39,229 bases of DNA. Source: a virus. The DNA is taken from the IMG/VR virus record IMGVR_UViG_3300014838_000007, positions 1 to 39,229 of that record; one strand, written 5' to 3'. The notes beneath the pieces were generated by a model. The model was not told where the DNA came from, made no database searches, and was given only the letters and a program-made list of their open reading frames with translations. A program made the position numbers and the translations under genes. Shown here one piece after another: positions 1 through 39,229 of the stretch; position 1 is the first letter of the stretch; each line of letters opens with the position of its first letter.

Positions 1-123
1 ATAACCGAGAAAAGTATGAGGGGATAGATTAGATGAGTGGTGCAGTAACAAGTAAACCTTTAGTAATTCCGGCATTCGTGCTCTGTCACAAATGCAACGA
101 GCCTACGAGGGCAAGTAAAGAGC
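1..123. repeat. Terminal direct repeat, left copy
   Basis: These bases are identical to positions 39107-39229. A single exact end repeat of this size is what an assembler leaves when a circular or circularly permuted genome closes on itself, so the unique circle is about 39,106 bp. It includes the end of the gene at 38893 and the start of the gene at 33. It could instead be a true short terminal repeat; sequence alone does not decide. Confidence 0.95.
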
Positions 124-236
124 AGATGGTGATCATGCAAGCGAAAGTTACTACATGTACAAAATGTATAATAGAACTATTTAAGAAGCGTCAAGAGCAA
201 AAGAACGATCTACTAAAGAGGTGTAAAAGTGAATGA
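33..236 (+). CDS. Small two-CxxC zinc-binding-type protein
   Basis: A 67-residue protein with cysteine pairs C18/C21 and C42/C45 about 20 residues apart, followed by a lysine-rich helix; this looks like a small zinc finger. ATG at 33 follows a GAGGGG site. The spacing and the hydrophobic residues after the second pair match the protein at 5146, so the two are probably paralogues. It lies inside the four-gene family of roughly 80-residue proteins that spans the contig ends. The next gene starts within its last codons. Function unknown; DNA, RNA or protein binding are all possible. Confidence 0.75.
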   Translation: MSGAVTSKPLVIPAFVLCHKCNEPTRASKEQMVIMQAKVTTCTKCIIELFKKRQEQKNDLLKRCKSE

Positions 237-480
237 AGAAGATATAAATATGATGAAGAATTTGGAAGCAAATTCACAAGAAGTAATGGATAGAGTTGAG
301 GAGTTTAGTAAGTCCTTGATGATTGAATACAAATTAGATCATAAGGCTTTATGTGCACTATATTCGTATATCTTTGCTAAAGAATTTGTAAGATCTGGTA
401 TGCATGAAATAAATCTAGAATTTTCATTTAATCTTATTAGAATAAGCGTAGAACTTGGTAGGGGTGAAGGAAATGAGTAA
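229..480 (+). CDS. Member of the ~80-aa tandem paralogue family (copy 3)
   Basis: An 83-residue, mostly helical acidic protein. It starts at GTG 229, preceded by GAGGTG and overlapping the previous gene by 8 bases. The core pattern, a basic/aromatic residue plus L, about eight residues, then a hydrophobic helix ending in F/G, recurs in the proteins at 473, 38664, 38893 and more distantly 34004. On the circle the order is 38664, 38893, zinc protein at 33, then this gene and 473. No catalytic motif is visible. Function unknown. Confidence 0.75.
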   Translation: MNEEDINMMKNLEANSQEVMDRVEEFSKSLMIEYKLDHKALCALYSYIFAKEFVRSGMHEINLEFSFNLIRISVELGRGEGNE

Positions 481-700
481 AGAAATGAGTAATGAACTAT
501 GCGATGAAGTAAGCATGGAAGTGAATGGATTGATTACTACTTTAGTGGAAAAGCATGGACTATGCGATGGGGAAATAGCTGCGGTATTTTCGGCACATGT
601 GGTAAAGCATTTTTTCCTTTCCGGCTTTAGTTTAATAGAATTCGATGACGCTATGAAAAAAGTCAGATCAGCCTATAAAGAAGTATTGGAGGGAAATTAA
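473..700 (+). CDS. Member of the ~80-aa tandem paralogue family (copy 4)
   Basis: A 75-residue protein from ATG 473. AGGGG and AAGGA lie directly upstream, making this a better start than the in-frame codon at 455. It overlaps the preceding paralogue by 8 bases, typical of translational coupling. Residues KHGL, then an EIAAVFSAHVV helix, then a GFSLIEFDDAMKK segment align with the same blocks in its neighbours. Probably arose by tandem duplication and divergence. Function unknown. Confidence 0.75.
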   Translation: MSKEMSNELCDEVSMEVNGLITTLVEKHGLCDGEIAAVFSAHVVKHFFLSGFSLIEFDDAMKKVRSAYKEVLEGN

Positions 701-955
701 ATGACTAAAGAATTAGAACATTTAGCAATCGGAGTAGGATTATGGGGAATTGCTTGGGGTCATGAAGGATTAGTCCAGTTAAGCGGATCTATGTTCTTTG
801 GGTATGCTGTTAGTGGAGCTCTCTTAGTTTTTCGGCAATATCGTAAACATAAGAAGTTGGATAAAGAATTTGCAAGAAGATTGAAGGAATCAGAGGAAGA
901 ATTTCGTAAGGCTGTAAGAAACTTTGAAGAAAGGATGATGAACGATGATGATTGA
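701..955 (+). CDS. Small membrane protein with C-terminal charged helix
   Basis: An 84-residue protein. Residues about 8-45 form one or two hydrophobic membrane segments rich in Gly and Trp, followed by a long Lys/Glu/Arg-rich helix likely to lie in the cytoplasm as a coiled coil. ATG 701 comes directly after the previous stop and has GGAGGG eight bases upstream. A holin-like or membrane-anchored role is possible, but position among small early-type genes does not prove it. Confidence 0.7.
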   Translation: MTKELEHLAIGVGLWGIAWGHEGLVQLSGSMFFGYAVSGALLVFRQYRKHKKLDKEFARRLKESEEEFRKAVRNFEERMMNDDD

Positions 956-1124
956 GATAGACTATAACGAAGCACAAGCAATCTTGTTAGCTCTCAACTT
1001 TATAGGTGCTCCACATGCAGTTCAAGGATCTATTCCGCATAAACTTTTCGAGAAGATTGAAAAATTTGTTGATGAAATAAAGACAAAAGATTATAACGAA
1101 AAACTTAAACGATCCCGGGAATAA
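945..1124 (+). CDS. Small hypothetical protein (59 aa)
   Basis: A 59-residue reading frame that overlaps the previous gene by 11 bases and starts at tandem ATG codons (945 and 948), with AGGA nine bases upstream. The N-terminal half is hydrophobic and the C-terminal half is a lysine-rich helix. It fills an otherwise empty 170-base stretch in a tightly packed operon and ends two bases before the next gene. Family not recognised. Confidence 0.65.
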   Translation: MMIEIDYNEAQAILLALNFIGAPHAVQGSIPHKLFEKIEKFVDEIKTKDYNEKLKRSRE

Positions 1125-1126
1125 TA

Positions 1127-1327
1127 ATGAAACCTACGCATGATCCACTCGCTAAATGGTGTGAGGATGTCAAATCACTTGGAGACACTCTTAATAAGAA
1201 TTTGGAAGCATTCCGGGAGAGTGTAGGACAGCAATGTGCCATCAATTCTGACATTGAGAAGCAGTTATCCTTCATTAGACGTAGACTTAAAAGACTAGAA
1301 CATAAAGTACTTTTCGGAGGCAGTTAA
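1127..1327 (+). CDS. Small helical coiled-coil protein
   Basis: A 66-residue charged helical protein; its C-terminal half (QLSFIRRRLKRLEHKV) has heptad spacing and is likely a coiled coil. The stop overlaps the next start as TAATG, so the pair is probably translationally coupled. No domain is recognised. Small coiled-coil proteins of this kind are frequent in phage accessory operons. Confidence 0.65.
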   Translation: MKPTHDPLAKWCEDVKSLGDTLNKNLEAFRESVGQQCAINSDIEKQLSFIRRRLKRLEHKVLFGGS

Positions 1328-1659
1328 TGGTAAGTAGAGAAAATTTGCAATGTCAAATCATGGTATGCAGGGAGACACAAACTCCGGACGCGTTAATTTT
1401 AGATGGGTTGGTAGAAATTACTAATCTAATTGATTTTTTTTTAAAATATTTCACAAAGAAAGAGGAAGAAATGGACAAGAAAATGCATAAGATCACGGAG
1501 AAGATGAAAGTAGCCGATAAGGACCTGAAGAAAGGTAAGATTGCTACGGCGGGGAAAGTACTTCGTGATGCAGAAAAAAAGAACGAAAAGCTAGTTAAAG
1601 AGGACAAAATTGTACGTGATCCTCTGATTGCAAAGGCTAAGAAAGCAGGGATTAAGTAA
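1327..1659 (+). CDS. Lysine-rich helical protein, possible internal start
   Basis: A 110-residue protein. The start at 1327 has GGAGG six bases upstream. A second good start lies at ATG 1471 with its own GAGGAAG site and would give a 62-residue lysine-rich protein (MDKKMHKI...). Between the two is a run of nine T (1434-1442), a potential slippage site. The N-terminal part is mixed hydrophobic and the C-terminal part strongly basic and helical. Either a long and a short form are made, or two former genes have fused. Function unknown. Confidence 0.6.
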   Translation: MVSRENLQCQIMVCRETQTPDALILDGLVEITNLIDFFLKYFTKKEEEMDKKMHKITEKMKVADKDLKKGKIATAGKVLRDAEKKNEKLVKEDKIVRDPLIAKAKKAGIK

Positions 1660-1898
1660 TGGAAGATTCCACTAGACATAGCGCAATTCCATCTAATGAC
1701 ATTCCACTTCCACAAGTAGAACGTGATGGTTGGTTTAAGATAGGCGATGTACCACCACAGAAAGCATTGCTTATGGTCTACGACCCTGAAAAGGACCATC
1801 CTTACATTTATTGCTACGAGCAACATTTGGAGGCTCTAATCAAGGAATGTCCAAGGGCTACGCATTGGAGAATACAAGCATTTGCGCCAAAGTTTTAG
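1659..1898 (+). CDS. DUF551-like small protein
   Basis: A 79-residue protein with a W-x-K-I-G-D-V-P-P segment near residue 25 and a C-terminal T-H-W-R-I segment near residue 70, resembling the W...P...THW pattern of the phage family DUF551. TAATG overlap couples it to the previous gene. It is the last protein gene before the tRNA array, and its stop lies three bases before the first tRNA acceptor stem, so the tRNAs are probably cotranscribed with it. Family assignment is by eye. Confidence 0.6.
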   Translation: MEDSTRHSAIPSNDIPLPQVERDGWFKIGDVPPQKALLMVYDPEKDHPYIYCYEQHLEALIKECPRATHWRIQAFAPKF

Positions 1899-1901
1899 TT
1901 A

Positions 1902-2020
1902 GCTGGGATGCCAGAGTGGCTTAATGGGATTACTTACGGGCGAACTAGGCCACTAGATCTAACCTGACTTGTAATTTGCCCCTCACCCGGGCTTCGTTGG
2001 TTCAAATCCAACTCCCAGCG
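1902..2020 (+). tRNA. Class II tRNA-like gene with a 37-nt anticodon loop
   Basis: Acceptor GCTGGGA (1902-1908) pairs with TCCCAGC (2013-2019), discriminator G. D stem CCA/TGG (1911-1913/1925-1927) resembles tRNA-Ser. The T arm is GTTGG-TTCAAAT-CCAAC, and a long variable arm has GCCC/GGGC. The only five-pair anticodon stem is ATTAC/GTAAT (1929-1933/1971-1975), which encloses 37 nt instead of 7. The total of 119 nt is about 30 too long. No split of the loop gives a Ser or Leu anticodon. No CCA is encoded. It may be a precursor with a short insert, a decoy, or a decayed gene. Confidence 0.6.
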
Positions 2021-2023
2021 TTC

Positions 2024-2093
2024 GACTCATTAGCTCAAGTTTAGAGTCCCGCATTGTTGCCGGGCGATGGAGGTTCAAGTCCTTCATGAGTCA
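2024..2093 (+). tRNA. tRNA-Thr (UGU), with a mispaired anticodon stem
   Basis: Acceptor GACTCAT/ATGAGTC with discriminator A at 2093. D stem GCTC/GAGT. The anticodon arm covers about 2047-2063 with loop ATTGTTG, so the anticodon is TGT. T arm GGAGG-TTCAAGT-CCTTC. The closing pair of the anticodon stem is C-C, so the functional loop may be 9 nt. About 70 nt because of a short D loop. No encoded CCA. It begins three bases after the preceding tRNA-like gene. Confidence 0.75.
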
Positions 2094-2097
2094 TTAT

Positions 2098-2174
2098 AGT
2101 TTCGTAGCTCAATTGGTAAGAGCAGTACTCTTATACGGTACCGGTTGTAGGTTCAAGTCCTACCGAAACTACCA
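2098..2174 (+). tRNA. tRNA-Ile (UAU), CCA encoded
   Basis: Acceptor AGTTTCG/CGAAACT (2098-2104/2164-2170), discriminator A and genomic CCA (2172-2174). D stem GCTC/GAGC with GG in the loop. Anticodon stem GTACT/GGTAC with loop CTTATAC, so the anticodon is TAT at 2132-2134. T arm GTAGG-TTCAAGT-CCTAC. All stems pair, with one G-U. It would read AUA directly, whereas most bacteria read AUA with a lysidine-modified CAU tRNA. This is the best-formed tRNA of the cluster. Confidence 0.88.
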
Positions 2175-2202
2175 CGCATGTACCAAATTGTACAAGGCGT
2201 TT

Positions 2203-2241
2203 GGGGCACGCCTAATCCGCGTAGCCCTCTTTAGTTTTTAT
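2203..2241 (+). terminator. Intrinsic terminator after the first three tRNAs
   Basis: GGGGCACGC (2203-2211) pairs with GCGT-A-GCCCT (2219-2228) around loop CTAATCC, with a single bulged A, and is followed by CTTTAGTTTTT. An alternative hairpin, GGCGT/ACGCC at 2196-2212, overlaps its left arm, so two mutually exclusive folds exist. Confidence 0.5.
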
Positions 2242-2296
2242 ACACTTCGCAATGGCGGTGAACCTAGGTGAAACGTACAACGAGGTGTATATTTTT
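2239..2296 (+). other. Long stem-loop between tRNA genes
   Basis: TATACACTTCG (2239-2249) pairs with CGAGGTGTATA (2281-2291) over 11 bp with one G-U, loop about 31 nt, followed by five T. It ends one base before the last tRNA. It could be a terminator, an RNA-processing signal for the tRNA precursor, or a remnant of another tRNA. Confidence 0.4.
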
Positions 2297-2297
2297 A

Positions 2298-2368
2298 GGT
2301 CATTTAATGTAATGGTAGCATGCCTTTCTCATCGTTAGGATGCGGTGGTTCGATTCCATCCGTGGCCG
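2298..2368 (+). tRNA. tRNA with CAU anticodon (Met or Ile2 type), weak anticodon stem
   Basis: The cloverleaf spacing is exact: acceptor GGTCATT/CGTGGCC (6 of 7 pairs including G-U), D stem ATG/CAT, anticodon stem CCTTT/TTAGG, loop CTCATCG with CAT at 2330-2332, T arm GGTGG-TTCGATT-CCATC, discriminator G. The two pairs closing the anticodon stem are both T-T, leaving three real pairs and an effective 11-nt loop. G73 is unusual for Met or Ile. No CCA encoded. Amino-acid identity is uncertain. Confidence 0.65.
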
Positions 2369-2400
2369 ATCTACTAATTTGACATTCATTAGTAGATTTT
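2369..2400 (+). terminator. Intrinsic terminator of the tRNA operon
   Basis: ATCTACTAAT (2369-2378) and ATTAGTAGAT (2388-2397) form a perfect 10-bp stem with loop TTGACATTC, followed by TTTTAG. It starts right after the last tRNA. A further 7-bp hairpin, TACCAAT/ATTGGTA, lies at 2407-2429 with no T run. Confidence 0.7.
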
Positions 2401-2448
2401 AGTAATTACCAATTCGTTAGATATTGGTAGAAAATTGGTAGGTGACAA

Positions 2449-2628
2449 ATGTTATGCGATAAATGTTGTTCTGCAATGCATAGGGAAATAAGCATTCTCG
2501 AGGGGAGAACAGTCAACATGTTGGCTTATGGTTGTGATAGTGAGAATTGCGATAGAGAATTGAGACAACGTTTAGAGGAATATACAGGTAATCAAATAGA
2601 AAAATGGCGCAGCGAAAGGAATAAATGA
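2449..2628 (+). CDS. Small cysteine-rich protein (59 aa)
   Basis: A 59-residue frame beginning MLCDKCCSAM, with C3, C6, C7 and later C29 and C34 arranged as possible metal ligands, then a charged helix with a WRSERNK end. GGTG lies upstream of ATG 2449 and the stop overlaps the next ATG (ATGA), which supports expression. First gene after the tRNA terminator. Function unknown. Confidence 0.65.
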   Translation: MLCDKCCSAMHREISILEGRTVNMLAYGCDSENCDRELRQRLEEYTGNQIEKWRSERNK

Positions 2629-2873
2629 ATTACTTCGGGTTGACAGCTAATTTGATTGATGCATGTATGTTAATCTGGGGAAAGACCGGAAAGTTTCTCA
2701 ATGCTAGAGGTAATAGATTTTGTTTTCTTATAGACATTTCATGCCTTATGTATTGGTTTTATATGGATTTAAATAGAGGTCTATACTCTCAAGGTTGCAG
2801 TTGTATAGTATCAATAATAATTTGTATTTATGGGTTTATTAACTGGGGAAAGATTAAAAATGAGAAGAAATAG
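2625..2873 (+). CDS. PnuC-like small membrane protein
   Basis: An 82-residue protein with three hydrophobic stretches and the pattern ARGNRFCFLI...YWFYMDLNRGLYSQG...IYGFINWGK. This resembles the repeat of PnuC-type nicotinamide riboside/mononucleotide transporters found as short proteins in phages. A full PnuC is far longer, so this is a single half or relative and transport is not assured. Starts by ATGA overlap with the previous gene and overlaps the next. Confidence 0.55.
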   Translation: MNYFGLTANLIDACMLIWGKTGKFLNARGNRFCFLIDISCLMYWFYMDLNRGLYSQGCSCIVSIIICIYGFINWGKIKNEKK

Positions 2874-3201
2874 CGATATATCAGGAAGAACATTTGGTAG
2901 ACTTAAAGTAATTTGCAAAGGAGAAATTCCGGTGAAAAGTGGAAATTACCCTTGGTTATGCCAATGTGCTTGCGGTAATTACAAGTACGTAATGAAAGGC
3001 CATTTGACTAAAGGTGATATCTTATCGTGTGGATGCTTCCGACGAGAAAGAAACACCAAATCAACATGGAGTTTCTGGAATGGATACCGAAGCAGCAATA
3101 AAAATAGAGCTACCTCTAAACTACAAATGTCGTCATTACCAAGAACCATTTTGGAAAGCTGCAAGGGATGGATACAAAAGATTCGTACTTGTCTGGCATA
3201 G
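2860..3201 (+). CDS. HNH/AP2-associated DNA-binding domain protein, nuclease part missing
   Basis: A 113-residue product from ATG 2860, with GGGGA upstream. Residues about 7-55 carry the pattern SGRTFGRLKVI...CQCACGN...HLTKGDILSCGC, the zinc-containing domain that precedes HNH nuclease or AP2 domains in phage homing-type proteins. No HNH motif follows. The last roughly 40 residues overlap the start of the terminase gene in another frame and have no domain character. This is best read as a truncated homing-endonuclease remnant, or a stand-alone DNA-binding protein. Confidence 0.6.
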   Translation: MRRNSDISGRTFGRLKVICKGEIPVKSGNYPWLCQCACGNYKYVMKGHLTKGDILSCGCFRRERNTKSTWSFWNGYRSSNKNRATSKLQMSSLPRTILESCKGWIQKIRTCLA

Positions 3202-4417
3202 ACGTGCCGGAAAAGAAAAGACTTGCTGGAATTATCTTATCATGCAAGCATGTAAGCGCGTGGGTATCTACTACTATTTCTTCCCTCATTTCGGCCAAGG
3301 TCGAAAGATTCTTTGGGATGGAGTGGATAAAAGCGGATATAGATTATTAGATCACATACCTAAAGAACTAGTTGATGGAAACTTCAACGGAACTGAAATG
3401 AAGGTAAGGCTAAAGAATGGAAGTCTCATACAAGTTATTGGTACTAATAATATTGATTCTATCGTTGGTACAAATCCAATTGGGTGTGTATTTACTGAAT
3501 ACTCTTTACAAGATCCTACCGCCTGGACTCTTATCCGTCCGATTCTACGCGAAAACGGAGGGTGGGCAGTATTTAACTTTACGCCAAGAGGAGCTAACCA
3601 TGGTAAAGAGATATTTGACATGGCTAAGCGTACTACAGATTGGTTTTGTCAACTTCTTACTGTGGAAGATACTGGCGTCTTAACTGAAGCAGATATTCAG
3701 AAAGAGCGCGACGAGGGAATGTCTGAGGACATGATCCAACAAGAGTACTATTGTTCATTTACTTTAGGGGTAGAGGGTTCATATTATGCAAAATACGTTC
3801 AAGATGCTAAAGACGAAGATAGAATCGGAAACGTCGCTTGGAATAAGCAAAGTAGAGTCTATACTGTCTGGGACCTGGGCTACGGGGACAGTACATCAAT
3901 TATCTACTATCAGGTTATTGGAAATGCAATCCATGTCATTGACTACTATGAATCGCATGGAGAGGGATTGCCTCATTACGCGCGAGTACTTCTTGATAAG
4001 CCGTACATTTACGGAGATCATTACGCACCACATGATATCGAGTCCCACGCTTTTAGTAGTGGTTTATCAGCAAAAGAGGTTGGATCTTCCTTGGGAATCA
4101 AATTCACAACCCTTCAGACGCTTAAGTTACGAATTGAAGACGGGATCGAGGCTTTACGCGGTATTTTCCCTAGGATGTACATTGATCAAACAAAATGCAA
4201 AGATTTGCTCAAATGCTTAGAAAACTATAGAAAAGAATTCGATCCTAGACTAGAAGTGTACAAAGAGCGTCCCCGGCATGATAAGTATTCGCATGGGGCA
4301 GACGCAGCCAGATATATGGCTATTGCTGTAAAAGTGTATGTTGACAACCGTCACGAAGGCGTGAGCGATAAACAAGCGGATAATTGGTATTATGAAAATA
4401 ACCCAAGGTTTGATTGA
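3080..4417 (+). CDS. terL: Terminase large subunit
   Basis: A 445-residue DNA-packaging motor. The ATPase has a Walker A variant H-R-R-A-G-K-E-K-T at residues 40-48 and a Walker B CVFTE at 136-140. The RNase H-like nuclease has acidic residues D265 and D270 (WDLGYGD), D319 (APHD) and D408 (HGADAAR). The ATG at 3080 has GGAG eight bases upstream and is preferred over GTG 3014, which would lie deep in the preceding gene. The likely small subunit is about 4.2 kb away around the circle (37582), an unusual separation. Confidence 0.93.
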   Translation: MDTEAAIKIELPLNYKCRHYQEPFWKAARDGYKRFVLVWHRRAGKEKTCWNYLIMQACKRVGIYYYFFPHFGQGRKILWDGVDKSGYRLLDHIPKELVDGNFNGTEMKVRLKNGSLIQVIGTNNIDSIVGTNPIGCVFTEYSLQDPTAWTLIRPILRENGGWAVFNFTPRGANHGKEIFDMAKRTTDWFCQLLTVEDTGVLTEADIQKERDEGMSEDMIQQEYYCSFTLGVEGSYYAKYVQDAKDEDRIGNVAWNKQSRVYTVWDLGYGDSTSIIYYQVIGNAIHVIDYYESHGEGLPHYARVLLDKPYIYGDHYAPHDIESHAFSSGLSAKEVGSSLGIKFTTLQTLKLRIEDGIEALRGIFPRMYIDQTKCKDLLKCLENYRKEFDPRLEVYKERPRHDKYSHGADAARYMAIAVKVYVDNRHEGVSDKQADNWYYENNPRFD

Positions 4418-4770
4418 TGAAAATAGAAGTAATTTTGAAGCCATGTCCTTGGTGTAGACAAACTCCGGATATTTGGATGCCGATTAGTGAACCGACTTGG
4501 TGTTGGAAGATTCTATGCATGAACTTAGATTGTAATATGAGACCTTCCAGTCCCCATGTGGCTATAAGAAATACTACAAAGAAAAACTTTTATCAATTTC
4601 ACAATAAATTAGAAAATCTTGCTTTTTCTTGGAATGGAGGTAATCCTTTCAGACCTTATGAGATGAAGGTGATAGATTTAAAAGAATTACCGGAATTGGC
4701 TAGCTTAAATGAAGGTGCAGAATATTTATGTAATAGAGATCCTTGGTTCAAAAGAATAGATGCAATTTAA
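4417..4770 (+). CDS. Lar-like restriction-alleviation family protein
   Basis: A 117-residue protein with KPCPWC at residues 8-13 and a second pair C34/C39 inside W-K-I-L-C-M-N-L-D-C-N, then an aromatic SFAW-type stretch (AFSWN). This is the arrangement of the Lar/restriction-alleviation zinc-ribbon family common in phages. ATG 4417 overlaps the terminase stop. Members are usually annotated as modulating type I restriction, but most are untested, so the role here is inferred. Confidence 0.6.
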   Translation: MKIEVILKPCPWCRQTPDIWMPISEPTWCWKILCMNLDCNMRPSSPHVAIRNTTKKNFYQFHNKLENLAFSWNGGNPFRPYEMKVIDLKELPELASLNEGAEYLCNRDPWFKRIDAI

Positions 4771-4781
4771 AAAGGAAACAT

Positions 4782-4979
4782 ATGGAAAATACAATTAAAA
4801 TAAAAAGCTCCCTATGGAGCTGGTTTTGGGCATACACAGCCTTCATTTTATCTTGGACGGTAAATAAATCAATCGGATGGGGTATTTTCCATTTCATTTT
4901 TTCAGGAATTTATGTACCTTACTGGTTACTTAGATATAGTCCTATTTGCGAAATGATTAGTAATTTTTGTGATTTATGA
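4782..4979 (+). CDS. Small membrane protein (65 aa)
   Basis: A 65-residue protein from ATG 4782 with AAGGAAA upstream. Residues about 10-48 are Trp- and Phe-rich and form two membrane spans with a short turn; the end is C-rich. It overlaps the next gene by four bases. Family not recognised. Confidence 0.65.
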   Translation: MENTIKIKSSLWSWFWAYTAFILSWTVNKSIGWGIFHFIFSGIYVPYWLLRYSPICEMISNFCDL

Positions 4980-5146
4980 AATGGGTAAGTAACGGAGATC
5001 CTCCTTTATATGTTAGAGAAGGGGATACATGGTATAATCAAAAGGATAAGATTACATATGTAGTTTATGTAGATCAAAGAACATGGGTAAATTTAGATCG
5101 CCCAGGGTTGATTGAATTTCCGAAAAAGACGAGGATTTTTACTTAA
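4976..5146 (+). CDS. Small hypothetical protein (56 aa)
   Basis: A 56-residue protein beginning MKWVSNGDPPLYVREGD, rich in aromatic and charged residues with predicted beta strands (WYNQKDKITYVVYVDQRTW). ATGA overlap with the gene before and TAATG overlap with the gene after make it part of a coupled series leading to the RNA ligase. Function unknown. Confidence 0.65.
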   Translation: MKWVSNGDPPLYVREGDTWYNQKDKITYVVYVDQRTWVNLDRPGLIEFPKKTRIFT

Positions 5147-5379
5147 TGACAGCTCCAATCAATGAAAGTAAGACATTTTCACCTTTAATAAAGTGCGATA
5201 CCTGTTACATGTTTAAGGAAAAGACTTACATAAGAAACATTGACCAAAGGTTAATGAGAATATGTAAAGAATGTCTAGATATTTTAGTAAGAAATCAACA
5301 AAGTAAAACGCAGATAAAGAACAAGAAAGTAAAGATGAAAAGTCCACAAGAAGTAAATCACCAAACCTGGGACATGTAA
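5146..5379 (+). CDS. Small two-CxxC zinc-binding-type protein, paralogue of the gene at 33
   Basis: A 77-residue protein with C17/C20 and C40/C43 about 19 residues apart, then a lysine-rich tail. The layout CDTC...CKECLDILV matches CHKC...CTKCIIELF in the protein at 33. TAATG overlap links it to the RNA ligase gene, so it may be made together with the RNA-repair enzymes, although nothing shows a functional link. Confidence 0.7.
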   Translation: MTAPINESKTFSPLIKCDTCYMFKEKTYIRNIDQRLMRICKECLDILVRNQQSKTQIKNKKVKMKSPQEVNHQTWDM

Positions 5380-6065
5380 TGGAATATCCTAAGATACATT
5401 CGTTGTATAAAAGACATGGCTGGTACTTCGATCAAGATAAGAAGAAGTCTCCGGACTATCAAAAAGGTAGACAATCTTTTATAGTTGGTGACTATGCCGA
5501 GCCCGAGTTTGGTAACATTAAAAGATGGCGAATAGATGAAAAGATTGATGGTACTAATATTCGTATTTTTTGGGATAGAGATGTAGCAATGGATGGACCA
5601 CTAAATGTAAGATTTGGTGGTAGAACAAAAGATGCACAAATTCCTTGTCACTTACTTGAATATTTACAAAATCATTTCACTAAAGAAAGATTAGAAGCTG
5701 TTTTCCCTTTTGATACTGCAACGCGTGGAGTTCTTTTTGGTGAAGGATATGGTCCAAAAATACAAGCCTGTGGTGGAAATTACAGAAAAGAATGCGGTTT
5801 TATACTTTTTGATGTTAATATTGGTGGATGGTGGCTAAAAAGGGAAGATGTTAAATCTATTGCTGATCAATTGTTAATTCCTATGGTACCGGATTTAGGC
5901 ATTATGACCGAGGAAGAAGTGGTAGAATTTGTTAAATCTAAACCATTGAGTCAATGCAGTATTACTCCTCATGTTATGGAAGGTGTGATGTGCCGATCTG
6001 AGCCATTAATGCTCTTTCGAAATGGTAAACCAATTCAATTTAAACTTAAATGTAAGGAATTTTAA
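5379..6065 (+). CDS. RNA ligase, T4 Rnl2-like
   Basis: A 228-residue ATP-dependent RNA ligase of the nucleotidyltransferase superfamily. Motif I is K55-I-D-G-T-N60 with the lysine that takes AMP, motif III is FILFDV near 141-146, motif IV is EGVM at 201-204, and motif V is F-K-L-K at 221-224. Its length suits a ligase core with a reduced C-terminal domain. Rnl2-type enzymes seal nicks and breaks in duplex-like RNA. It starts by TAATG coupling, ends by TAATG with the GroES gene, and lies 240 bases from RtcB: an RNA-repair block. Whether it joins tRNA halves is not shown by sequence. Confidence 0.88.
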   Translation: MEYPKIHSLYKRHGWYFDQDKKKSPDYQKGRQSFIVGDYAEPEFGNIKRWRIDEKIDGTNIRIFWDRDVAMDGPLNVRFGGRTKDAQIPCHLLEYLQNHFTKERLEAVFPFDTATRGVLFGEGYGPKIQACGGNYRKECGFILFDVNIGGWWLKREDVKSIADQLLIPMVPDLGIMTEEEVVEFVKSKPLSQCSITPHVMEGVMCRSEPLMLFRNGKPIQFKLKCKEF

Positions 6066-6310
6066 TGCTAAAGCCAATAAATGACTACATAGTAGCTAAA
6101 AAAGTAGAAGAAACCAAGAAAGGAATGCTTATTCTTAGGGAAGAAAAGTTTAATGTGATCTATGACGTTTGCGCAGTTTCAAATAACATTGAAGATGTGA
6201 AAGTAGGGGACAGAATTATGATTGAAAAGTATCAATTTCAACAGATTGACATTGAAGATGAGCCTCATTTTTTGATTAACATCAAGCATGTACTTGGTAT
6301 TATTGAATGA
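6065..6310 (+). CDS. GroES-like co-chaperonin
   Basis: An 81-residue protein with the GroES beginning (L-K-P-I-N-D-Y-I-V) and a short mobile loop carrying a hydrophobic tripeptide (ETKKGMLIL, residues 15-24), which in GroES and T4 gp31 contacts GroEL. The VGDRI segment near residue 46 is also typical. Slightly shorter than bacterial GroES. No GroEL is encoded, so it would use the host GroEL, for example to fold a capsid protein. It lies between two RNA ligase genes, with ATGA overlap to RtcB. Confidence 0.85.
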   Translation: MLKPINDYIVAKKVEETKKGMLILREEKFNVIYDVCAVSNNIEDVKVGDRIMIEKYQFQQIDIEDEPHFLINIKHVLGIIE

Positions 6311-7479
6311 GTAAACTTAAAGTCTTCGGAGATCACGAAGAAAATACATTGGCTCAGATGAAAGTAATCTGCGAGGATGAACGCGTTAAACATGCCGTTC
6401 TTTGCGCAGATGGACACCTTGGATATTCCGTCCCTGTTGGTGGCGTTGTAGCCTATGAAGGCATGATCAACGTTAATGGGGTGGGTTTTGATATTGCTTG
6501 CGGAAATAAGGCCGTCTTGACCGATTTAAAAGGTCTTGAAGTTAGAGCGAATATCTATAGAACAATGAATGAAGTTCAGAAACACATAAGTTTCGGGATT
6601 GGGAGAAAGAATAATGAAAAAGTCGATCATTCAATCTTCGGAGATCCAATATGGAGTGAAATTGAATTGCTTAAAACTCTTAAAGATAAGAGTATGGCGC
6701 AATTGGGGACAGTTGGAAGCGGAAACCACTATGTGGATATCTTTACAGATGAGCTTGATAGGATTTGGATTGGCGTTCATTTTGGGAGTCGCGGTCTCGG
6801 TCATAGTATCGCTACTCATTTCATAAAAGCTGGAGGGGGAATAGATGGAGTCCACGCAAAGCCAGTTATATTTGATGAAGATTCAGACCTCGGATGCCAA
6901 TATCTTAAGTGCATGGAACTTGCTGGTCGATATGCTTATGCTGGGAGAGATTGGGTTTGCGACAGAGTTGCGAAGATATTGCGCGGGAATATCGTCGAGG
7001 AAGTACATAACCACCACAACTTTGCATGGAAAGAAAGCCATTTCGATAAAGAGTACTGGGTCATTAGAAAAGGATCAACTCCTTCTTTCCCAGGTCAAAA
7101 GGGATTTGTTGGAGGCTCTATGGGAGATATATCAGTTATCCTCGAAGGAATCGAAGGAAGTGAATCGAGAAATTCACTTTACTCTACAGTCCATGGAGCA
7201 GGACGTGCAATGGGAAGAAATCAAGCCAAAGGAAAAGTCAATAGAAGAACCGGAGCTAGAATCTCTGATGGGCTTGTCTCCCAATCAGCGCATGATGAAT
7301 GGATTAAAAGAATTGGGGTGGAAATTCGAGGAGGGGACCTAGATGAATCACCCTTAGCATATAAGCGCATCGAGAAAGTTTTAGATTGCCATAAAGACAC
7401 AATTAAAATATTACATACATTAAAGCCTATTGGTGTCGCAATGGCAGATTCTCGGGTTGTTGATCCCTGGCGCGATTAG
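6307..7479 (+). CDS. rtcB: RtcB-type RNA ligase
   Basis: A 390-residue GTP-dependent RNA ligase that joins 3'-phosphate or 2',3'-cyclic phosphate ends to 5'-OH ends. Visible signatures: A-D-G-H at 34-37, GVGFDIACG at 58-66 (metal Cys65), GSGNH at 137-141, HFGSRG at 158-163, HNHHN at 234-238, GGSMGD at 269-274 and the guanylylation histidine H296 in STVHGAGR. All core ligands appear present, so it should be active. The usual activator Archease was not seen. Together with the Rnl2-type ligase upstream it could repair both kinds of RNA break. Confidence 0.92.
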   Translation: MSKLKVFGDHEENTLAQMKVICEDERVKHAVLCADGHLGYSVPVGGVVAYEGMINVNGVGFDIACGNKAVLTDLKGLEVRANIYRTMNEVQKHISFGIGRKNNEKVDHSIFGDPIWSEIELLKTLKDKSMAQLGTVGSGNHYVDIFTDELDRIWIGVHFGSRGLGHSIATHFIKAGGGIDGVHAKPVIFDEDSDLGCQYLKCMELAGRYAYAGRDWVCDRVAKILRGNIVEEVHNHHNFAWKESHFDKEYWVIRKGSTPSFPGQKGFVGGSMGDISVILEGIEGSESRNSLYSTVHGAGRAMGRNQAKGKVNRRTGARISDGLVSQSAHDEWIKRIGVEIRGGDLDESPLAYKRIEKVLDCHKDTIKILHTLKPIGVAMADSRVVDPWRD

Positions 7480-7481
7480 AT

Positions 7482-7510
7482 TTGTTTTTATTCCTTGTTC
7501 ATGTTATAAT
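7482..7510 (+). promoter_or_regulatory. Sigma70-like promoter for the endonuclease VII gene
   Basis: TTGTTT at 7482-7487, a 17-base spacer and a perfect TATAAT at 7505-7510, immediately after the rtcB stop and 25 bases before ATG 7535. It gives the nuclease gene its own transcription. Confidence 0.65.
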
Positions 7511-7534
7511 AGATTAACATTACAAGGATTAAGT

Positions 7535-8017
7535 ATGCCTTATTTAGGTTTTAAAGGCCCTCATACGGATGAAACAAAAGAAAAAATTGCGTTAAAACTC
7601 AAGGGGAAAAGACCGGGCGGTTTTAATATAAAAATTGAATGTGAATACTGCAAAAATCAAATTGCAAAACCTAATTTAAAAAGACATCAAATCTCATGTA
7701 AAAGACTTTATGAATGTTTGCATGTTTTTCCAGATGGGATTTCCTTGGTAAAACTTAAACATATGAATATTTGTTTAAGAGGTAAGTATAAAATAGATAT
7801 TTACGATTATGTTTGTATGCATGAAAACCAAAATGGAAAATGTAAAATTTGTCAAAAAAAAGAATCTATTTTATGTATTGATCATTGTCATTTAACTAAT
7901 AAAATAAGAGGGCTTCTTTGTAGACATTGCAATCTTATATTAGGAAAATGGAATGATAATATTGAAATTTTTGAATCTGCCATCAAATATTTAAAAGACG
8001 ACCCTTATAAGGATTAA
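7535..8017 (+). CDS. NUMOD3 plus endonuclease VII-like protein
   Basis: A 160-residue protein from ATG 7535 with AAGGA upstream. Residues about 8-25 (GPHTDETKEKIALKLKGKRP) match the NUMOD3 DNA-binding motif of homing endonucleases. A zinc-finger-like CEYC...H...C region follows at about 35-55. The C-terminal half carries the recombination endonuclease VII fold: GKCKIC, IDHCH and GLLCRHCN, with zinc ligands and the DHCH nuclease motif. Combined with its own promoter, this suggests a free-standing homing-type nuclease, though resolution of branched DNA is also possible. Confidence 0.82.
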   Translation: MPYLGFKGPHTDETKEKIALKLKGKRPGGFNIKIECEYCKNQIAKPNLKRHQISCKRLYECLHVFPDGISLVKLKHMNICLRGKYKIDIYDYVCMHENQNGKCKICQKKESILCIDHCHLTNKIRGLLCRHCNLILGKWNDNIEIFESAIKYLKDDPYKD

Positions 8018-8019
8018 TT

Positions 8020-8316
8020 ATGACAAGTCCATTTACAAGACCAAATGATACTTCGACTGGCGGAGCAGGAGGCGGAGGATGCGGCGGTTATTCGCAAGGT
8101 TCCGGTAGAGTTTCAGTACAAAACCCTCCTCGCGCTCGCCCTTTTCCTTGGCCTTATCCCGCTTCTGCTACTCAAGGTGCAGTTGGGGGAGCTGGAGGAA
8201 GTGGGCGCGTTAGCGTTCCTATAACACCTTGGTATCAACCATTTAAACCTTACTGGCCCTATGCCGTCCCTGATCAATACTATCGAGGACTACCAACCAA
8301 TCCTTTGAGGTCTTGA
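8020..8316 (+). CDS. Gly/Pro-rich low-complexity protein
   Basis: A 98-residue protein, unusually rich in Gly, Pro and aromatic residues, with a repeated GG-x-GG...SGRVSV unit (near residues 17-33 and 53-66) each followed by a Pro/Trp/Tyr-rich segment. Starts three bases after the previous gene. Such proteins next to head genes can be virion decoration or assembly proteins, but this is a guess from position only. Confidence 0.6.
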   Translation: MTSPFTRPNDTSTGGAGGGGCGGYSQGSGRVSVQNPPRARPFPWPYPASATQGAVGGAGGSGRVSVPITPWYQPFKPYWPYAVPDQYYRGLPTNPLRS

Positions 8317-8352
8317 TGTCTAATTCAAAATACATGAAACACGGAAGATTTT

Positions 8353-8505
8353 ATGCCTAAAGGAATGATTTCTATACCAAAACTACCTTCTCCAGTACCA
8401 AGATCTCCAATGAGTCCTATTGGAGTGATGAGTCCTTTTGTTCCTTCACTAAGAATACCTTACCCTTCAGGTCAAGTACCTCCGGTACAAAATGTCACGC
8501 CATGA
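8353..8505 (+). CDS. Small proline-rich protein (50 aa)
   Basis: A 50-residue frame with about 25 percent proline (MPKGMISIPKLPSP...), ending in an ATGA overlap with the next gene. No strong Shine-Dalgarno site is visible, and a 14-codon frame sits just upstream at 8316. Similar in composition to the preceding Gly/Pro-rich protein. Function unknown. Confidence 0.5.
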   Translation: MPKGMISIPKLPSPVPRSPMSPIGVMSPFVPSLRIPYPSGQVPPVQNVTP

Positions 8506-8690
8506 ATGAATGGAAACCAAAATGTATTTCATGCTTAGAAGAAATTCTAGATAATCAATGTTATTTTCAAGGATTTATCATTCCTCCCGTAGATGAATTT
8601 GGTGAAAGAAAATTTGGTTGCGCTCCAAATCATTATTATTGTCAAAATTGCACGAAAAAATTTCCTCATTATTTTTCAAATAATAATTGA
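8502..8690 (+). CDS. Small zinc-binding-type protein (62 aa)
   Basis: A 62-residue protein with CISC at residues 8-11 and CQNC at about 47-50, plus further Cys and His residues between them, consistent with a zinc finger. It overlaps the preceding gene by four bases and ends at the -35 element of the portal promoter. Function unknown. Confidence 0.65.
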   Translation: MNEWKPKCISCLEEILDNQCYFQGFIIPPVDEFGERKFGCAPNHYYCQNCTKKFPHYFSNNN

Positions 8691-8719
8691 TGACAAATTA
8701 AAATTTTATCTTGTATAAT
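8690..8719 (+). promoter_or_regulatory. Sigma70-like promoter of the virion gene operon
   Basis: ATGACA at 8690-8695 (5 of 6 to TTGACA), an 18-base spacer and a perfect TATAAT at 8714-8719. It lies 28 bases before the portal ATG at 8747 and would drive the long rightward structural block. Confidence 0.7.
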
Positions 8720-8746
8720 GGGGTTAATCTCATTCAAGGTAAAATA

Positions 8747-10894
8747 ATGTCAAGTCCGATGTCTGATTATTCTAATTCTCAGGATTCAACCGAGTTTTTA
8801 GAGCATTATCGCAAAGAAGTTATAAAAAACGATCCTCGATTAGAGTTCCACCAAGATATCATTAAAGACTTCGGAGAATCCTATGAGCGCTCTTATCAAT
8901 TGTGGAACACGTTTTATGCCGAAGCATATAAAGACCTCTCTTATTATCTCGGCAATCAATGGTCGCTTGAGGAACTTGCCTATCTCAATAATCAACGTAG
9001 ATCTTCATTCACTTATAACAAAATTCGTAGACTTATCAATCTCGTCCAGGGATATCAAAGAAAAAATAGATTAGCTAGTATTGTAAGTCCAATTGAGGGT
9101 TCTTCTGAAGCTACAGCAAAACAGTTTACCGATGTAATGCAGTATGTAATGCAAGCTTCTGATGGTTACGAAGCTATAAGCGATGCTTTTAAGGGTGCTT
9201 TGACTACGGGTATCTCGTTTCTCTCGCCATATATCGATTATCGAAATGATCCGGTTTCCGGTGATATCAAATTTCATCGAGACGACTGGAATGCCGTAAT
9301 CTTAGACCCCTTCTTTACTAAACGCGATCTATCTGATTGCTCTTTCTTAGCTAGAAGAAAATACCTTTCTAGAACTGAAGTAATTTCACTACTTCCAGAT
9401 AAGGAAGATATAGTCAAAGCCCTACCTTGGGGATCACGAGACGACAAATTTACTTACATGCCCTATGCGCGTCAATGGGGTATGCAAAAACTACTAAACT
9501 ACAATGAATACTGGCGAACTAAGTGGGATATTAAAGATGTGCTTGTTGATATGGTTACTGGTGAGACACGCGAGTGGGATGGGGATAAGAAACGTCTGCA
9601 ATTATATCGCGAATCTTTTCCTCAAATTGAAGTCATGCGTAAACCAGTCAAATCGGTCGAGCTAGGCATTATTGTTGAGGGAGAGCTACTCTACTACGGT
9701 AAAGACCCATTTGGCCTTAACGACTACCCTTTTGTGCCTTTCATGGCAATATGGGAACCATCCTACGACCTCTTTAATTGGAAATGTCAATCTCTAGTAA
9801 GACTGCTTCGTGACCCGCAGACCGAAATAAATAAACGACGATCTAAGATGGTTGATATGTTGGATTCTCAATTGAATTCGGGATGGATCGCCAAGACAAA
9901 CTCAGTAAGCAATCCTACTTCTTTGTACAAATCCGGACAAGGGCAAGTGATCTTCCTTAAACCCGAAGCTCAAATGACAGATGTACAAAGATTGAACTCA
10001 CCTGGTATCGATGCTTCAATGTTCCAATTAGAAGCAGAATTCGAAAAAGATCTATTCGATATCTTAGGTTTAAGTCCTGAAAACGTTGGTATGGCAGAGA
10101 ATGAGAAGATCGAGACTGCCGGAGTACTTGCCAAGGCAAGACAAGCTGCTGGCTGGGTACCTATGCAGGATGTATTTGATGGACTTAGAGAGTCACAAAA
10201 ACTACTAAGTAGAAAAGTACTTAAACTAATGCAATTGAACTTCACTCCAGAGAAAATCCAGCTCATTACTAAGGAAAAACCTACCGACGAGTTCTACAGT
10301 AAGATCTTTGGTCAATATGATGTTTCCGTTGAAGAAGGTGTACTTACCGATACTCAACAACAATCTCAATTTATTCAACTTTCTGCACTTAAATCGATGG
10401 GAGTCAACATTACCGATGAAGACCTTATTAAAAACAGTAGTTTACATGATAAGAAGCCTATGGAAGAACGTCTTAACGCTGAAAGACAAGCTGCTATGCA
10501 GGCTCAACAAACTCAGACGATGCAAGCGATGCAACACCAAGCCGTCCTTACAGACTCTATTAATGCGAAAGCCTTATCCGATCAGTCATTGGCTGCGGAG
10601 AGAATGGCTAAGATCCAACTTGATCAAGCGTTAAATGCCGAAAGAATTAGCCGTGCCGAAGAAGAAAGAACTGCGAGCGCTCTAAATCTAGTTAAGGCAG
10701 TTAAAGAACTACAAGGTATGGATCTAGACCAATTGATTAAGAAGATTCAAGTACTTAATGGTATCGAAATGAATCTTAAAGCAGATGAAAGGCAAGAAAA
10801 AGTAGATAATGGACAAATCCCTAATATGCCTTCACCTACTAAGGCACAAGACGAACTAAAGCAATCACAACAGCAAAACTCCGAAGCAGCCTAA
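8747..10894 (+). CDS. Portal protein, P22-like
   Basis: A 715-residue portal, the dodecameric ring at the capsid vertex through which DNA passes. The N-terminal region carries GNQW, a FTYNKIRRLINLVQGYQRKNR block and an FKGALTTGISFLSPYIDYR block typical of P22-family podovirus portals. The C-terminal 200 residues are Gln/Ala-rich helices with heptads, like the P22 barrel. ATG 8747 has AAGG upstream; the frame extends upstream to a TTG at 8711, but that start would overlap the -10 box. First gene of the virion operon. Confidence 0.88.
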   Translation: MSSPMSDYSNSQDSTEFLEHYRKEVIKNDPRLEFHQDIIKDFGESYERSYQLWNTFYAEAYKDLSYYLGNQWSLEELAYLNNQRRSSFTYNKIRRLINLVQGYQRKNRLASIVSPIEGSSEATAKQFTDVMQYVMQASDGYEAISDAFKGALTTGISFLSPYIDYRNDPVSGDIKFHRDDWNAVILDPFFTKRDLSDCSFLARRKYLSRTEVISLLPDKEDIVKALPWGSRDDKFTYMPYARQWGMQKLLNYNEYWRTKWDIKDVLVDMVTGETREWDGDKKRLQLYRESFPQIEVMRKPVKSVELGIIVEGELLYYGKDPFGLNDYPFVPFMAIWEPSYDLFNWKCQSLVRLLRDPQTEINKRRSKMVDMLDSQLNSGWIAKTNSVSNPTSLYKSGQGQVIFLKPEAQMTDVQRLNSPGIDASMFQLEAEFEKDLFDILGLSPENVGMAENEKIETAGVLAKARQAAGWVPMQDVFDGLRESQKLLSRKVLKLMQLNFTPEKIQLITKEKPTDEFYSKIFGQYDVSVEEGVLTDTQQQSQFIQLSALKSMGVNITDEDLIKNSSLHDKKPMEERLNAERQAAMQAQQTQTMQAMQHQAVLTDSINAKALSDQSLAAERMAKIQLDQALNAERISRAEEERTASALNLVKAVKELQGMDLDQLIKKIQVLNGIEMNLKADERQEKVDNGQIPNMPSPTKAQDELKQSQQQNSEAA

Positions 10895-10900
10895 CAAATT

Positions 10901-10926
10901 AAAATAATTTATATAGGAATTATTTT
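10901..10926 (+). terminator. AT-only hairpin after the portal gene
   Basis: AAAATAATT (10901-10909) and AATTATTTT (10918-10926) form a perfect 9-bp inverted repeat with an 8-base loop, six bases after the portal stop. It has no GC pairs and no long T run, so it may attenuate, be an mRNA processing or stability element, or bind a regulator rather than terminate fully. Confidence 0.35.
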
Positions 10927-10978
10927 GCTTATTGTGTAAAGTAAAAATTTTAAAGTTAACATACAAATAGAGGCACAT

Positions 10979-11185
10979 ATGAGACGCGAAGAAGTAATTT
11001 TGGACTGGCCATCAAGCGTTCACCCAAGCGAATCCTATAGTAGACAATTAGATCTCAAAGTACTCGCTCAAGAGAAACCTTATGGATATGAAGCCTCGCC
11101 TCCTCCAGCCGATACCGGAGATTTTGATCAAAGACGGCTAGAAAGTAACAAGCAATACGGAATGAAGAAAGGCAGAGCGATTTAA
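10979..11185 (+). CDS. Small hypothetical protein (68 aa)
   Basis: A 68-residue hydrophilic protein with PPPADTGD and a C-terminal NKQYGMKKGRAI segment. ATG 10979 follows AGAGG and its stop overlaps the next ATG (TAATG). First of four short genes between portal and scaffold. Likely virion-associated by position. No family recognised. Confidence 0.65.
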   Translation: MRREEVILDWPSSVHPSESYSRQLDLKVLAQEKPYGYEASPPPADTGDFDQRRLESNKQYGMKKGRAI

Positions 11186-11451
11186 TGGAAAAAGTAAAGA
11201 TTGCAAAAAATAAATCCATCCCACGCGGTGAAGAATCAAAAATGAAGAAGAAACCGGGTGGTTCTAATGTTGGGAAGTATAAAGATGTTTCGGAATTCGC
11301 CGGAAAATCGGGCGGTGCTCCAGCCGGTTCCTATCCCATCAATACAAAAAAACGTGCCAAAGCTGCCTTAGCTTATGCGCATAATGCTCCGAAACCATCT
11401 GGAATAAGAGCAGCCGTACATAAAAAATATCCCGATTTGGGAAGTAAATAG
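11185..11451 (+). CDS. Small basic protein with DUF6582-like C-terminal region
   Basis: An 88-residue basic protein. Its C-terminal half reads SYPINTKKRAKAALAYAHNAPKPSGIRAAVHKKYP in overlapping pieces, a pattern I associate with a small phage domain in which a Ser-x-Pro-Ile start is followed by K/R-A-R-A-A-L-x-x-A and a KYP end (DUF6582-like). Coupled to the previous gene by TAATG. Located between portal and scaffold genes. Confidence 0.6.
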   Translation: MEKVKIAKNKSIPRGEESKMKKKPGGSNVGKYKDVSEFAGKSGGAPAGSYPINTKKRAKAALAYAHNAPKPSGIRAAVHKKYPDLGSK

Positions 11452-11459
11452 AGGTCTAT

Positions 11460-11660
11460 ATGAAAAAAGCACACGGTCAATATGAACGCGAAGTTGAAAA
11501 ACCATCTTTGCCTCATGAAGGTCATATGTTGCACGGGATGGGTTGCCACGAATTTAAAGGTGAAGCCGATCCAATCGCCTACGGTCAAGCTGCTGGCGAA
11601 GGTTGCAAATCCGATATGAAAAAGATCCATAGTCAAATGAAAGAATATCATTGGGACTAG
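11460..11660 (+). CDS. Small hypothetical protein (66 aa)
   Basis: A 66-residue protein rich in His, Met and Lys (HEGHMLHGMGCHEF), with two cysteines and several histidines that could bind metal. It has GAGG upstream of ATG 11460. Function unknown. Confidence 0.6.
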   Translation: MKKAHGQYEREVEKPSLPHEGHMLHGMGCHEFKGEADPIAYGQAAGEGCKSDMKKIHSQMKEYHWD

Positions 11661-11667
11661 GTGAATA

Positions 11668-12033
11668 ATGGCTACTGAAATTGGAGAAGCACGCGAGAAG
11701 TGGGGAATGGATGTCATGAAAATGGCTGAAGACTTCGCCAACAAAATGAGCAAGGAAGTGCGCCCGTTTTACATCGTCTATGCCTGCAAATCAGATAAAA
11801 GCGATGGCAGTGTCTTTAGACAAGCATTTAAAGCTTATTATGACAGACCTCCAGCAATCCTAGGGATTCTGGTTTGGTATGTCAATCATCCGTTAGGTCA
11901 ATTTGATTTCGTACCCGAACTCTCTGCGCCTCCGGATATTCCAATTGACCCAAGTCTCCTTTCAGATAAAGCGTCCGACGCGTCCGAGAGAGTAGCAGGT
12001 CAAGGGAAAAAACTTAAAATTTTGATGTCCTAA
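11668..12033 (+). CDS. Hypothetical head-region protein (121 aa)
   Basis: A 121-residue protein: a helical N-terminal part, a YIVYACKSDKSDGSVFRQAFKAYY beta-alpha stretch read in segments, and an acidic Pro-rich tail. It starts a few bases after the previous stop. Conserved placement directly before the scaffold suggests a role in head assembly, but no known family is recognised. Confidence 0.6.
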   Translation: MATEIGEAREKWGMDVMKMAEDFANKMSKEVRPFYIVYACKSDKSDGSVFRQAFKAYYDRPPAILGILVWYVNHPLGQFDFVPELSAPPDIPIDPSLLSDKASDASERVAGQGKKLKILMS

Positions 12034-12067
12034 CTGAGCGCTTAGGCGCAATCAATCATGGAGCAAT

Positions 12068-12862
12068 ATGTCTGTAGATATAGATATGAAGAATTTAACG
12101 GGCGCCGAGTTCGGTTCTGACGCCGGGAACCAAAGTGTAGATACGAATTCCTACCACGATGAAACGGGGGAATACCCGGTTTACAAGGAACTTCTTGAGC
12201 CTGAAGTAAAAACACAGGTTGACGAAATCCCAGAGAAAACCGAGCAGAATCCACAAGCGGAAAACTTTCGCGCGTTTCGTGATGAAGTCGATCGAATGAA
12301 AGCAGAAAGGGAAACCGAGAAGCGTGACTTTCAACAACAAATTGAACTTTTACGCGCAAACTTAGCCAACAAACAGAGTCAACCACCTCAACCGGAACGC
12401 AAGTTCTTAGATGGGATGAATGACAATGACGTGCCAAACGTTGCAGAACTTCGCAAGGAGTGGGAAGAACGTGAGTCATCGTACAAGGCAAGACTTGAAG
12501 AAATGCAAGTAGCTCAAGAACACCCCGACTATGCAGAGGTAATCGAAAAGTTCGTCTTACCTCTAGTTAAACAAAAACCTCATCTAGCCGAGGGCCTAAG
12601 AGGAGCTAATAACAAAGCGTTATTTGCTTACGAATTAGGCAAAATGGCCCAGCAAATGCAGGAAAGACAGACTCAACAGATGCCGAGCAATGCTTCTTCG
12701 AAGCCTAACGAAAATGCTCAGAAGATGGTCGAGAACGCTAAGAAACCAAGAACATTGGCGCAAGCCGGTGGACAAGGCGCCTTAAGCCAAGCCGATCACT
12801 TTGCGACTATGTCGGATCAAGAATTCCTGAAATTTGCAAGCCGTAACCTCGACTCGATCTAA
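12068..12862 (+). CDS. Probable scaffolding protein
   Basis: A 264-residue, highly charged, Gln-rich helical protein lying directly before the major capsid gene. Residues about 65-110 and 145-165 form coiled coils, and the C-terminal end (DQEFLKFASRNLDSI) is a short helix. This composition and position are typical of scaffolding proteins, which guide procapsid assembly through a C-terminal coat-binding helix. ATG 12068 has GGAG upstream. Assigned by character and position rather than sequence family. Confidence 0.7.
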   Translation: MSVDIDMKNLTGAEFGSDAGNQSVDTNSYHDETGEYPVYKELLEPEVKTQVDEIPEKTEQNPQAENFRAFRDEVDRMKAERETEKRDFQQQIELLRANLANKQSQPPQPERKFLDGMNDNDVPNVAELRKEWEERESSYKARLEEMQVAQEHPDYAEVIEKFVLPLVKQKPHLAEGLRGANNKALFAYELGKMAQQMQERQTQQMPSNASSKPNENAQKMVENAKKPRTLAQAGGQGALSQADHFATMSDQEFLKFASRNLDSI

Positions 12863-12876
12863 AACACGAGATTAAC

Positions 12877-13815
12877 ATGGCAATCACAGGACTAACACAG
12901 TTGCCTCCAGAGGTAAGAACTTATTTCGATAGACTCTTACTTACTCTAGCGCGACCTTATTTTATTTATGACCTTTTTGCACAGAAAAGACAGATTCCAA
13001 TGAACTCTGGAGACCAAATGGTTTTCAGACGTTATGGTACTCTGACCGCTGCTACAGTGCCTTTAACAGATGGACAAACTCCTCCAGGAGACCAATTATC
13101 TGTTACAGACTTTAAAGCCCAAATTCAATGGTACGGATCATTTACGACTATTACGGACCAGGTCCAATATGTCGTCCAGGACCGTGTGTTGAATGAAGCA
13201 ACTAAAGTTTTAAGTTTACAATTAGGATTGACAATCGACACCCTAATTAGAGACATGATGGTTTCTACAGCTTCTACTATTGCCTGTAGCAATGGTTTGA
13301 ACGGTAATACTCCAACTGAGATCACTGATGCAGATATACAAACTGCTGTTATTGCTCTTAGACAAGGTAATGCAAGACTTATGACTAACCCACTTCCTGG
13401 GGAAAATAAGTTCGGTACAGCACCCGTTAGGGCTTCTTACTGGGGATTCATGTCTGTAGATATGCAAGCGGACCTTGAGGCTGTTTCTAGCTTCATCTCA
13501 GCAGCTAACTACCCTAATCCTATGAATGCATTAGAGGCCGAATGGGGTTCTACACGTAACGTAAGATGGCTTTTGAATACAAATGGTTATTCAAATGGTG
13601 CTTCACCAAACGTCTATTCTTCATTCATAATGGGTCAAGAGGCCTATGGTGTTGTTAGATTAGGTGCTAAAGAAGCCGAGTTTATTGTGAAGCCTTTAGG
13701 TGCTTCCGGAACTGCTGACCCGTTGAATCAAAGAGGTACATGTGGATACAAGTATCCGTTTGCTACTCGTATTTTGAATGACAACTGGATTACACGCTTA
13801 ACAAGTACGCTATAA
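12877..13815 (+). CDS. Major capsid protein, N4-gp56 family
   Basis: A 312-residue HK97-fold capsid protein. It shows the order seen in N4-gp56 family coats: an N-terminal helix (PPEVRTYFDRLLLTLARP), then a SGDQMVFRRYGTLTAATVPLTDG segment read in pieces, then QWYGSFTTITDQV, a long spine helix with EATKVLSLQLGLTIDTLIRDMM, and a C-terminal NDNWITRLTST end. The ATG follows the scaffold by 14 bases, and the gene is 10 bases before a putative decoration protein. Confidence 0.88.
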   Translation: MAITGLTQLPPEVRTYFDRLLLTLARPYFIYDLFAQKRQIPMNSGDQMVFRRYGTLTAATVPLTDGQTPPGDQLSVTDFKAQIQWYGSFTTITDQVQYVVQDRVLNEATKVLSLQLGLTIDTLIRDMMVSTASTIACSNGLNGNTPTEITDADIQTAVIALRQGNARLMTNPLPGENKFGTAPVRASYWGFMSVDMQADLEAVSSFISAANYPNPMNALEAEWGSTRNVRWLLNTNGYSNGASPNVYSSFIMGQEAYGVVRLGAKEAEFIVKPLGASGTADPLNQRGTCGYKYPFATRILNDNWITRLTSTL

Positions 13816-13825
13816 GGAGGACCTA

Positions 13826-14530
13826 ATGGCTATTACAAAAAAAGGTACCCTTACAGTGGGTACAGGTGGAGTTGCTCAGAATTTAAACCTAGGTTTCGTT
13901 CCAAGCTATATCCTCTTAGAAAACAAAACTAAAATCGTAGCTAACACCAATGGCGTTCAAAAAGTCGAGTGGTGGAATGATATGGTTAACGGTTCTGCTT
14001 ACATCTACACAATGACAGCCGGAGCGCCTGTATTAACTTACACAGCGACTAACGGTATCACTCCTTATCAGACACCACAAGGTACGGAATTCGTTCCTAT
14101 CTCTGGTCTTCCTGCTGGAGCTGTCAACACTAACTTGACAATCACAGGTATTAGCAAAGCTGCTAATGCAAGTATCACAGCAACTCATGCTTTCACAGCA
14201 AGCGATGTTGGCGTTACTACTGTTGGTTTCCATGGTGTAGTTGGAATGAATCAGATCAACACTCTAACCGGTGTTATCCAATCTGTGACTAGCACGACTT
14301 CATTCACAGTAAACATTAACTCAACCAATTTCTCAACTTATACAAGTGGTGGAATTGCAAACGTTATTACTGGTGAACCTCCAACAACTCAATATGGATT
14401 CCAGGTGATCAATACACCTCTATCCAATAGCTCTATAATCGGTATCACTCTTGGTACCACAATTATGGTGACTACAGGTGACGTATGGCAGTACCTAGCA
14501 GTTCTAGATGCTGACTTTACAAGCCAATAA
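13826..14530 (+). CDS. Probable head decoration protein with FCCH-like domain
   Basis: A 234-residue Thr/Ser/Gly-rich beta protein right after the capsid gene with AGGAGG upstream. Residues about 105-205 match the pattern of the E1-FCCH-like virion domain: ITGIS-K..A-x-ITATHAFTASDVG...GMNQIN...FTVNINSTNFSTYTSGG. The same domain is repeated in the next gene (14582). A terminator follows, so this and the capsid gene can be made in excess. Likely on the capsid surface. Confidence 0.7.
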   Translation: MAITKKGTLTVGTGGVAQNLNLGFVPSYILLENKTKIVANTNGVQKVEWWNDMVNGSAYIYTMTAGAPVLTYTATNGITPYQTPQGTEFVPISGLPAGAVNTNLTITGISKAANASITATHAFTASDVGVTTVGFHGVVGMNQINTLTGVIQSVTSTTSFTVNINSTNFSTYTSGGIANVITGEPPTTQYGFQVINTPLSNSSIIGITLGTTIMVTTGDVWQYLAVLDADFTSQ

Positions 14531-14538
14531 TAATAACT

Positions 14539-14571
14539 GGCTCGGGAGGTCTAATCTTCCGAGCCTTTTTT
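14539..14571 (+). terminator. Strong intrinsic terminator after capsid and decoration genes
   Basis: GGCTCGGGAG (14539-14548) pairs with CTTCCGAGCC (14556-14565) over 10 bp with one G-U, loop GTCTAAT, followed by six T. It lies between two genes that share a domain. Confidence 0.85.
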
Positions 14572-14581
14572 AAGGAATAAA

Positions 14582-14953
14582 ATGACATCTAATGCCGTCC
14601 CTCCTTCAGTTACTCCTCCTTCACCAAATGAATGGCCAGAAACGATAGAGACGATAACAGGCATTAATAACGACTCACAAGCAAAGATCACTTGCCCAAA
14701 CCATGGCTTTACCTCCTCAGATGTTGGAATCACTTCCATCATGGTCAAACAAGTAATAGGAATGTTGCCAATCAATGGACTACCGGGACTCATTCAGCAA
14801 GTCATTGATGTAAACAATTTCATAGTAAACATAAATACAACGAACTTCCCGATTTATAGATCTGGTGGAGTTATTAGCATCCTAACCGGACAACCTCCGG
14901 TAGAACGACAAGGGTTTCAGTATTTCAATACTCCCTTTCACAATATCGCATAA
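14582..14953 (+). CDS. Paralogue of the decoration protein FCCH-like domain
   Basis: A 123-residue protein with a Pro-rich N-terminus and one copy of the domain found in the previous gene: ITGINNDSQAKIT...HGFTSSDVGIT...IGMLPINGLPG...FIVNINTTNFPIYRSGG. Identity is high enough to see by eye, so it arose by tandem duplication. It starts 11 bases past the terminator and so is expressed by read-through or from an unseen promoter. Confidence 0.68.
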   Translation: MTSNAVPPSVTPPSPNEWPETIETITGINNDSQAKITCPNHGFTSSDVGITSIMVKQVIGMLPINGLPGLIQQVIDVNNFIVNINTTNFPIYRSGGVISILTGQPPVERQGFQYFNTPFHNIA

Positions 14954-14966
14954 AAATTGAGGAATT

Positions 14967-15359
14967 ATGGCACAAAAAAAAAGTAAACTCAACCAAGCTA
15001 AGTCTGAAGTAATCGAAGAAAATATTCTACTTGAAACTCCAAACTTTGCTCTCCCAGATGAAAAAAGCGGAATCGTATTCGCAACTCATATTCCTGAAAT
15101 GAGACGAGTAGTTTTCTTAAATGGTAGAGATCCTGGTATCTCACTTGATTTCCATTACGCAAGTAAAACTCATCCTCTAAAGCAATATACATTGCATCAC
15201 GGTCAAGAAGTAGATCTTCCGGTGGAAGTTATTGAACATTTAGAGAACTGCGCCGAGAAAGTATATGCCTATCGTCAAGGTTATACAGGACATCCCGAAA
15301 TGTATGTCAAGTCACTTAAATATATCTTCCAATGTAAAAATGCTAAGAAAGCTGCTTAG
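14967..15359 (+). CDS. Hypothetical structural-region protein (130 aa)
   Basis: A 130-residue protein with a lysine-rich N-terminus and a compact C-terminal region containing VVFLNGRDPGISLDFHY and a CAEKVYAYRQGY segment. GAGG lies upstream of ATG 14967. Its place between decoration and adaptor genes suggests a head completion or minor virion protein. Family not recognised. Confidence 0.6.
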   Translation: MAQKKSKLNQAKSEVIEENILLETPNFALPDEKSGIVFATHIPEMRRVVFLNGRDPGISLDFHYASKTHPLKQYTLHHGQEVDLPVEVIEHLENCAEKVYAYRQGYTGHPEMYVKSLKYIFQCKNAKKAA

Positions 15360-15366
15360 GTGATCA

Positions 15367-16290
15367 ATGGGTTGGCAAATTGCGGATATCCGAACTAAAA
15401 TACGTGCTGTAACTGGTCGTCCAAGCACAGACCAAATTACAGATGCACAACTTAATAATTACATTAATAATTATTATGTTTTCACAATGCCTTTTGAACT
15501 TAAAGAGCAGATAGAAAATAACTATCTGAAGTTCACTACAACTCCAGGCGTTGACGTATATTCTTTTCCAGGAGGTTATTTTACCGATTCTCCCGGAGCT
15601 TATGCAGATGGATTTCCGCTCGTTTTCTACCAAGACCCTGACATCTTTTTCCAAGATTGGCCTCAGCAATATGCAGTCGATAATATCGCAACTGGTAATG
15701 GAGCTATAAGTAATTTTAGTGGGGGTCTGCAAAACCCACCAATCATTACTGGAACTCTGTTTATTGCTGCGGACGATCCCGGAGGAAATCAGCAATTAAT
15801 CAGTGATATAGGCGTAGTATCACCAAATGTATTTCCAAATGGTACATTGAGTGGACCGGGAGGTGTAGGAACCATTAACTACTTAACAGGGGCTTATAGT
15901 GTTACTTTTAATAATCCTCCCGCATCTACAGCTGTTATCTATGCGAAGTATCAAGGTTATTCAGGAAACCGTCCTCAAGGCGTTCTTTTCTTTCAGAATA
16001 CTTTTACTTTCCGAAGTGTTCCGGATCAAGCCTATGCCATCCTAATGCAGGGATTTATCAAGCCTTCATTGCTTAATGATGATGCAACAGCTGGACCAAT
16101 CGTTTTGACTCCTCTACAAGAAGAATGGGGGCCTTTGATTGCTTATGGTGCTGCTCTAGAAATCTTCGAAGATAGTGGGGATACAGAGAACTATGATCGA
16201 TACTTCCCAGTATTCAAAAGGTATGAAAATGTAGCTCTAGGTAGAACAATCCAACAATATACTTCTGAACAATCAGTCCCGAGGTTTTAA
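15367..16290 (+). CDS. Head-to-tail adaptor with inserted beta domain
   Basis: A 307-residue protein. The ends resemble adaptor proteins below the portal in short-tailed phages: an N-terminal LRTKIR..TGRPSTDQITDAQLNNYINNYY-type helix bundle and a C-terminal AYGAALEIFEDSGDTENYDRYFPVFKRYE helix, both quoted approximately. Between them (about 125-205) sits a beta domain with GTINYLTGAYSVTFNNPP. The same domain occurs twice in the 724-residue protein at 16865. The insert makes it longer than a plain adaptor. Confidence 0.7.
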   Translation: MGWQIADIRTKIRAVTGRPSTDQITDAQLNNYINNYYVFTMPFELKEQIENNYLKFTTTPGVDVYSFPGGYFTDSPGAYADGFPLVFYQDPDIFFQDWPQQYAVDNIATGNGAISNFSGGLQNPPIITGTLFIAADDPGGNQQLISDIGVVSPNVFPNGTLSGPGGVGTINYLTGAYSVTFNNPPASTAVIYAKYQGYSGNRPQGVLFFQNTFTFRSVPDQAYAILMQGFIKPSLLNDDATAGPIVLTPLQEEWGPLIAYGAALEIFEDSGDTENYDRYFPVFKRYENVALGRTIQQYTSEQSVPRF

Positions 16291-16865
16291 TGACTTATTT
16301 ACCAAATATTCCTCTTGGAACAGACAATATTAGCGTTTCTGCTGGGCAAATAAACACAAACTTTACTCAGTTGAATGCGCTAATGGGTTCAAATGCCACA
16401 GCGGACCATTACGCTTGGAACGATGCCACGTCTGCTAATCGCGCTCTACATAAGCAAACTACTTTTCCGATTCCTAGAGCCGATCCCGTTGGTTTAACTG
16501 GTACTCAATCTATGTTTTATCCTAAGAGTGTAGGTGGAGTTGCGCAAGCGTTTTTTGCTAATTCTGCTGGAACAACTCAGATTTCTGGAGGAGCAACAAA
16601 TATTACCACAAATGGAGGGATAGATTTTCCTCAAGGTGCAAGTATTCGATGGGGAGCTTTTACATTCTCGGGGACTTCAACGGTAGTTAACTTCTCCCCA
16701 ACTATGCCAACAACTACATATTCGGTAGTAATTACCCCCATCAATACCGCTGCTATAAGTACTGGTTTTAGAGTTTCAACAATCACGCAAAGCAGTTTCA
16801 CTGTGAATACGGCCGGTGGGTCTGTGACGAATGCAAGTTTCTACTATATAGCAATGGGGAGTTAA
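16290..16865 (+). CDS. Tail-associated protein with gp53-like C-terminal domain
   Basis: A 191-residue protein coupled by TAATG at both ends. The N-terminal part has a short helical attachment-type segment (SVSAGQINTNFTQLNAL). The C-terminal 70 residues are beta-rich (TMPTTTYSVVITPINTA...SSFTVNTAG...FYYIAMG), resembling the gp53-like tip domain of phage tail fibres. Probably a small fibre or spike attached at the tail. Confidence 0.65.
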   Translation: MTYLPNIPLGTDNISVSAGQINTNFTQLNALMGSNATADHYAWNDATSANRALHKQTTFPIPRADPVGLTGTQSMFYPKSVGGVAQAFFANSAGTTQISGGATNITTNGGIDFPQGASIRWGAFTFSGTSTVVNFSPTMPTTTYSVVITPINTAAISTGFRVSTITQSSFTVNTAGGSVTNASFYYIAMGS

Positions 16866-19039
16866 TGCAACCCTTCTTAATTGGCGAAGCTAAAACAGGT
16901 CTTTTCAACTATCTCGAGCCATGGCAAAGACCATTGGACGCTTTCGAGCCTCTAGATAATGCCTTCGTTTACCGAGGATCAATTCAGAAAAGAGCGGGTT
17001 TCTCAGTGTTTGGTAGAATGCCTTATGAAGATGTAATCGCTGTTGGTAATGGAGGAATGAACTATAGCGGTACACTTCTTACCGTCCCAATATCTCCAGG
17101 CTCTCTAGTTATCACAGATGGAATTGAGACTTTCACTGACACAGGTCTGGGTACTTTAACTAGAACGCCTGTTTCAGGCGGAACGAATACAATTAACTAC
17201 ACAACCGGTGCTTGGTCGATTCAGTTCAATAATAATGTCACGGCAGGTACTTTAATCACCGCTTCTTATGTACCTCAAACTACATCCCCAAGAGCTATCA
17301 TGGGTATCAAGATGTGGACTAATGAAAGTACCGGCGGTTACAAGTCCATTATTATGGACACTCGCAGAGCTGCTGAATATGTTGATAGCACTCAAACTTA
17401 CATTCCTATTAATGGAGTAAGCCAAGTTATCTACCAAGGAGACGGGACAACTCCCACTATCACAGTTGGCACAGGATGGATTGCTTTAGCTCCTTATACT
17501 TCAGGTCTTGCCCCTTTTTCAATTTCTATCACAGATGGAACGTCCACTATAACAGACGATGGGGCAGGAAATTTAAGTGCTTCCGTAAATTTCGCAGCTG
17601 GTGGTACGGTTAATTATACGACAGGTGCCATTCATTTAGTTTTTACCTCAGCTCCCGCCATTACTGTTTCGATTACATTAACAGCAACATTGACCGGTGA
17701 TTACTTCACAGGAACTACGTCTAACTTCTTCAATGCTATCAATTGGCAAGGACAGATGTATATGACGAATAATGTTGATCCCATTACACTTTATAATGGA
17801 TTAACCACTCCCGGGACTCTTAGCCGTCCACCATTTTCCATCACGCAAGCTAACCGCGCAGCATTCATTAACAATATCGGAACTTGCCTTGACATCGACG
17901 TTTATAAGAATAGGATTCTCGTTCAAAGACCCATCATTATTAATGATGGTGCTGGTAACGGTCTCGCTCCTCAAAGTATACGTTATTCCGCCATTCTTAA
18001 TCCTACAAATCTCGTAGCGGACGTGGCCGGAAATGGAGGAGAACTCTCGGCACCTACTGATGATTTTATCCAAAGCTCCGAGTTCTTGCGAGATCAACTC
18101 ATAGTCTTCTTCACTAATACTACCTGGACTTTTAGGTATACTGGATCGGATTTCGACCCCTTTAGGTGGGATAAGATTAATGCCAGCAAATCCACAAGTG
18201 CGCCGTATGGTACCATTGATTATGATGAAAGAGTTACAGCGATGGGTAGTAAAGGTCTCATTGCTTGTGACGGTGTCAATGTCCAACGCTATGACGTTTC
18301 GGTTATTGACCAATTCTTGGATATTAATCAGAATGCTTTTCCTCAATGTTTTGGTCTCCGTTTTGATACTTTAAATCAATCTTGGATGTTATATCCTTCC
18401 ATGGAAAATAACGCAAGTCTTTCGGATAAAGTGTTAGTTTACAATATCATTGAAAGCACATGGGCAACCTATTCTTTACCTTTATCTTGTCTAGGTCTTT
18501 ACTTCATTTCTAGAGATGTTACATGGAATGATTTCGCGGTTGGTACTCCTTTAGGGACTGCATATCCCAATTGGGATTCTGCTGATATTCCATGGAATAA
18601 CTATCTTACTCAAGGAAGAGCGCCAACTTTACTTGGAGGCAGCTTCAACGGTTACATCTACCAAATGAATCAAGGTGAAACCGATAATGGAGTTAACATT
18701 ACTTCAAATATTACTTCGGCTAAGTGGAATCCATTTTCTACAATCGGTCAAAAAGTTCAATTCGGTTGGATAGATTTTTACTATGAAATAGAGCCAGAAC
18801 CTCCAACAAATCCGGCTGTTATTACGCTTACATTTTATACTGACAATACTAATTCAGTGACAGCACAGAGAACCCTTACTTTAGATGGCCCTGTTGGATC
18901 TACTTCAGCCATGAAAAGAATCTACATCAATAATATTGGTGAGTTCTTAAAAATGAACATGAATTCTAGTTCTACAGCTACATTCAAGATATTCGGAATG
19001 GTACTTTGGGCTAAACCTTCTGGTAGGTGGACTCCATGA
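16865..19039 (+). CDS. Tail hub / stabilisation protein (P22 gp10-like)
   Basis: A 724-residue beta-rich protein. Residues about 1-45 (GLFNYLEPWQRPLDAFEPLDNAFV in pieces) and the central region with DDFIQSSEFLRDQLIVFF, TWTFRYTG and GLIACDGVNVQRYD resemble the propeller-like stabilisation proteins that plug the neck of short-tailed phages. Two copies of a beta module with INYTTGAWSIQFNN and VNYTTGAIHLVFTS lie at about 60-140 and 195-275, and a third is in the adaptor at 15367. The stop overlaps the next ATG. Confidence 0.65.
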   Translation: MQPFLIGEAKTGLFNYLEPWQRPLDAFEPLDNAFVYRGSIQKRAGFSVFGRMPYEDVIAVGNGGMNYSGTLLTVPISPGSLVITDGIETFTDTGLGTLTRTPVSGGTNTINYTTGAWSIQFNNNVTAGTLITASYVPQTTSPRAIMGIKMWTNESTGGYKSIIMDTRRAAEYVDSTQTYIPINGVSQVIYQGDGTTPTITVGTGWIALAPYTSGLAPFSISITDGTSTITDDGAGNLSASVNFAAGGTVNYTTGAIHLVFTSAPAITVSITLTATLTGDYFTGTTSNFFNAINWQGQMYMTNNVDPITLYNGLTTPGTLSRPPFSITQANRAAFINNIGTCLDIDVYKNRILVQRPIIINDGAGNGLAPQSIRYSAILNPTNLVADVAGNGGELSAPTDDFIQSSEFLRDQLIVFFTNTTWTFRYTGSDFDPFRWDKINASKSTSAPYGTIDYDERVTAMGSKGLIACDGVNVQRYDVSVIDQFLDINQNAFPQCFGLRFDTLNQSWMLYPSMENNASLSDKVLVYNIIESTWATYSLPLSCLGLYFISRDVTWNDFAVGTPLGTAYPNWDSADIPWNNYLTQGRAPTLLGGSFNGYIYQMNQGETDNGVNITSNITSAKWNPFSTIGQKVQFGWIDFYYEIEPEPPTNPAVITLTFYTDNTNSVTAQRTLTLDGPVGSTSAMKRIYINNIGEFLKMNMNSSSTATFKIFGMVLWAKPSGRWTP

Positions 19040-19470
19040 GTAATAGTAGAACGATGGTATTTTCTACTTTACCACCAAACACAATTGTTCCGGAAAATTG
19101 GGATCTATTTATCCCCTACCTAAATAGGCTTTATGAAGATATTGCCTTCACGGTAAACGATAAAGATAACAACTTCTATCCCATTTCGATTACATCTACT
19201 CCACAAAATATTGTAAATCTCGCCAATTTTGGAGCTTTCATCATTTGTGTTAGCGGAGAAGACTCGACATTGCCAACATTGACGGCAAGTCTTTGCAAAT
19301 CAGACTTCAATGCTTCAGGTTCTATTGCTGTTTTAGGATCACAAGTGGGTACAGGCGCATGGGCTGGAAATGCATTAACCATTACATCAACAGCTACGAA
19401 CTTTCAAATCGCCCATAATCGGACAGGCGTTACGGGTAATTTTAACATTAGAATAATTGGAACGCAATAA
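19036..19470 (+). CDS. Tail-region protein, possible fibre adaptor
   Basis: A 144-residue protein from ATG 19036 (ATGA overlap). Its N-terminal part, PPNTIVPENWDLFIPYLNRLYEDIAFTVNDKDNNFYP read in segments, is a helix that could dock on the tail; the C-terminal part is beta-rich with a GTGAWAGNALTITSTAT stretch. Position after the hub suggests a tail component. Family not recognised. Confidence 0.6.
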   Translation: MSNSRTMVFSTLPPNTIVPENWDLFIPYLNRLYEDIAFTVNDKDNNFYPISITSTPQNIVNLANFGAFIICVSGEDSTLPTLTASLCKSDFNASGSIAVLGSQVGTGAWAGNALTITSTATNFQIAHNRTGVTGNFNIRIIGTQ

Positions 19471-19479
19471 GGAGACTAT

Positions 19480-19947
19480 ATGTCTACAGCGACAACAGAT
19501 GAAGAAAACATGTTGAAAAAAGATGAAAAAATCAACACGTTAAGTTTTGTTAGATTGAAAATACCTAGACTTATCCCAATCGAATTAATCGAATCGGTAA
19601 AAGGAAGAACTTTTACAACAGAGGAATTCTATGTTTATCAAGAGAATCAAGTTCGTAACCCACAAAACTTTCTATACGTCCTCATTGATAAAGAGAATAA
19701 AATACATGGCTACATGTGGGCAGAACTCAATAGCCTAGATGGATCTCTTTTTGTTAATACCTTTTCGATTGAAAAAGAATACTGGGGAAAAGGGACTGCA
19801 ATTCCAAAGGCTATTAAACTTATTGAGCACCTAGTCTTAAAGTCCAAAGCAAAACGCGTTTTCTGGGTAACCACAAATGAAAAATTCTTCATCAAACATA
19901 ACTTTAAACGTTCAAAAAATGTTTTGATGGAGTACAATCTAAATTAA
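19480..19947 (+). CDS. GNAT-family N-acetyltransferase
   Basis: A 155-residue protein with the GNAT order: a beta-strand pair with GYMWAELN (77-84), then the acetyl-CoA loop W102-G-K-G-T-A107 followed by a helix (IPKAIKLIEHLV), and a C-terminal KRVFWVTTNEKFFIKHNF strand-helix ending in Y. It has AAGGAG upstream and sits inside the tail/ejection operon, where virion or host-targeting acetyltransferases are sometimes found. The acceptor (protein, tRNA or small molecule) cannot be inferred. Confidence 0.75.
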   Translation: MSTATTDEENMLKKDEKINTLSFVRLKIPRLIPIELIESVKGRTFTTEEFYVYQENQVRNPQNFLYVLIDKENKIHGYMWAELNSLDGSLFVNTFSIEKEYWGKGTAIPKAIKLIEHLVLKSKAKRVFWVTTNEKFFIKHNFKRSKNVLMEYNLN

Positions 19948-19965
19948 AGATTATATAGGTGAAAT

Positions 19966-20514
19966 ATGGGTCAATCCAAGGGTAATGGTTACAGCCAAGT
20001 ACAAACGGTCTCTCCGGAATTAAAAACTCTACTCGATCAAATGCTAGGAAGTGCCGGTGGAAATCAAAATGCTGCTGCCGACGCTTATAAGCAATTCCTG
20101 CCAGGTGGAGGAGGTGGCGAAGCCTATGCGAATGCTGCAACCGAAAGATTTAATCAACAAACAGTTCCCGGGATCATGAATCAATTTGGAGCCGGCTCTA
20201 AGACTTCTAGCGCTCTCAACCAAGCTTTAGCAGCTGGTGGAGCAAATCTTAACTCCGACATCGCAGCTAAGATGGCAGAATATGGATTGACAGCAGCTAA
20301 TGGTTTGGGTAATTTGGGAACAAATCAAGCTCAATTGGGTTCAAAAGATCAAACTGCATTAGTTCAAAACCAAATGCCTTTCTGGCAATCAGCCTTACTT
20401 CAATTGATTGGTGGTGGTGGTCAAGCAGCTGGAGCATATTTAGGAAGACCAAGTTCCGGAACTGGAAATGCTTTACAAGGCGCAACAGGTCAAGTAGCAA
20501 AAGGAGCCTATTAA
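19966..20514 (+). CDS. Ejection-type virion protein (Gly/Ala/Gln-rich)
   Basis: A 182-residue protein with long Ala/Gly/Gln/Asn-rich stretches and GGGGGEAYANAATERFNQQTVPGIMNQFG read in pieces. This composition resembles the smaller ejected proteins of P22-type phages (gp7 class). A hydrophobic Gly-rich segment near residues 140-160 could insert in a membrane. Coupled by TAATG to the next gene. Confidence 0.6.
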   Translation: MGQSKGNGYSQVQTVSPELKTLLDQMLGSAGGNQNAAADAYKQFLPGGGGGEAYANAATERFNQQTVPGIMNQFGAGSKTSSALNQALAAGGANLNSDIAAKMAEYGLTAANGLGNLGTNQAQLGSKDQTALVQNQMPFWQSALLQLIGGGGQAAGAYLGRPSSGTGNALQGATGQVAKGAY

Positions 20515-20723
20515 TGTCTAAAACGAAAAAAGATACTTACAACACTCAATTCAAAGGTGGTTACTTTCCTCAAGAAAGAGCCGATGAATCTACACGAGTT
20601 AATGGAAGAGAGCCAGATTCTCCCTCTAAGCAAAGAAAAAGAATGGGTGTAGCCCTAGGTGCACAAATGCAAGCGAATCCCGGAATGGCTGGAAAGAACG
20701 ATTATTCTCGAAAAGGTAGGTAG
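20514..20723 (+). CDS. Small basic protein in the ejection cluster
   Basis: A 69-residue, very basic and hydrophilic protein with few hydrophobic residues, probably disordered, with a KQRKRMG segment. It is two bases before the next large gene and TAATG-coupled to the previous one. It may bind DNA or help load ejection proteins. No family seen. Confidence 0.6.
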   Translation: MSKTKKDTYNTQFKGGYFPQERADESTRVNGREPDSPSKQRKRMGVALGAQMQANPGMAGKNDYSRKGR

Positions 20724-20725
20724 AA

Positions 20726-22165
20726 ATGGTACAAATTCTTCCCGCAGTCCAAGGGTTTGGAGAGAAATTAGCCGAGGCATTGGGTCAAGCTGGATCTAAT
20801 GTCACTAAGGGTTATTTTCAAGGACAAGATAGAAAAAAAGCCGAAGGTCTTCTTGGAATATTAAATGACCCTAATTCTTCTCCGATTCAAAAAGTCACTG
20901 CCTTTAGTCAACTTCCCGAGGAGTACCAGAAGCATTCGGGAAGCGCCTTTGCTACAATTTTGAATAATGCAAATACTTCCAACAAAGAAAATACAAAAGA
21001 ACAGCTTAAAAATACTAGACTCCAAGCTGCATTATCTAGAATTGGCCTTGTGGATATGGGAAATACAACCCCGCAAAATCAATCCGTAGGTAGCCCTAAC
21101 AATCAGAATACGCCTATTCAATCACAGCCAAATCCTTCCATTCAAAATAATCAACAAGCGCCTCAAAATCAGCCTAATTCACAACAAGCTGCCAATCTTC
21201 AACAACCTATAGAAAATCAAAAAAATGCTCCACAGGTTCCAGCTTATAATCAAAATGATGTTAAGACTTGGCCCGAAGAACAATTGATTAGAATGGCTGG
21301 TTATAAAAATGCAAATGACATTCCAGAATTAAAACCATATGCCGAATCTGCTTCTTATGAATTAGACCGAAGAAAAGATCAGAAAATTGCAGATCAAAAG
21401 AAAAAAGAATTTGAAGAAGCGGAAAAAACAAAACAATTCAATGCTGATAGAGCTTTCCACACTAAACAAGCTGAAGATGCCGAAAAATTCGTAAGTGGGT
21501 TAAGAAAATCTGTTCCTAAGATGAAGAATGCTTTAGCTCTTTCTAGAGATGCTGTTGAATCTGGAGAAGTTGGAAGGTTTTCTTTAGCCAACTTAGCAGA
21601 AAGAACGGGTATTCATGAGCTTCAAACTGCTAAAGGCGCTGCATTAGTCACGGCCGGTAAAGAAAATCTATTTGGTAACTTATCTCGCGCATCTGCTAAG
21701 GCTCAAAACCAATGGCTTGAACAGAGAATGACCACAATGTTTCCTAGGATTGGTCAGGATGAAGAAGCAAACGAGACAGTGCAAAGCATCTTAGAGGGTG
21801 AAGTAGCTCTGGATGAAGCTTATTTGAATGCCTATAACCAATTAGCAAAAGAAGATTGGGAAAAGTATGGTTATGTAAGAGGTGATATAGAGCAAAGAGC
21901 ACGAGAAGCATTTGCCCCCATGGAAGAAAAGATCGTAGATAAAACATCATTCAAAACTCGCGAAGTTTACGAAAGAGAAAAAGGTCTTACTTGGCTTTCG
22001 GAGCATGCTAACCAAAAAGTCTCTAAAGGAACCTATCTAACTCCTCAAATGCTTAAAGTAATGAAAAATAAAGCAGGTGGGGACATTGAAACTGCCATTA
22101 AGAACGCTAAAAGACTTGGCTACACTATTCCTAATCAAGAGGAGATTCTAGAATGGCGACAGTAA
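20726..22165 (+). CDS. Ejection-type virion protein (479 aa)
   Basis: A 479-residue protein. Residues about 1-110 are helical; about 118-175 form an Asn/Gln/Pro-rich linker; the remainder is charged and helical, with a DRRKDQKIADQKKKEFEEAEK coiled coil read in pieces. Third in a four-gene ejection cluster, so it likely enters the host with the DNA. No lytic transglycosylase or other enzyme motif was seen. It overlaps the next gene by 13 bases. Confidence 0.6.
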   Translation: MVQILPAVQGFGEKLAEALGQAGSNVTKGYFQGQDRKKAEGLLGILNDPNSSPIQKVTAFSQLPEEYQKHSGSAFATILNNANTSNKENTKEQLKNTRLQAALSRIGLVDMGNTTPQNQSVGSPNNQNTPIQSQPNPSIQNNQQAPQNQPNSQQAANLQQPIENQKNAPQVPAYNQNDVKTWPEEQLIRMAGYKNANDIPELKPYAESASYELDRRKDQKIADQKKKEFEEAEKTKQFNADRAFHTKQAEDAEKFVSGLRKSVPKMKNALALSRDAVESGEVGRFSLANLAERTGIHELQTAKGAALVTAGKENLFGNLSRASAKAQNQWLEQRMTTMFPRIGQDEEANETVQSILEGEVALDEAYLNAYNQLAKEDWEKYGYVRGDIEQRAREAFAPMEEKIVDKTSFKTREVYEREKGLTWLSEHANQKVSKGTYLTPQMLKVMKNKAGGDIETAIKNAKRLGYTIPNQEEILEWRQ

Positions 22166-23574
22166 AAGAAGAGAGTCTTTCACCCGAAGAATTAAGCTTT
22201 GCTGAATATGCAGACTCCACCCTTCCAGATATTGCGCCTAAAAAGAAGACCCTTAAAGAATCAATGAAGGAAGTTTACGAAAAGCGCAAATCCAACGTTA
22301 ATGCAGCTATTAAAGGCGGTATCGAAGGAATGGTCAATTTCGGTAAAATGCTAGGGCCAACTTCAGATAGAAACGCTAAAATTGAAGCTTATCAGAAAGG
22401 GGTCGATTATAAAGATCCCGAATTAGCTTTAGCAAGTTCCTTAGAAGAAAAGTTCCCTACAATTGATGACTTCGAGTCTAAAGTTTTACGCAGAGGTGTA
22501 AGAAACGCACCTGCATTAGCAGCCGGTGGAATGAATGCTTCGAATGTACTAACTCGATCAGCTCTTTCCGGTGCCACGGGACAAGGATTAGAAGAAGCTG
22601 GATTCGGTCCAATAGTGCAAGCAATTGGCGAAGGAGTTGCCTCAATAGCGCCAGATTTAGGAAGGGCTATTCCTAATTTAAGAGGTGGTGGTCAAGCTGC
22701 TAGAGAATCTAATGATATAATAGATTTTGGCCGAAGAATGGGAATGAATGAAGAGCAAATCGGTCTATCACTTCCTAAAAATGGCTCTGGTTCTAACTTC
22801 TTAACGGACATTGCAGCTAAAGGCGGAAGAACACAAAGAGCCTTTAGACAGGCACGAGATTCTCTTGGTCAAGTTTGGGACGATTTAAGAAGTAATCCGG
22901 CAGCTCAACAGCAATTAAATCCACGCCAACAAACTCAGCTTTTCAATAATCTTGGTAATAGAATTAGACAACTTCCCCATGAACAAAGGGCGCGCGCTCA
23001 ACAAGACTTCATGGATTTCTATAATTCTCCTCGTCGTGGTGAAGATATTATTAATCTATGGCAAGACCTTAATTATTATATCCATAGAGGAGAAAGGGGA
23101 TTAGGGACAATTAAAGAAGATCTTCAAACAGCTCTTAATCAAATCTCTCCAGAATTCGGAAGAGAATTCAATACATTAAATCGCGCTTACGGAAACTTTT
23201 CACAATTAGGCGAAAGAATGGCCCCTGGTCAAATGGAACAATTAATAAGAACTGGGGAAGTTGGCGCATTGATTTCAGGTATCACCACTGGAAACGAATC
23301 CCTTTTGAAAAAAGTATTAGGTGCCGTAACAGGTAGACTTGTAGGCAGAGAATTGCTGATCAATCCTAGATTCCAACATCTCGGAACTAGAATGGTTAAT
23401 GCCATCGAACAAGGATCTCCGGCAGTTGCGCAAAAAGTCTATAATGAAATGCGTAGAGAAATGGAAAAAACAAACAAAGAAGCAGCCGATAAAATGACCG
23501 ACTTCGACTTTGATGAATATTTCCAATCTCTAGAAAAAGACAAGTCTAGTAATAGTAAAAAAGACAAAAAATAG
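22153..23574 (+). CDS. Ejection-type virion protein (473 aa)
   Basis: A 473-residue helical protein with Gly/Ala-rich central segments and a very basic, Lys/Ser-rich C-terminus ending SNSKKDKK. It completes the ejection cluster and overlaps the preceding gene by 13 bases. No enzyme motif is visible. Its 3' end is overlapped on the other strand by a possible 18-codon gene, and the leftward membrane-protein genes converge on it. Assigned to ejection by composition and position. Confidence 0.6.
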   Translation: MATVKEESLSPEELSFAEYADSTLPDIAPKKKTLKESMKEVYEKRKSNVNAAIKGGIEGMVNFGKMLGPTSDRNAKIEAYQKGVDYKDPELALASSLEEKFPTIDDFESKVLRRGVRNAPALAAGGMNASNVLTRSALSGATGQGLEEAGFGPIVQAIGEGVASIAPDLGRAIPNLRGGGQAARESNDIIDFGRRMGMNEEQIGLSLPKNGSGSNFLTDIAAKGGRTQRAFRQARDSLGQVWDDLRSNPAAQQQLNPRQQTQLFNNLGNRIRQLPHEQRARAQQDFMDFYNSPRRGEDIINLWQDLNYYIHRGERGLGTIKEDLQTALNQISPEFGREFNTLNRAYGNFSQLGERMAPGQMEQLIRTGEVGALISGITTGNESLLKKVLGAVTGRLVGRELLINPRFQHLGTRMVNAIEQGSPAVAQKVYNEMRREMEKTNKEAADKMTDFDFDEYFQSLEKDKSSNSKKDKK

Positions 23575-23602
23575 CGATTGGTATTAGTAAAAATAAAATC
23601 AT
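23546..23602 (-). CDS. Possible 18-residue hydrophobic peptide
   Basis: A 19-codon frame (MILFLLIPIAIFCLFYYY) starting by ATGA overlap with the 44-residue gene and preceded by an excellent AGGGAGGA site six bases upstream. It is almost purely hydrophobic and would span a membrane once. It overlaps the end of the convergent gene at 22153. Short and unproven, but the ribosome site is among the strongest in the window. Confidence 0.35.
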   Translation of the reverse strand: MILFLLIPIAIFCLFYYY

Positions 23603-23733
23603 TTTCTTTCCTCCCTAATTCGTTTTATATCTTTTTTTATAAATTTTATCTGTTGCCATGTTAAAATAAATGCCCACACAATAAATTGAATTATCAATGG
23701 CAATAACCCATAAATTATAAATTCAGTGCACAT
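23599..23733 (-). CDS. Small single-span membrane protein (44 aa)
   Basis: A 44-residue protein with one membrane span (about residues 5-26, IIYGLLPLIIQFIVWAFIL) followed by a basic tail (KFIKKDIKRIREERK). It lies downstream of the 84-residue membrane protein in a leftward mini-operon set against the surrounding virion genes. The shape is like small phage holins or pinholins, or other membrane-active peptides. Confidence 0.6.
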   Translation of the reverse strand: MCTEFIIYGLLPLIIQFIVWAFILTWQQIKFIKKDIKRIREERK

Positions 23734-23741
23734 ATTTTAAC

Positions 23742-23996
23742 CTATTCCGCTTTTCTTAGTTTTTTTTCATCTTTTAACATGCAGCAATCCTTCATATGAA
23801 GTGTGGTTTCTACAGCAACCATTCTATATTCAAGTTGGTGCATTTGCGTAGAAATGTTTTCTAGCTTTTTCCAAATAGCTCCGAGAACAACAACAAGAAT
23901 GGGAATCCCTATTCCTAAGATCCATTTAAAAATCTCTATAGAATTATTAAAGTTGTTGGTGAGAGATTCAATTATCAATTTTGTGTTCTCATCCAT
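23742..23996 (-). CDS. Membrane-anchored coiled-coil protein, holin-like
   Basis: An 84-residue protein with one membrane span (about 24-43, WILGIGIPILVVVLGAIW) and a following coiled coil (LENISTQMHQLEYRMVAVETTLHM). AGGAG precedes the ATG at 23996. The span-plus-coil layout and the LE..x.VAVxTxLxM block resemble the protein at 37974, so the two are probable paralogues. XhlA/holin-like function is possible. It is transcribed against the neighbouring virion operons. Confidence 0.7.
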   Translation of the reverse strand: MDENTKLIIESLTNNFNNSIEIFKWILGIGIPILVVVLGAIWKKLENISTQMHQLEYRMVAVETTLHMKDCCMLKDEKKLRKAE

Positions 23997-24154
23997 TTTG
24001 TTAACTCCTTATTTTAAGTATCTTGTGTTAGCTAAATATTATCATTTGTGACAATTTATCGCAATCATAAACTTTTTTTTAAAAAAAATAGTAATATAAA
24101 TTATTTTAGTGTAATGTGAGCTTATCAAATCTTTCACTCCCAAGGAGCCTTTCT

Positions 24155-24772
24155 ATGCCAACTTTATCACCAAAAGTCACCCCGTATTATGGTGGCGGAC
24201 AAGCCGTTGACCCTGCAAACGTTCTCAAAACAACTGCAACAACCCCTCCAACTACTCTTACGCAAGATAGATTGGGAACAATCCAGGTTAACAATGCAAC
24301 TGCTTCCGCATGGCTGCTTGTTTCTAAATCCGGTGGTGTAGATACATGGTTAGCATTGGGTGGTGGAGGAGCAGCTTTCACAGCAGCTTCTTTGACTGCG
24401 TCTACAGGAAATATCACAGCAACACTTGGTAATCTTGTCCTTTCTGGAACAGGTTCAGGTTTAGTCACCACACCCACAGTAGTTGCAGCCGGAGCGTCTC
24501 CACAGACAGCAAATGGTAGAGTGGGATCTGTTACTTTCTCAGGTGTGAGTATCGCAGCCGGAGCAACTCAATCCTTTACAATTTCTAATACAGCAATTAC
24601 CGGATCTTCAACGATCTTGCTTATTGTGATGACAGGCGCAACATCAGGCTCAGCCCCTTCAATTCAGTCTGTTGCAAATACTGCTGGACAAACAGTTATT
24701 ACTGTTACCAATGGTACCGGAGCCACTACAACCGTTGCAAATATTACTTTCACATATCAAGTACTTAACTAA
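24155..24772 (+). CDS. Fibre-type protein (205 aa)
   Basis: A 205-residue Thr/Ala/Gly-rich beta protein from ATG 24155, preceded by AAGGAG. Residues 1-75 (QDRLGTIQVNNATASAWLLVSKSGGVDTWLALGGG in pieces) resemble the N-terminal segment that recurs at the start of the fibre protein at 26202; the rest is low-complexity beta repeat. First gene of the fibre block after the AT-rich region at 24050-24115. Probably part of the receptor-binding apparatus. Confidence 0.65.
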   Translation: MPTLSPKVTPYYGGGQAVDPANVLKTTATTPPTTLTQDRLGTIQVNNATASAWLLVSKSGGVDTWLALGGGGAAFTAASLTASTGNITATLGNLVLSGTGSGLVTTPTVVAAGASPQTANGRVGSVTFSGVSIAAGATQSFTISNTAITGSSTILLIVMTGATSGSAPSIQSVANTAGQTVITVTNGTGATTTVANITFTYQVLN

Positions 24773-24781
24773 GGAGATTTC

Positions 24782-25090
24782 ATGACAGCAATTTTACCTC
24801 AGCTAACTGCTACTCGCCCATGTGGAAAGAAAGATGCTCAAGGGAATTTGATTCCAGATTCTTTTGAAGATTTAGCCTTCCAAGGGGCTTACACCGGCAC
24901 AAATCTTACATACAAGGGATTTGCCCGAGCCGGAGCATCTACAAGCGCAGCAGTATGGCAGATCGCTTTCTTAACCTATGATGGTTCAAACAACCTTCTT
25001 TCAATTCAATGGCCTCAAAACTCTTATGGCGAAGCGAGTACGGAATATCAATTCGTCTGGGCTAATAGAGCGACCTACACTTATTCATAA
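24782..25090 (+). CDS. Small fibre-associated protein (102 aa)
   Basis: A 102-residue protein with several beta strands, beginning MTAILPQLTATRPCGKKDAQ, with AAGGAG just upstream. The sentence-like repeat of FARAGASTSAAVWQIAFLTYDG suggests a beta fold. Located between two fibre genes, so likely a structural accessory or chaperone. Family not recognised. Confidence 0.55.
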   Translation: MTAILPQLTATRPCGKKDAQGNLIPDSFEDLAFQGAYTGTNLTYKGFARAGASTSAAVWQIAFLTYDGSNNLLSIQWPQNSYGEASTEYQFVWANRATYTYS

Positions 25091-25105
25091 TAGAAAGGGG
25101 AATAC

Positions 25106-26200
25106 ATGCCGTTTACTTTCAATCCATTCACAGATAAATTAGACTTTTATGCTGCCTCCTCTGGAGGGACAGTAACTAGTGTTTCCGGAACTGCCAACCA
25201 AGTTTTGGTTACTAACGGAACAAGTACGGCAGTCATTTCATTGATTGGACCCTATACCCCGACTACATACACCCAAAATGGGGTGTTATATGGAAATGGC
25301 ACAAGCTCCATTCAAGCAACGGCAGCCGGTACGAATGGACAAGTATTAACGGCTACGACAGGATCAGCGCCTACATGGGCTAGTCCTGCAACTTCCGGGA
25401 CCGTTACAAGCGTTTCAGGGACAGCAAATCAGGTAAACGTTGCAACAGGAACAACTACTCCGGTTATCTCTCTAATAGGCCCCTATACTCCCGCTACTTA
25501 TTCTGCTCATGGATTACTCGTGGGGGAAGGCACAGGCTCCATTGTGGCATTAGCAACAGGAACAGCCGGGCAAATTCTGCAATCCGGAGGAGCTACCGGA
25601 GATCCAGCTTATAGCACTACAACTTACCCGACTACGAATGCAATCAATACTATTTTATACGCTTCCGCAGCAAATACAATGTCCGCTTTAGCAACTGCAA
25701 ATGACGGAGTATTAGTCACAAGTTCTTCGGGAGTTCCTTCTATAGACGCGACAAATTTTCATGTATTATCAACAGGTCTACAATTAAAGGGTAACAATAC
25801 TAATGCAGCTCCTCCGGCAGGTTTCATCGGCGAACAAATTAGCTCAGTAGTCAATTCCGGTGCAGCCGTTTCTTTAACAAGTAGTGTTGCTGCAAATCTT
25901 ACAAGCATCACTTTGACCGCTGGGATTTGGAATATAAGTTTCGTCGCGGAATTTAGTGGTGGTACGGCTATTACAGAAAGAGACTTGGCAATTGGTCTTA
26001 CATCGGCTTCGTTTACTGGCACAGTCATAGGCGATAGCCGATTTAATTCAACAGGGTCTAATGGTTCATTCCTAGGTGTAATTCCTGATTATAGATTGAA
26101 TGTAACGGCAACTCCAATTGTATATGCTGTTGTTGTTTCGACCTATACCGGAGGAAGCGAAGTAGTGTTCGGAAGAATATCAGCGACAAGAGTAGGATAA
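25106..26200 (+). CDS. Tail fibre protein with two long internal repeats
   Basis: A 364-residue fibre. Starts MPFTFNPFTDKLDFY, a motif typical of phage fibre N-termini. Two copies of a roughly 75-residue repeat follow, each with GTVTSVSGTANQV, ISLIGPYTP and a GQ-L segment, and the corresponding DNA repeats are diverged. The C-terminal 140 residues are a separate beta domain (NSGAAVSLTSSVAANLTSITLTAG in pieces), probably the receptor-binding tip. GGGG lies upstream of ATG 25106. Confidence 0.75.
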   Translation: MPFTFNPFTDKLDFYAASSGGTVTSVSGTANQVLVTNGTSTAVISLIGPYTPTTYTQNGVLYGNGTSSIQATAAGTNGQVLTATTGSAPTWASPATSGTVTSVSGTANQVNVATGTTTPVISLIGPYTPATYSAHGLLVGEGTGSIVALATGTAGQILQSGGATGDPAYSTTTYPTTNAINTILYASAANTMSALATANDGVLVTSSSGVPSIDATNFHVLSTGLQLKGNNTNAAPPAGFIGEQISSVVNSGAAVSLTSSVAANLTSITLTAGIWNISFVAEFSGGTAITERDLAIGLTSASFTGTVIGDSRFNSTGSNGSFLGVIPDYRLNVTATPIVYAVVVSTYTGGSEVVFGRISATRVG

Positions 26201-26201
26201 A

Positions 26202-27689
26202 ATGACTGGTTTAATGCCCCCGGGTCCTCTAGCATATAAAGGTCAACTTGTAGTTAGCTATATTCAAAGACCCTTCCCTCCCACAACAGCTTTTAATGAT
26301 TTTGATGTGCCAACTATTTGGGTTGATCCACTTCATCAAGAAGCTTATATCTTGGTGGCTAAGCCTCAAGGTGTAGCAGAATGGATATTAATTGGAGGCA
26401 CTCCCGGGGTATTAGCAACTTTAACGGGAAATACCGGAGGTCCAATTACTCCAATGGCTGGCAATATAAATATAGTTGGGGATGGAACATCTATTGTCTT
26501 TGCCGGAAATAACTCAACAGCAACCCTCACAGCGAGTGTATCAGGATCAGTGGCAACAACTTACACGGGAAATTCGGGAACAGCTACGCCTTCAGCAAAT
26601 AATCTTAATGTCGTCACTTCAAATGCTTCGGTGAAATTTGTCGGCTCTGGGTCGACATTAACCCAAAACTTTGGAGTTTCTAACTTAATCCTAGGATCAA
26701 ATTATACCGGTTCAGGTGGGGAAAATGTAGGGATAGGAACGAATTGTTTACCTGCCTTAACCACAGGGGTTAGCAATTGTTGCCATGGCGCGTTTTCTGG
26801 CTTCTCTCTTACTACCGGAGCAAATAACATTGCGATCGGAACTTCTTCTCTATTTCTTTTAACATCAGGTATTCAAAACGTAGCATTAGGCGGGGGAACA
26901 TTAGACAATCTCCTTACAGGAAGTTATAATATAGCGATTGGATCGGCTGCAAATACAATTTCCGGAGTGAGTTACACTTCTTCAGAATCTAGTAATATAG
27001 TGATTGGAAATGCAGGCGTAACAGGAGAATCGAACACAATTAGAATTGGTACACAAGGATCCGGAAATGCAGAACAAAATACGTGCTATGTAGCCGGGGT
27101 GGCAGGTGTTGCCACGACAAATAGTCAGGTTGTCACTGTCAATACTGCAACAGGACAGCTAGGATCAACTCCCATGGCGTCAAGTGGGGCTTGGGTTAAA
27201 ATCCAAACTCAAACAGCTGCTAATTCACCAACTCTAGATTTTACAACGGGTATTTCGGCCACTTATACTTCTTATGTATTTATTTTAAGCGATGTTTTGC
27301 CAACAGCATTTAATGTACAATTAGAAGCTCTTATCTCGACAAATGGTGGTACAAGTTATTTGACTTCTGGGTATCAATCCGGTCAATTAGCAGCATCTTA
27401 TAATAGCAACGTTTGGGCAAATAATAATGGTACAACAGCAATTTTTGTTTCAGGTGGAAATGTAAATACCTCGGGATCTGGAGTTTCTGGAAATGTGAAT
27501 TTTTATAACATTACAACTGCCAGTCCACCTGCTTGTCTAGGACTTCTTTATTGGAATAATGGGACTACAAACTTAAACCAAATAGTAGCAAGTAATACAA
27601 CGACTGCGGGCGTCAATGCATTTAGATGGCTCTTTGGTAGTGGAAATATTGCTTCCGGCACAATTTCACTATATGGGATTCTACCTTAA
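26202..27689 (+). CDS. Tail fibre protein with YadA-head-like repeats
   Basis: A 495-residue fibre. N-terminal VPTIWVDPLHQEAYILV attachment segment; then two TGN-x-G repeats around 70-145; then about 165-265 carries repeated NIAIG, NVALG, NIAIG, NIVIG units like the left-handed helix of trimeric YadA/Hep_Hag adhesin heads; then a neck with NTIRIGTQGSGNAEQ, and a C-terminal domain that probably contacts the receptor. Its stop overlaps the next small gene. Confidence 0.75.
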   Translation: MTGLMPPGPLAYKGQLVVSYIQRPFPPTTAFNDFDVPTIWVDPLHQEAYILVAKPQGVAEWILIGGTPGVLATLTGNTGGPITPMAGNINIVGDGTSIVFAGNNSTATLTASVSGSVATTYTGNSGTATPSANNLNVVTSNASVKFVGSGSTLTQNFGVSNLILGSNYTGSGGENVGIGTNCLPALTTGVSNCCHGAFSGFSLTTGANNIAIGTSSLFLLTSGIQNVALGGGTLDNLLTGSYNIAIGSAANTISGVSYTSSESSNIVIGNAGVTGESNTIRIGTQGSGNAEQNTCYVAGVAGVATTNSQVVTVNTATGQLGSTPMASSGAWVKIQTQTAANSPTLDFTTGISATYTSYVFILSDVLPTAFNVQLEALISTNGGTSYLTSGYQSGQLAASYNSNVWANNNGTTAIFVSGGNVNTSGSGVSGNVNFYNITTASPPACLGLLYWNNGTTNLNQIVASNTTTAGVNAFRWLFGSGNIASGTISLYGILP

Positions 27690-27808
27690 TGAAAAATCCT
27701 ATCAGCGAACTATGCGCGCCAACTCTCATCTTGAATAAACAAGGCAAAAAGAAGTTTCTATGGGGCGGTTTTAACATGCAACTTTATAGAAAGTGCATGA
27801 ACTGGTAA
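27689..27808 (+). CDS. Small basic protein (39 aa)
   Basis: A 39-residue frame coupled by TAATG to the fibre gene, beginning MKNPISELCAPTLIL and containing a KKKFLWGGFN segment and a C-terminal CMNW. Too short for family assignment. It opens a set of three tiny genes that may belong to lysis. Confidence 0.45.
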   Translation: MKNPISELCAPTLILNKQGKKKFLWGGFNMQLYRKCMNW

Positions 27809-27859
27809 AAAAGTTCCCCGTGGAAAAAGAAATAAAAAACTTTTAATCCAAGGATCTTT

Positions 27860-28030
27860 ATGAGAAGAAATTTCATGCCGACTTTAAGTCTTATTTCTGT
27901 CCTTTTATTTATGTCTAGCTGTTCTTTCCTTGCATCTCACCCCGAGCAACTTGGAATCATTGAAAAAGAAGCTTTCGAGTTAAGCGAAATATTGATTGAA
28001 ACTGAGTTTCAAAAGGAGTTTCGCAAATGA
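27860..28030 (+). CDS. Small lipoprotein, Rz1-like spanin candidate
   Basis: A 56-residue protein with a lipoprotein signal: basic MRRN, a hydrophobic stretch, then L-F-M-S-S-C with the lipidated Cys at residue 21. The mature part is about 35 residues and acidic. AAGGA lies upstream. Size and position after the fibres fit an outer-membrane spanin subunit (Rz1), but no Rz partner was recognised. If a true lipobox, it points to a Gram-negative host. Confidence 0.55.
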   Translation: MRRNFMPTLSLISVLLFMSSCSFLASHPEQLGIIEKEAFELSEILIETEFQKEFRK

Positions 28031-28128
28031 TCACCGCTTTTCAAATTCCTCCCGATGAAGATGCTATGATAGGCGTTTCACTCGTTCTTTGTATGTTGCT
28101 TACTTGTCTTTATTTTTGTGGTATCTAA
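28027..28128 (+). CDS. Tiny membrane protein (33 aa)
   Basis: A 33-residue protein, ATGA-coupled to the lipoprotein gene, with an acidic head (PPDEDA) and one membrane span (about 14-32, MIGVSLVLCMLLTCLYFCG). A holin-like or spanin-partner role is conceivable. Its last 50 bases overlap the end of the convergent secreted-protein gene at 28078. Confidence 0.5.
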   Translation: MITAFQIPPDEDAMIGVSLVLCMLLTCLYFCGI

Positions 28129-28398
28129 TTCATATTTAATAAATTTATCAAATAATTCATGCCAATTTTGAATGAAATTATATGATTTAGCCTTATGACA
28201 TAAATAAACAAGCATGCATTGTGATACTACATAATCGTCAAAAGTTGGTGTATCTCTCTCGATGATCATGTTATAAGCTTTAGGGTAGTTTTCCTCTGCA
28301 ATATTCTGCCAAATGTAATAATCTTTAGGATCTTCAATTTGAGCAAATAAAGCAACCGGAGTTAATAGAACCCACCACAGAAAAGATAAAAACTTCAT
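28078..28398 (-). CDS. Secreted hypothetical protein (signal peptide)
   Basis: A 106-residue protein with a clear signal peptide (MKFLSFLWWVLLTPVALFA, then Q) and a mature helical domain of about 87 residues containing two cysteines and many aromatics. GGAGGG sits six bases before ATG. It is transcribed leftward, convergent with the tail/lysis genes, and its leader can fold into a long nested hairpin (28411-28487). Single genes of this kind often act at the cell surface, for example in superinfection exclusion; that is inference. Confidence 0.7.
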   Translation of the reverse strand: MKFLSFLWWVLLTPVALFAQIEDPKDYYIWQNIAEENYPKAYNMIIERDTPTFDDYVVSQCMLVYLCHKAKSYNFIQNWHELFDKFIKYELDTTKIKTSKQHTKNE

Positions 28399-28410
28399 AA
28401 AAGGCCCTCC

Positions 28411-28487
28411 AAGGCCCGATCTTTAGTTTAACGCATAGAAACTACTCTTTTGCGTTTTAATGGCTCCAATTAAAGATTTGAGGCCTT
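28411..28487 (-). promoter_or_regulatory. Nested three-part hairpin in the leader of the secreted-protein gene
   Basis: Three concentric perfect stems: AAGGCC/GGCCTT (28411-28416/28482-28487), ATCTTTA/TAAAGAT (28419-28425/28471-28477) and AACGCA/TGCGTT (28430-28435/28451-28456). It lies in the minus-strand leader, just before the GGAGGG ribosome site of the gene at 28398, and could control its translation or be a short RNA. Confidence 0.5.
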
Positions 28488-28503
28488 AGATTTGAAAAGT
28501 AGA

Positions 28504-28545
28504 GGTATGGCCCGTATGCCATACCCCCGTTTAGGCTTGTGGGGG
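28504..28545 (-). other. Overlapping hairpins downstream of the replication gene
   Basis: GGTATGGC/GCCATACC (28504-28511/28518-28525) competes with CCCCC/GGGGG (28524-28528/28541-28545), sharing two bases. There is no clear T run on either strand; on the minus strand a short TTTT follows. It may slow or end leftward transcription after the replication gene. The rest of 28399-28592 holds no gene that I can see. Confidence 0.35.
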
Positions 28546-28592
28546 CAAAAATTAAAAACTCCCCACCACTCCTAAGATTCTGTCATGAAAAT

Positions 28593-29537
28593 TTATAGTC
28601 CGTCTACTGAAATTTTGTTCTTTCTAAGTAAACTTAATGCCTGTTCTTTAAATCCTTTTTCACTAAAAGATAAGTGAGGAGGATACATAGCACCATTATT
28701 TATTTCAAGATAATTTGTTCCTATAGTCACCACTTTGTCGTTCTTGAATTTTTCTTTAAGCTTTTCTATAAAATCATCTTCGCTTTTTACGCCGTTGGAT
28801 GTCTTATTTTTTGCTCTCTTTTGTTTTTCAATGCGATCAATATTATTCAATAATCCACTCGGGGATTCTATAGTTAAACTCCAAAAAGGATCATCAAACA
28901 CCCAGTCGATTATAGTTTTTATTTCTGTGGGCGTTCTAAGTTTCAATAGTTTTTTGGTGTTTTTGATCCATACGGGAGTAATAGTCTTGGTAAAATTAGG
29001 GGACTGCTCCATAATCTTGCCCATCAAATAATCACACACCTTTTTAGGTAATTCATCTAAAGAAGAATTATTTTGGGGGTTTGGGGGCGGAGCCACCAAT
29101 TCTTCTTTTTTTTCTATTTTTTTTATTTCTATATCTTCTCTTTCTATACTACTATCTATTATGGTAGAAGAATTTTTCCACCCCCCTGGAAATTTTTTTC
29201 CACCCCCCTGGAAATCAGTTACTCTTCGTAAACTTTTTTTGATTCCCACAGAGAGAAAGATATGTCTTTGCCAATTTATCCCATGTTTTGTTGTCTGAAT
29301 TTCCAGATATCCAAGTGAGCTTAATTTTGATAAAAGTGATGATACTGTTTTTTCGCAACAATCCATCAAATTTGCCAAATAACCATTAGTTGCATAGCAA
29401 TAACCATGAGCCCTTGTCAGTCCTTTTACAAAAGCAAAAAGTCGAATGGCGGAAGAATCTAATTCCTTGTCCATAAACATGACCATGGGGATTGATATTT
29501 CAAAACCGAAGTCATTAGGATTAATTTCTTTATTCAT
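28593..29537 (-). CDS. Replication initiator-like protein with winged helix
   Basis: A 314-residue protein. Residues about 27-95 form a helix-turn-helix/winged helix (AIRLFAFVKGLTR...TNGYLANLMDCCEKTVSSLLSKLSSLGYLEI, in pieces), as in phage replication initiators. A low-complexity middle (about 105-150) follows, then a helical C-terminal domain (KTIIDWVFDDPFW) like DnaD/O-type proteins. The middle is encoded by DNA holding iteron-like repeats, an arrangement like lambda O. It probably recruits the host replisome, since the phage encodes no polymerase. Confidence 0.72.
   Translation of the reverse strand: MNKEINPNDFGFEISIPMVMFMDKELDSSAIRLFAFVKGLTRAHGYCYATNGYLANLMDCCEKTVSSLLSKLSSLGYLEIQTTKHGINWQRHIFLSVGIKKSLRRVTDFQGGGKKFPGGWKNSSTIIDSSIEREDIEIKKIEKKEELVAPPPNPQNNSSLDELPKKVCDYLMGKIMEQSPNFTKTITPVWIKNTKKLLKLRTPTEIKTIIDWVFDDPFWSLTIESPSGLLNNIDRIEKQKRAKNKTSNGVKSEDDFIEKLKEKFKNDKVVTIGTNYLEINNGAMYPPHLSFSEKGFKEQALSLLRKNKISVDGL
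29096..29174. other. AT-rich pyrimidine tract beside the repeats, candidate unwinding element
   Basis: About 80 bases of almost pure T/A/C on the plus strand within the replication gene, directly next to the repeats at 29175-29214. An AT-rich stretch beside iterons is the layout of the lambda and many plasmid origins. Confidence 0.4.
29175..29214. repeat. Two iteron-like palindromic repeats, candidate replication origin
   Basis: TTTCCACCCCCCTGGAAA occurs at 29175-29192 and 29197-29214, a 22-base period. Each copy is itself an inverted repeat (TTTCCA/TGGAAA). Because 22 is not a multiple of three, the two copies encode different amino acids (FQGGGK versus FPGGWK), so the DNA rather than the protein seems to be conserved. 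Confidence 0.5.
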
Positions 29538-29778
29538 TAGATCCCCCCTCGACTTTAACCAATTTTCCTTCTTTTAAAAGATCATTTATTATTTTATAGA
29601 ATTTTTTTTCTTTTATAAAAGGAAACATCAAATGGATTTTCTCCGATTCATAAATATGAAAGGCTCGATCAATATTACTTAGAATAATGGCTTTTTCAAA
29701 GCCATAAACTTCAATTTCATCGGAATTTATCACTAAATTTTTGTAATAGGCTGAGGATCTATGGACATGAAAAGTCAT
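29530..29778 (-). CDS. Small protein upstream of the replication gene
   Basis: An 82-residue protein with a C-terminal FIKEKKFYKIINDLLKEGKLVKVEG segment read in pieces that looks like a winged-helix end. It overlaps the initiator gene by 8 bases and is first in the leftward operon that starts at the control region 29848-29891. Likely an accessory replication or regulatory protein. Confidence 0.65.
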   Translation of the reverse strand: MTFHVHRSSAYYKNLVINSDEIEVYGFEKAIILSNIDRAFHIYESEKIHLMFPFIKEKKFYKIINDLLKEGKLVKVEGGSNE

Positions 29779-29847
29779 TTTAAATTTCCTGTTGTTTTTG
29801 GATCATTGACCCTAGGAAATTCGACTTTCTTCAGATTTTTTTCACTT

Positions 29848-29873
29848 TTTATTGCGATTGATGTTGCAATAAA
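29848..29873. promoter_or_regulatory. Operator-like inverted repeat in the divergent control region
   Basis: TTTATTGC (29848-29855) and GCAATAAA (29866-29873) are perfect 8-base arms 10 bases apart. The right arm contains the -35 of the rightward small-RNA promoter, and the repeat lies where leftward transcription of the replication operon should begin. A half copy (TTTATTGC) recurs at 30027-30034 before the next promoter. Confidence 0.6.
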
Positions 29874-29891
29874 TTCGAGATGGTGTATAAT
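29864..29891 (+). promoter_or_regulatory. Promoter of the short RNA
   Basis: TTGCAA at 29864-29869, 16-base spacer, TATAAT at 29886-29891. The start of transcription is expected near 29898. The -35 is inside the right arm of the operator-like repeat. Confidence 0.65.
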
Positions 29892-29897
29892 AAAACC

Positions 29898-29983
29898 ATC
29901 CTTTAGTGATAAGTATCTTGGGAAGGCTAGTTCCTAAGTCTTTTGCCCTCAATTGGCACATACCGATTGAGGGTTCTTTTTTT
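29898..29983 (+). ncRNA. Short terminated RNA, about 85 nt
   Basis: From the predicted start near 29898 the transcript contains hairpin CTTGGGAA/TTCCTAAG (29917-29924/29931-29938, loop GGCTAG) and ends in the terminator CCCTCAAT/ATTGAGGG (29946-29953/29966-29973) extended inward by TGG/CCG to about 11 bp with loop CACATA, then TTCTTTTTTT. It contains no ribosome site or usable frame. The layout resembles short phage control RNAs such as lambda oop or P22 sar. The target is unknown. Confidence 0.6.
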
Positions 29984-30030
29984 AATCCTTTTTTTTAAAT
30001 TGAGTTCACATTACCTCAAGAATGTTTTTA

Positions 30031-30059
30031 TTGCTAGAAATTTCGGCTTGTGCTATTTT
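30031..30059 (+). promoter_or_regulatory. Candidate promoter for the gene at 30084
   Basis: TTGCTA at 30031-30036, 17-base spacer, TATTTT at 30054-30059 with TG one base upstream (extended -10). Moderate match only. Apart from the short RNA, operator and this site, 29779-30083 holds no gene that I can see. Confidence 0.35.
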
Positions 30060-30083
30060 TTTTCCTTAAAACCGGAGGTAAAA

Positions 30084-30494
30084 ATGCATAATTTAACATT
30101 ATTCGATAAAGTGTCCGAACTTAGTGATAAATTTAAAAGTCTGTTCATCCAAAAGAAAAAAGTTGCTTCATTAGAGAATTTCTCTTCAGTCGCTCCATTC
30201 GAACACAAAACCTATCTCACTTTAATAAAACGTTGCATGGGGGATGGATTTTTAGGGGAAAAGGAATCGGATTTCCTAAACTATATGCTTGATCGCTATG
30301 AAGTGAATTTTCTAGAATGGTCTCATAAGACTAAATGGCTAAAGAAAGAAATGGGAAGAATTGCCGAAGAAAACTACAAGGTTAATAAAGTTGAGCAGAT
30401 GACATTCAATTTTGATAAGAAGCATCAACAGATTGCATCAAACATTCCAGCTCACATGCTGAATAACCAAAAACAAAACGTCCGGAGAATTTAA
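30084..30494 (+). CDS. Hypothetical protein (136 aa)
   Basis: A 136-residue, helical, basic protein from ATG 30084 with a very strong GGAGGT site. A central YLTLIKRCMGDGFLGEKESDFLNYMLDRY region looks like a compact helical bundle (read in pieces); EF-hand-like spacing is not complete. TAATG couples it to the next gene. First gene of a short rightward operon beside the replication control region. Function unknown. Confidence 0.65.
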   Translation: MHNLTLFDKVSELSDKFKSLFIQKKKVASLENFSSVAPFEHKTYLTLIKRCMGDGFLGEKESDFLNYMLDRYEVNFLEWSHKTKWLKKEMGRIAEENYKVNKVEQMTFNFDKKHQQIASNIPAHMLNNQKQNVRRI

Positions 30495-30871
30495 TGTCAC
30501 TATTTGAGATTAGCGTTGTAATTTGCCTATTGGCTCTTTGTGTAAACATTTATTTTCAAATGAAGCATCTTCACGAATTAGAAAATCTTTTAAAATTTAG
30601 AGATGATTTTTTTAGAGAAGAATTTGAACGATCAAATGACAATCAAATAAGAATGTTGCAAGAAATCGAAAAGCTACGAGGACAATTGATAGAAGGATTC
30701 TTTCAGATTTCTAGAGGATTCAGTGATTTTCGAAATCTTAAAGATAAAGAAATACCCACAGAAAAAAAACAGCGAAGCGAAGAACAAAGAAAAGCTGCCT
30801 CTGAAAAGAGAAAAGAATGGTGGGAAAAGAAACGTCAGGCGAAAAACTCCACTTCACCTGACGCCTCATAA
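30494..30871 (+). CDS. Membrane-anchored coiled-coil protein (125 aa)
   Basis: A 125-residue protein with one N-terminal membrane span (about 4-22, FEISVVICLLALCVNIYF), a long coiled coil, and a basic C-terminus with EKRKEWWEKKRQAKN. TAATG coupling to the previous gene. It ends three bases before the convergent recT gene. Could be a membrane scaffold for replication or a holin-type protein; unproven. Confidence 0.65.
   Translation: MSLFEISVVICLLALCVNIYFQMKHLHELENLLKFRDDFFREEFERSNDNQIRMLQEIEKLRGQLIEGFFQISRGFSDFRNLKDKEIPTEKKQRSEEQRKAASEKRKEWWEKKRQAKNSTSPDAS
30833..30863. other. Hairpin at the convergence of two operons
   Basis: CGTCAGG (30833-30839) and CCTGACG (30857-30863) form a 7-bp stem inside the last codons of the gene at 30494. 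No T run follows on either strand; it may still reduce read-through between the convergent genes. Confidence 0.3.
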
Positions 30872-30873
30872 AA

Positions 30874-31698
30874 CTAGACCGCTATACTCTCAAGTGGTTG
30901 GGTTTGTTTAAGCACGTAATTTGAATATGCGTGCTTAAATTTTGGTAAGATGTCCTTATGAAGGATTCCCGGGATTATTTCTTCTACGGTCCTTTCTTTT
31001 TTCACAGCACATTCTTTCAAGTACTGATCTAGAAAATCAATGCAAATGGACTCACCAATCAAATGACTTTTTAGAATTTGATAGGGAGTTTCTGGCTCGT
31101 AAACATCAAAAACTTTAGGGTCACTCGTTTGATCTAAAGCGATCGATTCTGAATAAATCGGAGGGGAGATTTCTATACTTGTCTGATCTTCTACCTCTAG
31201 AGATTCTACATTCATTTCGTCAGCATCATAAGCGATAGCCAAATCAGAAAATAGAATGCGAAACAGATTCCTAACGCATGCAGAATATAGCATTTGTTTT
31301 GTGTGTTGTCTCCAATTGTCTTTACCTGTAAGTCCGGCCTGTTTAGCTTCTTCGATGGTATATTCATACTTTAGAGAGTCTCCATTGTCTTTGCGTTGTC
31401 CTATGATCACACATTTTTGGGCTGTCATTTCGATAACTTTAATGCTATGCCCTTTTCTCCGGGCTAGGGCTGTCATAAAGTGCGCCCCCATGTTGATTTT
31501 CCCCTTAACGATGTAGAAACCACCGTTCAGCGCTACCAATGGATCGATGCCTAATGATTTAGCAGTAAAGAATATGTTGAGGATTGTAGCCTCATTATAA
31601 TCTGTTCCGTACTTCCCGGACTTAACGGCAATAGCTGCCATGGTCTTTAATTGGGTCATATCTTGTTCCGGTGTTTGATATCTTACTAGTGATGTCAT
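30874..31698 (-). CDS. recT: RecT-family single-strand annealing protein
   Basis: A 274-residue protein. The family core is visible: a PLVALNGGFYIVKGKINMGAHFMTAL stretch, VIGQRKDNGD and the signature NWRQHTKQMLYSACVRNLFR...DLAIAYDADEM, all read in pieces. These proteins coat single-stranded DNA and anneal homologous strands. The C-terminal 100 residues are less conserved. In one leftward operon with a RecB-type exonuclease, as in RecE/RecT or Red pairs. Three bases separate its stop from the convergent gene. Confidence 0.82.
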   Translation of the reverse strand: MTSLVRYQTPEQDMTQLKTMAAIAVKSGKYGTDYNEATILNIFFTAKSLGIDPLVALNGGFYIVKGKINMGAHFMTALARRKGHSIKVIEMTAQKCVIIGQRKDNGDSLKYEYTIEEAKQAGLTGKDNWRQHTKQMLYSACVRNLFRILFSDLAIAYDADEMNVESLEVEDQTSIEISPPIYSESIALDQTSDPKVFDVYEPETPYQILKSHLIGESICIDFLDQYLKECAVKKERTVEEIIPGILHKDILPKFKHAYSNYVLKQTQPLESIAV

Positions 31699-31702
31699 AG
31701 TG

Positions 31703-32287
31703 TTACCTAATCCTTAATTTTGTTGTTGTTTCTTGTGTTATTGTTATTCCGGGAATCTCTAAGACTCCCATTTTTACCGCTTCTTCTACCTTATCCATGT
31801 CTACCATTAGATACTTCAAAGGTACTTTGCTTATATCTTCTACAATGAACTTATTGACCGTCTTTGAAACTGTCATAGCCCCTTCTCCTCTAACGGACTT
31901 TTCCATAACAGGAATGTAGAGCTCTCCTTCCGCATCGAACATAGAAGCTATCTCTTTTAGCTTCTCGTCTTCTTTTTGTTTTTGTTGTTCTAGTACTTTA
32001 ATGTAACTATTTGTCTTTACATTGGCAATCTCAATCACTTGATCTAAGGAATCAGTTAACTGTTTTGCCTTATCGTTAATCTTGGCCGTTTCCTTTCGTA
32101 ATGGCTCTGTCATTTCCTTGCGCTTAGTATCGATGATCTTCTTCCATTCACGAGCTTTAGAGTACAAAGAAGTGATCTCGTCATAGCTTTGCTTATCTGA
32201 AACTATTAGATTCTTCGCTAAGGATAAAGTGCCATGGATTATCTCCATGACAGCTAAGGGATTCTCAAATTTAGTAACCGATGACAT
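31703..32287 (-). CDS. RecT-associated coiled-coil protein (194 aa)
   Basis: A 194-residue protein from ATG at 32287 with GGGAGGG upstream. A long coiled coil (about 40-110, with TKRKEMTEPLRKETAKIND) is followed by a C-terminal beta domain ending VPLKYLMVDMDKVEEAVKMGV-LEIPGITI. Proteins with this VP-x-x-Y-L...I..A...G...IPG end are common beside phage annealing proteins and exonucleases; their role is not established, perhaps a recombination accessory. It overlaps the next gene upstream by 17 bases. Confidence 0.68.
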   Translation of the reverse strand: MSSVTKFENPLAVMEIIHGTLSLAKNLIVSDKQSYDEITSLYSKAREWKKIIDTKRKEMTEPLRKETAKINDKAKQLTDSLDQVIEIANVKTNSYIKVLEQQKQKEDEKLKEIASMFDAEGELYIPVMEKSVRGEGAMTVSKTVNKFIVEDISKVPLKYLMVDMDKVEEAVKMGVLEIPGITITQETTTKLRIR

Positions 32288-32456
32288 CGTATTCCCTCCC
32301 TTCATCTTCGTAGTATTCTGGTTCCGGTAACTCAAATGTTTCATCACAATCCTCACAGTAGAATTGTGAACATTCTAATTTAATAAATTCGTTGCAGCAA
32401 GGGCAGTTAATTTCCACCACTTCTTTCACATAAGGTTCTAGCAAGTAATCTAACAT
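32271..32456 (-). CDS. Small zinc-ribbon protein (61 aa)
   Basis: A 61-residue acidic protein with C18-P-C-C and C-E-D-C pairs about 15 residues apart, a compact zinc ribbon, then a Glu/Tyr-rich tail. It overlaps genes on both sides (17 and 7 bases), so the recombination operon is translationally coupled. Could be a transcription or DNA-binding accessory. Confidence 0.68.
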   Translation of the reverse strand: MLDYLLEPYVKEVVEINCPCCNEFIKLECSQFYCEDCDETFELPEPEYYEDEGREYDVIGY

Positions 32457-32647
32457 TTGTCACCATCCTTTTTTACAGATAGGAAGCTTATATCCACTAA
32501 ACCTAAAGCTTTGCTCAAGTGTTGAAGTAGGATTTTTTCAGCGTCTATTGTGGACTTTAAAGATGATAAATTTTTATCACAACCTAAAAAGTTGTTTACT
32601 TGATTATCTATTTCGTCTATGTTGATGTTGATGGTCTGATTTCTCAT
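32450..32647 (-). CDS. Small hypothetical protein (65 aa)
   Basis: A 65-residue, mostly helical protein starting MRNQTININIDEID, preceded by a strong AAGGAG site. It is the first gene after the hairpin at 32679-32718, so translation of this operon segment restarts here. No family recognised. Confidence 0.62.
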   Translation of the reverse strand: MRNQTININIDEIDNQVNNFLGCDKNLSSLKSTIDAEKILLQHLSKALGLVDISFLSVKKDGDKC

Positions 32648-32678
32648 TTCGGATCTCCTTTTTTTTCTCTCTTGGTTA

Positions 32679-32718
32679 CCCTCTATTAGATTCGCAGTCT
32701 AGTAGAGGGGTTTTTATT
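32679..32718 (+). terminator. Intrinsic terminator facing rightward inside a leftward operon
   Basis: CCCTCTATTAGA (32679-32690) pairs with TCTAGTAGAGGG (32698-32709) over 12 bp with one G-U, loop TTCGCAG, followed by GTTTTTATT on the plus strand. All nearby genes run leftward, so it would stop antisense transcription, or act as a leader hairpin for the gene at 32647. Confidence 0.55.
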
Positions 32719-32732
32719 GTTGATAGCTCTAT

Positions 32733-32750
32733 ATTATCGGAAAGGATAAT
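32733..32750. promoter_or_regulatory. Operator-like palindrome at the end of the exonuclease gene
   Basis: ATTATCG-GAAA-GGATAAT matches the 18-base palindrome at 37493-37510 in 6 of 7 positions of the right arm and all of the left. It overlaps the exonuclease stop codon and lies upstream of the gene at 32647. It may be a second site for the same repressor or a chance match. Confidence 0.35.
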
Positions 32751-33336
32751 TTACCACAATCACTTTCTTCTCTTTTTCTTCTTTTTCTTTATTTTGCCAG
32801 AATTCATCTACGGCAAGTAGTGCTCTATTCATAGTATTTTGATCAAACTTGTACTGAAAAACTTGCGGGACATCTCCTTTCTTGTCTAGTTTTACAAATA
32901 GATAAGTGTTAGCGATACTCTTACCCTCTGACTTGATTAAGTAAGCGTATAAGTGCGCCTGAAGTGTCCAAGACAACTTAGATTCAATAGCAGATGTCTT
33001 GAAGTCCACAAGTACCGGCAATGTATCTCCGGGCGGAAGTATCAAGCTATCTATCTGTCCCGTTAACCTTTTCTCTTTGTTGTAGTACCTTTGCTCGGAA
33101 GCAATGAACTTTACCTCAAGATAGTTACGCCAAATTTGGTAACTTCGAAAGTATCCTCGTTCATCGTCTTTTAAAATAGGGCATTCGCCCTCGATGTCGT
33201 CCGCAATAGCCATGTGTACATTAGTACCTATTCTTTGCTTATTTTTTAATACTTCGGGGTCAATATGGGAAAAGTCCGCAAATGGCTGCAAAACTTCTGT
33301 CACTCTCGCATATAAAATGCCTTGATGTTCTTTCAT
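32734..33336 (-). CDS. RecB-family exonuclease (PD-(D/E)XK)
   Basis: A 200-residue nuclease. Motifs in order: RIGTNVH with H41, E81, the LTGQIDSLI strand with D96, D111-F-K113 (the PD-(D/E)XK core) and QAHLYAYL (Q126...Y130), the set that defines RecB-type nucleases including Cas4 and phage exonucleases. It would resect ends so that the RecT protein can load. First gene of the leftward recombination operon; expected promoter in 33337-33419. Confidence 0.82.
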   Translation of the reverse strand: MKEHQGILYARVTEVLQPFADFSHIDPEVLKNKQRIGTNVHMAIADDIEGECPILKDDERGYFRSYQIWRNYLEVKFIASEQRYYNKEKRLTGQIDSLILPPGDTLPVLVDFKTSAIESKLSWTLQAHLYAYLIKSEGKSIANTYLFVKLDKKGDVPQVFQYKFDQNTMNRALLAVDEFWQNKEKEEKEKKVIVVNYPFR

Positions 33337-33359
33337 TTTAAAAACTCCTTTTTTTCATG

Positions 33360-33388
33360 TTGACTTTATCATGGGTCTTAATTATCGT
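33360..33388 (+). promoter_or_regulatory. Promoter and half-operator of the Cro-like operon
   Basis: TTGACT (33360-33365), 17-base spacer, TATCGT (33383-33388). The -10 is part of ATTATCG (33381-33387), the half-site of the palindrome at 37493. A leftward promoter (TTTACG-17-TAAAGT on the minus strand) can be drawn across the same bases for the exonuclease operon, so 33337-33419 is a divergent switch region. Confidence 0.5.
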
Positions 33389-33419
33389 AAAAGAGAAAAA
33401 ACACAAAAAAGAGGAGAAT

Positions 33420-33617
33420 ATGAACTTAAAAGAGTTTTTGATTAAAAATAGCATGGACATTCAGCAATTTTCTATAGAAAGCGGAGTTCCTGCCCCTTCA
33501 CTTTATAAAATCATTAGCGGTGATAGAAAAGCCAGTCTAAAAAATGCTTTGAAAATAGAAAAAGCCACTTCTAATCATGTAACAGTTGAGGAGTTGTATG
33601 GAACAGAAGGAGGTTAG
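33420..33617 (+). CDS. Cro/CI-type helix-turn-helix regulator
   Basis: A 65-residue XRE-family protein: helices LKEFLIKNSMDIQQFSIESGV then PAPSLYKIISGDRKAS (recognition helix around residues 26-36), with little else, so Cro-sized. ATG 33420 has GAGGAG directly upstream; the in-frame ATG at 33357 lacks a ribosome site and lies in the promoter. It is a good candidate to bind ATTATCG sites at 33381, 32733 and 37493. No larger CI-like repressor or integrase was found. Confidence 0.82.
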   Translation: MNLKEFLIKNSMDIQQFSIESGVPAPSLYKIISGDRKASLKNALKIEKATSNHVTVEELYGTEGG

Positions 33618-34011
33618 TTTTAAAGGGCTTAGCCAATGTGCTAGATACGGTAAAGTTTCCCGGAATAGTATCTATCTTGCTATCAAAAGAAAGACTCTTA
33701 AAGCCACTAAAAAGGGAAGAAATTGGATTATTTTAAAGAGCGATTACGATGAATATAGGACTTACAAATACAACTATCAGACAAAAAAAGTACAAGGAGA
33801 AATGGTCTTTGATCATTCACAGGGACACTTTAGCATTCAACAGGTTTCCCAAGTGATTAGCCATTGTCTTAAGAAACATTACCCAGTTCAGAGAATCTAT
33901 TACCTACTAAGAAAAGGTACACTAAAAGGTATTCGAAAAGGTAATTGCTGGGTGATAAAAAAAGAAGACGCTACATATCTTTTACACGAGGAGTTAGCTA
34001 AGAATGAGTGA
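33598..34011 (+). CDS. Protein with two excisionase-like HTH domains
   Basis: A 137-residue protein with two similar MerR/excisionase-type (HTH_17) units: residues about 12-55 (VSRNSIYLAIKRKTLKATKKGRNWIILKSD in pieces) and about 80-130 (YPVQRIYYLLRKGTLKGIRKGNCWVIKKED in pieces). Each has the helix-turn-helix followed by the K-G-x-x-W-x-I wing. It overlaps the Cro-like gene by 20 bases with GAGGAG upstream. Likely a DNA-binding regulator working with the Cro-like protein. Confidence 0.75.
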   Translation: MEQKEVSFKGLSQCARYGKVSRNSIYLAIKRKTLKATKKGRNWIILKSDYDEYRTYKYNYQTKKVQGEMVFDHSQGHFSIQQVSQVISHCLKKHYPVQRIYYLLRKGTLKGIRKGNCWVIKKEDATYLLHEELAKNE

Positions 34012-34249
34012 AAATGAACAAGTAAACATCGATAACGTTCTTCTTCTTCTTAGTGAATTTGCAAATCGTATCCAAAGATTCCGCAGATTCCATAACACAA
34101 ACGATACTGAAATCACTTTTGCTTTTTGCAGTGGTGTATTTAGCATGATGGAAATAAACGATTTAGGACTTAAGGAAGCGATCGAGTTTTTCGAAAGAAG
34201 TTACGTTCTCTATATCCAGGAAAAAGATTCACAGGAGATTGAAGAATAA
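34004..34249 (+). CDS. Distant member of the ~80-aa paralogue family
   Basis: An 81-residue helical protein whose core (ANRIQRFRRFHNTNDTEITFAFCSGVFSMMEINDLGLKEAIEFFERS, in pieces) follows the same block order as the proteins at 229, 473, 38664 and 38893: helix ending in F/H/K, T-E-I hydrophobic helix, then L-K-E-A-I-E. It lies 4.4 kb from the tandem cluster, overlapping the previous gene by 8 bases. Function unknown. Confidence 0.65.
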   Translation: MSENEQVNIDNVLLLLSEFANRIQRFRRFHNTNDTEITFAFCSGVFSMMEINDLGLKEAIEFFERSYVLYIQEKDSQEIEE

Positions 34250-34329
34250 AAATGATATGAAGTAAAATTTTTCTTCCCAAAAAATCTGAACTTCTATATT
34301 TCTTGGCATTAATTTAAAAAGGAATATAG

Positions 34330-34776
34330 ATGTTTCAGTTTGAGATCTTAGGTAATCCTATACCACAGAAACAAACACGCTACTGTAATAAGAATGGAAA
34401 ATCATGGATGTTCGATCCATCCCAAAAAGACAAAGAACGCATTCAATGGAATATTAAACCATTCGCCCCCACGGAGCCTTTACTTGGTCCAGTAGAACTT
34501 ACGATCGCTTTCTTCATGCCCATTCCTAAATCTGCTTCAAAAGCTTTACGCCTTCAAATGCTTAATCGAGTTGTCTTACCTAACAAGAAACCAGATGAAG
34601 ACAATCTAGCTTATCTCGTTACTAATGCATTAAAACGGATTGTTTACGAAGATGACAAACAGATTTGCGCTAAGCACGTATACAAGTTTTATAGTGATAA
34701 ACCGAGAACGGTGATTCAAGTTAGAGCCATTCAAGAATGTAAAGCCATGGGGTATCAGGATGCGAGTGATTTTTGA
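34330..34776 (+). CDS. rusA: RusA-type Holliday junction resolvase
   Basis: A 148-residue protein with the RusA signature K-P-D89-E-D91-N-L...N-A-L...Y-E-D-D109-K-Q and a start of FEILGNPIPQKQTR. The Asp pair and the later DD match the three catalytic aspartates of E. coli RusA. At the place of the lysine in DNLxK of E. coli RusA (K76, essential there, from memory) this protein has Tyr95. It may resolve recombination intermediates before packaging. AAGGA lies upstream. Confidence 0.8.
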   Translation: MFQFEILGNPIPQKQTRYCNKNGKSWMFDPSQKDKERIQWNIKPFAPTEPLLGPVELTIAFFMPIPKSASKALRLQMLNRVVLPNKKPDEDNLAYLVTNALKRIVYEDDKQICAKHVYKFYSDKPRTVIQVRAIQECKAMGYQDASDF

Positions 34777-34933
34777 TAAAGACGTAGAGTTTTCAGACTT
34801 TATCGAGATTATCTTAACTCAAGATGAGCTAGATAAGCTCTTAGATAATGGAGTGACAAAAGATTTCAAAACGGATTTTGAAGGTAATAAAGATTTAAAC
34901 ATTTCAATATATGTCGGCGACGACGAGGATTAA
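34760..34933 (+). CDS. Small acidic protein (57 aa)
   Basis: A 57-residue, very acidic protein (MRVIFDKDVEFSDFIEIIL...VGDDED) overlapping the resolvase gene by 17 bases in another frame, with CAGGA upstream. Its stop overlaps by four bases the end of the convergent HNH gene. Composition suggests a DNA-mimic or small accessory protein; no evidence beyond that. Confidence 0.6.
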   Translation: MRVIFDKDVEFSDFIEIILTQDELDKLLDNGVTKDFKTDFEGNKDLNISIYVGDDED

Positions 34934-35484
34934 GGATTGCAATGAGCAATATGTTTATTATGTATCAAAGAATGACACATTGGACACAAAACCATAAGAT
35001 TTTCTTTTTTATTGTTTTTTCTATTTCCATCTTTATGATGTATCCCCAATATGTCAATTACTTCATCATAATTGCATTTTTCACATTTATTAATCATATT
35101 TTCTTTAATCATTTTTTTTCGGACTGTGGAATATTTTGGAGAAAAAACTTCTCTTTGAGGTTTTTTTACACATTGAATCGAGCAATATTTTCTTTTTTTA
35201 CAATTGGAATCAAAAAAAATTTTATTGCAATACAAGCAATTGAATTGTTTGCTTCCTTTACCGATTTGAGATCTATGATAGCATATTTTAGAACAATATT
35301 TCGCTTTATTTACCCTAGAGGAGATATGTTCAAATTCTTTCCCGCAAAAACCGCAAGGAGCTTTTAATTGAATTCTTTCCGCTTTTGCTTTGCACGATCT
35401 AGAACAATATTTGGAAGTCTTTTCCAAATAAGGTTTAACTTTATAAATAACTTTACAATAACAACATAACATAGGTACAGACAT
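34930..35484 (-). CDS. HNH endonuclease with repeated zinc ribbons
   Basis: A 184-residue protein from the ATG at 35484 with AAGGAG upstream. Four tandem treble-clef-like units, each with CxxC...KYCSxxC, precede a C-terminal HNH domain: CEKC, I-H-H-K-D-G-N-R-K-N-N, LCPMCHSLIH. This architecture is typical of free-standing phage homing endonucleases. It is the only leftward gene in a rightward operon, as expected for an insertion. Its start overlaps the divergent gene at 35483. Confidence 0.85.
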   Translation of the reverse strand: MSVPMLCCYCKVIYKVKPYLEKTSKYCSRSCKAKAERIQLKAPCGFCGKEFEHISSRVNKAKYCSKICYHRSQIGKGSKQFNCLYCNKIFFDSNCKKRKYCSIQCVKKPQREVFSPKYSTVRKKMIKENMINKCEKCNYDEVIDILGIHHKDGNRKNNKKENLMVLCPMCHSLIHNKHIAHCNP

Positions 35485-35623
35485 GCCACTCCTTAAAGGT
35501 AAAAAGAATATAGGAAAAAACATTAAAGAAGAAGAAAAAAATCATCCTAAAAAACAGGCAATTGCTATTGCTTTAAATGTTGCGGGTGAAGGCAAAAAAC
35601 ATTCTAAAAAGAAAGGAAAATAA
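35483..35623 (+). CDS. Small basic protein, DUF6496-like (46 aa)
   Basis: A 46-residue lysine-rich protein (MPLLKGKKNIGKNIKEEEK... KKQAIAIALNVAG), matching the conserved pattern GKKNIGKNIKEEEK...AIAIALN of a small phage family (DUF6496-like). Weak AGG upstream. Its ATG at 35483-35485 shares CATG with the start of the leftward HNH gene at 35484, so both genes begin on the same four bases in opposite directions. Confidence 0.65.
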   Translation: MPLLKGKKNIGKNIKEEEKNHPKKQAIAIALNVAGEGKKHSKKKGK

Positions 35624-35624
35624 T

Positions 35625-35906
35625 ATGTGCTGTAATAATAAAACACTTCGGGCCAATCCTAAAAATTCTTATGTTATTTGTGGAATTAACAATGATGGCG
35701 AAAAAGAAATTATTGTACCTATGAAAAAACCTGAACATATCTTTGGTTTCGGTCACGGAAGGTCAGCGGAAGATTATATGTATGATTTAGCAGATGTGAA
35801 AAACTATATTAAAGAAAATCTAATGAATAAATTTAAATCTATTTATATAACTAAAATCATTGAAGGTATTCATATCTCAATGAATTCAATGTATGAGGGT
35901 AAATAA
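35625..35906 (+). CDS. Hypothetical protein (93 aa)
   Basis: A 93-residue protein from ATG 35625 with AAAGGAAA upstream. It begins MCCNNKT, has a GFGHGRSAEDYMYDLADV segment and ends SMYEGK. Coupled by TAATG to the next gene. No family recognised. The N-terminal Cys pair could bind metal. Confidence 0.6.
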   Translation: MCCNNKTLRANPKNSYVICGINNDGEKEIIVPMKKPEHIFGFGHGRSAEDYMYDLADVKNYIKENLMNKFKSIYITKIIEGIHISMNSMYEGK

Positions 35907-36187
35907 TGTTAATACGATGGACATTTTTCTTTGAAGAAGGAAACGTTAAAACAGACGTGAAAGAGGAGAAAGAAGATGCGAGAATTTTTGATTTTGTCAA
36001 CGATTCCTCAAGTAGTGTTTTGCTTTTGCCTGGTGATGGAACGGACCTTTATGTTAATCTTAATCACGTCAAATGCATTGCTAGACAGATAGTTGATGAA
36101 GAAGCCGAAAAGAAAGCTCTAGAAGAAGCGCAAAACGCTATCAATAAAGCTGAATTCTCTGACGGACAACCCGAGAAGGTGGCATAA
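35906..36187 (+). CDS. Hypothetical protein (93 aa)
   Basis: A 93-residue acidic protein with a beta-rich N-terminal half (RWTFFFEEGN...SSVLLLPGDGTDLYVNLNHV, in pieces) and an Ala/Glu helix at the C-terminus (AEKKALEEAQNAINKA). TAATG coupling to the previous gene; its stop overlaps the next small frame. Function unknown. Confidence 0.6.
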   Translation: MLIRWTFFFEEGNVKTDVKEEKEDARIFDFVNDSSSSVLLLPGDGTDLYVNLNHVKCIARQIVDEEAEKKALEEAQNAINKAEFSDGQPEKVA

Positions 36188-36309
36188 TGAAAATAGGGAT
36201 TGCTTTTATCGATTGGTTGCATTATTATATTGATCTATTCTTGCAATCCCTTTTCCGTATAATTTTAGTGCCAAATTCGAAGGACAGAGACGCCTTTTAC
36301 ACTACATAA
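36187..36309 (+). CDS. Small hydrophobic protein (40 aa)
   Basis: A 40-residue frame coupled by TAATG to the previous gene. Residues about 3-30 (IGIAFIDWLHYYIDLFLQSLFRIILV in pieces) would form a membrane or amphipathic helix. A perfect 9-base inverted repeat (AGGGATTGC/GCAATCCCT, 36195-36203/36243-36251) lies within it, so the stretch may have an RNA rather than a coding role. Confidence 0.4.
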   Translation: MKIGIAFIDWLHYYIDLFLQSLFRIILVPNSKDRDAFYTT

Positions 36310-36362
36310 GTGTTATTATCAGTCCCGATACATTTGATTTTATATAAAATTACGAGTTCACA

Positions 36363-36629
36363 ATGAAGAAAAAACCTACTTTCAATAAATGCAATGTAAC
36401 GAGCTTCGATCCAGTTGCTCTTCATCTTAGAGACAACGAAGAAAGACTTCGCTTGCTAGAAATGGAAGTAAAGAAATCACATGTTTATGTAGAAAGATGT
36501 ATCCGATATGAAGCAGATTCAATTTATAGAAGAAATGAAAGTGATGCTCAAGAACAAATCATTTTTTATCTAAGAAAAAAAATACAAATTCTTACTGAGC
36601 AATTAGCTAATGAAAAAGCCAAGTATTGA
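36363..36629 (+). CDS. Coiled-coil protein (88 aa)
   Basis: An 88-residue charged protein, mostly one long helix (NEERLRLLEMEVKKSHVYVER... and LRKKIQILTEQLANEKAKY), likely a coiled coil. No clear ribosome site before ATG 36363, which lies 53 bases after the previous small frame. It overlaps the next gene by 20 bases. Confidence 0.6.
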   Translation: MKKKPTFNKCNVTSFDPVALHLRDNEERLRLLEMEVKKSHVYVERCIRYEADSIYRRNESDAQEQIIFYLRKKIQILTEQLANEKAKY

Positions 36630-36774
36630 GCCAAATGACGATTACTTAGAGCTGATACCTTGGCATAGACGCTCGTACATTTCACAAGTAGAAAAAGATA
36701 AACTTAATCCCCCACCAAAGGACAAAAAATGTCGGAACAAAAGAAAGAAATTCCACCTACCGAAGTATCCCTAA
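36610..36774 (+). CDS. Small basic protein (54 aa)
   Basis: A 54-residue, Lys/Pro-rich hydrophilic protein (MKKPSIEPNDDYLELIPWHRR) overlapping the coiled-coil gene by 20 bases in another frame. Its second half overlaps the following frame at 36729. Probably expressed by coupling. Function unknown. Confidence 0.5.
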   Translation: MKKPSIEPNDDYLELIPWHRRSYISQVEKDKLNPPPKDKKCRNKRKKFHLPKYP

Positions 36775-36884
36775 AGTACATGGCTTGGAACATAAAAGAG
36801 ATCAGCGAAAACATTAAAAAGATGACGGAGATTCTTAGTGTATTTGTACAAAAAACTCCTCCGTCCGATAATATGCCATTCTAG
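36729..36884 (+). CDS. Small helical protein (51 aa)
   Basis: A 51-residue protein with AAAGGA upstream of ATG 36729. The middle (LKYMAWNIKEISENIKKMTEILSVF, in pieces) is an amphipathic helix. It overlaps 46 bases with the gene before and four bases with the end of the convergent gene at 36881. Last gene of this rightward run. Confidence 0.55.
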   Translation: MSEQKKEIPPTEVSLKYMAWNIKEISENIKKMTEILSVFVQKTPPSDNMPF

Positions 36885-37114
36885 TTATTAGGGGTGAAAT
36901 TCCCCTTTTTTACTCTTTCCGCTACTTCTTCCATTTCACTCACTTTTTCTTTAAATCCTTCTATGTCGCCATGAACTAAGTAGGGCATTAATTCACTACT
37001 GGTTTTACTTAGATAACACATAATTAAATCGGCCAATAGGGCATTAACTTCGTTTGGCTTAAGCTTGTTTTTGTTCTTTATACATTCAATGTATAGGAAT
37101 ATGTTTTCGTTCAT
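36881..37114 (-). CDS. Small helical protein (77 aa), last gene of a leftward set
   Basis: A 77-residue helical protein with a KLKPNEVNALLADLIMCYLSKTSSE core (in pieces). It has some resemblance in layout to the ~80-residue paralogue family, but too weak to include it. ATGA overlap with the 49-residue gene upstream. Third gene of the leftward operon driven from 37493-37521. Confidence 0.62.
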   Translation of the reverse strand: MNENIFLYIECIKNKNKLKPNEVNALLADLIMCYLSKTSSELMPYLVHGDIEGFKEKVSEMEEVAERVKKGNFTPNN

Positions 37115-37260
37115 TTAGTTTCCTTCCTTTTTTTGAATAGAGATTCTTCCTTTCTAATCATTTTTCTGAGCTCTTCCAATCTTTCGGAATCACTTAAGGA
37201 TTTTAAGTGTTTTACAGTTTGAAGAACCTTTTCGCATTCTTCTTTTTTGGTAAGGTTCAT
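37111..37260 (-). CDS. Small charged helical protein (49 aa)
   Basis: A 49-residue Lys/Glu-rich protein (MNLTKKEECEKVLQTVKHLK), all helix. Start at 37260 is close behind the previous leftward gene, and the stop overlaps the start of the next as ATGA. Function unknown. Confidence 0.6.
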   Translation of the reverse strand: MNLTKKEECEKVLQTVKHLKSLSDSERLEELRKMIRKEESLFKKRKETK

Positions 37261-37265
37261 TTTTC

Positions 37266-37451
37266 TTATCCTCTTTTAATGATACATTCTTTCATTCTTA
37301 AAGCTAAGCTGGCTGCTCCGTAATGCCATAATTCTTTTTCTTTGTATATATCTTCGCCTGTTTCGATCCATTTGTTAAAATAGCTCATTCCTAATCTAGT
37401 ATTTATATTGTATTCGTAATCTAACTCAATTAAAATATTTGTAACTGTCAT
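37266..37451 (-). CDS. Small hypothetical protein (61 aa), first gene of a leftward set
   Basis: A 61-residue protein (MTVTNILIELDYEYNINTRLG) with a C-terminal KELWHYGAASLALRMKE helix. It is the first gene after the strong leftward promoter at 37493-37521, about 45 bases downstream of its -10. As an early, repressor-controlled leader gene it might be an anti-host or regulatory protein; this is speculation from position. Confidence 0.62.
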   Translation of the reverse strand: MTVTNILIELDYEYNINTRLGMSYFNKWIETGEDIYKEKELWHYGAASLALRMKECIIKRG

Positions 37452-37492
37452 TTTCTTACCCTTTACAGTTGTTTTTGTTGTTTATGCTTACC

Positions 37493-37510
37493 ATTATCGC
37501 AAACGATAAT
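37493..37510. promoter_or_regulatory. Perfect operator palindrome
   Basis: ATTATCG-CAAA-CGATAAT: perfect 7-base arms around 4 bases, between divergent operons. It covers the -10 and part of the spacer of the leftward promoter, so a bound protein would block transcription. Related sites at 32733-32750 and a half-site at 33381 suggest the Cro-like protein at 33420 as the binder. Confidence 0.65.
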
Positions 37511-37521
37511 TAAAATGTCAA
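37493..37521 (-). promoter_or_regulatory. Strong leftward promoter
   Basis: On the minus strand TTGACA (37521-37516), a 17-base spacer and GATAAT (37498-37493): the closest match to the sigma70 consensus in the window. It drives the genes at 37451, 37260 and 37114. Rightward, the region 37511-37581 contains a TAAAAT and the small repeat ATTTTA/TAAAAT, but no convincing promoter. Confidence 0.75.
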
Positions 37522-37581
37522 TACTAATAATTATTTTAATGATAAAATCACGTATTTACAACAATTAACCTAGGAATAGCT

Positions 37582-37977
37582 ATGGCAAAAGAAACAAAAA
37601 CAAAGAAAAAATCGCTTCCACAAGTAGTTAAGAAGAAGTTCGGAGGGGTGCAAGAAGGTTCCGGGAGACCACCAACTATTTTAGATGAGAGAATGCTTTA
37701 TAAACTAGCTCAAAGCATGCTTTCCGTAGAGGCTATAGCTAATATCATGGACACAAGCGCTGATGTAATCTATGCAAGGTATTCCGATACTTTGCACAAG
37801 GGAAGAAACGATCGCAGGCACACTTTAGTTCAGGCTATGTGGCAGAAAGGCCTTGAGGAGAAAGACACAAAAATGTTAATTTGGTTGAGCAAACAACATT
37901 TGGGTTACAAAGACATACAACCCGAAGAAGCTCAACAGATGCAGTTTAATATTATGGTGAATGAGGTGCCTAAATGA
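37582..37977 (+). CDS. Probable terminase small subunit
   Basis: A 131-residue protein. A basic N-terminus and G-x-G-R-P-P are followed by a helix-turn-helix (LAQSMLSVEAIANIMDTSADVIYARY in pieces) and a helical region with MWQKGLEEKDTKMLIWLSKQHLGY, the layout of phage small terminases, which recognise the packaging site. It lies in the rightward operon across the junction from terL. A regulator of similar fold is the alternative. Overlaps the next gene by four bases. Confidence 0.6.
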   Translation: MAKETKTKKKSLPQVVKKKFGGVQEGSGRPPTILDERMLYKLAQSMLSVEAIANIMDTSADVIYARYSDTLHKGRNDRRHTLVQAMWQKGLEEKDTKMLIWLSKQHLGYKDIQPEEAQQMQFNIMVNEVPK

Positions 37978-38246
37978 AAAGAAAAATCAATCCGCTTGAT
38001 GATTCACCAATACATTTTATTAGGCACAGCAAATTATCAACACAAGGACCAATGGACACATTAAAAAAGCACATAGACACAATAATCATTCTCGGAGCTT
38101 TTGCGAGCTCTGTGCTATGGATGAATACGAAATTCAATGACATTGATCATAGATTCAATGAACTTGAGAAAGAGATTGCCGTGGTTAAGACAGTCTTAAT
38201 TATGAGAGATATTATGCCAAGGGAATTGGCGAAGGATCATGAATGA
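37974..38246 (+). CDS. Membrane-anchored coiled-coil protein, holin-like
   Basis: A 90-residue protein with a single span (about 36-52, TIIILGAFASSVLWM) followed by a coiled coil (FNDIDHRFNELEKEIAVVKTVLIM). Its span-plus-coil layout and the LE..IAVVKTVLIMRD block parallel LE..MVAVETTLHMKD in the leftward gene at 23742. ATGA overlaps on both sides. XhlA-like or holin-like function is possible. Confidence 0.68.
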   Translation: MKRKINPLDDSPIHFIRHSKLSTQGPMDTLKKHIDTIIILGAFASSVLWMNTKFNDIDHRFNELEKEIAVVKTVLIMRDIMPRELAKDHE

Positions 38247-38677
38247 GCCTACTCACAATTCTTAAAGAATCCGAATGCTCATGCGATGAATGTAAAAGCA
38301 TGTGTAGACGCCCTTGTTGGGGAACACCTAATGAGATAAGGAAGATCATTGATGCGGGGTTTGGCGATAGGTTGATGGTGGACTACTGGTGTAATACAAT
38401 GTTTGATGACATTGAGATTCTTTGCGGAGCTTTAAAGGGTTACGAGGGAAAGGCAGCCCCTTTCATTCCTGTTAGCGATAGTGGTTGTTCTTTCTTTAAG
38501 AATGGCTTGTGCGAGTTACATGATGAGAAGCTAAAGCCATGCGAAGGTAGATTAAGCGTTTGCACAAGCAATGGGGATGACATAGATGGACTACACAAAG
38601 AAGTAGCTATGATGTGGGATAGTGAAGAGGGTAGAGAATTAGTAAAAGGATGGAGAGATAAATATGAACGAAGATGA
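38243..38677 (+). CDS. Cysteine-cluster protein (YkgJ-like)
   Basis: A 144-residue protein with a dense N-terminal cluster C12, C14, C17, C21, C25 followed by GTPNEIRKIIDAGFGDRLMVDYW (in pieces) and further Cys residues downstream (CSFFKNGLCELH, KPCEGRLSVC). This matches the zinc/iron cysteine-cluster family around YkgJ, found in bacteria and phages. Biochemical role unknown. It overlaps the next paralogue gene by 14 bases. Confidence 0.68.
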   Translation: MSLLTILKESECSCDECKSMCRRPCWGTPNEIRKIIDAGFGDRLMVDYWCNTMFDDIEILCGALKGYEGKAAPFIPVSDSGCSFFKNGLCELHDEKLKPCEGRLSVCTSNGDDIDGLHKEVAMMWDSEEGRELVKGWRDKYERR

Positions 38678-38912
38678 AGCAATAAAAAGAATAAAAGAGA
38701 TTGAAGATAGCGGAGTTATAGAAGAATTTAGAGATTTAGTAATGGCAATATCTCTTAAGCATAAAATTCACTTTAGTGAAATGATTGCTGTAATGCTTCA
38801 ATCATACATTGATGGTATTTTAATACTAGGTTTTGATGAGGCATGGGTTGATAGAGCATTGATAAACATAAAGGAAACTTGGAAGGAAAGTTATGAAAGA
38901 AAGAACAACTGA
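38664..38912 (+). CDS. Member of the ~80-aa tandem paralogue family (copy 1)
   Basis: An 82-residue helical protein. The block FRDLVMAISLKHKIHFSEMIAVMLQSYIDGILILGF (in pieces) aligns with the sisters at 38893, 229 and 473. It overlaps genes on both sides, by 14 and 20 bases. First in the chain that continues across the contig ends. Function unknown. Confidence 0.72.
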   Translation: MNEDEAIKRIKEIEDSGVIEEFRDLVMAISLKHKIHFSEMIAVMLQSYIDGILILGFDEAWVDRALINIKETWKESYERKNN

Positions 38913-39138
38913 GGAAAAGGAAATGATATTTGAATTATTTAAAGAGGAGATTATGTGTTTTTCTCTTAAACAACGCTTGAATATCAAAGAAGGTATGGAA
39001 TTTAGTGTTAATCTATTCCTTCAAACCGCTGTGATGTGCTTCAAAAGTAAAGAAGATTTTGCAGGGTTGTTGGATGAATTAAAGCATAATTTTAATGATA
39101 GATACGATAACCGAGAAAAGTATGAGGGGATAGATTAG
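38893..39138 (+). CDS. Member of the ~80-aa tandem paralogue family (copy 2)
   Basis: An 81-residue helical protein with the same block order (EIMCFSLKQRLNIKEGMEFSVNLFLQ, in pieces) as its neighbours. It ends one base before the repeat of the gene at 33; on the circle this junction is seamless. ATG 38893 has GGAAGGA upstream. Function unknown. Confidence 0.72.
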   Translation: MKERTTEEKEMIFELFKEEIMCFSLKQRLNIKEGMEFSVNLFLQTAVMCFKSKEDFAGLLDELKHNFNDRYDNREKYEGID

Positions 39139-39229
39139 ATGAGTGGTGCAGTAACAAGTAAACCTTTAGTAATTCCGGCATTCGTGCTCTGTCACAAATG
39201 CAACGAGCCTACGAGGGCAAGTAAAGAGC
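39107..39229. repeat. Terminal direct repeat, right copy
   Basis: Identical to positions 1-123. It contains the end of the gene at 38893 and, from 39139, a second partial copy of the gene at 33, which is an artefact of circular overlap and not a duplicate gene. Confidence 0.95.

Follow-up and report, generated by a model that had tools for sequence, protein, structure and literature searches.

The gene block downstream of terL in this phage, consisting of an Rnl2-type RNA ligase, a GroES-like co-chaperonin and an RtcB RNA ligase, is most readily explained, in our judgement and with moderate confidence, as optional RNA-repair cargo that would maintain functional tRNAs of host and phage under RNA-cutting defences. 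The window, meaning the whole stretch of DNA that was analysed, corresponds to a 39,229-base virus record with an exact 123-bp direct terminal repeat, which closes the genome at approximately 39.1 kb. The three ORFs of the block lie on the plus strand exactly where an earlier note on this DNA had placed them, and the coupling overlaps it described (TAATG, TAATG and ATGA) are seen in the sequence. PHROGs assignments agree with the Pfam calls of RNA_ligase, Cpn10 and RtcB, and the Pfam matches are far above chance. The description of the phage as polymerase-less also held, as the assembly is closed and no polymerase match was found among ORFs of at least 300 aa; instead of a polymerase, the genome carries an O/DnaD-like initiator, a RecT-like protein, exonucleases and RusA. 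Its structural genes include a P22-like portal, terL and a major head protein. The phage is a temperate-style podovirus that depends on its host's polymerase. The features discussed below are listed in Table 1.

Table 1. Positions of the RNA-ligase block, its flanking genes and the tRNA cluster in the 39,229-base window.
Feature	Position	Strand	Evidence
tRNA-like unit, class-II shape, 30-nt hairpin in anticodon loop	1902..2020	+	ARAGORN intron mode; fold z = -3.1; strict scan
tRNA-Thr (TGT)	2024..2093	+	
tRNA-Ile (TAT)	2098..2174	+	
tRNA-like, mismatched anticodon stem, possibly CAT	2298..2368	+	Rfam tRNA 36.5 bits
Terminase large subunit, terL	3014..4417	+	PHROG terL 5.8e-25; conserved; upstream anchor of variable zone
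Rnl2-type RNA ligase, 228 aa	5379..6065	+	Pfam RNA_ligase 1.4e-13
GroES/Cpn10-like co-chaperonin, 81 aa	6065..6310	+	Pfam Cpn10 8e-7, over cut-off
RtcB RNA ligase, 390 aa	6307..7479	+	Pfam RtcB 1.4e-64
EndoVII-like nuclease, weak NUMOD3 motif	7535..8017	+	Pfam Endonuclease_7 2.2e-18
Small conserved gene, downstream anchor of variable zone	8020..8316	+	Homologues of 51-82% identity in most portal relatives
P22-like portal protein	8711..10894	+	Pfam P22_portal 6.6e-80

Both ligases are apparently intact, judging from their residues. H296 of RtcB sits in the HGAGR motif and is the guanylylated histidine, among the invariant active-site residues. The protein aligns with P. horikoshii RtcB. In an alignment with E. 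coli RtcB, the eleven residues corresponding in E. coli numbering to D75, C78, N167, H168, H185 and R189, and likewise to H281, N282, H337, R341 and R345, were identical in 80/80 phage homologues and in 82/82 others, the latter nearly all bacterial. The nine residues of the metal- and GMP-binding active site (the eleven less R189 and N282) are all present, and the protein is predicted to be an active RtcB. In the Rnl2-type ligase, KIDGTN occupies residues 55-60, and the alignment of this protein with 20 relatives showed KxDGTN, E122, F144-D145, E201-G202 and K222-x-K224 to be invariant (21/21), which is the T4 Rnl2 pattern with motifs I, III, IIIa, IV and V. T4 Rnl2 was the best PDB relative by profile (E=1.5e-6), and a fold search with the AlphaFold model of the ligase (mean pLDDT 87.6) returned T4 Rnl2 (E=3.6e-9) and TbREL1 first. 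Catalytic mutations fixed in relatives, which the earlier note had regarded as fatal to its reading, did not appear in any of the 80 RtcBs or 21 ligases, and the substitution patterns indicate purifying selection (dN approximately 0.2, dS near saturation).

The architecture of the Rnl2-type enzyme places a limit on what the pair may accomplish. It consists of the nucleotidyltransferase domain only, its C-terminus lying just past motif V, and the T4_Rnl2_C domain found no match in it, so it departs from the full architecture of T4 Rnl2. The C-terminal domain of T4 Rnl2 is required for adenylylating RNA 5'-phosphates, and the truncated enzyme acts on pre-adenylated ends only. Given the missing domain, the claim that the two ligases together cover both chemistries of RNA break rests on an unproven step; the putative nucleotidyltransferase looks functional and may or may not seal ordinary 3'-OH/5'-P breaks alone. 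Truncated T4 Rnl2 is itself used with pre-adenylated adapter (PMC12409363).

The block is accessory cargo in a variable zone that spans from terL to the conserved small gene before the portal. In L259, whose terL and portal are 84% and 81% identical to ours, only approximately 370 bp separate terL from the small gene, and the nearest portal-chosen relatives likewise have a short terL-to-portal interval. Elsewhere the zone holds a ligase only (L276, L277), GroES only (L268, L280), GroES and a ligase (L265), or GroES, RtcB, EndoVII and a ligase (L034/L278); its other annotated cargo includes calcineurin-like phosphoesterases, a DNA methylase, helicase domains and HNH/EndoVII nucleases. At the start of the zone in this genome, positions 4414-4770 show a weak match to a Lar-type restriction alleviation protein.

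Searches with RtcB and with the ligase yielded 203 and 12 IMG/VR relatives, respectively. In a sample of 33 phages, mostly of 38-42 kb, RtcB was present in 26/33, RNA_ligase in 20/33 and GroES in 12/33, counts that do not represent natural frequencies, as the sample was picked via RtcB or ligase (mostly RtcB). Among 23 relatives chosen by portal, many of them partial, the corresponding numbers were 0/23, 6/23 and 7/23, and among 19 picked by capsid protein, an intact RtcB was found in 1/19 and RNA_ligase in 9/19. Vertical inheritance of the block was rejected on the basis of the 0/23 portal relatives with RtcB. On the portal tree at least 10 changes are needed for RtcB and 19 for the ligase, and gain and loss of both are therefore frequent. 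Since the closest phage relatives do without RtcB, it is not required for growth in general. RtcBs 61-75% identical to ours occur in phages with far more diverged portals, indicating that RtcB moves between lineages. The RtcB clade showed no conserved bacterial neighbour that might hint at function. In G065, a degraded C-terminal RtcB remnant (3845-4021) lies near an intact Rnl5 and GroES and probably reflects recent RtcB loss.

An EndoVII-like gene, which may assist RtcB mobility, adjoins RtcB in five phages (this genome, where it follows RtcB directly and this copy bears a weak NUMOD3 motif, and L018, L019, L032 and L034). Together with the many gains and losses, these five loci would be expected if homing-type nucleases carried the block about as largely selfish or drifting cargo of no great benefit to the phage. 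We consider this extremely doubtful, as purifying selection keeps the catalytic residues and the reading frames.

The neighbourhood of RtcB and ATP-type RNA ligases argues for joint RNA repair. RtcB lies within 0.6 kb of such a ligase in 8 of the 14 phages that have both (several of the 14 are close kin), whereas positions drawn from single-ligase phages and paired at random would fall within that distance in approximately 6% of cases. Three ligase groups pair with RtcB in this way: the short Rnl2-type seen here, an Rnl5/NgrRnl-like group that matches Naegleria Rnl (G001, G002, G006, G011, G025, G071), and a short unassigned pair (G010, with related genes in L002 and L052). The eight close neighbourhoods and the three different groups support a joint role, although across the portal tree RtcB is no predictor of an ATP-type ligase. 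The earlier note had proposed searching for the order Rnl2-GroES-RtcB in other phages; the trio does recur, but with the Rnl5-like ligase in place of the Rnl2-type one, and the order RtcB-Rnl5-GroES-terL is repeated in L003/L004, L012, L015, L017, L024 and L037. The Rnl5-like enzyme, related to the Naegleria gruberi RNA ligase (PDB 5COT), thus occupies, in relatives, the position next to RtcB and GroES that the Rnl2-type gene has here; it differs in having an extra N-terminal domain and does not occur in this genome.

A gene for an MPPED2-like metallophosphoesterase, a candidate 3'-end healing enzyme, was observed in 28 related phages, often next to RtcB or Rnl genes and sometimes overlapping them (e.g., L040:3093-3938, L271:5498-6154, G016 and G071). 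It is absent from this genome, and its co-occurrence with either ligase was not significant (p=0.2-0.3).

The GroES-like protein passes the curated Cpn10 cut-off (29.4 bits against 21.1) and at 81 aa is below standard GroES length; from its sequence, a GMLIL stretch would fall at the mobile-loop position. The earlier note had suggested that it folds one of the ligases or serves the capsid, and neither suggestion fared well. If GroES were a dedicated partner of one or both ligases and the trio a single functional unit, the overlap of ligase and GroES here and of Rnl5 and GroES in L033 and L037, the RtcB-Rnl5-GroES order in several relatives, and the spacing of at most 1.8 kb in 11/13 phages with GroES and a ligase would follow. 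However, GroES lies no more than 2.9 kb from terL in 21/21 phages with both, with or without ligases, and its distance from RtcB is 12-15 kb in six phages. It occurs without either ligase, and many phages with a ligase or RtcB have no GroES, so a dedicated partnership is very improbable. A role as a capsid necessity is weakened by capsid proteins that are 93-96% identical between phages with and without GroES. GroES is probably an independent accessory that travels with the terminase region, a separate passenger from the ligases.

Upstream of terL, the genome carries the odd tRNAs to which the earlier note had referred: tRNA-Thr(TGT), tRNA-Ile(TAT), a poor third tRNA and a 119-nt tRNA-like unit with an insert. 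The last has a 7/7 acceptor, a T-arm and a variable arm, and removal of its 30-nt hairpin leaves a 7-nt loop. Fewer units of the cluster are reported by ARAGORN at default settings, and default tRNA finders miss enlarged units. A strict scan detected 58 tRNA-like units in 64 related phages, of which 10 are enlarged; shuffled genomes yielded none. Among the enlarged ones, at least the unit of G030 has a fold unlike that of a tRNA. Three kin enlarged units (G011 17989-18091, G065 and G070) differ in acceptor sequence and keep the pairing. In three stretches of control phage DNA, 11 strict units were found and none was enlarged, too few to prove an excess in the related phages. Enlarged or interrupted anticodon arms were seen in tRNA-like units of G011, G025, G026, G034, G065 and G070. 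The T4 species 1 RNA (rnaC) is similar in that it lies in a tRNA cluster and has a T-arm, a long extra arm and an enlarged anticodon-side arm; no sequence kinship with the 1902-2020 unit is shown, and a literature search on species 1 RNA returned nothing relevant.

These RNAs raise the alternative that the ligases serve the phage's own transcripts, with RtcB, alone or with the Rnl2-type enzyme, processing or resealing the 1902-2020 RNA. RtcB-type tRNA-splicing ligase works in this manner in archaea. The class-II shape of the unit, the 7-nt loop left when the hairpin is taken out, and the ten enlarged units against 0 in shuffles agree with such a role. A precedent is the haloarchaeal tailed virus HGTV-1, which also has RtcB, Rnl2-family ligases and tRNA genes and for which viral tRNA intron removal and repair were proposed, although its host is archaeal and it has 36 tRNA genes (PMC8651126). 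On the other hand, no splicing endonuclease was identified, splicing would create a loop with anticodon AAC and U37, which is odd in a class-II tRNA, and enlarged units occur without clear enrichment alongside ligases, including in G070 and G043, which have neither RtcB nor any other ligase. We regard this alternative as unlikely. A broader form, in which the RtcB-Rnl pair acts on enlarged tRNA-like RNAs generally, is a quite improbable extension. As introns, the short non-self-splicing inserts would be excised and sealed by phage enzymes; as sacrificial decoys, the enlarged RNAs would draw anticodon nucleases and then be resealed. RtcB and Rnl were not clearly overrepresented in phages with enlarged units, which leaves the link to the ligases as a hypothesis only.

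A tie between tRNA genes and dual ligases was also considered. In the first sample, tRNA genes were present in 11/13 dual-ligase phages and 4/20 others (p=0.0004, uncorrected). The association was not significant with independent pairs on the portal tree, and the sole dual-ligase phage of a second sample was without tRNA; we regard it as weak.

For the preferred reading, RNA repair as counter-defence, the intact residues, the low dN/dS, the cargo-like distribution, the RtcB-Rnl neighbourhood and the nearby tRNAs all spoke in favour, and of what the earlier note had proposed it was the GroES partnership that fell away. RtcB enzymes join 3'-phosphate or 2',3'-cyclic-phosphate ends to 5'-OH RNA in one GTP-dependent step, and the phage enzyme would rejoin such ends. 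They are produced by RNases that work without a metal, among them HEPN or PrrC-type anticodon nucleases and MazF- or colicin-like toxins. Adenylated or 3'-OH/5'-P ends would fall to the Rnl2-type enzyme, perhaps assisted by a partner. In this way the two would preserve tRNAs during an active RNA-cutting defence, with the tRNAs encoded by the phage as a supplement. The substrate, the defence targeted and the benefit are proposed from the genes and their company, and the specific tie to anticodon nucleases is one that we infer.

The enzymes could instead repair other RNAs under stress, such as MazF-cut 16S rRNA or mRNA, in place of tRNAs cut by antiphage nucleases. This would suit the weak tRNA association and the religation of 16S rRNA by E. 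coli RtcB after MazF cleavage, as attributed to Temmel 2017 in PMC10272220. Against it, this genome has its tRNA genes upstream of the block and the phage ligases studied to date point to tRNA, and we hold it to be rather unlikely.

Two further features of related phages deserve mention. In L011/G005 (IMGVR_UViG_3300048897_000013), the standard code puts TGA stops into terL, portal and ligase, all of which are open in code 4; this relative apparently translates TGA as an amino acid. The major capsid gene (homologues of our 12877-13815) is interrupted in L266, L268, L273, L275, L277, L344 and L346, apparently at different residues. Those interrupted genes that were scanned gave no Rfam intron match at the gathering threshold, and the interruptions may accordingly be inteins, unusual introns or homing insertions.

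The T4 Pnkp/Rnl1 system repairs PrrC-cut tRNA-Lys by first healing the ends and then sealing them with Rnl1. T4 Rnl1 and Rnl2 are phage RNA ligases with an established or presumed role in countering RNA damage, and our ligase shares the motifs and fold of Rnl2; T4 differs in its heal-then-ligate route, in place of which this phage has a one-step RtcB and an Rnl2-type enzyme without the C-terminal domain. Jumbo phages carry RtcB with Rnl1/Rnl2 sets, all three being present, for instance, in BcepSaruman and BcepSauron, which infect Burkholderia (Iyer et al. 2021, PMC7824862), and these sets likewise combine two unrelated RNA ligase classes and were read as specialised repair against different RNase effectors. 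Unlike them, the phages described here are podoviruses with closed, polymerase-less genomes of approximately 39-40 kb and have the ligases side by side with GroES, and no end-healing 5'-kinase/3'-phosphatase of the T4-like Pnkp/Rnl1 type was found among the approximately 29 proteins of this genome that were scanned.

The occurrence of RtcB and Rnl in one virus is therefore already published and is not new here. These data extend paired RNA-end repair, described for giant phages, to podoviruses of 40 kb, for which 2 kb is a high price, and show that different ATP-type ligases repeatedly ended up beside RtcB in one variable locus. The most original thread is that enlarged tRNA-like RNAs may be the ligases' neglected partner. 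With near-empty, ligase-only and dual phages that have similar capsids, the question of why phages carry RNA ligases becomes testable in small genomes.
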